A DNA stretch of 64,000 bases from Sistotremastrum niveocremeum HHB9708 (lineage: Eukaryota > Basidiomycota > Agaricomycetes > Sistotremastrales > Sistotremastraceae), in assembly GCA_001630475.1 (NCBI GenBank), contig KV419407.1, positions 62,001 through 126,000 on the forward strand, written 5' to 3'. Position 1 is the first letter of the stretch. Every line of letters starts with the position of its first letter. The notes below the pieces were generated by a model, which worked only from the letters and a program-made list of their open reading frames with translations, was not told where the DNA came from and made no database searches. This document shows, one piece after another, positions 1 through 64,000 of the stretch. The position numbers were made by a program, and so were the translations under genes.

Positions 1-725
1 TGCCAACGTTACCTTCAACAATACGCCGTCAGAGTCCAGCGCGGGCTCAACTAGCTTCCCTTCTTGTCCTCAGCCAAATGCGGCGTTCTTGGCTTCCACT
101 ACACTTCCGCCCACTCCCAACGATGAACTTTGCGCTTGTGTAGCCAACAGTTCCTTCAGTTGTGTCTTTACGCCTCAGACTACGAATACCACAGCAATCA
201 TCGGGGAGCTGATTGGAATCGCCTGCGGGCTTTTGGCCAATCAAGGGTCAAACTGTGATGTCATCTCAGCATCAGGCTCAAGTGGAACTTACGGAGAGCT
301 CTCCTTCTGCGACCCTGGTGAATATCTTGTCAGGTTTCGACCTGTCCGCTCATTATACTGACCACGCTCGACTAGGTACTCAATTGTCATGGGCTATGAC
401 TGCTTTCTACGAACTCAACGGACGAAACCCCGCTAGCTGCTCATTTAGCGGCAATGCAACAATCAACACCGCAGGTCCTTCTTCGAGTGCGGCTGCCGAG
501 GCTGCTGCGAACTCGTGTTTGGCAGCCGCACCAACCGGCACTTTCACGCCGACGGCTGCTTCCAGCGTTCCTCCCGTGACGGCGGCAGCAACTTCTAGCA
601 CTTCTTCTTCTTCTTCTGGCAGTAAAAATGCAGGATTCTCGAAGTCACATCAACCTGCAGAGCTCATCGCTTTGTCTGTTGTGACGATTGTAGCCGCACT
701 TGGTGGATTTTGGACTGTATTTTGA
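1..725 (+). CDS. GH72 beta-1,3-glucanosyltransferase, 3' end (X8/CBM43 domain and GPI tail)
   Basis: Partial gene: the catalytic domain lies upstream of the window. The open frame enters at base 2. It reads a cysteine-rich X8 (CBM43-type) module with the pattern CACVANSSFSC, then CGLLANQGSNCDVISASG and GELSFCDPG, which is the C-terminal carbohydrate-binding part of Gas1/Gel/Phr enzymes. One intron at 318-375 joins CDPG to TQLSWAMTAFYELN. Next come an Ala/Ser/Thr-rich linker and a hydrophobic C-terminus (LIALSVVTIVAALGGFWTVF), as expected for a GPI-anchor signal. In the family these enzymes elongate and remodel cell-wall beta-1,3-glucan outside the plasma membrane. The family call is firm from the X8 cysteines plus GPI tail; the activity is inferred because the glycosidase domain is not visible. 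Confidence 0.85.
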
Positions 726-948
726 TTTGAAGTTTGTTTTCTGTCTGCGGACTATTTCTATCTCTGTCGTTAATACCAAAGGACGTTTTGATTGCCTTCC
801 TGTGCCATTATGTATACTGTGAACATTGACTATTTTTTCCATTCGAGTCTGACGTAGTCTACGAATCGACGAAACTCCGCTCGCGCATTTCAAACTCCTC
901 TATTGGCTTCTTTTTTCGCAACTCTATCTGCCTGAACTGTTTCGGTCA

Positions 949-2569
949 ATGGCAACAACGTCCCCCCCTCCAGAGTCTGTTATCCCAGCGACGGGAAACT
1001 GGAGCGCACAAGAGCCTCAGACGTCTCGGGCTCCAGAGAATGAAGGCGCAATCAAAGATCTCCCCGAGAGCAATGGCGCTCCTATGAATGGATCACCTCG
1101 AGCAGCCGACGACCAGGAGCATGCGCAGTATATGGATACTGGAGGCGACTCCAGGAATGGCGACTCAAAACCTCTTCATCGCGAGAAAAAGGCAAGTTTG
1201 CGCGTGTATGGGCGGTGTATCTATCTAACTCGCCATGCCATTCTCTCTGTGGCTCGATCTCGTTTACAGCCAAATAAAGTCTACGTGGGCGGTCTGCCTG
1301 AACATACTCGTCAGGAAGACTTGCAAAGCTGCTTCGGAAAAATTGGTGTCATCACTGCCATAGAATTAAAGTAAGCATTTACTCCCTCACACCCGCGAGG
1401 TTCTCTAACCGTTACCTAGACTTGGCTATGGATTCGTTGTATGTTATGGGCTTGAAAGAATTTGTTCTGCAGTTGACCTTTTTTTCCAAGGAATTTGAGA
1501 CCAAAGAAGCTGCCGAGGAAAGCGTCGCCAAATACCACGAAGGCTATTTTATGGGTAACAAAATTAAGGTAGAAATCTCTCATGGCGGCGGCAGAAACCA
1601 AAGGCATCCGGGAGAACCTGGCGCATGCTTCAAATGCGGCCAGCAAGGTCACTGGGCGCGGTCAGTTTTTTTCCTAGTGGTGGCAGTGTGAAAATTAACG
1701 TTGGCACTTCGTTTTAGAGAGTGCCCTAATTCCAAGTATGTGATGGTCCCTCTGTTGCGCTTCCCATATTAACAACTATGATAGCCCACGCCCCCGAAAC
1801 GGAGAAAGTTACAGCGATAGGAGTCATCATCACACGCCTCGTGACTACCGTCACGAAGATATAGGTCGCCCTCCGCCTTCAGGTCGTGACGCACGATATG
1901 GCTATGACTATCCTCCTGTGGGACGTGAGCCTCGTGAATATCGCAGTCGACCTCTTAGTCCTCCACCTCGGGACCGTGATTATCCGCCTCCTCCTGTTCG
2001 AGCTCCTCGGGACTATGATGACAGAGCCAGAGGTCCTCCGCCTCCACCTCCGCCTCGCTATGACGGACGAGGAGGCTATTATGATGTCGACGGTCCTCGC
2101 GATCCTCCTGGATATGGTAGAGCTCCCTATGGTCCTCCTAGAGACTATGATCGTCGGTCTGGACACCCACAGGATCGATATAGCGGTTATGCGGCACCTA
2201 TGAGTTCTCGTCCGCGCTCGCCTCCTGGACCTCCACCTCGTGCGCGTGATGCACGTGAAGATTATGACAGACTGCCCAGAGACTATCCTCCTCCTGAGTA
2301 CCGTGGACGCCCCATCTCGCCCCCTCCCGCACGTTATGCCGACAGCGGTCGTTCTTACAGGTGCATTTACTCTTCTATCTCCTGTCATATCTAACTAACC
2401 ATTCATCTGAAGGCGACGAAGCCAGTCACCGCCACCCAGATCAGGAGGGCCTGGCTATCCTGATGTTACCGCTCCTTATAATGGCAGTAGCTCTGCCTAC
2501 AACAGCTCTAGTGGTCCTCGCTCTGGCAGAGATGACTACCGCCTCTCCGATCGAAGTGTCAGAGGTTGA
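949..2569 (+). CDS. RNA-binding protein with RRM, CCHC zinc knuckle and RS/RGG-like tail (SRSF7-like)
   Basis: Seven exons (949-1191, 1270-1370, 1420-1438, 1491-1660, 1718-1735, 1785-2360, 2413-2569) sum to 427 residues. The N-terminus is low-complexity. One RRM follows, with RNP2 VYVGGLP and RNP1-like LGYGFV split by introns. A CX2CX4HX4C zinc knuckle (CFKCGQQGHWAREC) follows, also split by an intron. The long tail is rich in Arg, Tyr, Pro, Asp and Ser, with RS and RGG-like groups. RRM plus one knuckle plus RS-like tail is the layout of SRSF7/9G8-type splicing factors, so a nuclear role in mRNA processing is likely but inferred. The first intron (1192-1269) is unusual: it uses a GC donor (AAG/GCAAGT), is 78 bases long and has no stop in frame. 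Confidence 0.82.
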
Positions 2570-3312
2570 GGTCCTGAACCCTTCTGTCTCAGCGAACTCT
2601 GAATTTCGCAACAAAATTATGATATACCACCCGACATCTTGGTTACTTGCCTCCTTTCTTTCCAGTCTTATATTGTCTTTCCCTGGTCTTGATTGAGATC
2701 TGCCTTCCCATTCGGTCTGTCAGTGACGCCAAGGCTGCTATTTGCGTATATCAACCGGGCATATTATTGCTGAATTAATGCCATATTTGTATCTATCGCC
2801 CAGCAAGTGAATGCTTGTCCTATCTAGGAACTCTGTCTGGTGACAGTAAGCAACTGGAAGGCAATGTTAATGCCATAACATCGGTTTCCTAGGAGCTAGG
2901 CTGATTCAGAGGATGGAAATGTGGCGAAAGTTCTGCAGGTCTCACAACCTGGTTCGGGGTCAAGACGACAACCTGCGGGATTTGTCTGCTTGTACCTGGT
3001 GTTCTGCCCTTGGAATGTACGAAGTTAACATAGAAAGTGTGATCTCGAGCGACTCCAAACGAATAGCGGCGCGGCTCTCGGGGTACTGGCGGTGTCCAAA
3101 CTGGCTGGGGCTAGTGGCTGTGATCAGGCTATGCAGTTTATTGCTCGGGCTATCTCGCGCACTGACGCTCTTGGGCCTGCGCATGTTCAAATATTTCAAT
3201 TCCTGAATTCCTGTTCGGCAGTTGCGGCAAGAAATGTGTGGACACATACACGATGTAATTTATCCAGGGGTACAATTAGTATTACACTTTACATAGGATC
3301 CTACGTATACAC
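2570..3312. other. Intergenic stretch between convergent genes
   Basis: This stretch separates the RRM gene stop from the MCM3 stop, so it should hold both 3' UTRs and terminators. Several short open frames cross it, up to about 110 codons, but none shows a domain, good splice sites or biased composition. I see no repeat, tRNA or mobile element here. Confidence 0.5.
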
Positions 3313-5983
<2,671 letters not shown>

Positions 5984-6158
5984 GGTAGGTGCAGGACGCT
6001 CTTGACGCGTAGAATGATGTGAAACGCGAACGCGCTTTGTGACGCGACGCGACAAATCCCCGGCCCTAAACAAGACGATTGTAGCATTACAAACACCGTA
6101 CAAGACCAATACAAATCAGCGATACAATATCAGTACTAATGAAACAATTGCAAGAATA

Positions 6159-7935
6159 TCAGTCAGATAAATAGTCTTCTTCAAATTCCACAAAATTAGC
6201 GGGAAATATTCCCTTCTTCCCATTGACACGGCCAGTCCACCTAAAGCATCTAAGTATGGAGGATACTCTGAGAGTTGAACGGACACACCAATCGTGACTG
6301 CTACCAGTCTTCTCAACAATGATGATGACATCTCCTTTCTTGAAAGAGAGGTCTCCACTCTGCTGTGCGTTGTAGTCGTATAAAGCAATAGCTCGCCCAT
6401 TTTTCCCTGGTGGCTCGGATATGCTGGGCGCCCTTACAGGAGCGATTGACGGCTTCGACAGAGATCTCGCGACATTCGGCGGCGATTCCATGCTATTAAT
6501 GGAGGTAGGATTAAACGAGTACGACGCTGGTGCGGGTATAGTGTCGTCGTGGAAGACATGTGTGGCGGGGACTGGGCTGAAAACACCTGAAAACTGAGAA
6601 GAGTGGTCTAATGATTGATGGAATGGAGGCAGGGAATTGAAAGGGTTGTCCTGAGCATAGGTCTGTGCAGTCGTGGGTGAAGGAATCGGATCAACATCCA
6701 CCAAGGTTGATTGTCGACGTTGCGCAGATTCGGGCTGAAACTTGGTTCTGAAATCAAAACTCCTGGACCTCGATTTGGCCTTGGTAATCGCATCAGCTTG
6801 CTGGAATGGGTCGTCTTCAGGAATGTCCACGTTGAAATAGTTGGCTGACGTGGATGATGATGACCGGGATTTGTTCCACGAAACCGGCGGGAAAGGCGAG
6901 GTCAAGGAGCGAGTGTTCTTCTTCCGCGAAAGCGACGGCGGTAGCTCGGACCCTGGACTGGGGATGCCCTCAAATGCGTACCCAGTATCTGCGACTTTGT
7001 CTTGTACCCAATTTCGCCCTCCTGGTAAGCCTGTACAACTTTCCAAAGCAGCGATTAAGGGGCCGGCCCACTTCGGTACAGGATGGACCCCACTGAGGAG
7101 TTCTTTAGCGGTGACATCTTGTTCATATGCCAAAGCATTGGCATCTTGGCGTTCGACAATCACGGATCCCTCTACGGAAATGCCGCCGAACAGTCCGCGA
7201 GTTTTTGAGTATGAATATGTGGCGGACATCTTCCCGCTTGTGTTGATCGATCCACTAGCTTCTCCATTTCTCCCGAGCGGCCCTACGGCGACACTCAGGT
7301 TTGTGCCCAGGGTGACCGAGCCTGCGGACATGAAAGATCTCTACAATGACCCCATTTAACGATGCGATGGGAGCAAGCATCTTGTTCGCACTCACTACGG
7401 CCTGTGTCGGTGCTATTAGTGCGGTGCATTCAATGAACGACTGCAGCTGCGTACGGATTTCGAGTTCAGAACGATCAATACATCGGTCAGTTCAGCACCG
7501 GCCTGCGTGCCAATACCCATTCCAGCTGTTCCGATAGCACTGGGTGGACTCCAGCCTGCACAAGTGAGACAATGCAACCACATGGAGAGAGAAGATACGT
7601 ACTCCCATCCTCTAGCTTCGCAATCACGATTCCGCTTCCAGCCCGGGCGGACACAAGGAACCCAGCTTTAAGAACGCTGTAGATGGCAAAACCGCGAGCA
7701 TTCTCTAAAACAGAACGAGGAATGACCTGAAATATCGCATAAGGATTTCGTTCTTCATAAGATCAGGACCGATGCCGAAGACATACACCATCCAGTCCAT
7801 TGTTGCCACTGTCCACAAAAGACTTGAGAATCTTAGCGGCCTTTGCACATTCCTACACTTTTGTGAGTAAACTGAATTATAGGGGAGGTCGTGCTCTACC
7901 TTGGGCAATGGCTGTGGTAGTGCGCTCAGCTTCAT
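6159..7935 (-). CDS. YSC84: SYLF plus SH3 domain actin-patch protein (Ysc84/Lsb3/SH3YL1 family)
   Basis: Seven exons (7935-7900, 7852-7787, 7726-7603, 7555-7455, 7401-7396, 7340-6289, 6240-6159) give 488 residues. Residues 1 to about 215 form a SYLF (DUF500) domain with the hallmarks ECAKAAKIL, SVLENARGFAIYSV, KAGFLVSARAGSG, TAGMGIGTQAGAELTD and AGSVTLGTNLSVAVGPLGRN. In the family this domain binds phosphoinositides and F-actin at endocytic patches. A Ser/Pro-rich linker follows, then a C-terminal SH3 domain (ALYDYNAQQSGDLSFKKGD to GIFPANFVEF) that in yeast binds Las17-type proline motifs. Two oddities. Exon 5 is only six bases (GCCGTA); with it the protein reads NSKSAVRSFMSAGS, matching the family. 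The last intron (6288-6241, 48 bases) lies in the SH3 domain, is in frame and has no stop. Confidence 0.92.
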
Positions 7936-8370
7936 ACTAAGATGCGATAACAACGTGCCACTTCATGCCGGAGACTCGGAGTGAAGACGAGTGCGCTCAT
8001 CCCGGGCTTTGCCGGCCGACTGTGAAAACATCGGAGTTGCAAGGTTTGCTTTTTTCTTCAGTACACGACTTCAGCGGTCCGTTGGTGGGCTTGACCGCCA
8101 TATCACTGGCGTATTTGCTGATTCTTTCCCCTTGGACGAGGCTTGGGTCAAGGATCCAAGGGGTGGTTTTGCGTGTCAGAATAAAGCAAATGCTCGGCGG
8201 TAGGATCTCATTGGATTTTGCTTTACTGGAGATCTCTAGATGGCTTTTGTACAGTCTCGAAAAAAATGACCCAAAGGCAGTAATAAATCGGATGTTGCTA
8301 CAAGGACTAATGACGAAACAAACTACGTGATCACCGTAAATAAAAAATGTGAGAGCGGTCAACTCGTGGC
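7936..8370. other. Intergenic stretch, upstream region of the SYLF gene
   Basis: It lies between the SYLF start and the stop of the next minus-strand gene, so it should contain the SYLF promoter and the neighbour's 3' UTR. A 121-codon plus-strand frame starting at 7965 has no recognisable domain or signal, and I take it as chance. No repeats seen. Confidence 0.45.
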
Positions 8371-10508
8371 TCATTTTGCAGGAGTTTGAGAAACTGGCCG
8401 CTGAGGCGTAGGCGAGCCTGGCGCGGGCATGGCGGCTCTTCTCATGTTTGGGGGTAATGCATACGTATTTGACCAGGAGTTTTGCGCTTGCTGCTGTCCT
8501 GCAGGCTTTGTGGTGTTCGTCACCGCTCGGTTCGCAGGAGTAGCCAAGGGGGAGTAATACTGTGGATAAGCCGCACCAGCGGTCACCTTACCGTTGACCG
8601 GGGTTTGATATCCATACCAACTCGTGTTGTAGGAATATGCAGGTTGCGGAGTAGAATAATTGGCGGCGGTCGGATAATGTGTTGTATTATAAGCAGGATA
8701 ATAATTCGGTTGACCAGTTCCATTAACTTGGGGATAGTATGGGTATGGTGAACGATACTGAGGGGTTGCGGGAGCATGAGAGGTGGAGGTCGTTGTGGGA
8801 TTGGCCGCAGGCTTCGGTGCCGCAGCCCCAGGTTTGATATAGATTGTACTATCATCACGCAGTGCGGTGGGACGCGATTCTGCTAAGGTACCATACCATC
8901 CATCTGAAGAATTCAGGGGAAGTGTAGTATGCACTTTTCGCAGTGATCCCACCGAAGGGACAAGCACACTTCTGTCCTCATCCTCAAAGCGGGGTCGCAA
9001 GGATGCGAGAATTGACAGCGATTGGGTGATCGAAGCAGCTAAAGCGGGGACAGGATCATTTCAGGTTCATCTCACGCACGAGTGAACAAGCAGACACGAA
9101 CCTAGTTCTTGTTCTTCCTCTCCCGGCTCTGTCAAATCTCCTTTGCGGATCCGACTGCGTTGAAGACACGACAGCTGTTCTAACGCTTTCGCGTTATTGC
9201 TGAGCAACCGGGTGATTTCGTCTTCTGTCTCTATTCCCTTGATCCAGAGGGCCGTGTCTTGTATTTCGTCCTTCGGTAGGATATCTAAAAGAACGTCCTC
9301 GACGGAATCTTCTTGGTGATCTTTCGAGGTTTCACCCAGATCCTGCAGTGCCGGATCTATTTCCACCTGGGACCGAGAAGTCCCTGCCGCAAGTTCCCCC
9401 TCATGTCGCCGCCAGGCTATTCGCTCTTCTTGTTTTCTTCTGCGATAGTCGAGTATCATGCCCGCACCTTCGCGTCCCAATTCAGATCCATCTGTGTCCC
9501 AGCAAGGAGCAAAGGACGAGAAATGACTATACTCTAGAAACGAGCCAGAGGACAAATGGCGAGCGTGGAGGTGAAGTGGCTTGAATTTAGAGCTCGATTT
9601 CTTGGCAATGAAACAGTCCCCCAGCTTGGGAGGTTTGGACAAGGGAGGTGGCAAGGAAGGAAGAATGGACACCAGTTGAGCATAGGCAGTGCCCAAGTCC
9701 TTAACATCTTCGCCTCCGTCATTCGCCTGAGCGTTGACTGACGTCCAATATTCGCCGTTCGGAAGTTTCTGCATCAGGGCATATCGACGTCGTTTCTCCG
9801 GTTCCACCGATGAAAAAGCATCGTCCTCTCCTTCCTCGGCTTCACGGAAGAAATGCGTATGTGCAGCGTAGAGCAGACTGCCTAACTTGACAGAAGCCTC
9901 GTCGAACAGATGGATGGCAAGATCACAGAACTCGCGCTGCTGTTTGGCAGTGGCAGATGGTCGAGACCGAGGGTGCGAAGAGATAGGGTATAATGGTTGA
10001 ATGGCAGTCTTATCACACGAACTCATTCAGATCATGATATTTTCATATGGAAGAGAAATTGTACATACCCGAAGAAGATGGAGGCTATGTCTGTCAGGTT
10101 CCTGCAGTAATGTCCGCAGCGAGTAGGCTTTCTCAGCCTGATTAGACGATCCTATGGCGTCAAGGCTAGGCAAAGGAAAGACGCGATCGAGAAGTCCTTG
10201 AGTATCGATCCTAACAAGGGCCAATGGCTTAGAAGGCGATACGGCCACAAGAATTTTGAAACTCACGCCTCCAGAACCTCCAGAATACTCCGAGCCAGAT
10301 CTGAGTCCAGAAACATGTCCCCAGAATCCGTGTCTAGCTCTTCTCTTCGCTGTTTGGCGGCGGGCTGGTCGTCTGGTTCTGTCGTAGTCGATGCCCGCTT
10401 CCTTTTTCTTGACTCTTTTGCTTTCTTCGGCGGGGTGGCTGGTTGAGAGACATCTGAATCTTTGATGTGGTTTTGTTGATTCGTTTGTGATCGGGTGGCA
10501 CGGGTCAT
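8371..10508 (-). CDS. Conserved protein of unknown function, 652 residues
   Basis: Four exons (10508-10267, 10210-10069, 10008-9102, 9038-8371) sum to exactly 652 residues. The N-terminus is basic and AT-hook-like (MTRATRSQTNQQ, KKAKESRKRKRAS), which suggests a nuclear protein. A folded-looking region follows (LEAIDTQGLLDRVFPLPSLD, then QQREFCDLAIHLFDEASVKL and RRRYALMQKLPNGEYWTSVN). Next is a charged helical part (YRRRKQEERIAWRRHEGEL), then a long Tyr/Pro/Ser/Asn-rich disordered C-terminus with SPYPYYPQ-type motifs. I do not recognise the family. A chromatin-associated role would fit the basic start, but that is a guess. An ATG at 10026 could be mistaken for the start, but it lies inside the 60-base intron 10068-10009 and would drop two well-formed upstream exons. 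Confidence 0.75.
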
Positions 10509-10817
10509 AATGTGCACGGCGTCTGTAAAGAGTTGAGTTGTATGAACGAGCATCAATCTGTGGTGCTCTCGTACCAAGTATTATGATAGCGGATGGTGTA
10601 TTGGGGACTGCGTTGTACGCCGATGTGGATGTCGCACAAAGCTTGTTTTGTGCGTCTACGAGAGCGTGACTCGCGATTCTCAAGTCGCGTCGCGGTTGTC
10701 GAGCCAAATTCTGGCTGGCTTGCCGGTTTACTTCGTCGACGCGCAAAGCGGAAAAGGGACAACGTGCTTTCAAACTCCGACCCCCTTGGGCTCATATATT
10801 ATTCTAGTCTGACTGAT
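10509..10817. other. Intergenic stretch between two minus-strand genes
   Basis: Promoter side of the 652-residue protein and 3' side of the MFS gene. Overlapping open frames on both strands lack domains. A CTTTACAG acceptor-like site just upstream of the ATG at 10508 might mark a 5' UTR intron. Nothing else seen. Confidence 0.4.
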
Positions 10818-12976
10818 CTAGATATCAATCTGGTTCGACCGTTTACTTCTCCGAGTCGCCCTCCAGATCGTTCTGGCTACAGAGACTTCCCCCGAGAACC
10901 CGAAAGCCATTATGGCCGCTACCAAGGTGAAGCCAGCCATCAAAGCACACACCACTGTCCATCCGTGTTCAACATGGTCATATATCTATCGATAATATTA
11001 GTTATCTATACGACAGATCGTTCAGAGCTTGACGCACCTGACCACCGAGAAGTGGGCCAACTACAGCGAGTCGAACTTAGCGACGGCGCTAAAGGAGAGA
11101 AAAACAACGTACTTCCTGATCCAACACCATAAGCAAGATTAAATGATCCATATACGTGAGCATCTATCCGGAGGTCAAGAAAGTCCTACAAAAATTGCAA
11201 ACTAGGACATACAGCCTACTCCTTCCAGAGTCCGAGCAACTGAAGCCAATTCCGCGGTTAGGGGGGAAACAACAGACGACGAGAGGAAAGCTTGGAACGA
11301 AAGATCAGCTCAAGCTGGTGGACACATAAGAACTCGACCTGAGCTTACCTGCCATAGCCAACGCGACAATAAATAGTGATACCTTACTTCTGATTGCCAA
11401 AACTAACCACCAAGGAACAGCTGCCAACAAAGGGATAATTGTGACATACTGCGCCCCATGGCGATCAGTCAACCAGCCGGCCAAAGCGCCAGCTAAAAAG
11501 AGGCTTAGAGAAAAACTTCCACCAAGGCTTTACAACTTACAAAAAAGGGTCGGCACGACAGGGGCTAAGTAGATAATCCCAACCTTTTGCGATGTATACC
11601 CATATACAGCCTGCAATCGCAGAGGCAGTGTGGGCTCAAGCATTGCCCAAACAATACTTAACTCCCGTAAGTCTAGTTAAAGCCGATGAGAGAATATAGG
11701 ACTGACCCATAAATCAAGCTGTTAAGCAATGCAGTCATTGCCCTCGGAGAGGCGAGAAGCTTTGCCATGACTTTCAGGGAAGACAAACGAGCTGCCTTTG
11801 GAGTCCCTTCGGTCTCCGGTTTCGGCTCTATTGGGTCCTGCTCATCGCTTTCGGAGGCCTGGACGACTGGCACAGCATCTTCCGTTTGTCTAGCAATATC
11901 AACACTTGGTCCCTCTGGGTTTTCCCTGTTGGGAGATTCTAGTTTCTCCTCGGTCGAAGGCGTCAACCACTTGTCGGCGACTTTCCGCTCTATTATCACT
12001 ATCCGAAGGAAAAGGTCTATTGCAGCGACAACGATTCCAAATACGAAGGGCGCTCTGAACCCAAGGGCAGTATACAATACGCCGCCAATAGGGGGAGCAA
12101 CAATGAGCCTGGAAAAAATATCAGTCCATGCGAGGGCTTGATGAGAGATCAAATCGTATACCCAATACTGAGTCCTGTCATTGCAAAACCCAACTGACCT
12201 AGAGGTATGTGAGATTCTCGAATCAGACAAGTACGGACGTCCACGCACGTCCAACTGTGGGCTCGGCAACCGTATCACATCTGATCTGTGAATGAGATGG
12301 GCTTTACCCAAGCGTCTGCGAAACTCACAGCAATGCTAAACCCACGGACCAGATCATTGTCGAACTGACACCTTGAAGGACGCGAGCCAGGCACATGACC
12401 CAATATAACGGAGCTTCCATGAAAATCACTTGGGAAACTATCAGGAATATAACGCCTCCAATCATAGACCCTCTCCGTGAGTTGAAGCGTTCAGATATAT
12501 ATGCGATTGGTGGAGTACCTAATAAGTTGTGAGTAACGGGATTGCTTCGTTCGACGGAGAAATTAGTACTGAGGGCGAGTCCGGCGGACTGAATTTAGGA
12601 GGTCAGAATTTTTCGAGCCGATAAATGTACTGCTACGCACAAATGCGAACAGAAGCCAGCCAGTCCGAGCAGAGACTTGATCATAACCGAGTGATTCAAG
12701 TCGAAAAGGAATAACAGGGACGATGATATTGTAGACCAGAAGATCGGTAGCAATGCCTCGAAATTGATGAGCGACGTACTAAACCAGCTATTTGATTCCA
12801 GATACCATATCCAACAACTATGCGAATAATACTTCAACCTCTTGACTCATGCGTAGGAGAGCTGTGGACTACTCACCAAACGTTATGTACCAATCGGATG
12901 ACCGCCACTTCAGGCCTACGGGACGTGTTCTGGCTTCTGTCTGAGTCGACCGTCTTGAGAATATTTTAAGTTGCAT
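10818..12976 (-). CDS. MFS transporter, DHA1/vesicular-amine-transporter-like
   Basis: Fourteen exons sum to exactly 495 residues, with a consistent twelve-helix pattern. Recognisable pieces: GLKWRSSDWYITF entering the first helix, GIATDLLVYNIIVPVIPFRL (helix 1, with the conserved Asp), TGWLLFAF, the inter-helix loop SERFNSRRGS, WVMCLARVLQGVSSTMIW (motif-B-like), GFAMTGLSIGLIVAPPIGG (antiporter motif C), a long acidic central loop, then LAGWLTDRHGAQYVTIIPLL and YAHVYGSFNLAYGVGSGIGP in the second half. Family knowledge suggests a proton-driven antiporter for drugs or amines in the plasma or vacuolar membrane; the substrate cannot be read here. The start (12976) is the first ATG in frame before GLKWRSSDW. 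Exon 2 (12817-12806) is only 12 bases. The gene is unusually fragmented, averaging about 106 coding bases per exon. Confidence 0.88.
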
Positions 12977-13464
12977 ATATGTTCTTGTCCTGAAGATTCG
13001 TCCACAAGAAGTGGCGTCAGATTTGCGACCCTGAAGAGATCTTTCTCCCCGAGCCCGTCGTGATCCCGAGATCGTCAAAAACGTTTGCTAGTGCAGGTTA
13101 CGTAAAGCATGCCGACATGGCATACTATGCACTGTGCTGATCAGACGTAGGTCTATCGTTACGACCACAGTAATTGGATCGCGCTCGTTAGCGGCAGGAT
13201 GAAGGCCTGAGCGTAGATGCTGCTCAAGACGTAAACATGTATGCGAATTGACCGAGGTTCGTTTTAGCGCTCATTTCGGAATTTTACAGTTCGCATCAGT
13301 GTAGCATGATAATGTCATGATTGTACAGAACTAATCACGATCTTAGGCAGGTTCAAACGAGGGCTATTCATTAAAGGAGCGCGGGGAATAAGGAGAGCGA
13401 GACACTGGTCTGAGCTACAAATACATCTTCGAACGTGAAGCGAAGGGTCTCGTCGGACAATCTA
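12977..13464. other. Intergenic stretch between MFS start and kinase stop
   Basis: Holds the MFS promoter and the 3' UTR of the PHO85-like gene. Apart from short AT-rich runs I see no gene, tRNA or repeat. The frame starting at 13078 on the minus strand opens with TTG and simply runs into exon 1 of the transporter. Confidence 0.4.
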
Positions 13465-14917
13465 TTATCGGGGAGGGGCTCCATAATTTGGGTTGAATCC
13501 ATACTGAGCAGCCTGAGCTTGGGCTTGGGCTTGCGCCTGAGCTTGCGCCTGTTGCGCTTGCACTTGCGCTTGATATTGGGCATGCGTATTTGTAGGGTGC
13601 TGTGCGATGCCTGGTTGTTGATAGTAGGCAGCGGGAACGTTACCCAATGCGAGGTGTGGTTGATAGGATACGGGGTGCTGTTGATGTTGCTGATTGAAAT
13701 TGGTTTGAGTGGAATCAGGATGATGATAGTAGGGTGGGGGAGCGGGTGGAGGCATGTTAAAAGAATATTGTTGCGTACTGGCTGGTTGGAAATAAGGGTG
13801 ATTGAGAGCCTCAGCTGCACTGATGCGTTTAGCAGGGTCAAATTGAAGAAGACGTTCAAGAAGATCGATGGCTGCGGAATAGATTCTGAGTCTCTATATG
13901 CAATAGAAAGTCAGGGAAATTTACCGGCAGGTGACGCTTTAGGCAAGATCTGCTGGAAAGGTACTTTGGGGTACCTAGGGTACTGCTTTATCACGATTTC
14001 GGGCTGAAAAGGTCTTGTTAGCACAAAGATGAGCCCAAGATGATCCTACATACTGAATCCTGAGCTATCTTGCGTAGCGTTCGGTCATCAGGAGTACCGA
14101 TGATACGCATTATATGCAGCAACTGATCCTGATTGTCACGACCTCGGAATAGAGGCATGCCGGATATCATCTCCGCAAAGATACATCCACAAGACCACAC
14201 GTCGATGGAGGTGCTGTAGGTTCGGGATCCTAACAGGACATCCGGTGCTCTGTACCATAAAGTGACGACCTGAGTGAAGTGAGACACGTGTCAAGACCGA
14301 TCATTAGGAATATCCACCTCGTTAGAGAAAGTGTTGACTGGTACGCCGAAAGCACGAGCGAGACCGAAATCGCCGATCTTCAGCTCGCCTTTACGGTTAA
14401 TAAGGAGGTTCTGAGGTTTGAGATCTCTGTGGAGAACGCGGTTTTCATGGCAGAAAGCGACACCGGTCAAGAGTTGTCGCATGAAGCTATGTACAACACG
14501 CGGATCGAGGGCAGATCGGTCGCCGTGGGTGTCCATGTACTTCTTGAGATCTTGTTCACAGAACTCGAAGATCAAGACGAGTTTGGTCTCGGTGTGAATG
14601 ACATCATGAAGGCGAACGATGTTGACATGCTTCAGTTCCTTCATCAACGAAATCTCCCGGATGGCGGTCGATGGCGTCCCCTCCTCAGCATCCAGATGAA
14701 TCTCTTTCAAGGCCACTATTTCATTGGTGGTCCTAGATCGACCTTTGTACACCGTAGCGTATGTCCCTTCACCGAGTTTTTCTTGCTTGAGAGTCAAATG
14801 AGTGTTCGGTCACAAAACAATCGACCGGTAGTGGGCTAACCTATGAGTGGCGTCAGCATACAAAGAACACCAAAGTGAAAGGTGATGTCACACCTGGATG
14901 TAGTTCATCGTGGCCAT
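13465..14917 (-). CDS. PHO85: PHO85/CDK5-type cyclin-dependent kinase with Gln/Ala-rich tail
   Basis: Five exons (14917-14894, 14785-14318, 14269-14054, 14003-13925, 13871-13465) give 397 residues. Kinase landmarks: glycine loop [14 protein letters not shown], catalytic Lys in IVALKEIHL, cyclin-binding PSTAIRE helix, HRD motif [13 protein letters not shown] in [12 protein letters not shown], activation segment [19 protein letters not shown], and [13 protein letters not shown]. The sequence around [15 protein letters not shown] matches Pho85 better than Cdc28. In yeast Pho85 pairs with many cyclins to control phosphate response, glycogen, polarity and the cell cycle. Yeast Pho85 is about 305 residues; here about 95 extra C-terminal residues are rich in Gln, Ala, Pro and Tyr with a QA repeat. 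Intron 1 is 108 bases, twice the local norm, and looks like two abutting introns. A second in-frame ATG lies at 14908. Confidence 0.93.
13501..13581 (-). repeat. Gln-Ala dipeptide coding repeat in the kinase tail
   Basis: An imprecise six-base repeat (GCTTGG/GCCTGA-type units on the plus strand) encodes about 27 residues of mostly alternating Gln and Ala near the C-terminus of the PHO85-like kinase. Such runs are disordered or weakly helical and can change length by slippage. Confidence 0.8.
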
Positions 14918-15433
14918 GACTGAAGTAACAAACGAAAGTAATACAGAGAGTAGAAAAGGGAGGCCAAAGGATGAAGGGTGAAGTCAAGTGGCAAGAGACC
15001 TGAAACTCGTGGCTGTGGTTCCGCAAGGGTTTGCGTCTCCGCTGGATCTTTATGACTCGGCGACAGATTAAAAGCTTAGCCTAGCCTTCGCTCTTTCCCC
15101 GCTGTCTGTGCTTGGTTTCTGGCGTCCTGGAATCGCTGTGCAGCCTGTGTGATGACAACAGGGCACGGCCACGAGCACAGTTTGTAAAGCCCGGACATCA
15201 GTTACGTGAAATTGGCTAACCGAGCTCGGCTCCTGTACCGGCACCGAGCTCGTCAATGTGTTGGTACATAGTACATGTAGTACATTTATTGTGACTGAAA
15301 ACCAACGGAAGAATGATATGAAAACAAAACAATAATCCCATTGTACACAATGCAAATCGCTTCAAAGAAGATAAAGAAAATCTCAAAATGGTATCATCCG
15401 CTGGGTTATACTCGTCCGATGTTGATCTCAATC
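14918..15433. other. Intergenic stretch upstream of the kinase gene
   Basis: Contains the promoter and 5' UTR of the PHO85-like gene and the 3' UTR of the RhoGAP gene, both minus strand. Two overlapping open frames (15068-15355, 15216-15431) have no recognisable content. No RNA gene or repeat seen. Confidence 0.4.
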
Positions 15434-18400
15434 TTATACGGACTCGTGACTTCTGGGGGGTGAAGCCGCAGGAGAGGGCAGGAGTGCGTTGGTGGTCTTG
15501 GGCGTTTCGGGTAAGATGGGGCTAGCAAACATGTCAGACGAGATTGATTGCCTGTGAGACAGCCTCGCATCATATGAGGAAGCCTCGTCTGGTTCCTGAC
15601 CAGGACGTCCAAATGATTCGACAGAATACGACGCAATCGACCCCCCGGTATCACCCAGGGAGGAATCTTGCTTTTGTAAAGGTCGGGAAGGAAGTGGTGG
15701 TGGTGGCATTGCATCATCGTCGTTGGATGTAACTCGGGCTGTCCGTCTGGAAGGATGTATGCTGTCACTAGGACGTGGGGGAAGTTGAGGCGTAAAGTCC
15801 TGGGAGCGGGATCCAGAAGCAACTCTTTCCTTCGGAGGGATAGTAGCAACTTGGGTATACGAGGAGCCATAATCATATCTGGCTGGAAGCTCCCCTGCAG
15901 GTGCTGGAGGTAACGGAGACTGGTGTGTTCCTTGATCATCGAATAATTGGCCCGCGAACGTGATCATGTCTTCCATCACCGAATCCTGTCAAGGTGTCTA
16001 CGCTGAGTTATGTCTCCACAACAGTGCTAGCTGAGATGTACCTTCCATGCCTGAACGCTCAATATATCTGAAGGCTTAGGAAGCTCATCTTCGCCGAATA
16101 TCACTGCACTGAAGACGATAGCAAGATTCTTGGCATCCATTTTGTTCTTATCGGCCCGTGCAGCAACGCGCGCAAGATGCTCGACTATGGCCTTGAGTGT
16201 TGCTTGATGAACTGGAGGTATCCGTCGCATCTTTGACCGTAGTGTACGGAAGTTACTGCTAATTTGCTCCTCTGTTCTTCATGAGAATGTAATTTCAGTC
16301 ACATCACAAAGACTTTACCTCGCTCCTCTGTATGTTTGACACGATCTTCTAATGGAAACTTGAAGACGGGTTCCGGGAGTTCTCGCAGATATAGCTATGC
16401 CAAAGTCAAGAAATGATCCCCAGATTGCTTGAAAAAGCAAACCTTCAAGACCGAACTGATGCAGTAAACGTCATCTGTTAAGGGGTTGAAGGCGAATCGT
16501 CGTTCATCTCGTTCGATCCGGTGTGTAAGCTGGATCAATATAGTAAGTCAATCGCAGTAGACCGGTGGGTAAATGAACATACGTCCTGTACTGACGCATG
16601 TCGGCCGGATATCTAGGTCAAGCCTGAGCATTCGGTTGTTCAACAGAGGCAAATAGCTTACCCTATAAATGCCTTCCGACTCAAGACCTCTAGTTTGGAT
16701 CTCATGTATACACAGTCTGACCAATTTTGGCAGTTCACCGTCCATAAGCCCTCGAGAGGTGGCATAGTCCACCAGAGATACACCGAATATAAGATCGTTG
16801 CATTCTCCGACATGATAGTTGTAATATAGGGTTCGTTTGGGGGTCGCCAGAGCCATCGAACGCGGTGTCTGAGCTGAGATACTGATCACGTCCTTGTCAG
16901 GTGAGATCGCCGCGACTGCCTCGGTTACATGCGCCCCTAATTGAGCGGCTGTTCTTGCAATTGCACTAGATAAAATGATGTTATGGCAATCAATCTCAGA
17001 GGTTCGTGGGACCTACATTAGATTTGAAGTATAATTCTCTAGCACCTTCCTCATCACATATGAACATTCGTGGGCAAATATCTCTAGACTCTGAAAATAA
17101 TTAGATCGCAAACTCACTTGGCCCAGCGTCGACTTACCTTATAGCCGCCCTCAAGAATCTTGATACGGTTCAATCTGAGTGTCTCCAGCCAATGCACGGC
17201 CTTTCGATATTCCTTGTCTGAAGGCAATCAGATCGGAGATAGCGGATAAACCAAGTTGGTACCTGCTTCATCTGCTTCGCGCTTGGCTCTCACTCCCCGA
17301 AGTGCACCATCAGGACGGCCACCCAGTACCTCCCTCGTTGTGGCCCCTGCTTTTCCTTCTCCTAGAAAGCTGATGATTTGGTTCAACTGCTTCTTTCCTA
17401 CAGAGCACATCGATGTCATTTAAACTCAATTTCAGGAAACCGTCAATCACACCTTGATGGGCAAGATCTTGTAGGGAGTTTGATGTTGAGGGCGATCTGG
17501 CTCGGGTGTTCGGTTGAGAGAGTGAAGGTTGACGATGTGGAGGTCTGAGAGGGATAGGCGAAGTGATTTGTTGAGTGTAAGGTTTCTGATATACAGGAGC
17601 TGAGCTCTCTGTAGCGCCAGAGGACTGGGGCATGGTGGTGTTTGAAGACCCTTGGGGAGCGGATTTGTAGTCCTAGGACCACTTTAATGCACGTGAAAGG
17701 GCGATTGGATGAGATCTTACCTCTACATCTTGACATTTCTTAAGATATTGACGCTTCAGCTTCGGCAGATCATTTTCCGCATAAGACTGATACGCAGACA
17801 TTGACTCTTTGATATCCTCCTTGACACGCTTTCGCGTGCGTTCTTGAGTTTCCTGATCCGAAGTCTATCAGCTAATGAGGAAGTTGACGCGGATGAATCT
17901 GACCTTGAGCGATGTAAGGGGTGCAATCACGTCACGTCTCAAGACTTCAGCGAAAGCTGAACGTGTATCGGCTTCTGTGGGTGCACGGTCTCAGAGGTGC
18001 TTGAGTGTGAGAAGGATAGCATTCAACCTCTGTCAACGTTATCTCTCACTTCTCGCCATGCTTTCTTTGCTGTTGATGGTGTGCGATCATCCAAGACGGA
18101 GTCGATAGCTTTCCATTTAATGTGTAATCGCTGCAGACTTTCCGCGCTGCAAAGCCGATAAATGATGATGACGCCTGGCATAGACATTTGAAAGCATACT
18201 ACTGCTCCTCGATACGTAACCTAAGGTTATTAAATAAACGACGAGAGAAGATGATACAGAAGCAGAACGGACCGCTCGCTGAAGAATGAGATATAGGCAT
18301 CAGACAAGACTGTATGACGCGATCAGAGGCTTGAAACTGGGAAAGAAGGCTCTCAAACCCTTGAGCTGTTGATCGAAGAGAGGTAATGGGCCTGCTTGAC

Positions 18401-18440
18401 TGAGGTCGATTGACGATTTAGAGGCTGGAGCATCCGCCAT
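15434..18440 (-). CDS. F-BAR and RhoGAP domain protein (Rgd1/Rga7-like)
   Basis: The multi-exon gene starts at 18440 (MADAPASKSSIDLSQ) and stops at 15434. The N-terminal half is an F-BAR helical domain: LSDAYISFFSERLRIEEQYA, ESLQRLHIKWKAID, then TQERTRKRVKEDIKES and LPKLKRQYLKKCQD. A Ser/Pro-rich linker follows. The RhoGAP domain reads FGVSLVDYATSRG, LVRLCIHEIQTRGLESEGIY (with the arginine-finger neighbourhood), LYLRELPEPVFKFPL and NKMDAKNLAIVFSAVIFG. The C-terminus is disordered, with polyproline and SRP-type groups that could bind SH3 domains. In yeasts such proteins bend or sense membrane and switch off Rho GTPases at growth sites and during cytokinesis. Exon 1 ends at a weak GTTTGA donor (intron 18358-18310, 49 bases); without that splice the frame closes, so the assignment depends on it. 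Confidence 0.88.
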
Positions 18441-19313
18441 TATTATTTAGACTTCACAGCAGGAGCCAGCAAGAGCAAACATACGCAAACATGCACAGCG
18501 TGCCTGGCTCTGGTGCATGCAACGCCTGGCTTTGCCTCTACCGTCATTCCGATAGTCGTGTTGGACTTTTCCTTGCTGAAATCTTGGTCTCTTCTGTGCA
18601 CGGCTGGGAACTTGACCGTGTAGACTGCACTGAGGCTCTCTCCGTTCAAGTCAAGGAGCGAATCATTCCATTTTTTCCTGCTATGTTATGGTCGCGTGTT
18701 ATGCGTCTTCTGGTATCTGGGTCATGAACGGATGTTTAGTGCAATATCTGTGCGACGCGACAGCTATGCGAAGACAGAACCAACAACCCATTCGCTGCCG
18801 CCGTTGACTCTGTGCTCTCATCTCATCTCAAGCGTCATTTTCTGTTCCGACCGACGTGATGCCGAACACTTCGATCGCTTGTGGCACGCCCTGGCGTCTA
18901 TTGCATCTCAGATTGTGCGTTGCAAGAGTTAAAGCAAACCCTTCGACTGGTCTGTCATGGTGACCGGAGCAGAACTCGGAGCGCTAGTGGTTTGTGTTCC
19001 TGCCGACTAGTTTCTGGCCTCAAGATAAGCTTCAAGAGTACAGGAAACCCTATTTTGGGGCTCATGACGTAGTTCATTTTAAGCTCAAGATTTATCGACC
19101 GCTACCGGATAAGCATACCAGGTATTGGATTGTAGTCTACACTTATACGTCCCGTCTGTCGTCTGCCCAGTAAATATATATATTTTCAAAGAAAGTGCTC
19201 GTGTGGGTGCCTGATCGGCTGATTAGAGAAGAGGGTCGAGCATGTGCTACGCTCCCAATTATTAGAGGGTCGGTTTCGGAGCTGCTTCACTACACTTCCT
19301 ATCCACATCTATC
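18441..19313. promoter_or_regulatory. Shared promoter region between RhoGAP (-) and ABC transporter (+)
   Basis: An 873-base gap lies between two divergent start codons, the longest non-coding stretch in the window. It should carry the promoters and 5' UTRs of both genes. An AT-rich run (taaatatatata) lies about 140 bases before the transporter ATG and could be a TATA-like element, though its distance from the transcription start is unknown. Short open frames inside show no domain. Confidence 0.5.
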
Positions 19314-22300
19314 ATGCCACCGCCCCAGGTGGTCTTCGTGGACACTGGCAATGTCATATCGACATTCGCTAAGACCAAGGGGTGAGTGTCTATGCCGTTC
19401 GTGAGCTTGTCGAATGGGCTGATTTTGGCTCATTAAGGTCTATCTGGCTTCATCCCTTGCTGATTCCAGTATACGTTGCCCTCTTTTCTATCTTCATTTT
19501 CGCCTTGCATGGTATCGCTCGGATACCTGCTGTGTCTCGTCTCCTAGTCCGTTGGAAGCTCCGCGAGGAACCCACCGAGACTGAGAGCGACCCTCCCACA
19601 CACACAGGCGGCTTGTACACCGACATTAAAGAACATATTAGAAAGGAGGGAGGTCTTTATATCTTCTCTCTCAAAGCCCTGAGACTTGCGGGATGCTTGA
19701 CACTCGTCGGCTTGACTATTGCTGTCATCATCTCCGAGAAACACGACCACGCGAAGACCAGCGAGAAGCACTGGGGCAAGAAGAAGAAGAAGGGTAAAAA
19801 GAGGAATCAAGACGTCTGGTTCACTGACGACGAGTGGGTCCAGATTGGCCTTTGTTTCGTCTTCGTGAGTTTACTTCCGGTTTATTCGATCACTGGTGTC
19901 CGATCTCTGAAATAGGCGTATACGGCATTCTTGTCGCTCTTGTCCCTGACTGCTAAACGTCGATGGGCTGTTCGTGCCGCTCGCCATCTCGTTCTCATCC
20001 TTCTGGTCATATTCGCCGTCTATTTCTATCGCGACTTCTGGGCATTCGCTACCTACACTGGATCCCCCGCCGACCAGGTCGAGGGAGTCTATCTATGGCC
20101 CAAATTTGGCGTTCTCTCCTTGGTCTCGGTTCTCGTTCCATTAATCATGCCCAGTCAATACATTCCTCTCGATCCCAAGGTTCGTTTCCCCTATTATCCG
20201 CGTAGCATGAAGTTCACACCTCCAAAGAACCCTCAAGAGACGCCCAACAAAGAACAAACCGCCTCTCCTATCTCTTTCATGACGTTTTCTTTCCTCGATG
20301 AAATTGTATTCAAAGCATACCGGATGCCACATCTTTCTTGGAATTTACTTCCTCCCCTATGTGATTACGACAAGTCTGAATATCTAGCTCAACGAAGTTT
20401 CAAAGTGAGATATTTCCATTACAGAGACCCTCATATCTAATCTTTCAAGCAAGTACCTCTACCCCGCCAATGGCGCGAAACGTCGACACTTGTTCTTCAG
20501 TCTCATGCGAGTGTTCTGTAGGTTGTATTATCTTCCGAAACCTTTCCAGGTCTGATGCTCCCCAGGGAAAGAATATATTCAACTTTTCATCTGGATCACT
20601 ATCAAGGTTAGCTACAAGATTTTGTTAGGGAATGAGGCTAATTAAATATTCTAGGTCCTTTCTCAGTTTGCGCCTCCTTTGGCGATCAACCGTTTATTAG
20701 AGTGATGGGCTATGATTTCTAGACGCAAAATAATGAAGCTCATATTTTTTGGCAGCTCGATGGAAAAGAAAGGCGACGGTGTGCTCGTTCGCCCCTGGAT
20801 CTGGATCCTACTCTTGTTCCTGGGTCCTGTAGTAGGAAGGTAGGGTTCATTCTTGCTAACTTTAGTCCGTTACTAACAATGTATAGTATATCCATGCAGT
20901 GGTACATCTTTGTTGCCGTACGTGTTATCTATACTCATCGCGACACTAATTTATTTGACATATTCGCAGACTGGAAGTTTGGTTCGGGTTGAAAGTATGT
21001 TCACGCAACTTGTGTTCGAGCATGCGCTACGCATCCGTCTTGTGGAAAAGAGCAGTCGATCAGGGAGTGCAGCTTCAACCAGGACATCCTCACCAGATAC
21101 TGCTTCCATTGCTGATTCGACCGTGGCCGAAAGTTCCGCGGCTGGAAGTTTGGCCGATAGTGAGGCTACCGTAGCAGATCCAAAGGCTGCTGCGTCAAAC
21201 GAAAGCCCTATCAAGGGATCGACTACTCAACCTGCCGCAATTCCTTCTCCCACCCCAGCCGTTACTCCCGACGATACGGATAGTGGCCCCAAAGCCAGTA
21301 ATCTTATTGGAAAAATCAACAATTTGATCACGGTGGACACCCAAAATATCGTCGATGGTCGAGACTTCTTGCTTGTTGGTTCGTGGTCTTCGTCGTCGAA
21401 CAGCAGTTCGCTCATGCTATCGGCCTGCAGCTTGGTATTGTCCGCTTCAAATCGCACTCTGCATCTGGTTTTTATACCTTTTGCTCGGATGGAGGTATTC
21501 GATTCCTCTTTTGCCTGATGTGTTACTGAACTGGGCTGACATTAAGTGCGTTTATCGGCATGCTCGTTATGATACTGTACGCCTACCAATTCCGTCGCTT
21601 TTCCAAACTTATGTCCATACAGATGTTTCCCTTTGCCTGGATACGTCGCAAAACTGGTCAACACAGTACAGGTAGAGCGCATGAAGAGGGTGAGCATTAC
21701 AGCAATCAACCGATTTGACTCTTAGCGCTTGCCATACATAGACCGATGCTAGAACTCAAGGTGTGACGGAAGTCATGAACGTCTTGCGCATGATAAAGCT
21801 CTTTGGCTGGGAACCAAAGATGCTGGCACGATTGACGGAGACAAGGTCAGGACGATATTTCGGGGGCAGCCCAGATCTCTACTGAATGCCTTCGGTTGCG
21901 AATAGAGACGAAGAACTGAAATGGATCAAGAAGCGACAAATTCTTCAATTAGTGAACGCGGTCCTGAAGTAAGACTCCTCCTGTGGATTAGTTTAGATTA
22001 TTGATTTGACCCATTTTAGTTATACTATCCCCCTGCTGAGCTTGATATCAACTTACTCCATATATGTTGGTATCTTTTTATCAGCTCATAAGCACCCACC
22101 AACTTCTATGCTAACCGAATCTTAGACGCTGGTTATGAAACAAGAACTCACTGGTATGACGAGACCTCGAGAGAGGAAATATACGCTAATCTATTTATCT
22201 AGCATCCAGGGTTTTCTCATCTATGGCTCGTGAGTTGTGTCCTCGAAGATTTTTGTCACTATTTAACGATTGATTTAGTATTTGATATGATGCGTGACCA

Positions 22301-25300
22301 GCTGCATATGGTGTTTTTCATGATTCCGGCAGTTATTCAAGGTTTGTGCACAATAACTGTCAATCACATCTCTAAATTGTCCTGTAGCCAAGGTTTCTCT
22401 GGAGCGCGTGTCGGAATTTCTTGAAGAAGTACTTGACCTTATCAGCAGAGAAATAACACGCGTATTGACGTTGTGTTAGAGCGAATTATTAGATGCCTTC
22501 AACCCTGCTTACGAGGATAGAAAAGCAATCGCGGGTCAAGTGCCAAGTCAAGAGGTTATTGGCTTCCATGATGCCACCTTCAGTTGGAGCGACACTAGTT
22601 CTGGAATCACAACACCCTCCAGAAGAGACTTCCGCTTGAGGATCGATGGGGATCTAGAATTCAAACGCGGTCAAATCAACCTTATCGTGGGCCCTACGGG
22701 GTCAGGGAAGACCAGTCTATTATATGCACTACTTGGTGGGTTGTAATACATTGAATGGCCATTCTCGGACTAATGCGAGTTTAGGGGAGATGCATTTGCA
22801 ATCCTCTGGCCCGGGAAGTTGGTTCAATTTGCCTCGCGAAGGTGGGGTTGCGTACGCAGCCCAAGAATCTTGGGTTCAGAACGAAACCATCAAAGTGAGC
22901 CTTTTGACCATCGTGCGAGATTGTGTTTACCCGTCACAGGACAATATTCTATTTGGGAGCCCTTATGATGAAGAGCGATATCGAAAGGGTCCGTATGTTT
23001 ACGAACCAATGGACTGGAATCCAGGTTAAACAATAATAGTCATTTATCAATGTGCCCTCGAGCGGGATCTCGCACTCCTCCATGCCGGAGATCAGACAGA
23101 GGTACGATCAATTTTCTGTCTTTGGATAGGTATTGATGTAGTACAGGTCGGAGAGAAAGGTCTCACTATGAGGTGACCACCATTTTTTTCGGTTCGACCA
23201 AAATTAATAATGATTATTTGTTGTCGAATACGTACAGTGGCGGACAAAAGGTAAACACCAACGTTCCTAACCTCGCAGTCGAAGAACTCAAGAAAGCTAG
23301 GCTCGCATCACTCTGGCAAGAGCGATTTATTCCCCGGCCCAAATCCTCCTTCTGGATGATGTCTTGGCCGCTTTGGACGTACATACATCACAATGGATAG
23401 TCGATAAGTGCTTCCGCGGGGACTTAGTTGCTGGCCGAACAGTATTGCTTGTGGTACGTAGTATATTTCCACAGCGTTGCTACCTCCGCTTACACGTATC
23501 CACAGACCCATAACGTTGCCATTGCTTCACCCGTTGCAAGCTTTGTGGTATCGCTCGGTCTCGACGGTCGCGTAGTCAGCCAAGGCTCTATGGCCGATGC
23601 TCTGAGTCACAACAAGACATTGCTGGCTGATGTGGCGCAAGAACAACAGGCCATCGAAAATGCTAAGGAGAATTCTGATGCGCCAATCGTAGAAGCGAAA
23701 GAGGTGAAACCGGACGGCAAACTCATCGTGGCCGAGGAAATCGCAGAAGGACATATCAGCTGGCAAGCTCTCAAACTGTATCTGTCAAGCTTAGGCGGAT
23801 TCAAGTTCTGGATGGCTTATGTGTTGGGCACTCTCATTTGCGACATCCTTAGCACGGTTCAAACCTGGTTCCTTGGTTACTGGGCATCTCAGTACGAGCA
23901 TCGCCCTGCGTCAGAGGTTAACGTACCTGGGTATGTGTATATTCTATGCAAAGTACATCATTTGTTTACTCGGTGCTCAGATACCTCGCTGTCTATGCAG
24001 CCCTTCTTGGTATTGCTGTCGCCTTCTATTCCGCCGCTTGGACTGTGTACATCTTTGGAGCCATCAAAGCTTCCAGAAATATCTATAGAAAGCTGATAGA
24101 AGCAATTCTGGGAACGACGCTTCGGTATGAGAACTTATCGTTACTCGCTTTTCACACGCTGAGTTGGCCGTAGGTGGCTGGATACAGTCCCGACTTCTCG
24201 AGTCATTGCCCGTTGCACACAGGACATCCGGGCTGTCGATGGTCCCGTCAGTCAGCATCTGGTAGATCTCATCGAAATGTCTATCACATTGGTCTGCAAA
24301 TTGGCAGCTGTGGTGATCATGACTCCTCCTTTCATTCTTCCCGGAGTATTAGTTGGTCTGGTCGGTGGCTGGCTTGGGCAGGTTTACATCAAAGCACAGC
24401 TCTCAGTCAAACGTATGTCGGCTCCATCTTAGACAATCTGGCAAAATCTGATCCATCGTCTGACAGGTGAAATGAGCAACGCTCGTTCTCCCGTTCTTGG
24501 TCATTTTGGTGCTGCTATAGTGGGCCTCAGTGAGCAATCCGTCTCTAAGCCATTGGGCGCTTATCAATGAATTTCCATTAGCCTCCCTTCGAGCCTACGG
24601 CGCCCAAGGATCGTTCAAATTGGAATCCATGAAACGTATCGACAAGTATACTAGAGCTGCTAGAACCTTCTATAATCTGAACAGGCACGTTCCATCATGT
24701 CCTCGCACTCACAGGATGACCTGACGATTTTGTAGATGGATATGTATGCATTCCGATCGTGGACGAGTGAATATGCTGACAACCTCTTTCGCAGGTTTGC
24801 GCGCGGACTCATTGGGAGCTGTCTTCTCTGCGGGACTTGCAGCTTACCTTGTTTATTGTACTGATTCAGATGCCAGTAGCACCGGCTTCTCTTTGAACAT
24901 GGCAGGTTGATTGAATCCGCATTTATCTCGTGTTTGGCGTACTAACAGCCTTTCAGTCGGATTCTCGGGCCTCATCTTGTGGTGGGTACGAATTGCGAAC
25001 GAATTCGAGGTAAGGTTCATCATTACTTTGACTTGCGTTGTATTAAGCCTATTTTAGGTCCAAGGAAATAGGTAATGGAATCACGACCTCCCAAAAATTT
25101 CTGCATCTGACGCACTGCATATCCCATAGTCTGGAGCGCATACAAGACTACATTGACATTGATCAAGAGCCGAAAGCCACTCCAGAAGGGAAACCTCCTG
25201 CGTACTGGCCTTCCAGCGGAGAAATTCGTGTTGAAAATCTCAGTGCTCGATACTCATCTGATGGTCCTGAAGTGTTGCATAACCTCTCGTTCAATATCAA

Positions 25301-26133
25301 GTCTGGAGAACGCATCGGAGTCGTGGGTCGCACTGGAAGTGGAAAGTCCAGCTTAACGCTCTCCTTGCTTCGCTGTATCTACACCAGCGGCTCGGTCTTC
25401 TACGACGGCCTCGACACAAGCAAGATGAACCTGGATGCTTTGCGATCCAACATTACAATCATTCCTCAACAACCTGAACTCATCACAGGTACTCTGCGCC
25501 AGAACTTAGATCCCTTCTCCGACCACGATGACGCCGTCCTGAATGACGCGCTTCATGCCGCGGGATTGACCAACTTGCAGGATGAGTCTGATGAAGGCCG
25601 GATCACCTTGGAGACCACCATTGCCAGTGGCGGATCCAATTTATCGGTTGGGCAAAGACAAATTCTGGCTCTTGCAAGAGCGATCGTTCGAGGAAGCAAG
25701 CTTCTGATCCTGGATGAGGGTAAGCTCCTTGCTTCGCGAATGGGCAGCCCTTGACTTCTGCACCTTCAGCGACGTCGGCCATTGATTATGAGACCGACAA
25801 CATCGTCCAAACATCAATCCGAAGGGAACTCAAGGATGTTACGCTTCTCACGGTTGCTCATAGGTTGCAGACAATTATGGATGCAGATAAAATTGTACGT
25901 GAAGATCTGGACGCTGCTTTTCCTAGACACTCACCCCGGATTTAGATGGTTCTTGATTCCGGAAACTTGGTAAGCCCTATGTCGACAAAACATCTGCATC
26001 ACAAAATGCTGACTTCTTTTAGGTTGAATTTGATAGTCCAAGCAACCTGCTCAAAAACCCGAATGGTTATCTTCGGTCACTGGTCGATAAAAGCGGTGAC
26101 AAGGCGAAACTGTACGCGATGGCTGGTCTGTGA
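19314..26133 (+). CDS. ABC transporter, ABCC (MRP/YBT1-like) subfamily
   Basis: A full-length ABC exporter split by about two dozen short introns, ATG at 19314, TGA at 26131-26133. The N-terminus has several extra membrane helices (LLIPVYVALFSIFIFALHGI, LVLILLVIFAVYFYRDF), the TMD0 typical of ABCC. NBD1 has Walker A GPTGSGKTS (about 22689-22715), signature SGGQK split by an intron before ARITLARA (about 23240-23310), Walker B LLLDD and the H-loop VTHN. NBD2 has Walker A GRTGSGKSS (about 25326), signature LSVGQRQ, Walker B LLILDE with ATS after an intron, and VAHR. NBD1 has Asp where the catalytic Glu should be (DDVLAALD), the usual degenerate site of ABCC proteins. The family pumps glutathione conjugates, bile acids, drugs or metals, often into the vacuole; substrate unknown. 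Confidence 0.92.
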
Positions 26134-26290
26134 AGTTCCGTTGAGGGAGGAAAGCAATAGTCCGACATCCGTTATCTATGAAACTTGTTTAAAATATAAT
26201 CAATAGACTATCTTGGAAGCCAAAGCTAGGAACCAGGGGGCCCAGGACGTGATCGCATGCAGCGCGATGAAATAAATTCCTAAGAACAAG

Positions 26291-26777
26291 CTAGATTCTG
26301 AAAGGCTCTTCGACATGCAGACCACTCCAAATGCCTCTAGCGGCGTCTGATGTACTCTGGATTGTTTCTCTCTTCAGTGGCTTGATCTTGGCGCCAGATG
26401 AATCAAGGAGAAGCTGTATTTTTTGCTGGATTCCGGTGATTTCAAGCTTCTTCAACCCGATTTCTTTGGTCCTTCCATTTACTAGTAGCGATGAGCATGG
26501 TATGATTATTCCAATATGTAGCGTACGCACCATAGAACCCTCGAGCAATTGGCTGTTTGAATGGCCTTTGCTTTACGACAAACTCGACATGCGGATGGCT
26601 TTCCGCTACTGCCTTGATATGCTTAGCCAGGTAGGTTCTGAGCTTGTCCGAAGATGACCAATTATCACAGTACTCGAAGACGATTTTGGTGCATTGAGGA
26701 ATGAAAGCAGATGCGCCGTTCGCGCCACGAGTGGTAAGAGATGCTCGTAATATCTGGCGAGTAGGAGCCTGAAACAT
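26291..26777 (-). CDS. MRPL51: Mitochondrial large ribosomal subunit protein mL43
   Basis: Two exons (26777-26531, 26481-26291) give exactly 145 residues. The L51/S25/CI-B8 thioredoxin-like fold is visible as PQCTKIVFEYCDNWSSS, then HPHVEFVVKQRPFKQPIARG, then FYVNGRTKEIGLKKLE. The Phe-Tyr-Val-Asn-Gly turn is reconstituted across the 49-base intron and matches mL43 (yeast Mrpl51). The N-terminus MFQAPTRQILRASLTTRG is basic and amphipathic, fitting mitochondrial import. It functions in the mitochondrial 54S/39S ribosomal subunit. The ABC transporter gene converges on it, leaving 157 bases between stops. Confidence 0.92.
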
Positions 26778-26968
26778 TAGACAACCTATAAAGATCAAAC
26801 CTGAGCAAAGACTCGAGATTGACGTCGAGACTGACTGACTGCTATGATCGTCTTGTCATCCGAAGTTTGTTTTCTTCAGTTTCGGATGTTGTGGCTGTGC
26901 CACCGCTGCCTTTCTTGTGAACAACACTTCGGCTGCCTTGTTTCAAACACTGGACATCGTATGCAACT

Positions 26969-28823
26969 ATGGGCCGTTTAATGCTATCTCTTCAATTACA
27001 AGGTCTCTCATCCAAGATTTGCCGTGTTAATTGCATTAATCTTTGTACCTTGGCTAGAAACCGACCGGCAGCCGACCAACTCCACACGTTGTTCTCACCA
27101 AAGTAATGTCCAGCAGTCAGAGTCAACATCAGGATCAAGTGCTATTTGGTCTTCACAAGAATATGTGTCTTCGTCTCATACACCCCAACCAGGCCCTCCG
27201 GATCCAGAGAGCCTGCTTATACGCCGTCGACAAGACGCCAACCTTGATCTTGCGGCCGCATATCGACGGTTACAGAATCTCCGGCAAACCTTTCAACACT
27301 TGGAGAGAAACAGAAGCCCCGTGGACCCGTCAGAGTTCACAAGTATGATCTCAGAAAGTCAACTTGGTGATCTGGCCCCGTTCCTAGCTTCCGAGCAGAC
27401 GACTCGATCAAGGAGCACAACCACTCAGGACGAGGAATGGTACGAACGCACGTGGCATCAAGTGATGTCAGAGGATGCTTCTCAAGCGTTCACTTTTGAT
27501 CAGTGGTCCAGTCAGATCCGTGAACGAGAGCAGAGACAGTCGGGTTCGAGCGATGCGTCGACCAGCAATCCCACACGAACAAACAGGCCTCAGTGGCGAG
27601 TCTTAGCTGAGGATCTTCATCCTGTGGCTGGTTCGTCCACGATACGCTCTCGTACAGGTCTTCCATCATCTAGACGTCGTCGAGAAGTTCTTCCACCGCT
27701 CACGGGCAGAGGACGAGAGTCGCCCAGTGCTCCTAGTACTTCCATCCCTCCACGCCAAACCCCAGAGACCAGACCTAGACGTCGGTCACTGCTCGAGGCA
27801 CATCTACGACGATCCCTTCATCAGACTAGCACCCCAGAACCAGACAATGCTGCGACCACTCGTGGACTTCGCGTCCAACACCGAATTGCAGCTGGGGCGA
27901 ATGCCTCCAACAGCCCCCAGTCTTCTGCTTCAGGGAACGGCGGCTCTCACTATGGGGACACGTTCAGACGTTTAGCAGCAGCCGCTGCGAGTACCGGTAC
28001 TCGGTCCTTAGTCGACGACATTCACCGCTCTGTGAGAGATCGCCTATCATCCCCCGTTCACTCCAGGCCTCTTAGCGAGGACGTTTCACAGCGTGTCCTC
28101 CCACCTCCACCGCCTGACATGCTAGAGTGGGACACTTTGCCGCTGTCAAGTCCACACAGAAATTATAGGATTACGAGACAACTGGACGAGGATGGTGCTG
28201 AAGTTGTTCATACTGTTTCCCTTGATTCCCTTCAGGATGAAGACACATCCAATCAGTTGTTAAGACCTTCCTCAAGTCACGAGCCGGATACACAGAGGCT
28301 CGTCTCATTGAACTCGCTCCTTGATTCACAACAGCCACCGGCCGTCCGTTTGCCAGGTGAACGGCCTACCCAAATAGCTATGGGGAATGCGTTTATGGAT
28401 GAGCAGGTCGAGCGCTACTTCCAGGCCAGGATGTCTTTCGCCCAACGCCGACCAAGTACGTCTGGCAGGCAAGACCGCAGTGCCAGCCCACACCGCGTTA
28501 GAATTCAGGGGTGGCCAATGGACGAATCTGATTCAGACAACGACGATGAGGACTGGAATTCTGCGAGCTGGGCATCCTTGACAGCTGCTAGTATGCAACG
28601 GGATCAATCACTAGCAGAAGAATATCGACCTCTTTCACCTTCCCCCCGACTTCAACCCGCGTCATTCTCATCCAACCCAATCATTCATCAGATCCCCGAC
28701 ACCGTTTCTCAGCCACTGGGTCAAATCCTTCCGCTTGCACAACCACAACGAGCGATTCGTGTGCTAGATGGTTCTCGTTTACCTAGAGGGCAGGACGTTA
28801 TTTCACCGACTGCACAGAATTAA
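26969..28823 (+). CDS. Large intrinsically disordered Ser/Arg/Gln-rich protein, unknown function
   Basis: A frame of nearly 600 codons runs to a TAA at 28821-28823. It has no ATG near its 5' end, so I infer a short first exon: ATG at 26969 (MGRLMLSLQLQ), a 55-base intron ending at CTTGGCTAG, then ETDRQPTNST. The protein is mostly disordered, with many Ser, Thr, Arg, Gln and Pro. Two short parts look structured: a helix LDLAAAYRRLQNLRQTFQHL, and an aromatic/acidic segment (QDEEWYERTWHQVMSED, FTFDQWSSQIREREQR). An acidic patch (DESDSDNDDEDW) lies near the end. I do not recognise a family. The start is the least certain part. Confidence 0.6.
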
Positions 28824-29200
28824 AAACGACCGAAGAGCTTCCCCGCTTATTGTTTCGCGCTTGGGTCATGCTATAGAATCCTCACTACACTCGTTTTCAA
28901 TTTTTCACATAAATCCATACATAATTCTGTTCGAAGACAAAGGTCTTGATGAGATCATGGCAACTAACTCTGGCGTGAACCGGTTAACCAGTCTCGTGTA
29001 CACTGACAGGCTGCACGTCCCCATATTCCGGGGTTTCCGATTTTTCCTCGCTTTTGTCCACCATGATGTCATACATAGCCGCCTGACAGTACTAGTCAAC
29101 TGGGACCTGCTCAAAGCTTGAACGTTCGTCTACGTGATATTCGACCAGAAAGTAAAACGGATTAAAATCATTAGCTACGCTTGTATCCATTTTTCCTTTG
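28824..29200. other. Intergenic stretch before the DNA glycosylase gene
   Basis: 3' UTR of the disordered-protein gene and promoter of the Fpg gene. Short open frames on both strands show no domain. Nothing else seen. Confidence 0.4.
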
Positions 29201-30820
29201 ATGCCAGAGCTGCCAGGTATTTCGCAATTTGTCTGTTAGGCACTTTCACTTCATGTCTCATTGACAATCGAGAGGTTGAACGGGCTGCTGCCCTCATCAG
29301 GGACACGGCCCTGAATCGCAAGATCACAGAGGTAGAATCCTTCCCAGACGAAATAGTATTCAGTGGTATAAGTCATGAGGAATTCGTAAGTTCAGTCTCG
29401 CTGGTGGATTGACAAAAAAGACTGATTGACACGTTGTTTCATTCGAAAGGCCAAAGATGTTAAAGGTCGAACACTAGTCGATGTGGGTCGCTATGGTATG
29501 TACTTCGTACACAGTACGACCAATTGGCACGTCTTGAGGTTTAATGCGTTGGATTAGGCAAAGTATTCTATCTCAAGTTGGCTGGAGAAGGAAGGCATCC
29601 TGTGCTACATTTTGGGATGACGGGATCCATACAAGTCAGCCTCCCGCCATAATGGTATTCGAATGAACTCTGAGCTCTTAGGTTTCTTTGGCATAGATCA
29701 AAGGTCAAGAGCCTCTGGAGTATGTACGAAGGACAAAGCCAACTTCATGGCCCCCTCGTTTCCTAAAAGTCAGTTCCGCTTCAGGCTCCAGCACATATCT
29801 CTAATCTCGACAGTCCAGTTTATTTTACACTTCGAAGGCACCAAAGATGTTCCCGAAACAGCACTCGCATTCTGCGATGCCAGAAGACTGGGTCGAATTC
29901 GACTCTGCAATGACCCTTTAAAAGACCCTCCAATATCCGCTATGGGCTTCGACCCGTTGATCAACATGCCCGCGCTGGATGACTTCTCTAGCCAAGTGCT
30001 GAAGCGAAGATGTCCGATCAAAGCGCTTCTGTTAGATCAATCGTTCAGTGCAGGGGTCGGAAACTGGGTCGCGGGTTCGTCGACTTTTGGAAATACTGTT
30101 CGGCGTTGATCACTGTCTGACACTTTAGGTTTCAATAGACGAAATCCTCTATCATTCACATGTGCATCCTGAGGAACGCTGTAACTCATTGAACAGCAAG
30201 CAAGTAGCCGAGCTTTATCATTGGACTAAGCAGGTCTGTGCGACTGCAGTGGGCGTAAATGCCGACTCTAAAAAATTCCCCGCGGACTGGTTATTTTTAC
30301 ACCGATGGGTAGGTGTTCTGTGCTTGACGAGATAGACTGAGCGTAGGAACTGATTCTAATGGTCAGAGTAAAGGAGCAAAAACAAAAGAGTCCGCGAAGG
30401 CGGGCCTATTGCTCGTATGTCATGTTCAATAGCACTCGAACATCTCCCGACAAGAATTGAACCGTGTTATTTTAGCCATCAGGTGAGAAAGCCACCATCA
30501 AATTCATAACGGTCGGGGGAAGGACCTCTGCATATGTCGTTGAGCTACAACGGTTGGGGGGCACAAGTGATGTAGCGGAGAAGGTTGGCCTATTTTCTCC
30601 CTCATTGAACGAAAGCTGATCGGTGTAGGACTCTGACGCTGAAAGCGACTTGACAGAACTCTCTGCGACTGATGACGGCGTTGAAGATGAACCGAAATCT
30701 CAGTCAAGCGCTGGGAAGCGCAAAGTACGTCTGTTGCTTCTGGGAGTTTGTCATTCGCTCACAGTCGGGCAGGGGGTGCTTGCACGCGGTGGGAAGTCAA
30801 AGAAACTGAAGGCACGATAG
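29201..30820 (+). CDS. Formamidopyrimidine-DNA glycosylase (Fpg/Nei family, zincless fungal type)
   Basis: Removes oxidised purines and nicks the abasic site in nuclear or mitochondrial DNA. The mature N-terminus MPELPEVERA carries the catalytic Pro2 and Glu3. It is built from a 16-base first exon (29201-29216) joined over a 56-base intron to AGGTTGAACGG. Then come VLHFGMTGSIQVKG (active-site loop), FCDARRLGRIRL (DNA intercalation region), SAGVGNWVADEILY with HSHVHPEE (helix-two-turn-helix), and ATIKFITVGGRTSAYVVELQ in place of a zinc finger, the arrangement known from plant and fungal Fpg. The C-terminus is an acidic then Lys/Arg-rich tail (KRKG, GGKSKKLKAR), probably for nuclear import or DNA binding. 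About nine small exons; stop at 30818-30820. Confidence 0.93.
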
Positions 30821-31197
30821 AAAAGATCTGAAATTGTATATCTTGATGATTACGTAACATGCCGCTTATCAGCGAGATGCCCTGGGCGCCTACGAAGAAG
30901 CTTCGGGATCTCTGAGAGTCCTTGATCGCAGCCATGTGCTTCTTCTTCCGCGATCGCCCTTGCTCTATATGTCTTGCTGCGCCGACGGACAACATTAAAG
31001 CTGGGTTCCTGCAGGACTGCCACCGTGTCTACGGACAGTGCTCTGGTCTGTATGTCAGAAAAAACCTCTGTAATAGTGTTACCTTTGGAAACAGGTCATA
31101 CACCTCTCTGACGCATTATCTGAGTCTCATTTGCCGACTTTTTGTAGGGAAACATGATATCAACCGAGATTCAAAGCCGAGAGCTTTGGCGCGTACA
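30821..31197. other. Intergenic stretch, with a doubtful minus-strand reading frame
   Basis: Lies between the Fpg stop and the adhesin-like start. On the minus strand an 89-codon protein can be built (ATG at 31155, stop at 30850-30852), but it needs a 36-base intron, shorter than any other here. I therefore do not call it as a gene. Confidence 0.3.
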
Positions 31198-32682
31198 ATG
31201 GCCAGTCTTACTTTCGTCGCATTATGCTTCCTGTCTGTAATGAAGGCATATTCGTCTGGTTATCTATGCGACTTAACCGTGAGCATCTCTTTGAACGCTC
31301 ATCAACCATCCCTCATACTATCTGCACTTTGGTTGAAGGGTACCCAACTGCGACCTGACATCACCCCAGACGAGCCGTCTACTCTCTCTTGCGATCCGAA
31401 CTGGCTCGGTCTGTACAATGTCCACTCCGATCACACGTATGTCCCAGGTTACACTGTGTCGAGAACAATAGGCTCAATATTACCTACACTATACCCTAGC
31501 GCTGCCCGATCTTTGTTTGTCATGAGAACTCCACACATATCTCTCAAAGCATCGGGAATTTCGACGGGCGAGGTCTTCTTCAGATCATCTGCGGCGGTCG
31601 ACAAAGTCACCGTTGATATTCGGCTGACTTCTCCGTTCCCGGACGCCGTTTCGTCAGTCAAAATCTGTCAAACAAGCGGCTCAGATACTCTTCACCAGGG
31701 CCTAATTATTCACGTAAGTTCAACTTCAGCCATATTTTCCTCGAGGCTTAATATCCTACAGACACCCGCCAATTATCTGACCGCAAGGCTCAATATAAGT
31801 TATATGGTCATCGTCACCTTTCCTTCTATCGCAAATTTTTCCACAAGCGGGCAACCACCGTTACGCATAGAGTCATTTGAGACTCATCTGCCCTCGTTTC
31901 GCCACCACCTCGCAAATCTCTCACATATGTACTTTGAATCCTTTTACCTTTCTGCTGGCGGCGCTGCTATTCATTCAGAGGCAAAGAGATCATTGGTTTC
32001 AATCTTGCACACATTCTCAATCAACTTTAGTATTTATCCGCAGGCATCGGCGAGCTACACACATCTGGAGGCCCTATCACGGGGAAATACCGAACAAATC
32101 GAACCTTGACGATTGACACTTCAAACACTGTTGTTGACATCGAGACGCTCCTAGAAAGCAATCCATATCCGCTACATACCACTAGCGTTCAGGTCAAGAC
32201 GTCGAACGGGTGAAGTTATCTCTCTACCTACCTATTTCTCCATGGCTGACTTGAGGACCTCGTGCAGTCGCGTCAATGTCGTAAATAACTTAATGGCGTC
32301 TGGTTCTTCATGGGGAGGGAGTTTCGAAATTGGTGCACGAACATCCAATTTTCCCCTCTCTGTCACAGTCAAGTCTTCGCCAATTTCCGCGGTTCTTGGT
32401 TTGGAGACCTTCAACGCCAATGGACCCAGTATTGTCTCCCTTCATCCAAGCTACGAGGGGTCTTTCTTGAGCCAAACAAGCAACAATCATGAAGCTAATA
32501 TTGTTCAGAAGAAAGGAACGTTGGATCCAAGCGGACAGGGTCGACGAAGAGACATTCGTTACGACGCTCGCGAGAAAACTAGGGTCGCTGGAAGCGTTAG
32601 ATGGGTTGACAATAAGACACGTCCCTCAGGGTGGGTCAAGATGACAACCATTAATTCGCCTTCGAATCTCAATCTCAATTAA
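31198..32682 (+). CDS. Secreted adhesin-like protein with beta-helix-type repeats
   Basis: ATG at 31198 opens a hydrophobic leader (MASLTFVALCFLSVMKAY) that looks like a signal peptide. Downstream exons read a series of short beta-strand-rich, Ser/Thr/Asn-rich segments: GISTGEVFFRSSAAVDKVTV, then GELHTSGGPITGKYRTNRTL, LTIDTSNTVVDIETLL, SVQVKTSNG, and FEIGARTSNFPLSVTVKSSP. The recurring pattern 'TSN.P(I/L)' resembles the DUF4097/DUF7330 adhesin-type domains common in basidiomycetes. It ends with GPSIVSLHPSYEGSF and a short Asn-rich tail. Introns near 31712-31760 and 32211-32267 are well formed; others near the 5' end (around 31280-31340) are uncertain. The cell-surface role is inferred. Confidence 0.6.
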
Positions 32683-32896
32683 ACGAGATCCGTGTGCAAT
32701 CTTGACATAGACTTGAGATGCTGTACTAGTAATTGTAACCAATACTTGAGCCAATACGTAACATGTTTTTTTTTGTAGTTTGTCCACGAGTATCCGGATT
32801 CCGACACTTCAGCACTTTTTTCCAGAGGAACCCGAGCGAGGTTATTGAGACTGGTTTTGAGCCTTGGGAAAGTCCAAACCTGTCTAAGCCACGACA

Positions 32897-35470
32897 ATGA
32901 GTGTCTCCTCGAAGAAGACCAAAAACTCCAAGCAAACTACCCCTCGTTCACGCCCGGCATCGACCACCCTACTCTCCAATCCTGTCGACAACGGCTCTTC
33001 TCGCCACCAAATCTCATCATTCTCTCCTGATGCCGCTCTCTTTGCTCACGTTTCATTGGCCGTCGACAAAGATCGTCTGCGAATATTCAGCGCAGTCTCC
33101 GGTCAACCCGTGACCGAACACATTCCGGACGCATCTCACATTAATGGCCTTTCCTGGGGCCACTTATTGGCTTCAGACAGCTCAGAGATTGCTGCGGTAG
33201 AAGACGTCGAGGCCCTGCGCACAAAAAAGAGAAAGAAGAAAAGTGCTAATGCAGAATCGTCGCCGTCGGTGCCCCTCAAAACGACCGTTGTAGCCCTTGC
33301 GCTGTCCAGCGGCCGAATCGAAATATTCTCTCCCTCACACGGACGTGTATTACGGACTCTTTCTAATCCAACGCATAAGGCAGCTGTTACTGCCGTCCGC
33401 ATGCAAAACAGAAGTCAGGAGGGTCTTGATGTGTCACTGGTGTGGTCGAGCAACAGTGAAGGAGGGATTCATCTGTGGAATGCCTCCAGTGGCGCCCTCC
33501 TTCGTACTTGGCAGGGCACCGACGGTGCACAGTTTAGTGCGTTGGCCTTGAAACCAGACAGTGGAGATGAAGAGCCCTCTATCCTCGCTGGGTCGAGCAG
33601 CATATATCTCCTTGCCACTCCTCTTCCCGGGTCTACTAATAGCGCTCCTGATTCTCTTCCTCTAAAATCCCTTGCCAAAGTAACTGGACACGTATCTGCC
33701 ATTCAGAAGCTTGAATGGGTCCCTTCGGCCTCGCCATCACTATTTATTTCAACGGCGAATGAAGACAGATTCGTCAACGTTTGGGACATCAGTGTCCCAG
33801 CATCCGGAGAAACTGTTGCATCTGTCACACTTGATTCTGAAGTCCGCGATGCCGCTGTTGGACAACTGGAGGGCGAAAGACGACATCTCCTGACTGTTTC
33901 GGCCAAGGGTGTCGTAGCAGTTTTTGACCTGCCCCCGACTCTGCGCGCTGCTTCTTCCGCCTCGAAAACTAATAGTCACACTAAACTGATTCCCCAATCA
34001 GTGGCCATGATAACCTCTCCTGGGCCTCAATCTCTGGTTCCCATTTCAGCGTCCTTCGTCGTAGACCGGCCAGGCATCATTCGCATCGCATCGCGTTTAT
34101 CCGACGTCAAGACTATATTCAATGATGTGGTATGTGTGTACGTGTACGAGGTATTTTTCTCCTCTAATTCTGGTACAGCGATATCTGGAAGAAAACGGAG
34201 ACTTCATTGCAGAGATTGTTGTATCACGTGACGATATAAACCTAATCCTCGCCAGAGATGATAAAAATTCCAAGGTTCGACCATCGATCCCCCCACGTTG
34301 ACACCTTCTAATCTGTTCAAAGGGGTCGGTGTCAAAGCGCTACGTAGAAGGCGAGGGGCTCAAAGCCGTCACCGGAATCGAGCTGGGTCAGGACAACCAG
34401 CACGATGCTGTTGCGACACCAGATGGCGCTCTCGACGTGGACATGGCCGAGTTAAGCTTAGGACAACGACTCAGCGCCCTGAATGGGACCACCAGCCAAC
34501 CCCAAGATGCATCGAGTATGGACGAGGATGAAGCGCCTCAGACGGGATCTTCGAACAACAAACGCAAGAAACGGGCTAACACGGTTGTAATACCGGTCAA
34601 TTCCTTGACCCGTACCCTGATACAGGCTCTGCATTCATCTGATTCCCGGCTGTTGGAATCGTGTTTACAACATTCGGACCCGACAGTCATACAAAATACA
34701 GTCATCCGTCTCCCTCCTCAGTTAGCTGTCCCATTACTATCCGCGTGTGTCGAGAGACTTGGTCGTGGTCCTCGGGCCGGAAAGGGAGGCGGCGGCGGCG
34801 CAAGCGCTCAGCGTGGTACGGTCCTAGTGGCTTGGGTTAAAGCTGTATTGGTGGTGCACAGCGGCCACTTGATGACTGTCAGTAATTTTTATATGCAGGG
34901 CTTGACATACACATTTACGTGTTGCAGATGCCAGATTTGGTCGCCCGGCTAGCCAGTTTACATTCCACGTTGACGACGCGTTTGACTTTACAAGATCGGC
35001 TTCTGTCGTTAAGCGGCAGACTGGACCTGGTGTTATCGCAAATCGAATTGCGCTCCTCCACACTGGCAGCACCTCTCACAACGGTCCGAAAACCAAAACA
35101 ACCCAAGGCCTCTTCCGAGCCCAAAGTATCGAAATACGTCGAGGAGGAAAGCTCTTCTGAGGATGATGATGAAGCCCGAATGCAGGTGGAGGTGGAGAAA
35201 GGCGATGATGAAGGCAGCGTCGAAGATGTTGAATTGGGTGCTGCTAGCGACGAGGAGATTAGAGATGAGGGGGATGAAGACGGAGATGCTGGAAGTGCAA
35301 TCGATGGTGAAGAAGAGGAAAGCGAGAGTGATGAAGGAGATCAGGACGATGACGATGACGATGATGAGGAAGGAGATGAACCTGACCGTAAAGGGATGAA
35401 CGGTTTCATCGACGATGAAGCTGAGGAATGGAGTCAGGAAGAGGACGAAGAGGACGATGACAGTGAATAG
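32897..35470 (+). CDS. UTP5: WDR43/Utp5, small-subunit processome WD40 protein
   Basis: Four exons (32897-34129, 34179-34274, 34323-34877, 34928-35470) give exactly 808 residues. The N-terminus is basic (KKTKNSKQTTPRSR). A WD40 propeller covers roughly residues 30-430, with blades ending IHLWNASSGALLRTW and FVNVWDISVP. The Utp12 domain follows: LTRTLIQALHSSDSRLLESC, QNTVIRLPPQLAVPLL, VAWVKAVLVVHSGHLM. A basic patch KRKKRA precedes it. The C-terminus is a very acidic tail with Asp/Glu runs. This is the Utp5/WDR43 layout of the t-UTP (UtpA) complex, which couples rDNA transcription to 18S pre-rRNA processing in the nucleolus. The neighbouring HAS1 gene also serves ribosome assembly. Confidence 0.92.
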
Positions 35471-35893
35471 TGAATCGTCCTTTGTCTTGCATTTATCTAT
35501 ATAAGTGGCTTGTAATGGTCGATGGAGCATCTATTGATTCTACTCTTCAGATATAATAATTACAATAATACGCGTAAGCGTTGGCCAATTGGCCAGGACC
35601 TTCATGATCAAGATGTGGCGGACGAGCATTTTTCTATGTGCAGTTTGGGCCATCAACTCGGCAGAAATTCGCCTTGGATCGCATTGCAATCAAAATCGCG
35701 GTTCCAGGCTTTGAAAAGCACTTCTTATAAGTGTTGACGGAGTTCATCCATCGAACACTTCTGCGTGTAGATGATCCCCACTGCATAAGGAAATTTCTTA
35801 TAGAATTAGTACTATAGTGCTTATAACCAAAGAGAGAGCTGTAAACGTATAAACGAGGTGAATACATGAGAACCTAAATCAAGAGTCGACTGG
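35471..35893. other. Intergenic stretch between convergent ribosome-biogenesis genes
   Basis: Both flanking genes end here, so it should hold two 3' UTRs and terminators. AT-rich runs (atataataattacaataata) near 35553 may serve 3' end formation. No gene or RNA seen. Confidence 0.4.
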
Positions 35894-37775
35894 TCATCGG
35901 CTCCACTGAGCTTCACCCTCTTTCTGCCTTCTAGGCTTCTTGTAAAACTCCTTCTCCACACTTTTGCTTCCCATTGTCTCAATCCGCCGCTGACGGGACT
36001 TTTCGCGTCCATGACTCCGAGACCTTTGTGTCGGATCTTCCACAACTCCGTCGTCCTGGTTTTCCTCCTCGACACCCTCTCCATCATCAACTTGATGCCT
36101 CCGACGTTTTTTGCTGACCCCGTTGGTCCCGTTAGCTGGAGAACTTCCTTCGCCCATGTTGATGTTTACTCTGGGAGGCACAGCAAAACCAAACGCTTTT
36201 CCGACCTTTGCCAGGTCCAGCGCATTGACATTGAAGATTTTCTTCAACGAATACGACGCATATGACTGTAGGTATGCTCGATATCCGTCTTTGGCAGATT
36301 GATGCAGGTAATAATTTTTCTGCAGCAACTTCTCCAGCTGAAGAGCTCGTCAGTATTAACAATATTTTTGCAAACTGAGATGAAGCACGCACCTGACTTT
36401 GCACGTTGGCGATTCGATCAATCGGGAATGTGAACTCGTTCAAGGGAACCTTAGCTTCTTTGAGATATCTCAAGAAACCCAGCTCGCTCTCCAATAGGAA
36501 CAACAGACTCTTTCCGACCTTACCGGCACGCGCCGTCCGACCCACACGATGGATGTAATCTCGAGGGTCATCTGGTGGATCGAACTGTACAATCCAATCG
36601 ACTTTCGGAATATCGAGTCCACGAGCCGCCACATCGGTACACAACAATGTGCCAGTAGGTGCATTGCAGAATTCGAAAAACGTCGTTGTTCTCTTTTGTT
36701 GTTTTTGCTTTCCCTAGTTAGCGAATCAGAATCAGGAACACAAATGTGACAAGAAATGTTACACACATGGAGATCCAGAACAGGGACATCGATGTAGTTC
36801 AGTAATTCTGCGTGATATTTCACCGAATTACAACTCGAGAAGAAGACGACGACCTTCTTCTTCATGTTCTTTTTGAGAAAGGTAAAAAGAAGAAGGAACC
36901 GACGATCTGAAGGGCAAACTACATAGCCTTGAGAAAGTGTAGCGACAGTACTCGTTGATTCTTCTTTGTCGACGTCTATTTGGATGGGTCCGGGTCTCAA
37001 CGATATTCGGGCAAGATCCTGGACTTTCGTAGTTTGTGTCGCGGAAAACAACATAGACTGCCGACCATCGTGGGGAAGGGCAGCAATGATTTGTTTCATC
37101 TCTTCTTCGAACCCGACTTCCAGAATACGGTCTGCTTCGTCGATGACCAAGGCTTTCACGTTCCGGAACACAAACCCTTTCGTATTCTGGAGTGGTCAAT
37201 AAGTCGAAGATAATTGGATATTAGATGCCAGACCTACCTGAATGTGGTCCAACAACCTTCCAGGAGTCGCTACTATCAGGTTGACTCCTTTCTGCAGCTT
37301 CTCTACTTCTGCTTTCCGATTCGCCCCGCCCATCACTATTCCATACGTCTGAGAGTGGTGAGCCATGAGGTCTGTGACAACGCCGAATATTTGGAGCGCT
37401 AGTTCTCGAGTGGGGGATACGATGATGATGCCAGTCCCTGTGCGACTTGTTCAGCAATCCAAGAGACGAACTGTAGAGCTGCGTACCATTCCGAGGTTTG
37501 AACTTCATACGGTGAAGCAGTTCGATGCTAGGTATCAGGAAAGCGAGCGTCTTCCCAGAGCCTGTCCGTGCAGCTCCCAGAACGTCTTTTCCTGCCAATA
37601 GGACGGGAATGGCTCGAGCTTGGACGGGTGTCATTTTCTTGAAGCCCATTTCGTCTAACGCCTTGAGTGTGCCTTCAGACAAGTCCAGGGACCGGAATTC
37701 TTCTGAATCTGGCGATAGATGTTCATCGTTGGGTACAGTTCTAGGAATTGATCCTGAAGCTTCTGGTTCAGACAT
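35894..37775 (-). CDS. HAS1: ATP-dependent RNA helicase HAS1/DDX18
   Basis: DEAD-box helicase of the nucleolus, needed for both ribosomal subunits and for release of snoRNAs. Motifs in order: Q-motif region [14 protein letters not shown], motif I ARTGSGKT, Ia SPTRELALQ, Ib [10 protein letters not shown], motif [11 protein letters not shown], motif III SAT ([10 protein letters not shown]), motif [15 protein letters not shown], motif [15 protein letters not shown], and motif [15 protein letters not shown]. Downstream [14 protein letters not shown] and the DUF4217-type segment [19 protein letters not shown] are typical of Has1. The basic C-terminus ([24 protein letters not shown]) fits nucleolar location. 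The N-terminal extension is short (about 25 residues before the Q-motif part) compared with yeast Has1. Confidence 0.95.
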
Positions 37776-37919
37776 GTCGCTCGAGTTGCGTCGAAGAAAA
37801 AATCGGACTTTGCCGGGCGCTCCCCAGAACAGGTCAAGACTCGGGCCGCTGAGTCAAAACGGAGGTTGTCTGAGAGTTTTATGGCTTCAACAATACAGCG
37901 TATGTGGTATTAAACGTCT

Positions 37920-38902
37920 ATGTATTCTATCGCATTGAAATCAAAGCCTATAGTGGTCACCTACGCTGTTGTTACTGCGACTTCGTTGTTTGTGGGCTTC
38001 AGGCTTGGCTCAAGTGTCACTTTTCCACTTGTTCGTACATTGGATATTGCTGCCACAGTGGAAAACGACGAGCTCGACGACATACATCCCGAATATGAAC
38101 AAAGTATTGAGATTGAAGGCGACGGTGACCTCGCGGCCGTTCAACCCGGTATTTTTGAACCTTGCAAGATGGTATCAATTTCAGTCCAGCTGTCGAATTT
38201 GCCATGAGCGTTGATTAGGAGTGTTCCTGCAGATTCTCGTTGTGCGTTATGATCTCAAAATGGATGCAGGAACTATTGCTGCTCAGTATGTTCGATATCC
38301 CACATTGCGAGGGAGAGCCTCTGAAGTCTTCTGAAGATGTTGGTGAGCCACCTTGGCGGATGGTTCTGATTTTTGGAGGCTCATGGTCGTCTACTCGCGT
38401 CTCAAAGCGAAGCAACATTAGCTTGCTACAAGACACTTTCTGTCAAAAATCCCAAGGTCAGTATTGAATTGCATTCTATCGTACCAGATTGATCGTAACG
38501 AGCCGTCACTCCTGACCTTGTGGGTGTGCTAGCTAGTCAGACACTGGGAGATAACTGGGTTTGTCTCAGCGTGTCATTTGGTCCGCATCTCACTCTCTGT
38601 TCAAGGCAGGCTAAGATTGCAGTAAAATGTAATTCGGAAAAGCAAATGCTCGAGTTGGAAGCTGTTGCAAAGAGCCTCAATTTATGTGCCCGGACAATTC
38701 GCAATGTGTGAGTCCAGTGATTACTTATGCATTATTCTCCCTTACACCTGGTCAATCTGTAGAGAACAGGCTGGTGTCCCGACGGTATTGGGAATTGGTC
38801 CAGGTTTCTATCTTTGATTGCCTCAAATACCTGCTCTCATACGACGACCTAGCACCTGTGGAACTAATGAACCAAGTTACGGGGAAATTAAGACTGTTGT
38901 AG
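37920..38902 (+). CDS. PTH2-family peptidyl-tRNA hydrolase-like protein, altered active site
   Basis: An N-terminal hydrophobic anchor (about residues 10-30, VTYAVVTATSLFVGFRLGSS) precedes the PTH2 fold: ILVVRYDLKMDAGTIAAQ, EATLACYKTLSVKNPKLV, RHWEITGQAKIAVKCNSEKQ, LELEAVAKSLNLCARTIRN, TVLGIGPAPVELMNQVTGKL. My exons are 37920-38171, 38233-38285, 38337-38342, 38408-38456, 38533-38558, 38606-38705, 38770-38803 and 38853-38902, in frame for 189 residues. In the family this enzyme frees tRNA from stalled peptidyl-tRNA. Two things are odd. The AAQC motif is only restored by a six-base exon, and gives QCCEATL where QCSHATL is usual. The catalytic DAGRTQ loop is missing, replaced by NAG or NVEQAG. 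It may be inactive or have a changed role. Confidence 0.75.
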
Positions 38903-39035
38903 TGTAGAAATATTATGATGATGCTCTGAGGAATGTACTAGTTGAAACGAGCGCATGGTTGACATCAGTGCCTGCTTACGTCACCATATTTTTGTTCAGC
39001 TCCATCATCGTAAACCTCCTGCTCTGCACTCTCTG

Positions 39036-40220
39036 ATGGCTTCCACCCAGGCAAGTGTGCCCGTTCTGCTGCATTTCTCGCGCAAAAAACTCAACTCTGT
39101 CATAGCATTATGTGTGGGCCGCTGGCCACTTTATACTCTTTACGTGCTCCTTGCGTTACCTCCTCGCATGGGCGACCTTCAAGAGCGCAGCCTACATTTG
39201 GTGGTACAAGAGTGGGTCTCAAATCCAGCTTCGTGCTTTGCCTCGTCCTTACACATGCCGTACAGCTGCCTTCCTGGGAGCTCTAGTTAGTTACGTGATT
39301 GTTGTCCAGTGCGTGGTTTTTGCTCCTTGACGTTTCTTGTCTTTAACCTCCCCCTAGGAAAGCTCTCGGAGTACGCCTTCAAACGTCGTCTTTCATTGTG
39401 TTACCTGTTATCTGATTCAACGCGACAGACCCCGCAGCCGAATGGCGCTTACTTTAAGAGAGCTTTGGCAGATGAAGTGCGCCTCCTGACATCGTCATTG
39501 CTGCCAGTGCTGATAGCAGATTAGAACACACAATATCTCTTGCTCGCATTCTTTTGGTGGATCTCGAAGCCTATCCCTCGTACGTGTCTTCTGTATATCT
39601 TCGAGTAGCATGTTATTCACACAGGTCATCCTCAGTTGCTCTTGGCCCCTTTGCGATTTTCTCGCTCTTCCATACCCTGACGTTCTTCCGTTCCACCATT
39701 CTTCCACTCGTGTTCCCCCCTCCACCCGCGCCTGCTGGTACCCCTCCACCACAGTCATCTTATTCCAAGGTCATCCAGACTTGGGTGAAGTGTATGTGTT
39801 CCATTACTTCTCGGATCGTCATTATTGACAACGTGCTTCAGCCAACTATGATCCTGCCATGAAAGGTATGTCGTGGAATGATTCCCGCGTTCCGCTCACT
39901 GACTGTTTGCAGCTGTGGCGTACATCGAGTTACTCTTACTGGCACGTGTTGTCCTCGGGGCACTCTTCTTGCAAAATTCATTTTCAGCCCCAATTGTCTA
40001 TGTACACTTTGTACGCCAACGCTATTACAACTCGACCTTCACTCGAGATGCCATCGCACATGTTACCCATGTCATTGATGGGCATGCTGCGAAGGAGGGT
40101 CTGCCACCCCTTGTTCCTAAAACTTGGGACACTTTCAAGGCAGTGGTCGGTAAATGGTCGGGTACTGTCCTCACTTCTCAGCCCAATGCTGCCGGAGGGA
40201 GACAACCCGCCAGGAATTAG
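39036..40220 (+). CDS. POM33: TMEM33/POM33/Tts1-family ER and nuclear-pore membrane protein
   Basis: Multi-exon gene reading MASTQ, then HYVWAAGHFILFTCSLRYLL, AWATFKSAAYIWWYK, FLGALVSYVIVVQKALG, YFKRALADE, NTQYLLLAFFWWISKPIP, GPFAIFSLFHTLTFFRST, YIELLLLARVVLGALFLQNS, IVYVHFVRQRYYNSTFTRDA. This is the four-helix Tts1/Pom33/TMEM33 pattern. In yeasts these proteins shape high-curvature ER and help distribute nuclear pores. The first exon is 15 bases long (39036-39050). Its intron (39051-39105) starts with GCAAGT, making it a GC-AG intron; the splice gives Gln followed directly by His-Tyr-Val-Trp, the conserved start of the domain. Stop at 40218-40220. Confidence 0.88.
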
Positions 40221-40507
40221 AGGCTCGTCGAGTTAAATTTGAATAAGGGAGTACAAGTATATATCGTACTGCTTTGTCGTACTTTTCTTTTCCAAGCCTA
40301 TGTTACGTAATCAGACTCTGTTTCGTTCTAATCCTGAGAATAAAGCTTAATAAAGGATGAGCATGAGGTTCTGACTCTACCTCTGGCCCTAGATCTCTGG
40401 TCTTATCTTGTTACATCGGTTTCGTTCAACCCAAAATCCAGCCTCTAGCGCGAGTACGACGTCCGCAGTCTTGGAGAACAGCCGCCATCCGCTCGACGTG
40501 AACCGCC

Positions 40508-43500
40508 ATGTCGAAAGTCCCTCCAACGCGTCATAATACAACGCCCGAGCCAGTCGCTAACCAGGACAGAAGTGTCAATGCCGCCAGTTTCTACGCATCT
40601 CGCAAGTCTAATATCTCGGATCCCGCTATTGCATCGCGCCTCTCGAGTTCGGAGGGCTCGAGACACACAACGTACAGCGCTCCGATTCCTGTTCCATCTC
40701 ACACCACAGCACCGCGTTCTAATACCTTACTTTCGTCTGACATTACGCAAAGCATTCGAGATTCCGAGGCTCAGAACCCCAGCACTGACGATGAAATGCC
40801 GGATCTGATAGCAGAGGATGCTCCTGCCTGGGGTGATAAATCCACATTCCCTTGGACTCCATTGACGGGTTTCGATTCCACCGTCAATATCGACGGCCGT
40901 GACGATGAAGAAGAGATGAAGTGGTGGAATAGCGATGTTCGAGAGAGGAAGAAGCGGCCTGGACCTGGCATGCTGCCACCATTGCTTGCGCAAGAGGTTC
41001 GCAATGCCAACCCATCATTGCACGCCGTGAATGCCACGGTGCCACCCATCGCCAATCGACAGGCGTCGTCGCCCAGCTCTCCCCCAAGCGTGTCCCCTCC
41101 TATTGGTTCTAGCCACGCAACTTCGCCGCCGACCTTCGAAGACATTCAGAAGGCTTCACCCCACCCGAACGCGTACTTTTGCCCCGAGCATTACTCATGG
41201 GTCGTTGTTTCCTGGAAAAGCTCACAACTTACACCCCAAGTGATACCATCATTCAAAGGCACCCTTCCCGACCAGGACCGCAGACGAACGAGGCCATCTT
41301 GTTTGGATGATCCTCACAAGCCTAACCGTACCCATCACTTTCATCATTACCCGCAAGCAGTATCCTCAACAACCCTTCATCCTCCCATCACCTTATTCCG
41401 CGGGAAAACCCGTTCGTCTTCACCCGCAATCACGAAGTCCCGTGGAGACACTGCGGCTTCCAGTCCTAGTCCTGTAGAAGAGACACAGGCCGCCCCCTCA
41501 AACGTCTTGCTTGATCTTTACGTCTGCTGCCAATGCTCTTTCTCTGCACTTGTATCAGGTGCAATTCAGGGCGTTATTCCTCCAAAACACGTCGAGTCGT
41601 TGACTAGACTTCGCCGCGAGACTCCACTACCGAACATAAACGGCCAGACTAGCGTAGTGATGGCATGGGAAGTAATATTAAGGTTATCTTCTTTTTCCAT
41701 AGCATTCCACATAATCTAAAGCAATTCTAGAATCATAGAGAATAATCTATGGAAAGGTGAAGTTCGACGAGTCTCCACGACAGGAAAGGCATTCCAAAAA
41801 CTTGGCTGGAACTCAACTGTGTCAGTGAGCTCTTTGATGTTTTCTATGCCTCTCTCACGAATCAAATAGCATGCGAATATTCGATTCTCTGGGCTATGAT
41901 CTGCCAGATCCCAAATCGGAAGATTCGACTATTGGCCCGCCTGATTTAGACCCTTCAAACCCGGGTGCCAGTGAGAACAAGGCAAAGCTTCTTCGAGCCT
42001 GGCTCGAGATTGGCGCCTATCTATCTGATTACAGACAGCGTCATGGTATGCTCGTTTTCGATTCCCCTGCTGGTAATAGTTGACTGTATAGAACGGCAGT
42101 CAACGAACTTAGAGGGCATACCCCTTACTCCACTGCCGTGCAGATTTCGGATGCCGATCCTAAGATTCGGAAAGCAATCGGAGCGCATCAGGACCAAAGT
42201 CGGCTTGCATGATCTTTCTTAGACTTGAGCTCATACCCTGTCAGTTCCTCAAGGTGCATCAGGATTGGAATCTGTGGTCACTGCCATGAGTGCCCAGTTC
42301 AAAGAATTGGGAATGGCATATTCCACATTCTCGCCCGGTAACGTTCAGGCTGGTAAAAATCTGTGCCTGACTGACTGGTAGGGCTAGAGTTGCTGGAGTT
42401 TGCTTATCGCTCTCAGTGCAGATGCGATCCTGCCAAGACACCTGTCTACTTTGGCCATTTGACACACATCACCACATTCATTGCAAATATTCAACCAACC
42501 CAAGGAACGGCTCTCGAGAATTTGGTGGCCTTGGAAACTTCACGGGGCAGATGGGGCCCTGATGCGATAAGAACGTCCTACACTGCACTTGGGTTTGGAG
42601 CCCAGCATGTTCTCCGCGTGGATTGGAATGAAGAGATCGACGACGATTTCACGTTTAACGCATGGAAGGACGCTGTACGCCGAACATGGGTAGACTCCAC
42701 GTCAAGTAGTCAAAAACGAAGGGACCTCAACGAAGCCCTGCGGATATTGGCTGAGAGTCGGGGTAGCTCCAAGCTCCTTTCATTGCTCGATCAGCACAAG
42801 GGCGATATGGACCCAGACCAGGCCTATAGGACCATAGATGTTCCTCAGCAGACTGAGGATGGGATGTTGTTGATGGTGTTCCAAATGCGTGTTGGTTGAT
42901 TGCTTTCTCCAGAGTCTACGAGATTCATAAATTGCCTTCAGGTCGATGAAATGCCTTCGCAGGTTGAATCTATGAGACAAGCGCTGGCGGTTATCGCGGA
43001 TCAAAGGGATAGCAAACGCATCCGTACCTATCTTGAGACCGGTTCTGATCGTAAGCGTCTTGCTCTACATTAAACTGATTCTGACGATCTTTCAGCTGGA
43101 GACATATCCCATGATCTGCCTCCAGAGTGGCCTCGGGGACTGAATCAACTCGGGAACACTTGTTATCTGAACTCTCTGCGTAAGTCGTTCGTATCGTTAT
43201 CAGGTCGCGTTCCTTAGCTTCTCTAGTTCAATATTTCTATACCATCAAGGACCTTCGCGAAGCAATTGTGCCCTTGAAGGCGATGGAAAACGAGAAATGG
43301 AGCGACGATGATCTTAAGCGACACAGAGTGGGGGGTAGAATGGTCACGAGGCGGGAGATCATGAGATCGAGAAAATGTTCGCAATGATTTCCTCGAGTGT
43401 CAAGAACTCATCTCATGTGCTTCTCAGTTGTCTCTCAGTTATCCTCCCTGTTCACGGACCTAGAGTGTAGCACCGTGCCTTCGGTTACACCGTCTCTGGA

Positions 43501-45137
43501 GCTTGCTAAGCTAGCCCTGGTCACTTCAAAAGACGAAGAGGAAGATGAACACGACCTTAGCAAGTCGGGTACGGAATCATCTAACAGTACCGACGCGACC
43601 CTCGTGGATGAACCTCTGCCTGTGTCTGGTTCAGTTTTACCATTATCTATACTTGGGAAAAGACCACGCGAAGGCGAGAGTGCAGCCACCCAAACCCCGA
43701 AGATCTCTGGCACCTCGGAATCTATTGTCAAAGATTCTCAGGAAGGCCCACAAGGAACCGCGGATGCAGAGATGCATGATGGAACTACGGACAATTCACG
43801 TTCGAAGCCCCCTCCTTTACCACCCCGCCGTAAAACGGAACCAACATCTGACTCCTTAATGATGTTTGGTAAGAGGCTAATTCTCAAAGTATCCTCTTTT
43901 GTGACAATTACAAAACAGGCAAGCAACATGATGTCGCAGAATGTATGGACAACTGTCTTTTCCAAATCGAAGCCGCGTTGCTTCGGTCTGACGACGATGC
44001 AGAGGTCGGCGGTGCCAGTCAAAAGAGTCTTGTGAAGAGGTGAATAGCACTCTCAGTTGTACATCGGGTACTAATCACACCGACGATAGACTGTTTTATG
44101 GCAAGATACGACAGCGCATCACACCACCCGTTTCAGATCGCCCTGTTCGATCTACGACACATGAACGTGATGATTTCTTCTCCCATCTCCCGGTTAACGT
44201 TTCGGAGGAAGGTTTCGATTTATACGACGGCTTGAGTGGATACTTCGATGATAGTGTCGAGTTCCAAGGCCATAAGGCCAAAATGGAAGTCACTCTTCTT
44301 GATTTACCTCCGGTTCTCCAAATTCAACTCCAGGTCTGTCACAAGTGTTTACCGCACTGGATTCCCACGGCTAAATTTCTATTAGCGCGTTCAATTCAAC
44401 CGAGTTCTACAACAAGCGTATAAATCCCAAGAATATGTCAAATTCGAGGAGAATCTATATGTCGATCGGTTCCTGGAGTCGGCCAATCCCTCGAAAAAGC
44501 AACGATCAAAGGTGATACAGAGCGAATTATCACGCTGTCGCGATCGAATATATGCTTTAGTGAAGGATGAAGTAAGTGAACAGCATGATAAGTCTATACT
44601 ACGCTCATGGTGCCCATGAATAGCAAGCTCCTTTCGCAGAACATCTCGATGTGACCTCGAAATTCCTGATCAAACACTCATTCCTCGATACCACTCAGGA
44701 ACTGAGTGAATTCTTGTCCCAAGAGCGTGAAGCTGTGACGGCTGAGCTCGGGAAGCTTCGCGAAGAAATCAAGCGACATAAAGAGGATTTAGAAGCTTTG
44801 TGGGCCGACGAACGATCGGCAGCTTACGAGCTGACATCGGTGTTCATTCACCGAGGGTCGTCTCCCTCCTGGGGACACTACTTCTTTTATGCGCGCTGTT
44901 TACCAGATCGACCAGACTCATGGTTCAAGATGAACGACAGCGAGGTGACTATGGTCTCGAAGGATGAAGTGTTGGCGGATAGCACGGGGTCGACGGCGAA
45001 TCCGTATCTGGTACGAGACGTATATATCCTGTGCTGGCACCTTCTAACCTATGAGGATGTAGTTGGTGTATGCCAGGAAAGATGCACAAGTCATCCAAAC
45101 AGCGAAACGCGATCCCGTTTCAGATGAGAAGAGCTGA
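40508..45137 (+). CDS. UBP2: Ubiquitin carboxyl-terminal hydrolase UBP2-like
   Basis: Large multi-exon deubiquitinase gene. The first about 400 residues are low-complexity. The middle is the UBP2-specific helical region (LLEFAYRSQCRCDPAKTPVY, DDFTFNAWKDAVRRTW, ALRILAESRGSSKLLSLL). The USP catalytic domain starts with the Cys box GLNQLGNTCYLNSLLQYFY, continues with KQHDVAECMDNCLFQIE (the QQDxxE-type box), FYGKIRQRI, SVEFQGHKAKMEVTLLDLPP, FNRVLQQAYKSQEYVKFEE, a charged coiled segment, and ends with the His box GSSPSWGHYFFYARCLPD and NPYLLVYARKD. Yeast Ubp2 trims K63-linked chains and opposes the Rsp5 ligase at endosomes. Catalytic Cys and His are present, so it should be active. Stop 45135-45137. 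Exon borders in the 41680-42390 part are approximate. Confidence 0.87.
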
Positions 45138-45286
45138 AGTGCAGGTGGAGATGGGAGATGTAGTAATGATGGGATTTCTTTGATACAATTTGGATAATTG
45201 CGATGTAGTCTGGAAATTTGGGAGATATAAAAAGTCTCATTCAGAAGAATGCGATATGAGGGGACTCCTAAAGAGTTTCGACACTG

Positions 45287-45622
45287 TCATTGTGAGTTTT
45301 GTTGTCGTGCAGGGGGTTTGTTGGATGAATCATTGGTGGGCTGGGGCTGGGGCTGGGGCTCGTTCGATGACTCTAATCCGGACAGCAGACCCTCCAAGTC
45401 TTCCAAGATGCCGTCTAGCTTGCTCTCCACATCTCGAGCTACATCGTCTGCGAATTGCAGACGTTTCAAGACCGCAGCAATGTCTGCCTCGGATGCGTCG
45501 GCGTCAACGTCTTCACCCAGCAGAGCTGCTAGTTTCGCGAGCTGATCAGGTAGGTCATCCATCTGAACTGATTGTGGTTTAGGTGATGGGCGGTTCTGTT
45601 GAGAGTTTGCTTGCGAAGACAT
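45287..45622 (-). CDS. Small acidic helical protein, 111 residues, unknown
   Basis: Single exon, ATG at 45622. A short Ser/Gln/Pro-rich start is followed by an acidic helical core (DDLPDQLAKLAALLGEDVDA, DIAAVLKRLQFADDVARDVE, SKLDGILEDLEGLLSGLE) with heptad-like leucines, suggesting a coiled coil. A PQPQPQP stretch from a GGGGCT repeat and a polar tail follow. It fits neatly between the UBP2 stop (149 bases away) and the MCR1 start (80 bases away, divergent). I do not recognise a family; the core resembles subunits of small coiled-coil complexes, but no name can be given. Confidence 0.6.
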   Translation of the reverse strand: MSSQANSQQNRPSPKPQSVQMDDLPDQLAKLAALLGEDVDADASEADIAAVLKRLQFADDVARDVESKLDGILEDLEGLLSGLESSNEPQPQPQPTNDSSNKPPARQQNSQ

Positions 45623-45702
45623 GAACGTCGAGGGCAAGCGGCCGATCAATCACGTCATCATTTCTCAGATCGCAACTCAGGCTCAAGTTGCTAAACGCTG
45701 CC

Positions 45703-47098
45703 ATGTTCAGGACCGCACTTTCTCGAACTGCTCTGGTGAGCTCACTTACAGTAACTTTATTCACACTCCTGTTGACGTGCTTTGGTACCTAGCGCAACAC
45801 TCGTCGCTACGCGACCTCTGCGCCTGCTTCCAGTGGATCAAACTGGGCCATTTATCTTGCTGGTGCAGGTGCTGCTGGTCTGGGAGCCTACGTTTACCTT
45901 GGTCAAACACCTGAAACGCCTAAAAAGCCAATACAAGAGAAGAGTCCTTTGGACCCCAAAAACTTCGTGGATTTCAAGCTCAAGAAAGTTGAGCCATACA
46001 ACCACAACACCGCAAAGTATGCTCTGTACCAAACCTCCTACATATACGCACGTTGACATGCTATCGCACTCAGATTCATCTTTGAGCTGCCCGAGGATCA
46101 AGCCTCCTTGCTACCAGTTGCTTCTTGCGTGGTCGTGAAAGCTTCGGACCCAGAGGCCTTGAAAGATAGCAAAGGCAAACCCATCATCCGCCCTTACACT
46201 CCGGTTTCTCCCTCAGATGCTCCCGGAGAGCTTGCCTTCCTCATCAAAAAATATGACTCCGGAAACGCATCCAAGTATATACACGAACTCAAAGTAGGAG
46301 ACTCGTTGGCTATCAAGGGCCCGATTGCCAAGTTTGACTTCAAAAGTATGCTCACATATTCTCTTGAGCAACCCTAATGTTCCGTGATATCTCTAGTCAA
46401 TCAGTTTGATGAAGTGGGCTTGATTGGTGGTGGAAGTGGAATGTGAGTCGACAATCCAACTACCTCGGGCGCTTCCTGATGCGCGCATACAGCACTCCAT
46501 TATATCAGGTTTGCCCGGGGCCGTTGAGAGTACCCTTTCCTCCGCTCAAAAATGAAACTTTTCCGTAGATCGTGGAATACGCTTTATCGAAGAAGGACAA
46601 CAAGACCAAATTCAAACTCATTTTTGCGAATGAGACGGAGGCGGACATCCTTTTGCGAGAAGAATTCGATTCTATGAAAAAGAAATACCCCGATACATTT
46701 GACGTCGTATATGTCGTTACGAAACCGGAAAAACCCTGGAAAGGTACGAGGCATGCTGTCTGACTCTTCGCTTTCTCAAACGCGGGACAGGCAAAACTGG
46801 ATATGTGACCAAGGAGATAATCAAAGAAACTGTGGCTTCACCTGATGCTGGAGACAAGGTCAAACTGTTTATATGTGGTAAGTCATGGATGGAGATCATG
46901 GGAATGAAGAACGCCATTAACCGGCCATCTAGGACCCCCAGGTCAAGTTGCCGCAGTAGCAGGCAAAAAAGATGGCATGAAACAAGGAGAACTGGGAGGG
47001 ATACTAAAAGAACTGGGATATACTTCGGATCAAGTTCGTCTCTCACTACTGCCTACTCTCTGACCGCTGAATATATGTCGCAGGTGTTCAAATTTTAA
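45703..47098 (+). CDS. MCR1: Mitochondrial NADH-cytochrome b5 reductase MCR1
   Basis: FAD enzyme moving electrons from NADH to cytochrome b5; the Mcr1 form sits in the outer membrane and intermembrane space. Exon 1 (MFRTALSRTAL) and the start of exon 2 (RNTRRYATSAPASS) form a mitochondrial presequence, followed by a membrane helix (WAIYLAGAGAAGLGAYVYLG). FAD-binding motif RPYTPVS is followed by GELAFLIKKYDSGNASKYIH (isoalloxazine/phosphate loop). The NADH domain has EVGLIGGGSGITPLYQIVEY, then IFANETEADILLREE and, at the end, VKLFICGPPGQVAAVAG. Length, about 330 residues, fits. Intron 1 covers 45736-45799. The motifs CGPPG and GGGSGITP identify the family firmly. Confidence 0.94.
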
Positions 47099-47185
47099 CT
47101 GACATTAGAATTATTATTGTACATTTCGAGTTCAGATCCAGTCTTGGATCGTTGAGAAAAAACTTCTACACAAGAAATCCAAGTC

Positions 47186-48390
47186 TCATATACCAAGTGA
47201 ACTCGACGAATGAGAGCCCCATAGGCCTAACTTTCGAAGTACCCCCATCAAACGCATGTAACTCCCTGGTGAGGAAGAAACACCCTTCCCTTTCACACCG
47301 ACGTACGGCGCAAGATCACCCGACTTTAGCCCAGCTTCGTAATCGGCAAGATATTTGGCAATGACGGGAGCAGCGAGCCCCGTCACGACAGCGATCTGCA
47401 AAGCCAATTGGGCGGATCCCAAATCCTCATTTGCTCCCAGAAGCTCATGCAGAACGCCAGTGAAAGTTTGCAAGCGACCGGCATTGAGCGACTTGGGCTC
47501 CATAAAATACCTGTACTGCCGACTCATGAAAATCACCCGAGGGTCTGATACAGAAGCGGTCGTGGAGGGATGGGAAAGGTCGAGCCCAACTCTGGGAGAC
47601 GTATGAATCGTGGGGAATTTGACTCTGGCATGCATGGGAGCCAAAGAAAGATAGGATTGATTGGCACCAACGTTTTCACGCAAAGCGAAAACATTGTCCT
47701 TCCATAGGTTCTGGACGAGGTCTGGAATTGAATGGCAAGAAAATGCCCGAAGAATTTCGTCCACTAGCAGCGAAGGGCCTGATATGACTTTGCCATCTTG
47801 AATTCTCCGTATAGTGCGGAACAAGATGCCGCCTTTAGTATGAGAGGCCGGATGATTAAAGTGTTGAGAAGAGACAGGATTCCCGAAAGTAATGTCTAAG
47901 CCCTTCCGTGTGCCTCCTCTGTAACCTCCGGCCGGGGAAGGTACATCTGGTCCTGAGGACGCAGCGCCTGGGGATCGACGAGGGACACGATGGAAATACC
48001 TACGTTGAGGTCAGCCACCAAGGCAAAACCATCAGGATAGAGATCGTACCAGTTACAGGAGCGTTTTTGTTCCTCTACACCATGGCAGAACGGGTCAATG
48101 TGAAATGAGCTATTCTGGAGGTAGAATTCGACCTCCAGCAGCTCGTAATCGACGTGCGTGCCATTGTGGTGTACGCGAAGGACTTGCGTATGCAGCAAAG
48201 TTCGGGCAAGGACAGAAAACCGCTCGCTGATCTGATCGTCGGTTGTGAGAGTGGTCAGATCTAACAAGGCGGGATCAAAAGCAGCCTTTGGTTTTGCGTT
48301 TGGTGCATGAACAGTCTTGGGCAGCTTTGAAGGCCGCTGGGATTGTTCGAAAGACAACGAATCAACAGCAGTCCTCTTGGATGTGCTCAT
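47186..48390 (-). CDS. Conserved fungal protein, distantly alkyladenine-glycosylase-like, unknown function
   Basis: Two exons (48390-48050, 47999-47186) give exactly 384 residues. After a basic start (SKRTAVDS), the core reads LARTLLHTQVLRVHHNGTHV, then LLEVEFYL, FHIDPFCHGVEEQKRSCNWY, GGYRGGTRKGLDITFG, GGILFRTIRRIQDGKVISGP, SLLVDEILRAF and a C-terminal helical part (LQLALQIAVVTGLAAP region). The order 'EVExYL ... DPF.H ... GGxLxR ... GPS' recalls 3-methyladenine/alkyladenine DNA glycosylase (EVEAYL with the catalytic Glu, then ILIRA, GPGKL). Only short motifs agree, so homology is uncertain. I cannot name the reaction. Stop codon 47186-47188; MCR1 ends 87 bases away on the other strand. Confidence 0.7.
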
Positions 48391-48623
48391 TCGATGTCCA
48401 CCTCAGGCCGCCTGGCATGGACGAGCTGAGACACGGAGGCAGATTGGCACTCATGGTCTTGTATTCCAGTACGGAAGGGTGAGCGCCCAATCAGTGGCCA
48501 GCGTCAGAAGTTAATTAGCGAGTGCATGAGAAATTGAGAATGATGTTGTACAACGTGTAGAAAATACAGCGGAGAACATGGCGGGAACGACGACGAGCAG
48601 GAGCAAAGGAGTGAAGAGAATGA

Positions 48624-50287
48624 CTAAGCAAGCTCAGTTTCTGTCTCCTCTTCAAGTTCAAGACTCGAAGAGTAACTATGGTAATCGCGAGTACTCGGCC
48701 TTGCACCCAGGTACACAGTCTCGCCACCTCGTAGACCGTGGTCCTTCAGCGTTTTATCGTTGCTTCGGATTTTGCCAAATATAATCAGGTTTTGTTGCTC
48801 CACGGGTATCCCTGTCGCCACTGCGACTTTGGCCTTTAAATTCGGGACAGTCGCCAGCTCCTCCACTTCAACCTCGAAGGTAACACCTTTCATGGTCCGG
48901 ACATTAAGAGTCAGGACTCGCGAACCTGTAACGGGCGTGAGGCTAAAAAAAGCGATAAAATCCTCACATACCCAGATACAAGACATCATGAGGACGCAAA
49001 CCGTGGTCCCACAAAGATGACGAATCGCTAAGGCCTTTTCCATCAATCGAAAAACGGTAATGTTCAAGTGACATCTTCTCTTCCAGCTCAATCCTCCGTC
49101 GCAAATCAGACAGCCTCGAAAAGGGATCAAATGTTAGATCGTCGAACGACTTGAACCATGTCTTGACCACGATAGGAATATCGACAGCTGTTGGAAACAG
49201 AATCAGAACGTTCATAGACTATTCGATGCAAGAGCACCATACCCATGACGACGGTGGTCCCAGTAATTATTCCGTAATCTCGGACTGGTTCGTCTCCCAA
49301 GACGCGCCGCCCATTGCAAACCAGCTTTTGCTGGGCAACTTCAATCCCAGTGATATCTTGGATCTTTGTTTTGAGCTGAAGAACATGATCGCCCGTTTCG
49401 ATCCGGAGGTTGAAACTCCTGTCATTTTCCAGACCGAACGTTCGAATGTTGATATGAAACAGCTTTGGAGGTGCTGTTAGTGACGTCTTCAGAAGGTCAA
49501 CCCAAGAATGAACCATGTGTAAAACGTACCGAGCCTCAAAATAGTTCCAGGCTCTACTTCTGACTGTTCCAGAGTGGCATGTTCATTGAGTTCTTCTCCG
49601 TTTTGATAGAATGCGAGATCCCGTGGGTCAGGAATGTTCGGATCCAACTGCATGTAGTCCCTGACATTGGCGACACGATCGAACGGTCGACACACAACTG
49701 GATAAAGATCCGCATCAATCTTCACGAAGATTTGATAGCTGTGGGATACTTGAGATGCCACCAGGTCAGAACATCGCTGTCAAAGAAGAAACATGCGTAC
49801 ATTCCAAAGTTAAAGCCTGCCCGTCCAAAGGATATTCACAAATCATCTTGGCATCTTCCAGTTCGGTGTCTCTAAGTAACAACGTCTGAAGCTTCGGAAC
49901 AATTCCTTCTTCTGCAGCAATTGTCTTCTTGATCTGACCAACTGTGTGGCGCGGGTTGACCTCGATAGCAAACGAGGTCCCATCGGAGACATGAAAGGTT
50001 ATCCGCGATAGATTGATATCAGGAGTACCTGCATGGTCGTTAATCCACAGCAACTCCAACTACAAACGCGACGTACCAACATGTATGGTAACACCGTCCT
50101 GGTACGAGTAGTGTGAGACGGGTCGATTGTTCTGCAACTCGACGCCATCCAGAGTCAAAGACGTGATAGGGCGCTTTATATTCATCTGCTCTTGAACTTT
50201 CTTTTTCAAGTCCGAAATCTTGGTGCTCGGAGAGACATTGTCCAGGACCAAGGTCTTCCCCAGAAACGTCTGCACTGAGATTCGCAT
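48624..50287 (-). CDS. Protein of six tandem ubiquitin-like domains
   Basis: Six exons (50287-50077, 50028-49801, 49748-49530, 49473-49243, 49187-48972, 48925-48624) sum to exactly 468 residues. Each exon encodes one ubiquitin-like domain of 70-77 residues: UBL1 1-70, UBL2 71-146, UBL3 147-219, UBL4 220-296, UBL5 297-368, UBL6 369-442, then a 26-residue acidic Ser/Glu tail. Best matches to ubiquitin: UBL1 RISVQTFLGKTLVL; UBL4 LKTKIQDITGIEVAQQKLV and VRDYGIITGTTVVMG; UBL6 LKAKVAVATGIPVEQQNLI, FGKIRSNDKTLKDHGL. Domains end in a single Gly or none (HVG, YLG), never Gly-Gly, so the protein should not be cleaved like polyubiquitin or conjugated. Lys equivalent to K48 survives in UBL5 and UBL6. All introns (46-56 bases) are phase 1 at domain borders. 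Role unknown; a rigid multivalent scaffold for ubiquitin-binding factors is a guess. Confidence 0.9.
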
Positions 50288-50580
50288 TGGAATAGAGGGC
50301 CGGGGAGAGCAGCGGGATGCTGAGTCGCTGAGTCGGAACCGTCGAGCAGTGCAGTCACGGATCACTTCATAGCCCCTTTAATAATCAGACAGTTTGACTG
50401 CGCGTTAGTCGCGATACTGGGTGACCATTTACATGTAATCACAAGCGTGGTTGACAACTGCGTCTGCAGCAGTTGGCGGGTGCAATTTAGCCGAGAATAT
50501 GCGCGTCTTTTGAAGAGCATGGAAAGCCTGTTGCGACCATGCAAGACGGTGCGAGTTACATATATACAAGTAGAGATAAA

Positions 50581-53500
50581 TTAAACTTCAGGCGCTGGTG
50601 CACTACCTTTGCCCGGTCTAGTACTCGTCAAATGTGACGGTCCTTGCTTGCCTCCTCGCCCTCTCCCTCTCCCTCTACTCCATCCTCCAGCAGACTTGCG
50701 CTCCTTTTGTGGAGCCGCAAGCAGTTCGATAGCAGCGGCTTCCTGTCGAAGCCGTTCTTCTTCCTCTTGCCACCAGCGCAGGAATTCAGCCTCCTGACGT
50801 TTGGCTTCTTCCTGCTGCTGTATATCCCTCATGCTCAATTTAGGCTTCGACAAGCCTGCCTTCTGCTCTCGTTGTTGCTGCTGAATCGCAGTAAACGAGC
50901 TCGTGGTCGGTGAATCCTGGGGAACAAGTTCAGAGAGGACTCCTTGAGCCCATGCGCTTCCCGCTGAATCACTACAAGTTGCGTATTAGCAATATGAACA
51001 TTCAGGACAAGCCAATCTCGCCAATACTCACGAAGCGATTCGCCTCGGCTTGGGTGTGTTGGTTGCGGGAGTGAGAAGACGGACTGGAGTGATTACAGGC
51101 CCGAGTCCAGCAATGGGGGCTGCCGAGCCACCAACAGAAGTTCGACGCTGTTCTGAGAGCGGCGTTCGTCCCGCTTGAGTCTTTGGCGTCGAAGGAGAGG
51201 TAAGAGGAGTCTTGAAGGTAGGTTGAGACGGGCCCCGAGGGGTGGATGGCGCAGAATGTCCAGGAGAGTCTTGTTGTGAAGACGCTCTTGGGACAAAATG
51301 TGGAGTTGACACCGCCTTTCCCACTCTTTTCGCGCTTGCGGTCTCGGCCATTATCGCTTTCAAGTCAACTCTATTTCATGCGTCAATTGCATAGAAATGG
51401 TGAATGTTCGATGAAGGCTTACCTATTGGCATCTCGGTGAGAACTCGCCTTCCAAACGGGTGGCGGCGTCTGTTCTACGGGTGGCAGGGACAATGGTGGA
51501 ATGTCCGACAAGTTCTCCTCGTCCATTGTGAAGATGTCGGTCGAATTCTGCTCGGCGGCATTTTGTTGCGGGCTACTTGAGGGCGATCTGCATTTCTGAA
51601 CAGCACTGAACTTCAGTGGTCCTCCCCCAGTCGGAGACACTGGTGATATTTTTGGCGAAGCACGGTTGAGAGCCCGTGTACTCGGCACTATAGGCTGTGG
51701 AATGTCTTCCGATGCAAGGAAGTCGGCCCATTTCACGAGCAGGTCCTGGACGAACCTATCAGTTCGTGTGAACGGAGACTTGGTTGACTGGTGGAGTCTG
51801 ATGGCCGAAGCTAACTCTCGTAGTAGATCAAGAGGCATATCGTCCAAGAGGCGATTCTCCAACATCGTTTCCATGTTGGCAGCGATGAATTCGTGCAATC
51901 TATTCTGTAGAGGAACGACGCGGAAATGACTTGCATCGGCCAATAGAGAGCAAACATTCCACAGCTCAACGAATTGCAAAATGACGTTGGAGCAAACGAG
52001 CACAAAGTGCTCCAAGAGTAACTCGTTCTATAGCCATTGTCATTAGATGTTTCATATTTTTCAGGAGCAGTATACGCACAGCAATGTCGAGGACTTCAAA
52101 CACGAAGTCAATGGCATCCTCGCGTGACGCGACGAAGTCTACAGAAGGTTTAGCAAATTCAAACCCACCGAGAGTGATGCGCACCTAGCACATGAAACAA
52201 ACTATGTTCGTTCCCAGTGTACATATGGTCGAAGACGAGAGAAGCAGCTCGCCATTTTCTATGTCTCAACGACACGCGTATAATGTTGTTCGACTCCCGG
52301 CGCAATTTTGTCCATGCTTCTTCGTCGAAAAAGCTGGCGAAGAAAGGAGAACGGGCGCGTAGGATTGCAGAGTGAAACAGCGCAGAGCGATCGCAGAATT
52401 GAATTTCAATATCAGGTTGCGAGATATGAGAACTCAGTCCTGGCTGCGCAAGACACGTCTGAAATAGAGCGCTTTGATCGATCTTGAGAGAAGGCGTAAT
52501 TGGTTTCACGCTCGTTCCCGCTAGCGCCCCCTCAAGGCTCGGCAATTGGAGGAGATTTGCCAATTGCTGTAATTCGGCTTTAACAAGCACGGCCTTCACG
52601 CCAACCGAAGCCAGTTCACCAGCCAGCCTACGCAGTATCCGTGGATCCCAGATGGTAAGGACCATGTCCGTGTAAATGAAGGTGAGAAGGCAAAGCACTG
52701 AAAAGGGAGAGTGGTTGATATGCAGCCCGAGTTTCGTGAGGGTAATTGAGGAGTCTCTGGATGACTGCCCGGAGAGGATCTCGGAGAGGATAAGAGATCG
52801 GCTGGTCAGAATAGTACGATGGACGGGTATAGACATGGGGCCGGCCTTGACCAGGAGGTTGCTTCCTAAGCGATGCTCGAGCGAATAGTTCTTGGAGACT
52901 TTGGATTGTGCGAGAACCTTGATCAGTCTTCGCACCTCCCGAATCTGAAGAGCAACCACGGTGTTGTCGCCTTCGTCGTCCTCTGCGCCTTCAGCCAACT
53001 CAGGAGTCGGGGGCAACCCCCGGTCCGTAGGCGATGAAGCTTCGTCCTGTAGTGTGAACCATGGCCGAATGCGACCAAGATCCTGCCCCACCGTTGCAGG
53101 TGTTGAATCAAGACGCTGAGCCTGCTTAACAACTCGTAACGCTGCAAAGGCACCCGCGCTGTTCGCAGACACTCTGACTACCCTCTGAACAAAGGGGATG
53201 CGCTGGAATTTGAACGCCTTGCCACCAGTCCCCTTGGCATTGCGACTTCGTACGAAGACATGTCCCGATTCCGTGCAAAGAATGATAGAACCATCGGAAC
53301 CCAAAGCGACATCCTAGATAATACTCTTAGTATCGATTGCGAGGTTATGCGTATGGTGGAACTTGCCTTCACAGCACTAAATTGCTTACGAAGGGCCCAC
53401 ACTCTCTGGGGTTTGATACCTGCGGTAGCCCTATCTCGTCCTTTGCTGCCATCCATCTCATTCGGAGAAGGAGGAGTAAACGTGTATAAATCGCCCATAG

Positions 53501-55021
53501 ATGAGAGACACGCAAACACCTCGTCACAAGTCGTGACCTTCGTCATCATGGCTTTATTGATAGCCTGGGGTGGCCTGTAAACCGAAAACTCCGCGGGGAA
53601 GGAGTGTACGGGGAACACAATCCTAGTGTGAATGTCGTTGTAGAAGCAAATCACCTCCCTCGACTCTAGGAGGCAGGTCATCGCGGAATCCTAGAGCTGA
53701 ACATTAGATAAGGTACCTAAGACACTCAGTGTACGTACAGACAGCGCTACATCCAAGACTCGGAGGGTCACAGCTGAGACAACACGAGGCAGTATCTGGA
53801 CTGGTTGTGCATTCTTGTCATACCCGAGTTGGCCTCCGTTCGTTCCCCACGTGAACAAGGCATCAGCAGTCCAACAAGCGCTTGCTGTCTTGGCTGCAGC
53901 AATTCCAAGGACAATCTCTTTTTTGAGGAGTCCGTGTACCTTTCTGGGAACGCTTTGTATAGGCTCCTCTCCTTTCGGAATTTCCAGAACATAGCCCAAC
54001 TGAGAAAATCGATTGAGGCCCCAGCTCAGGACATCACCGTTTGACGATAGGGCAAGCGAGTGATCCTGGCCTGCTGCGATCTTGGATATCTTGTGGGATA
54101 AACCGCTGATAGGTAAGAGACTGTACTGAGTGTTTTGCATAATCCCAAGGCGGCCTCCACTCCCGAACCCACAGACCCGAACGTTCGCTCTCGACTCCGA
54201 CGTCAAAACAACTAGAAGGAGGTTATGGATTATTGCGTTCCTGACACGGTGAGATCTTACTGGTATGCAGTTTGGCCATAGTTATGTCGCTAAAGGTGAT
54301 CGGGGTGAACCTTTCCTTGATGGGTTTCGCTGGATCATCTTCTGTCTTCAGCAGAACCTGGTCAGGGTTCGAGCGATCCTCAGCATCACCGTGACCCAGT
54401 GTAGCATTGCTAAAGGAAGAAAAATCAGAGGATTGGAAAAGATTGGCAAGGGATTCGCATACCGGTTGGTACCCCAGGTAAAGAGCTCTGCCGTATCGAA
54501 GGTTGGTTCAGGCTTCGTCCCATTTACAGTAGAATTATATAAATCGAAGGCAGTGTAGCCTTCGTAGTCCTTGAGCGAGATATCGATATCGTCCCGCTGA
54601 AGAAGGAGGATGCTTTGACTGATCAACACGGGATCACAGCAGACGGGGCAAATTTGACATACCAAGCTGGCAAATTCCCGACATACATAGCTCTATGCAA
54701 AGCTGACCAATGACTCTCCATGTCCTGAATATTGACGTTGATGCCAGGGTGGGCCAATAGCATTCGCACATATTCAAGGGCGCCGGCGTCCACACTGCTG
54801 CACGCTAAATGAAGCACAGTCCTTCCAAACGAATCTCGTGCGTTGACGTCGACGACGGGCGCATTTGACAAGGGAGAAGGACGGGTCCAAGACCTGCCTC
54901 CACTACTGCTCATGGTGTTCTGAGTGCCATAGTTGGATCTCGAATTCCCCAAGACCTTCTGGAACGCCTGCTGGTTCCGGAATATATAGTGCACATGGAG
55001 CACATTCTGATGGGTATTCAT
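50581..55021 (-). CDS. IBTK-like protein: ankyrin, RCC1, two BTB domains
   Basis: One large multi-exon gene, roughly 1,250 residues. Order from the N-terminus: ankyrin repeats (NARDSFGRTVLHLACSS, WSALHRAMYVGN, LKDYEGYTAFDLYN); an RCC1 propeller (ELFTWGTNRNATLGHGD, VCGFGSGGRLGI, AAGQDHSLALSSNGDVLSWG, ALFTWGTNGGQLGYD); BTB1 (GSNLLVKAGPMSIPVHRTIL); BTB2 (IEIQFCDRSALFHSAILRAR, SPFFASFFDEEAW, FDHMYTGNE); a helical BACK-like part; a Ser/Pro-rich linker; and a C-terminal helix LSMRDIQQQEEAKRQEAEFL with an RG-rich patch. Ankyrin-RCC1-BTB-BTB is the IBTK layout. Animal IBTK is a cullin-3 adaptor, so a role in substrate ubiquitination is likely. The start at 55021 is the first usable ATG. It lies 294 bases upstream of the six-UBL gene on the same strand. 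Confidence 0.87.
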
Positions 55022-55606
55022 GCAATGGAGAAATGACGCTTTCAGTCTGGGAGGTCAGATAATGATCTCCCGATAGACTGATGCGTCTGGTGTCGCCTGT
55101 GCTCGCAAAGACGAACAAACTAGGGCGAAAAGTCGGTCTCAAACGAGGAGATCGATGAGAAAATAATGCCTCTTGGATGTCAAGAGCTCTCAGAGTATCG
55201 GTGAGCTGATATGTGCCGCAAGCAGGAGCCGATGGAAGTTCTGAGATAACGGAGATAACGATTTCTTGACAACGGACGAGCAGAAGAGCAACAAAGATTG
55301 TAGTCGCCTTTGTGGTGAGTATGGGCAGAGTCAGGAGCTGCTACGGGGCTGGTCTGGTACTCTGGCAAGGTGAGGATGGGATGGAGTACGAGTCAACGTG
55401 CATCGGATACGGCGGAGAAAATCAGGCGCGCTGACGTAACGGACGGAGGCGGCTCAATGTCAAAAGACACGTTTGAACGCGATAATCAGCCACGTAAATT
55501 GAAATGAACCTGTTGTACAAGATGTGATAATATAGATAGCGATAGCGATAGCACACGTAGGGGTGAAAGCTTCGGGCCCATGCGCATTATAGAAAGGGAG
55601 CCAAAT
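55022..55606. other. Intergenic stretch upstream of the IBTK-like gene
   Basis: Promoter of the IBTK-like gene and 3' UTR of BCAS2. A 79-codon minus frame (54903-55142) overlaps the first ankyrin exon in another frame and looks like a shadow. A simple repeat (gatagcgatagcgatagc) lies near 55533-55550. No other gene seen. Confidence 0.45.
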
Positions 55607-56418
55607 TTAACCAACGGCGGTGAGTTCTGACTCTCGTGCCTCCAGTTGTTCGATCTCGGCTTCAAGAGCGACGTTGGCCAGCTCAATCTGCAGAACTTCC
55701 GATATCAATTCCGTCCACCGAGTCTCCAATGCAGTCAGTTGATTCCCTAACAGGGTCTAAGAAGAATAGAAATCAGCAACCGACGTGCATACAAATCACG
55801 AGTGCAGACCTGATTGTTTTTGCGCTCTCGGTTCACATCTGTAACCGCTTCTTGAAGTTTCTCAGCTTCTTTCTCTATAATGTTCACTTCTGCCTCTAGC
55901 AAGTAGTTGTGAACCTTCCATGAGTTGGCTCCGTAATTTTGGAGGAGGGCAATGTTCGTTTGCCTATGATTGAGCAACCGTGAGCCAAGGTTGAGCGAGT
56001 CATGACTTTGTCTGACATAACATACCGTAATTGCTGGTGTTCCAGTTGGGCCCTCGCATTCTGCAGCGCGCTCGTCCATTCCTCTTCTGTCGCATTTGGA
56101 CCTGAAGGCACCGGTAATTGATACCTGTGCATATCGAGTGGAGGTATGGGTTGATTCGCTTCAGCCCTATCCAGTTCTGCCTTCAACAAAGGATGGTTCT
56201 GCAATGCTCATTCAATAAATTTGACTGATGCGAGACTGGCGAATTACTTCAAAAGGAGCGAGTGCGGGTTGGAGCTTCGGGTGTAAAACATTGGGGGGCT
56301 TGGGTTCCCGTCGAAACTCTTTCTCGACTAGCTCTTTCAAGTTAGGATGGTTTTCGAGGTCATTATCGTAGTAGGGCAGAGAATCGAATATTTCTGGTGG
56401 TTGCTGGTCCGAGGCCAT
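55607..56418 (-). CDS. BCAS2: Pre-mRNA splicing factor BCAS2/Spf27/Cwf7
   Basis: Subunit of the Prp19 (NineTeen) complex of the spliceosome. The protein reads MASDQQPPEIFDSLPYYDND, LKELVEKEFRREPKPP, APFE joined over a 49-base intron to NHPLLKAELDRAEANQPIPP, DMHRYQLPVPSG, NARAQLEHQQLR, QTNIALLQNYGANSWKVHNY, EAEKLQEAVTDVNRERKNNQ and a final coiled coil ending RESELTAVG. The pattern PYYD..., F-x-x-E, QPIPxLDM-RYxLPxP and WKVxN is diagnostic for BCAS2. I chose ATG 56418 because it matches the usual N-terminus. An in-frame ATG at 56457 would add 13 residues and overlap the start codon of the divergent complex I gene. Confidence 0.9.
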
Positions 56419-56455
56419 TTCAGAGGCGCGCATCGGAGTTGGAAGCGCTAAAGCC
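56419..56455. promoter_or_regulatory. Very short divergent intergenic region (BCAS2 / complex I 30 kDa)
   Basis: Only 37 bases separate the two start codons, so the 5' UTRs or promoters must overlap the neighbouring coding sequence or each other. The sequence around 56454-56459 is CCATGG, which offers an ATG on both strands. Confidence 0.7.
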
Positions 56456-57539
56456 ATGGCCTTGCGAGCCACTTCACGCATTGGGTCTCTGCTCAATGCA
56501 AGGACAACTCAGGGATTTGTTAGGGCACCTGTGTCGCTTATTAGGCATATCTCGTCGTCCAAACCCGCTCTACAACGTGAGGTTCTCTCCCGCCGCTCCT
56601 TGGGATTGCTAAAGACAGCTACGACCTAGCCTCATCTTCACCTTTCGACGAGCAGACTTCCCCAAACCCCACTCTAACCCGCCACGCGGAGACGACACCT
56701 GCTCTTCATCAGTTCGGGTCATATATCCTCCAGTCGCTCCCAAAATTCGTGCAACAGTTCTCAGTACTCAAGGATGAACTAACGCTATACATCCCCCCAT
56801 CCGGAGTCGTGCCAGTGCTTACATATCTTCGGGACCACTCGAACTGTCAATTCAAGCAGGCGATATATGTGACTGCAGTCGACTTTCCGGAACGCGACAA
56901 AAGATTCGAAATTGTGTATCACTTGCTCAGTCTGAAATATGCCGCTCGAATCCGAGTCAAGACTTACGCGAGTGAGGTGGATGCTGTACCAACCTCTTCT
57001 GGAGTTTTCCGTGGCGCCGATTGGTATGCACACAGAATGATTCAGACGCATGAGATCTGATCGTCCTTATAGGTATGAACGAGAAATCTATGATTTGTTT
57101 GGCGTCTTCTTTGAGAATCATCCTGATCTGTGAGCTAATTGACGAATTGGTGTCTTGCATTTCTCATGTCCACTGTAGGCGCCGAATCCTAACGGACTAT
57201 GGTATGCTCATCATCAACCCTTTTATGTTATCGGAATAACTGAACCGCAAAAACAGGCTTTGAAGGACATCCATTACGCAAAGATTTCCCGTTGACTGGG
57301 TACACAGAGGTTAGATACGACGAAGAGAGCAAGCGTGTTGTGTATGAACCCCTGCAGCTCACCCAGGCCTTCCGGTATGTCAGAGTTACCACTGTAAGAG
57401 TTTACCTTGACAGCCAAATTTCAGAAACTTCGAAGCGCAATCGCCTTGGGAAATGGTCGGACAGGGCACACCAGGGAAACGGCCAGACAATCTCAAACCT
57501 CTGCCGCCTCCGCCGCCTCCAGAGCAGAACAAGAAATAG
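56456..57539 (+). CDS. NDUFS3: NADH:ubiquinone oxidoreductase 30 kDa subunit (NDUFS3/Nuo30)
   Basis: Core peripheral-arm subunit of mitochondrial complex I. ATG 56456 opens a clear import sequence ([19 protein letters not shown], rich in Arg/Ser, with HISSSKPAL near a likely cleavage site). Then [75 protein letters not shown], and [20 protein letters not shown] split by an intron, followed by [20 protein letters not shown] and [16 protein letters not shown]. The last two stretches are the family signature (ERE-x-x-D-x-F-G-x-x-F, then [20 protein letters not shown]). The C-terminus is a polyproline run [12 protein letters not shown]. Stop 57537-57539. Confidence 0.95.
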
Positions 57540-57838
57540 AGATAGACTTCATGTACAGTACATACAAGTTTGGAGTCCAGAAGCTCGAGCTGTTAGTTGA
57601 GGTGAGATGATGTGGTTGAGACCCAAGCACTGGCAGATCTCGTCGGGAGACAGACCCCGAAAGCCCGCCCAAACGGATAGGGTCTCTAGCTCCTACTTGT
57701 GCATTACATTTTAGGGAATTCAATTCCTGCCCCTTGCACCTCACCACAAGTGTTAGTTTCATGGTCATTTGCAGCTTTGTACAGACAGAAACTCATGTCG
57801 CAAAATTCTTAGTGCGCAACCAGGCTCCCGTTCCATGA

Positions 57839-60800
57839 ATGGCGAACCTCGATGCAGGCGCGGCAGACTCATTCGCAAGTTTGCAGTCCTCAACCATTGA
57901 TAATACCCCATCGCAAGAGAACGCAGCGGTCGAGGAGGAGGCTCCATCACCCTTGAAGTCAACTACGGATGGAGGTGGCACTGCAATAGTGATCAAGGAT
58001 ACAAAGGATACATCTTCTGAATGTACGTTCTTCAAACGTTTCGAATGCTCATGAGATACGAAACCAGGACTGAGACTATACCTGATAGCGGGATCAACTG
58101 CTCCGTCCATTCAGTCGAGCGCAAGTGTGCCTCCTCTGAAACGTTTCAGTTCTGTGAGTATAAACAAGAAATTCCTGGAGAAAACTTCTTCGGCGTCGCC
58201 CAGCACATCAGGTGGCCCTTCAACAGCGAGTACTAATTCGAAAGCGAGCAGTGTGGTTGGTGAGTGTCGCTGATTTCTTACACGGTTGATTTGTTGCTCA
58301 AATCGCTGCTTCATTTTGTCTCTTCCGTATACTCCATGCCACCTGCTAGCTCGACCCACTCCCCAAATCGCCCCGACACCTTCCCGTCTAGTGACCGCGA
58401 AACTCACCGGTGCTCCATTAAGTCAGTCCTCGACAGCAGGATGGTCAAGACCGGCAGCCTCGACACCATCACCCATCTCTCATGCCGCAGGACCTTTGCC
58501 GGGCGTGTCTCAACCTTCAACCTCATCACAAACGACATTGTCGGGATCATCACAGTCGCGTGTAGCTACCTCGGGGAGCACTGTGGCGAGTGGCCGATTA
58601 CGTTCAGGAAGTCCTGCATGGGTCCACCTCAACTCCGTGAAACCTACCGACTCGAAAGTCTCGAATGATTTCCCTACTGCTGCTGAAGCGGCAACTGGTG
58701 AGTGATCATACAAATATTTGACCCATTTTAACTGTCGTTTGTACCTCCTTTTGCATTTTCCCGTGGTTGAAGATACGCGACTCACAAATGATACTTCTTT
58801 GGCTCTTGCAGGTCGAAAAGTAAAATCTGCGCAAACTCAAGTCGCTGCTGAAGCGGCTGCAGCTGAGAAACAGGCTATGATGCAGACCGCTGATACCTTC
58901 CGAGGCGTGCACCTTGACCCCAACGCTCACCATTGGGATGAGGTCAGTTGAACATAATAATAAGCATCATAAAACATCTTTTCACATATTTTCTTTAGGA
59001 GGACGAAGATGCTGATTTTTTGGACGACGTTATTGATTTTGGGGACGGAAGACAATATAAAATTGGCGAAAAGGACGAAGCAGCGCAAGCCACTGCCGCC
59101 GCGGCGTCGGGCGTGGGAGGGGTGCATGGCCCAGCAGACGGTCCCGTAAGTAAGACCGAACGATTTGGTGACGACTTCGATCGCAGTTGGCCCCGCTCCC
59201 AGCGAGCACACTCACCAATCAAGTCAACGATTTCCAAACCTCCCAACCCAACACCCTCCAACCCTGCCTCTGCTCATCCTAACGGCTCTCTAAGACTGAC
59301 TCAGTCTGGGTTCGCGGAAGGTCCTCAGTCCAGAGTTTTGTTCAATGAACGTTCTAATCGACTGGAGCCATGGTCAAACAGGCCGTCGATGCATAATTCG
59401 GGACTGATTCCCTTGCGTAAAGAATCCCATGGTGATTCTTCCAAACCTTCATCTGCCGACCTGGCCCCTACCTACGCTTCTCGTGTACATCTTTTGCACA
59501 GAGATGATTCGCATCGAATCCTGGACCCGACCGCCGATTCATCGATGAGAGTGATTCATCCTCCTGTGCGTAATCCCTCACAGGATAGAGCGGAGAGACA
59601 AGTATCTCCTTCCTTCCCCCCCATTTCCCAAAGAACTGCCCGAGATTCCTCGCGAGAGACTCATCGTTCAGCGAGTGACCGCCGGCAGAGTTTCATTTCT
59701 CAAAGCGGAAGAGAAAACAGTCGAGACAGCGACCGGGCAGCTGGCTCGGATACTCATCGGGGCCGTTCGAGAGAGCGCGTTTCGATTATCTCTCATATGC
59801 CTATTGTTGCACCTACAGCTCCATCACGGTCTCCAGAAACTCATGTTTCCTCGTCTATCTCACATCATATCGAGTCATCTCCCATTTCACCCACCAAGTC
59901 TGCTTCGACTGGTTTTGCCGACGACCCCGCCGCTGTTACCAGCGCGAATGGACTACTCATCGACCGGGACGAGATCATGAAAGTCGCGATGCTGACGGCA
60001 GCTGAGCGTGCTAAACGAAGACGACAGGAAGAGGAAGAGGAACGAGAAAGGCAAAAGGAACGCGCCCGCAAGAAGGCTCTCGAGCTGGAGGCCAAGATGA
60101 AAGCTGAAGCAGAAACGCTTGCACCAGTTATTCCTCCCAAAACGCAACCTGAGGTACCATCTTCTTCACCGTTTTTGACTAAATCATAATTCATATTCAA
60201 AGGACGACCCAATGAGTAGGCCTGAGCCCCAATTGCACTCTTCAGCAATTCCGAACGACCCCCAAAGTAGCGCGGTGCCGCATGTACCGGAGGAACACGC
60301 AGAGAACTCCAATCGTCTTCCCGGCAAGACATTTCCATCGCAAAGAGGGAGTTTTTCACGCAAATTGTCTTCAAGCGAAACACGACCGCCACCCATTGAA
60401 CCGCGACCTTCGCCTGCCTCTATCGCTGTGTCTTGGAGACCCAAAACTATCAAACCTGATGCTGGACAGTCGCCTGACATTTCGCGATCGCTCGTGTCTG
60501 ATAAAATATCTTTCAAAGAGCCTGTCGTTGCCTTGCCTCTGTCACAACCGACTACAGATATATTTTCGTTCAATCCAGATGAAAGTATTGAAGTAGTCGA
60601 GTTCAATGACTTGAGTAAAATCATGGACGATGGGACTACTCTTCCGTCTGCGTCCATCCCTCTTGCTCAACCTGCCAGAGTGCGTTCGGCGCGTCCTGTG
60701 GCTAGCGACTTTTTCGACCTTCCCAATCCCGCTTCTAGTAATGCGAAACCATGGAGAAAACTCAGTGGGCATTTGCATTCTATTTCGTTGTGGAATAATA

Positions 60801-63197
60801 ATCATTCTTGGTTCAGATGATCTTGTGGAAGCTCATCCGTCGCCTTCGGAATTACCAGATCAGGCACCTCCCACCCCTGGTTCCGACTCTCATGCGCTCG
60901 AGGATAATGCTCAGAAAGATCTTGTACAACCGAAACGACAAATCGAGCAAAATGTTTCTGACGAAACAATCTCTTCTGAACATTCGAGCGCGTTGCCCGC
61001 CAACCTCTCCAGTCATCTCCAGCATCCCACTTCTAATGCGGTCGCACCCAAGTCGCCGCGCATACCATCAGTCCCCGGCCACAGAGAAGGGTCTATGTCA
61101 ACTTTGGATGATGTGATCTCGCGAATCAAGGGCGCTATGACCGGCTTTCAGAGTCGAGACGCGAATCATGAACCCAAGAGTCCTCACGACCTCGGGGTGA
61201 CCGCTCCTCCGATCACCATTGTGGTGTCAAGCGAGCGATCAGAAATTGGCCCACAACCAACCTCTCGTCCGCTCAAATCCATAGGAATTACTCCGCCGGG
61301 TTCTTCTATCCGCGTTCCGTATGTGAGGGAAGTCTTTGACGTCACCATGTCTGAGCTACCTCGCTCTCCGAAACCAGCGTGGAATAACTTCGCGGTTAAA
61401 ATACCTGCCCAGTCGAAACCAATATCACCCTTGACAGCTCAGGCAGCCAATTATTTCAAAATTCCTCAGGATCGTGTTCGCCTCGACATTGTTTCTTTCT
61501 ACCCCGTGGAAGGAATTGCAAAGCGTGACCTTTCACGAGAGGCTATCCTGTTTCAACGCTTTGGCAAGGCCAAATTCAAAACTCGAGTGTCTCTTCCGAC
61601 CACGAAGACCAATCGTGCGAACTTGGACTCGAACCATGCTGAGTCACCCAACACCCTCCCGTCATTCTCTGCACCCGGAAGGATATCTTCGCATCTAGCC
61701 CCGCCTTTTAAAAAGTTCAATAACTTATCATTTACTTCTGGGAGAGGTTCAGAGACTGATTCATGGCGCAAGAATGCCAAACCTTTGCCCCCTTTGGAAG
61801 AACAACCAATTGGCGAAGCGACTCAGGACCTTGTCGCTGAGGAGTCTTCTCTCACAGAGAAATCTCCATCGACCTCCTCAACCCAGGCCCTTACAGCCGA
61901 AATTCCGGACCCAACGGCAGCGACACGCCAAACGGCTTCTAAGAGAACCGTGCAGCCTAAACTTCCTCAAGGCGTTCATGTGGGCTTTTCGGTCCGACGC
62001 GAGGTTGAAGCCAGTGGTGGAAACGGATCGCGAGTTGTCTCATTCACGGTTAGCAGTGAATTGGATCACTCGACTGAAACGAGCGGTCTTGAGCCGCCTT
62101 CCAGGACGGAACTGAATCCTTCGCCCTTGGAGGGAGCGCTTGCGGGCAGCTCGGTGCGTCAACTTTATTATGAAGGAAGAAGGTCGTCTAATCCCTTCTC
62201 ACAGAATGTGGAACATTACCAAATAGCTTTGGAGAAGCCCAGCGCAGAACCAGTTGGGAAGCCTGAGAAACCGATCACCCCTCCGCCTTCACATCCATCA
62301 GCTCTTCCATGGGGGAAATCGCCGTTGACATTTTCCGTGATCGAGTCTCCAGCGCGTGCGGCTCCCGACACTGATCATCTTAAAGCACTATGGTCTCAAC
62401 CAACTGAGAAAGAGGCTTTACCATCGGCCAACTCGTTGAGGGGTATAGCTGATGATTTGACCGCAATTCCATTTACATTGCAAGACATGAAGTCAGAAGA
62501 TGGCAATACCCCTCCTCCTCCCGGGCCGGTTGCCCCACCTTCGCGCATCGATGTTGCGAGGGCCTTTCAGCAAGTACCTCCTTCACCTCGCGGAAGTGTC
62601 GGTGCGCATGCATTTACTCTTCCATCACCTGCCCAAACTGCGATGGTACTTCCCGTTCAACCAAACCTGCGACCACCTCTGCATCATCAAATGCGATCTT
62701 ACGGACCATATCCTGCTCCTATACTGAACCATTCGCCAAGTCCTACGCTGTTGTACCCCCCGCACCAAATGGCTCCTAGTCCGGTACCGCAAGCAGTATG
62801 GGCGCCTCCTGGTGCTACCAGGCCAGGAACATATATTCGTGGACCAGCACCTGCGAGTCCGTACATGACCGGACAACCTCATGTGATCCAATACCAGGCT
62901 GCACCAACCCCCTTTTCAGCACCCACGCCCCCGCAGCAGTTTAGCCATCCTTCGAACGCTGTGAATAGCATGCGAAGCCGAGGTGCAGTACCGATGATGA
63001 GTCCTGGTCTAGGTCGTAACGGACAAAATCATCCATCGCAAGGCGTTCCTGTATACGCAGGTCCTCCAATGTATCCTGTACCGGCAGGGAGAGTACCATA
63101 CGATCCTTCACGGTACCCTCCCTCCAATGGGCTGCCGCAATCGGAGTCCCAAATCTATAATGCAGTCCCCGCGACATCTTTCGTTCGTCCATGGTGA
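57839..63197 (+). CDS. Very large disordered protein with one conserved acidic block, unknown
   Basis: About 1,640 residues by my splice reading, starting at 57839 (MANLDAGAADSFASLQ) and ending FVRPW at 63197. An ATG four bases upstream (57835) is out of frame. Ser, Pro and Thr dominate. One block looks conserved: DTFRGVHLDPNAHHWDEEDE, DFLDDVIDFGDGRQYKIGEK, KTERFGDDFDRSWPRSQR (about 58884-59210). Further on is a basic helix (MLTAAERAKRRRQEEEEERE, KERARKKALELEAK), and a segment around 61440-61600 (YFKIPQDRVRLDIVSFYPVE) that may fold. The C-terminal 250 residues are Pro/Tyr/Gln/Met-rich, prion-like. This composition suits an RNA-binding or granule protein, but no RNA-binding domain is visible. 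A frame break is avoided only by introns at 60151-60202 and near 60772-60818. Confidence 0.7.
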
Positions 63198-63446
63198 CGC
63201 ACCCGCATTGTCCTGATGATATGAAATGTCTATATCTGTTGTCGATAGTTTTTATGAGCTCTATTTTTGCGTGGGCCTATTTGTCGTGGAGAACTTTTGT
63301 TGTCATTGTTATTATTTCCGTACAAGCTTTTCCATCTTGCAAGTGTAGCGATTTTGCTAGGCGTTAACGTTGTTTATTATCCTTGAACTCTCCGATCTCC
63401 AGCAAAAGGGGACTCTAGCTATATCTATATATGCAGAACATCACGA

Positions 63447-64000
63447 TTACGAGGCGTGCACCAAGTCAACGGCCTTGGAAGCAGCTTCATCCAGGCCATC
63501 GAATGCGAAAATTTTCAGGCCCGATTGACGAATCAACCTGTTAAGTTAGTTAGATGAATGGTCCTCGGAGTAAGAGTGGGTCTGCTCACTCCTTGGCTTC
63601 TTTCTCTTTCGTCCCTTGCAATCTCACGACGAGTGGAACCGTTAAAGCAAGCTCCTTGGTAGCTTTGATCACACCCTCAGCAATATAGTCGCACCGCATG
63701 ATCCCACCGAAGATATTGATGAAGATTGATTTTACACCCTTGTCAGCCAAAAGAATCTCAAATGCCTTCTTGACAGTTTCGGGTGTCGCACCACTAAATC
63801 GATGGGAAAATCATTAGTCAACAGAATGGAATTAAACCAAATTCAGACGCACCCTCCTACATCCAAGAAATTGGCGGGATCACCACCGTGCAGTTTTAAC
63901 ACGTCCATGGTAGCCATAGCCAGACCAGCACCATTGACAAGACACCCGATGTTGCCGTCGAGTTTGATGAAGTTGAGGTTAGCAGCTTGGGCCTCCACCT
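63447..64000 (-). CDS. LSC2: Succinyl-CoA ligase beta subunit, 3' end
   Basis: Partial: the ATP-grasp N-terminus lies beyond the window. Visible exons are 64000-63853, 63793-63590 and 63537-63447. They read [96 protein letters not shown], and end with [29 protein letters not shown] and [10 protein letters not shown] are signatures of the succinyl-CoA synthetase beta C-terminal (flavodoxin-like) domain. It acts in the mitochondrial TCA cycle, making ATP or GTP from succinyl-CoA. Nucleotide specificity cannot be read from this part. Confidence 0.95.

What the first reader, a model, noticed from the sequence alone, without database searches (positions are those of the whole stretch)
48624..50287. 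One gene encodes six different ubiquitin-like domains in tandem
Six consecutive ubiquitin-fold domains, each about as long as ubiquitin (70-77 residues), make up almost the whole 468-residue protein. They are highly divergent from each other, so this is not polyubiquitin. None ends in Gly-Gly, so processing or conjugation is unlikely. I know of no described fungal protein with six such domains and nothing else except a short acidic tail. It may be a multivalent mimic or scaffold for ubiquitin-binding proteins.
Basis: partly seen in the sequence, partly recalled or inferred. Interest (0 to 1): 0.88.

Follow-up and report, generated by a model that had tools for sequence, protein, structure and literature searches.

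The report
Six-ubiquitin-like-domain protein, one exon each
A fungal-type gene encodes six different ubiquitin-shaped domains joined end to end, each in its own exon and without the tail normally needed to be cut apart or attached to other proteins, so it is probably a fixed docking rod rather than a ubiquitin source.

Summary
On the minus strand, 50287-48624 splices into six exons (five GT..AG introns of 46-56 bp) encoding exactly 468 aa, 52.8 kDa. Each exon is one ubiquitin-like domain (UBL); all five introns are phase 1 and lie in domain junctions.

Four of six domains pass Pfam's ubiquitin cut-off alone; D5 is below it (20.2 bits), D3 is not significant (11.7 bits, E 0.24). D3 modelled with its five sisters is a confident beta-grasp (pLDDT 93; TMq 0.80-0.86 to the 50 listed PDB matches). 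Domains are 8-32% identical to each other, 25-37% to ubiquitin. None has Gly-Gly; linkers are 4-6 residues where polyubiquitin has 8.

So it is not polyubiquitin, nor, on sequence, a conjugated modifier. No domain keeps ubiquitin's own Ile44-patch residues, though D4, D6 and perhaps D2 stay largely hydrophobic there. That somewhat favours a non-covalent adaptor with differing surfaces, as in USP7's five-UBL tail, over a ubiquitin mimic. Function is inferred. No relatives were found, but no searchable collection is one of fungal genomes, so rarity is untested. New variant of a known kind.

The parts
50077..50287 (-). Exon 1, UBL domain D1 (residues 1-70); start Met aligns with ubiquitin Met1
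   Evidence: Splice model; PF00240 41.4 bits, E 1.2e-10; 36% identical to ubiquitin
50029..50076 (-). Intron 1, 48 bp, phase 1, in the D1/D2 junction
   Evidence: GTACGT..CAG; phase and position
49801..50028 (-). Exon 2, UBL domain D2 (residues 72-146)
   Evidence: PF00240 43.4 bits, E 3e-11; 26% identical to ubiquitin
49749..49800 (-). Intron 2, 52 bp, phase 1, in the D2/D3 junction
   Evidence: GTACGC..AAG
49530..49748 (-). Exon 3, UBL domain D3 (residues 148-219), the weakest match to ubiquitin profiles
   Evidence: PF00240 only 11.7 bits, E 0.24; leave-one-out 7.3 bits, 0 of 2000 shuffles as high; AlphaFold2 with sister domains pLDDT 93.0; Foldseek PDB TMq 0.80-0.86 among the 50 listed hits
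49474..49529 (-). Intron 3, 56 bp, phase 1, in the D3/D4 junction
   Evidence: GTACGT..CAG
49243..49473 (-). Exon 4, UBL domain D4 (residues 221-296)
   Evidence: PF00240 49.1 bits, E 4.7e-13; 29% identical to ubiquitin
49188..49242 (-). Intron 4, 55 bp, phase 1, in the D4/D5 junction
   Evidence: GTATGG..CAG
48972..49187 (-). Exon 5, UBL domain D5 (residues 298-368)
   Evidence: PF00240 20.2 bits, E 5.1e-4, below Pfam's cut-off; leave-one-out 18.5 bits, 0 of 2000 shuffles as high
48926..48971 (-). Intron 5, 46 bp, phase 1, in the D5/D6 junction
   Evidence: GTATGT..CAG
48624..48925 (-). Exon 6, UBL domain D6 (residues 370-441, closest to ubiquitin) plus C-terminal tail and stop
   Evidence: PF00240 56.7 bits, E 2.1e-15; 37% identical to ubiquitin
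48627..48707 (-). Tail of 27 residues (442-468), acidic near its end, no Gly-Gly
   Evidence: Translation; lies beyond the PF00240 match that ends at residue 441

Best explanation
The gene encodes a single-chain protein of six divergent ubiquitin-fold domains joined by very short linkers (sequence shown; fold shown by profile for four, supported by profile for D5 and by a model for D3). It arose by repeated duplication of one symmetric phase-1 exon carrying one ubiquitin-like domain, followed by long independent divergence (inferred from the gene structure). It is unlikely to be processed into monomers or conjugated in the ubiquitin way, because no domain has the Gly-Gly tail (absence shown, consequence inferred). 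It most likely works as a non-covalent adaptor or docking rod in which the domains present different surfaces to different partners, probably in the ubiquitin/proteasome system, as the five mutually dissimilar UBLs of USP7 do. D6 and D4 stay closest to ubiquitin at position 44; D1, D3 and D5 have changed most there (partners and pathway inferred, not shown).
For: Splice model and intact frame. Codon usage is best in the proposed frame among the three sense frames for 6 of 6 exons, and among all six frames for 5 of 6 (exon 5: 0.041 against 0.042 in an antisense frame). Pfam, leave-one-out profiles, AlphaFold2 on D3 and Foldseek for the fold. 84 of 90 residues at 15 core positions are hydrophobic (counting Cys and Tyr), while the Ile44-patch residues differ from domain to domain. 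All five introns are phase 1 and lie in the domain junctions; chance of that position under uniform placement about 2.7e-8, with junction limits that I set by hand after seeing the alignment. Linkers of 4-6 residues against 8 in polyubiquitin (same hand-set limits). USP7 precedent: five UBLs under 15% identical to one another, with the ICP0-binding residues found only in Ubl2 (PMC4457826, abstract and passages seen).
Against: No binding partner, expression or conservation data. No relative was found to show purifying selection on the array or on surface patches (viral, prokaryotic and plasmid collections only). D3 and D5 fall below Pfam's cut-off alone, and D3 left out is not significant among the window's ORFs. 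The D3 model used its sister domains as the alignment, which may push it toward the common fold. The whole 468-residue chain was not folded, so domain packing is unknown. D4 (F/V/V/A) and D6 (M/I/Y/G) keep a largely hydrophobic Ile44-like patch, as does D2 (F/L/L/L) in the aligner's register, which leaves room for plain ubiquitin mimicry.
Confidence: 0.5

Rival explanations
1. A hard-wired, uncleavable ubiquitin-chain mimic: the six domains together imitate linear polyubiquitin and engage ubiquitin receptors or deubiquitinases as a decoy.
For: Head-to-tail order like linear polyubiquitin. The top PDB match of D1-D5 taken singly is a ubiquitin or polyubiquitin chain (D6 was not searched singly), and the full protein's best match, over its D6 region, is polyubiquitin. 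D2, D4 and D6 keep an aliphatic residue (L, V, I) at position 44. A Ubp2-like deubiquitinase gene lies about 3.5 kb away.
Against: No domain keeps ubiquitin's own Leu8/Ile44/His68/Val70; position 44 is T, Y and S in D1, D3 and D5; Lys48 is kept only in D5 and D6 and Lys63 in none; linkers are 2-4 residues shorter than in polyubiquitin. PDB is dominated by ubiquitin, so the top match carries little weight.
Confidence: 0.25
2. A proteasome-targeting shuttle or regulator: some UBLs dock on proteasome receptors, as those of Rad23 and Dsk2 do (recalled), and the others hold cargo.
For: NCBIfam's Rad23 model hits four stretches (84.5 bits in all), the best one on the first 75 of its 381 positions. 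One of the 50 listed structures for D3 is the Dsk2 UBL. The tail may be unstructured (inferred).
Against: The Rad23 score is far under its cut-off of 207.3, and no UBA or other cargo domain is among the Pfam families listed.
Confidence: 0.12
3. A decayed or neutrally drifting polyubiquitin duplicate with no function.
For: High divergence between repeats, loss of Gly-Gly, no relatives available to show constraint.
Against: Six open exons with five intact introns, coding-like codon usage, and 84 of 90 core residues still hydrophobic while other positions vary, which drift would not be expected to preserve.
Confidence: 0.08
4. A gene-model artefact: several separate single-UBL genes joined on paper.
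For: No transcript data.
Against: Exons 2-6 have no Met in the ubiquitin Met1 place, each intron is canonical and frame-keeping, and the only stop in the spliced frame is at the end.
Confidence: 0.05

Closest known systems
Polyubiquitin genes (UBI4, UBB, UBC type)
   Same: Head-to-tail ubiquitin-fold domains and little else but a short tail; best sequence match in PDB
   Different: Repeats here are 8-32% identical, lack Gly75-Gly76, have shorter linkers, and there is one intron at each junction
USP7 C-terminal array of five UBLs
   Same: Several mutually dissimilar UBLs in one chain (under 15% identity in USP7, PMC4457826, passage seen)
   Different: USP7 is a deubiquitinase with TRAF and catalytic domains; here no enzyme domain is seen, and no USP7 family is among the 14 Pfam families listed at E up to 5
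ISG15, FAT10, OASL (tandem two-UBL proteins)
   Same: Fused divergent UBLs; D2 also matches FAT10 (UBD) chains in PDB (E 5.9e-8 and 3e-7)
   Different: Two UBLs, not six; ISG15 and FAT10 are conjugated through a C-terminal Gly-Gly (recalled), absent here
Bacterial PolyUbl proteins
   Same: Tandem UBLs in one protein
   Different: Typically two to three domains, in operons with E2-like and JAB genes (PMC11354881, passage seen); this gene has introns and fungal-type neighbours
Yeast UBL-domain proteins Rad23, Dsk2, Ddi1, Ubp6, Mdy2
   Same: Integral UBLs in fungal proteins
   Different: [quoted passage not shown] here six UBLs and a short tail

Membership tests
Ubiquitin-like superfamily (beta-grasp, PF00240) | Sequence profile match | tested here: met
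   Full protein E 5.9e-60; 4 of 6 exons above the cut-off alone, D5 and D3 below it
Ubiquitin-like superfamily (beta-grasp, PF00240) | Beta-grasp fold | tested here: met
   Met for D3 only, modelled with sister domains; D6 alone gave a low-confidence model; D1, D2, D4 and D5 were not folded
Polyubiquitin | Near-identical tandem repeats | tested here: not met
   Repeats 8-32% identical
Polyubiquitin | Gly-Gly processing site after each repeat | tested here: not met
   In none of the six domains
Conjugated ubiquitin-like modifier | C-terminal or exposable Gly-Gly | tested here: not met
   Protein ends in an acidic tail, and no Gly-Gly stands at the end of any domain; cleavage or conjugation itself was not assayed
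USP7-type UBL array | USP7 UBL families and a USP catalytic domain in the same chain | tested here: not met
   Not among the 14 Pfam families listed at E up to 5
Rad23/Dsk2 UBL-UBA shuttles | UBA domain besides UBL | tested here: not met
   No UBA among the Pfam families listed; NCBIfam rad23 84.5 bits against a cut-off of 207.3
Non-covalent multi-UBL adaptor (works like) | Binds partners through individual UBL surfaces | not testable with these tools
   Needs binding or interaction data

The most novel reading that the evidence does not exclude
A genetically encoded, uncleavable hetero-ubiquitin chain: six domains of fixed order, each with its own docking surface, serving the fungus as a dedicated assembly rail for ubiquitin-system proteins, possibly including the deubiquitinase and the BTB/RCC1 protein encoded beside it.
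Probability: 0.2. Interest if true: 0.75.

Novelty: new variant of a known kind. Interest (0 to 1): 0.5.

Why it matters
Ubiquitin chains owe their meaning to repetition of one identical unit; here the unit has been fixed into one polypeptide and each copy let go its own way. If the array is conserved, it is a natural set of six ubiquitin-fold variants whose surfaces and partners can be mapped one by one. It also shows how such an array can grow: one symmetric phase-1 exon per domain. The nearest studied case I saw, the USP7 tail, belongs to an enzyme; a free-standing array would let the adaptor role be studied alone. How rare such proteins are in fungi was not testable here.

Tried and rejected
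Relatives: viral contigs with the six-domain alignment could not be searched, no stretch being conserved enough; with the whole protein, no pattern match. Genome contigs (prokaryotes): 17 pattern matches, none a relative by tblastn. Plasmid DNA: no match. None of these is a collection of fungal genomes, so the blanks mean little. No genome is held for the window.

Defence families (PADLOC): none at E up to 1. No tandem DNA repeats at 46-53 kb, as expected for such diverged copies. No clear seventh UBL in the window: outside the gene the best six-frame hit to the six-domain profile was +53778-54041 at E 0.49; the same stretch reached E 0.094 with the profile that leaves D6 out, and I did not follow it further.

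D6 single-sequence model: too poor to use. VIA-align library: not installed. Literature, judged from titles and the starts of abstracts: searches returned 0 papers. One search listed 40 of 43, 25 of 58, 2 of 2, 8 of 8, 20 of 5,172 and the same single paper; none named a fungal multi-UBL protein. Passages were looked up in five papers; none was read whole. One further paper was not held. One Pfam batch of six stretches failed on my own wrong frame and was not repeated.

Artefact and pseudogene readings were considered and set low (see rivals). I did not fold the spliced full-length protein, because the description of structure prediction admits only proteins read directly from the window's DNA; I folded two single exons instead. 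I did not build a tree of the domains: about 70 columns at 8-32% identity would not be expected to resolve.

Full report
What is there. The gene lies on the minus strand, 50287 to 48624. Codon usage, scored against nine other ORF stretches of the window (1837 codons), favours the proposed frame over the other two sense frames in 6 of 6 exons, and over all six frames in 5 of 6; exon 5 has 0.041 against 0.042 in an antisense frame. There are no transcript data.

Six domains. Pfam's ubiquitin model matches the full protein at E 5.9e-60. Exon by exon it gives 41.4, 43.4, 11.7, 49.1, 20.2 and 56.7 bits against a curated cut-off of 25.4, so four of six pass alone, D5 is borderline (E 5.1e-4) and D3 is not significant (E 0.24). 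To test D3 and D5 without Pfam, I built profiles from five domains and scored the sixth: each of the six beat all of 2000 shuffles of itself, D3 only narrowly (7.3 bits, best shuffle 5.2). Against the window's 1657 six-frame stretches of 25 aa or more, D3 left out was not significant (E 0.84); the other five were, at E 2e-4 or better. For D3 the model is the main support: with its five sisters as alignment, AlphaFold2 gives pLDDT 93.0 and pTM 0.77, and Foldseek finds 280 PDB matches at E<=0.001, the 50 listed being mostly ubiquitin, ubiquitin variants, NEDD8/RUB1 and the UBLs of TINCR and Dsk2 (TMq 0.80-0.86). The sister alignment could bias that model toward the shared fold. D6 alone, with its tail, gave a poor model (pLDDT 56.3) with no match at E<=0.001; by sequence D6 is nevertheless the clearest domain. 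The other four domains were not folded.

Gene structure. This was not in the finding. Each exon is one domain. All five introns are phase 1 and fall in the junction after the last strand of the domain. With junction limits set by hand from the alignment (from the place of ubiquitin Leu69 to that of Gln2 in the next domain; for D2 one residue off the aligner's register), the chance of five uniformly placed introns falling one in each junction is about 2.7e-8. The limits were set after seeing the data, so the figure is a guide. The pattern is what duplication of one symmetric exon leaves. The domains are 8-32% identical to each other (all pairs but D4-D6 at most 24%) and 25-37% to ubiquitin; five of six are closer to ubiquitin than to any sister, D4 being the exception. 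Old duplications of a ubiquitin-like unit, no later homogenisation, and slow change in ubiquitin itself would explain this (inference).

What it is not. Polyubiquitin is cut at Gly75-Gly76 (PMC11354881, passage seen). No domain here ends in Gly-Gly, and the stretch between the last strand of one domain and the first of the next is 4-6 residues where polyubiquitin has 8. Processing and conjugation by the usual chemistry are therefore unlikely; mass spectrometry would decide. No UBA, USP, bacterial multi-ubiquitin or other enzyme family is among the 14 Pfam families listed up to E 5; NCBIfam's Rad23 model matches far below its cut-off (84.5 against 207.3 bits).

How it may work. In ubiquitin, Leu8, Ile44, His68 and Val70 form the main docking patch (recalled). 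At these places D1-D6 have F/F/gap/F/W/M, T/L/Y/V/S/I and H/L/R/V/Y/Y, and a junction residue instead of Val70: G, E or L, A, A, G, G. D2 depends on register: the aligner gives F/L/L/L; moving its end by one residue, which restores its core, gives F/L/T/E. So no domain keeps ubiquitin's own residues. D4 (F/V/V/A), D6 (M/I/Y/G) and perhaps D2 stay largely hydrophobic; D1, D3 and D5 carry Thr, Tyr and Ser at position 44. At 15 core positions 84 of 90 residues are hydrophobic, Cys and Tyr counted; three of the six exceptions are in D2 in the aligner's register. Cores kept and surfaces differing is what one expects of an adaptor whose beads serve different partners. USP7 is a studied example: five UBLs, under 15% identical to each other, with the key ICP0-binding residues only in Ubl2, through which GMPS and UHRF1 also bind (PMC4457826, abstract and passages seen). 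I therefore prefer a non-covalent docking rod over a mimic of ubiquitin chains, at about 0.5 against 0.25. The domain composition itself I hold at about 0.95.

Surroundings. Downstream on the same strand lies an unidentified gene (about 47.2-48.4 kb; two ORFs, no Pfam hit at E 0.01). Upstream on the same strand, from about 50.6 to at least 54.3 kb, are RCC1 and BTB exons, taken here as one gene, which recalls IBtk, a CUL3 adaptor (recalled). On the other strand, at about 42.4-45.1 kb, is a ubiquitin hydrolase with RPT repeats, Ubp2-like (RPT E 6.7e-12 and UCH E 3.7e-11; name recalled). Three ubiquitin-linked genes in about 12 kb is worth noting but may be chance; I did not test it. The neighbours (Ysc84-SH3 gene; RPT-UCH gene) and introns of about 50 bp fit a fungus; the class Agaricomycetes was not tested.

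What is missing. None of the collections searched is one of fungal genomes. The searches in viral, prokaryotic and plasmid sequence found no relative, which says nothing about fungi. Ten literature searches listed no fungal protein made of several divergent UBLs; three of the lists were cut (40 of 43, 25 of 58 and 20 of 5,172), I judged from titles and the starts of abstracts, and the library holds open-licence papers only.

Noticed in passing
window 42375-45124 (+): Ubp2-like ubiquitin carboxyl-terminal hydrolase (name recalled): RPT repeats (E 6.7e-12) and a UCH domain (E 3.7e-11) in separate exons, about 3.5 kb from the six-UBL gene.
   Followed up: partly
window 50581-54281 (-): RCC1-repeat and BTB exons, taken as one gene with an Arg-Gly-rich C-terminal exon, same strand and about 0.3 kb upstream of the six-UBL gene; looks like an IBtk-type CUL3 adaptor (name recalled; RCC1 and BTB hits).
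   Followed up: partly
window 47186-48402 (-): Same-strand gene just downstream; neither of its two long ORFs has a Pfam match at E 0.01.
   Followed up: no
window 45793-47040 (+): Oxidoreductase exons resembling a mitochondrial NADH-cytochrome b5 reductase (FAD_binding_6 on 46060-46377, E 8.2e-17; MCR1-like name recalled).
   Followed up: no
window 6162-7340 (-): Ysc84/SYLF domain followed by an SH3 domain in one ORF, an actin-patch-type protein of fungi (recalled).
   Followed up: no
window 53778-54041 (+): Weak match to the UBL profiles (E 0.49, E 0.094 with D6 left out), antisense to the RCC1 exon; probably chance.
   Followed up: no
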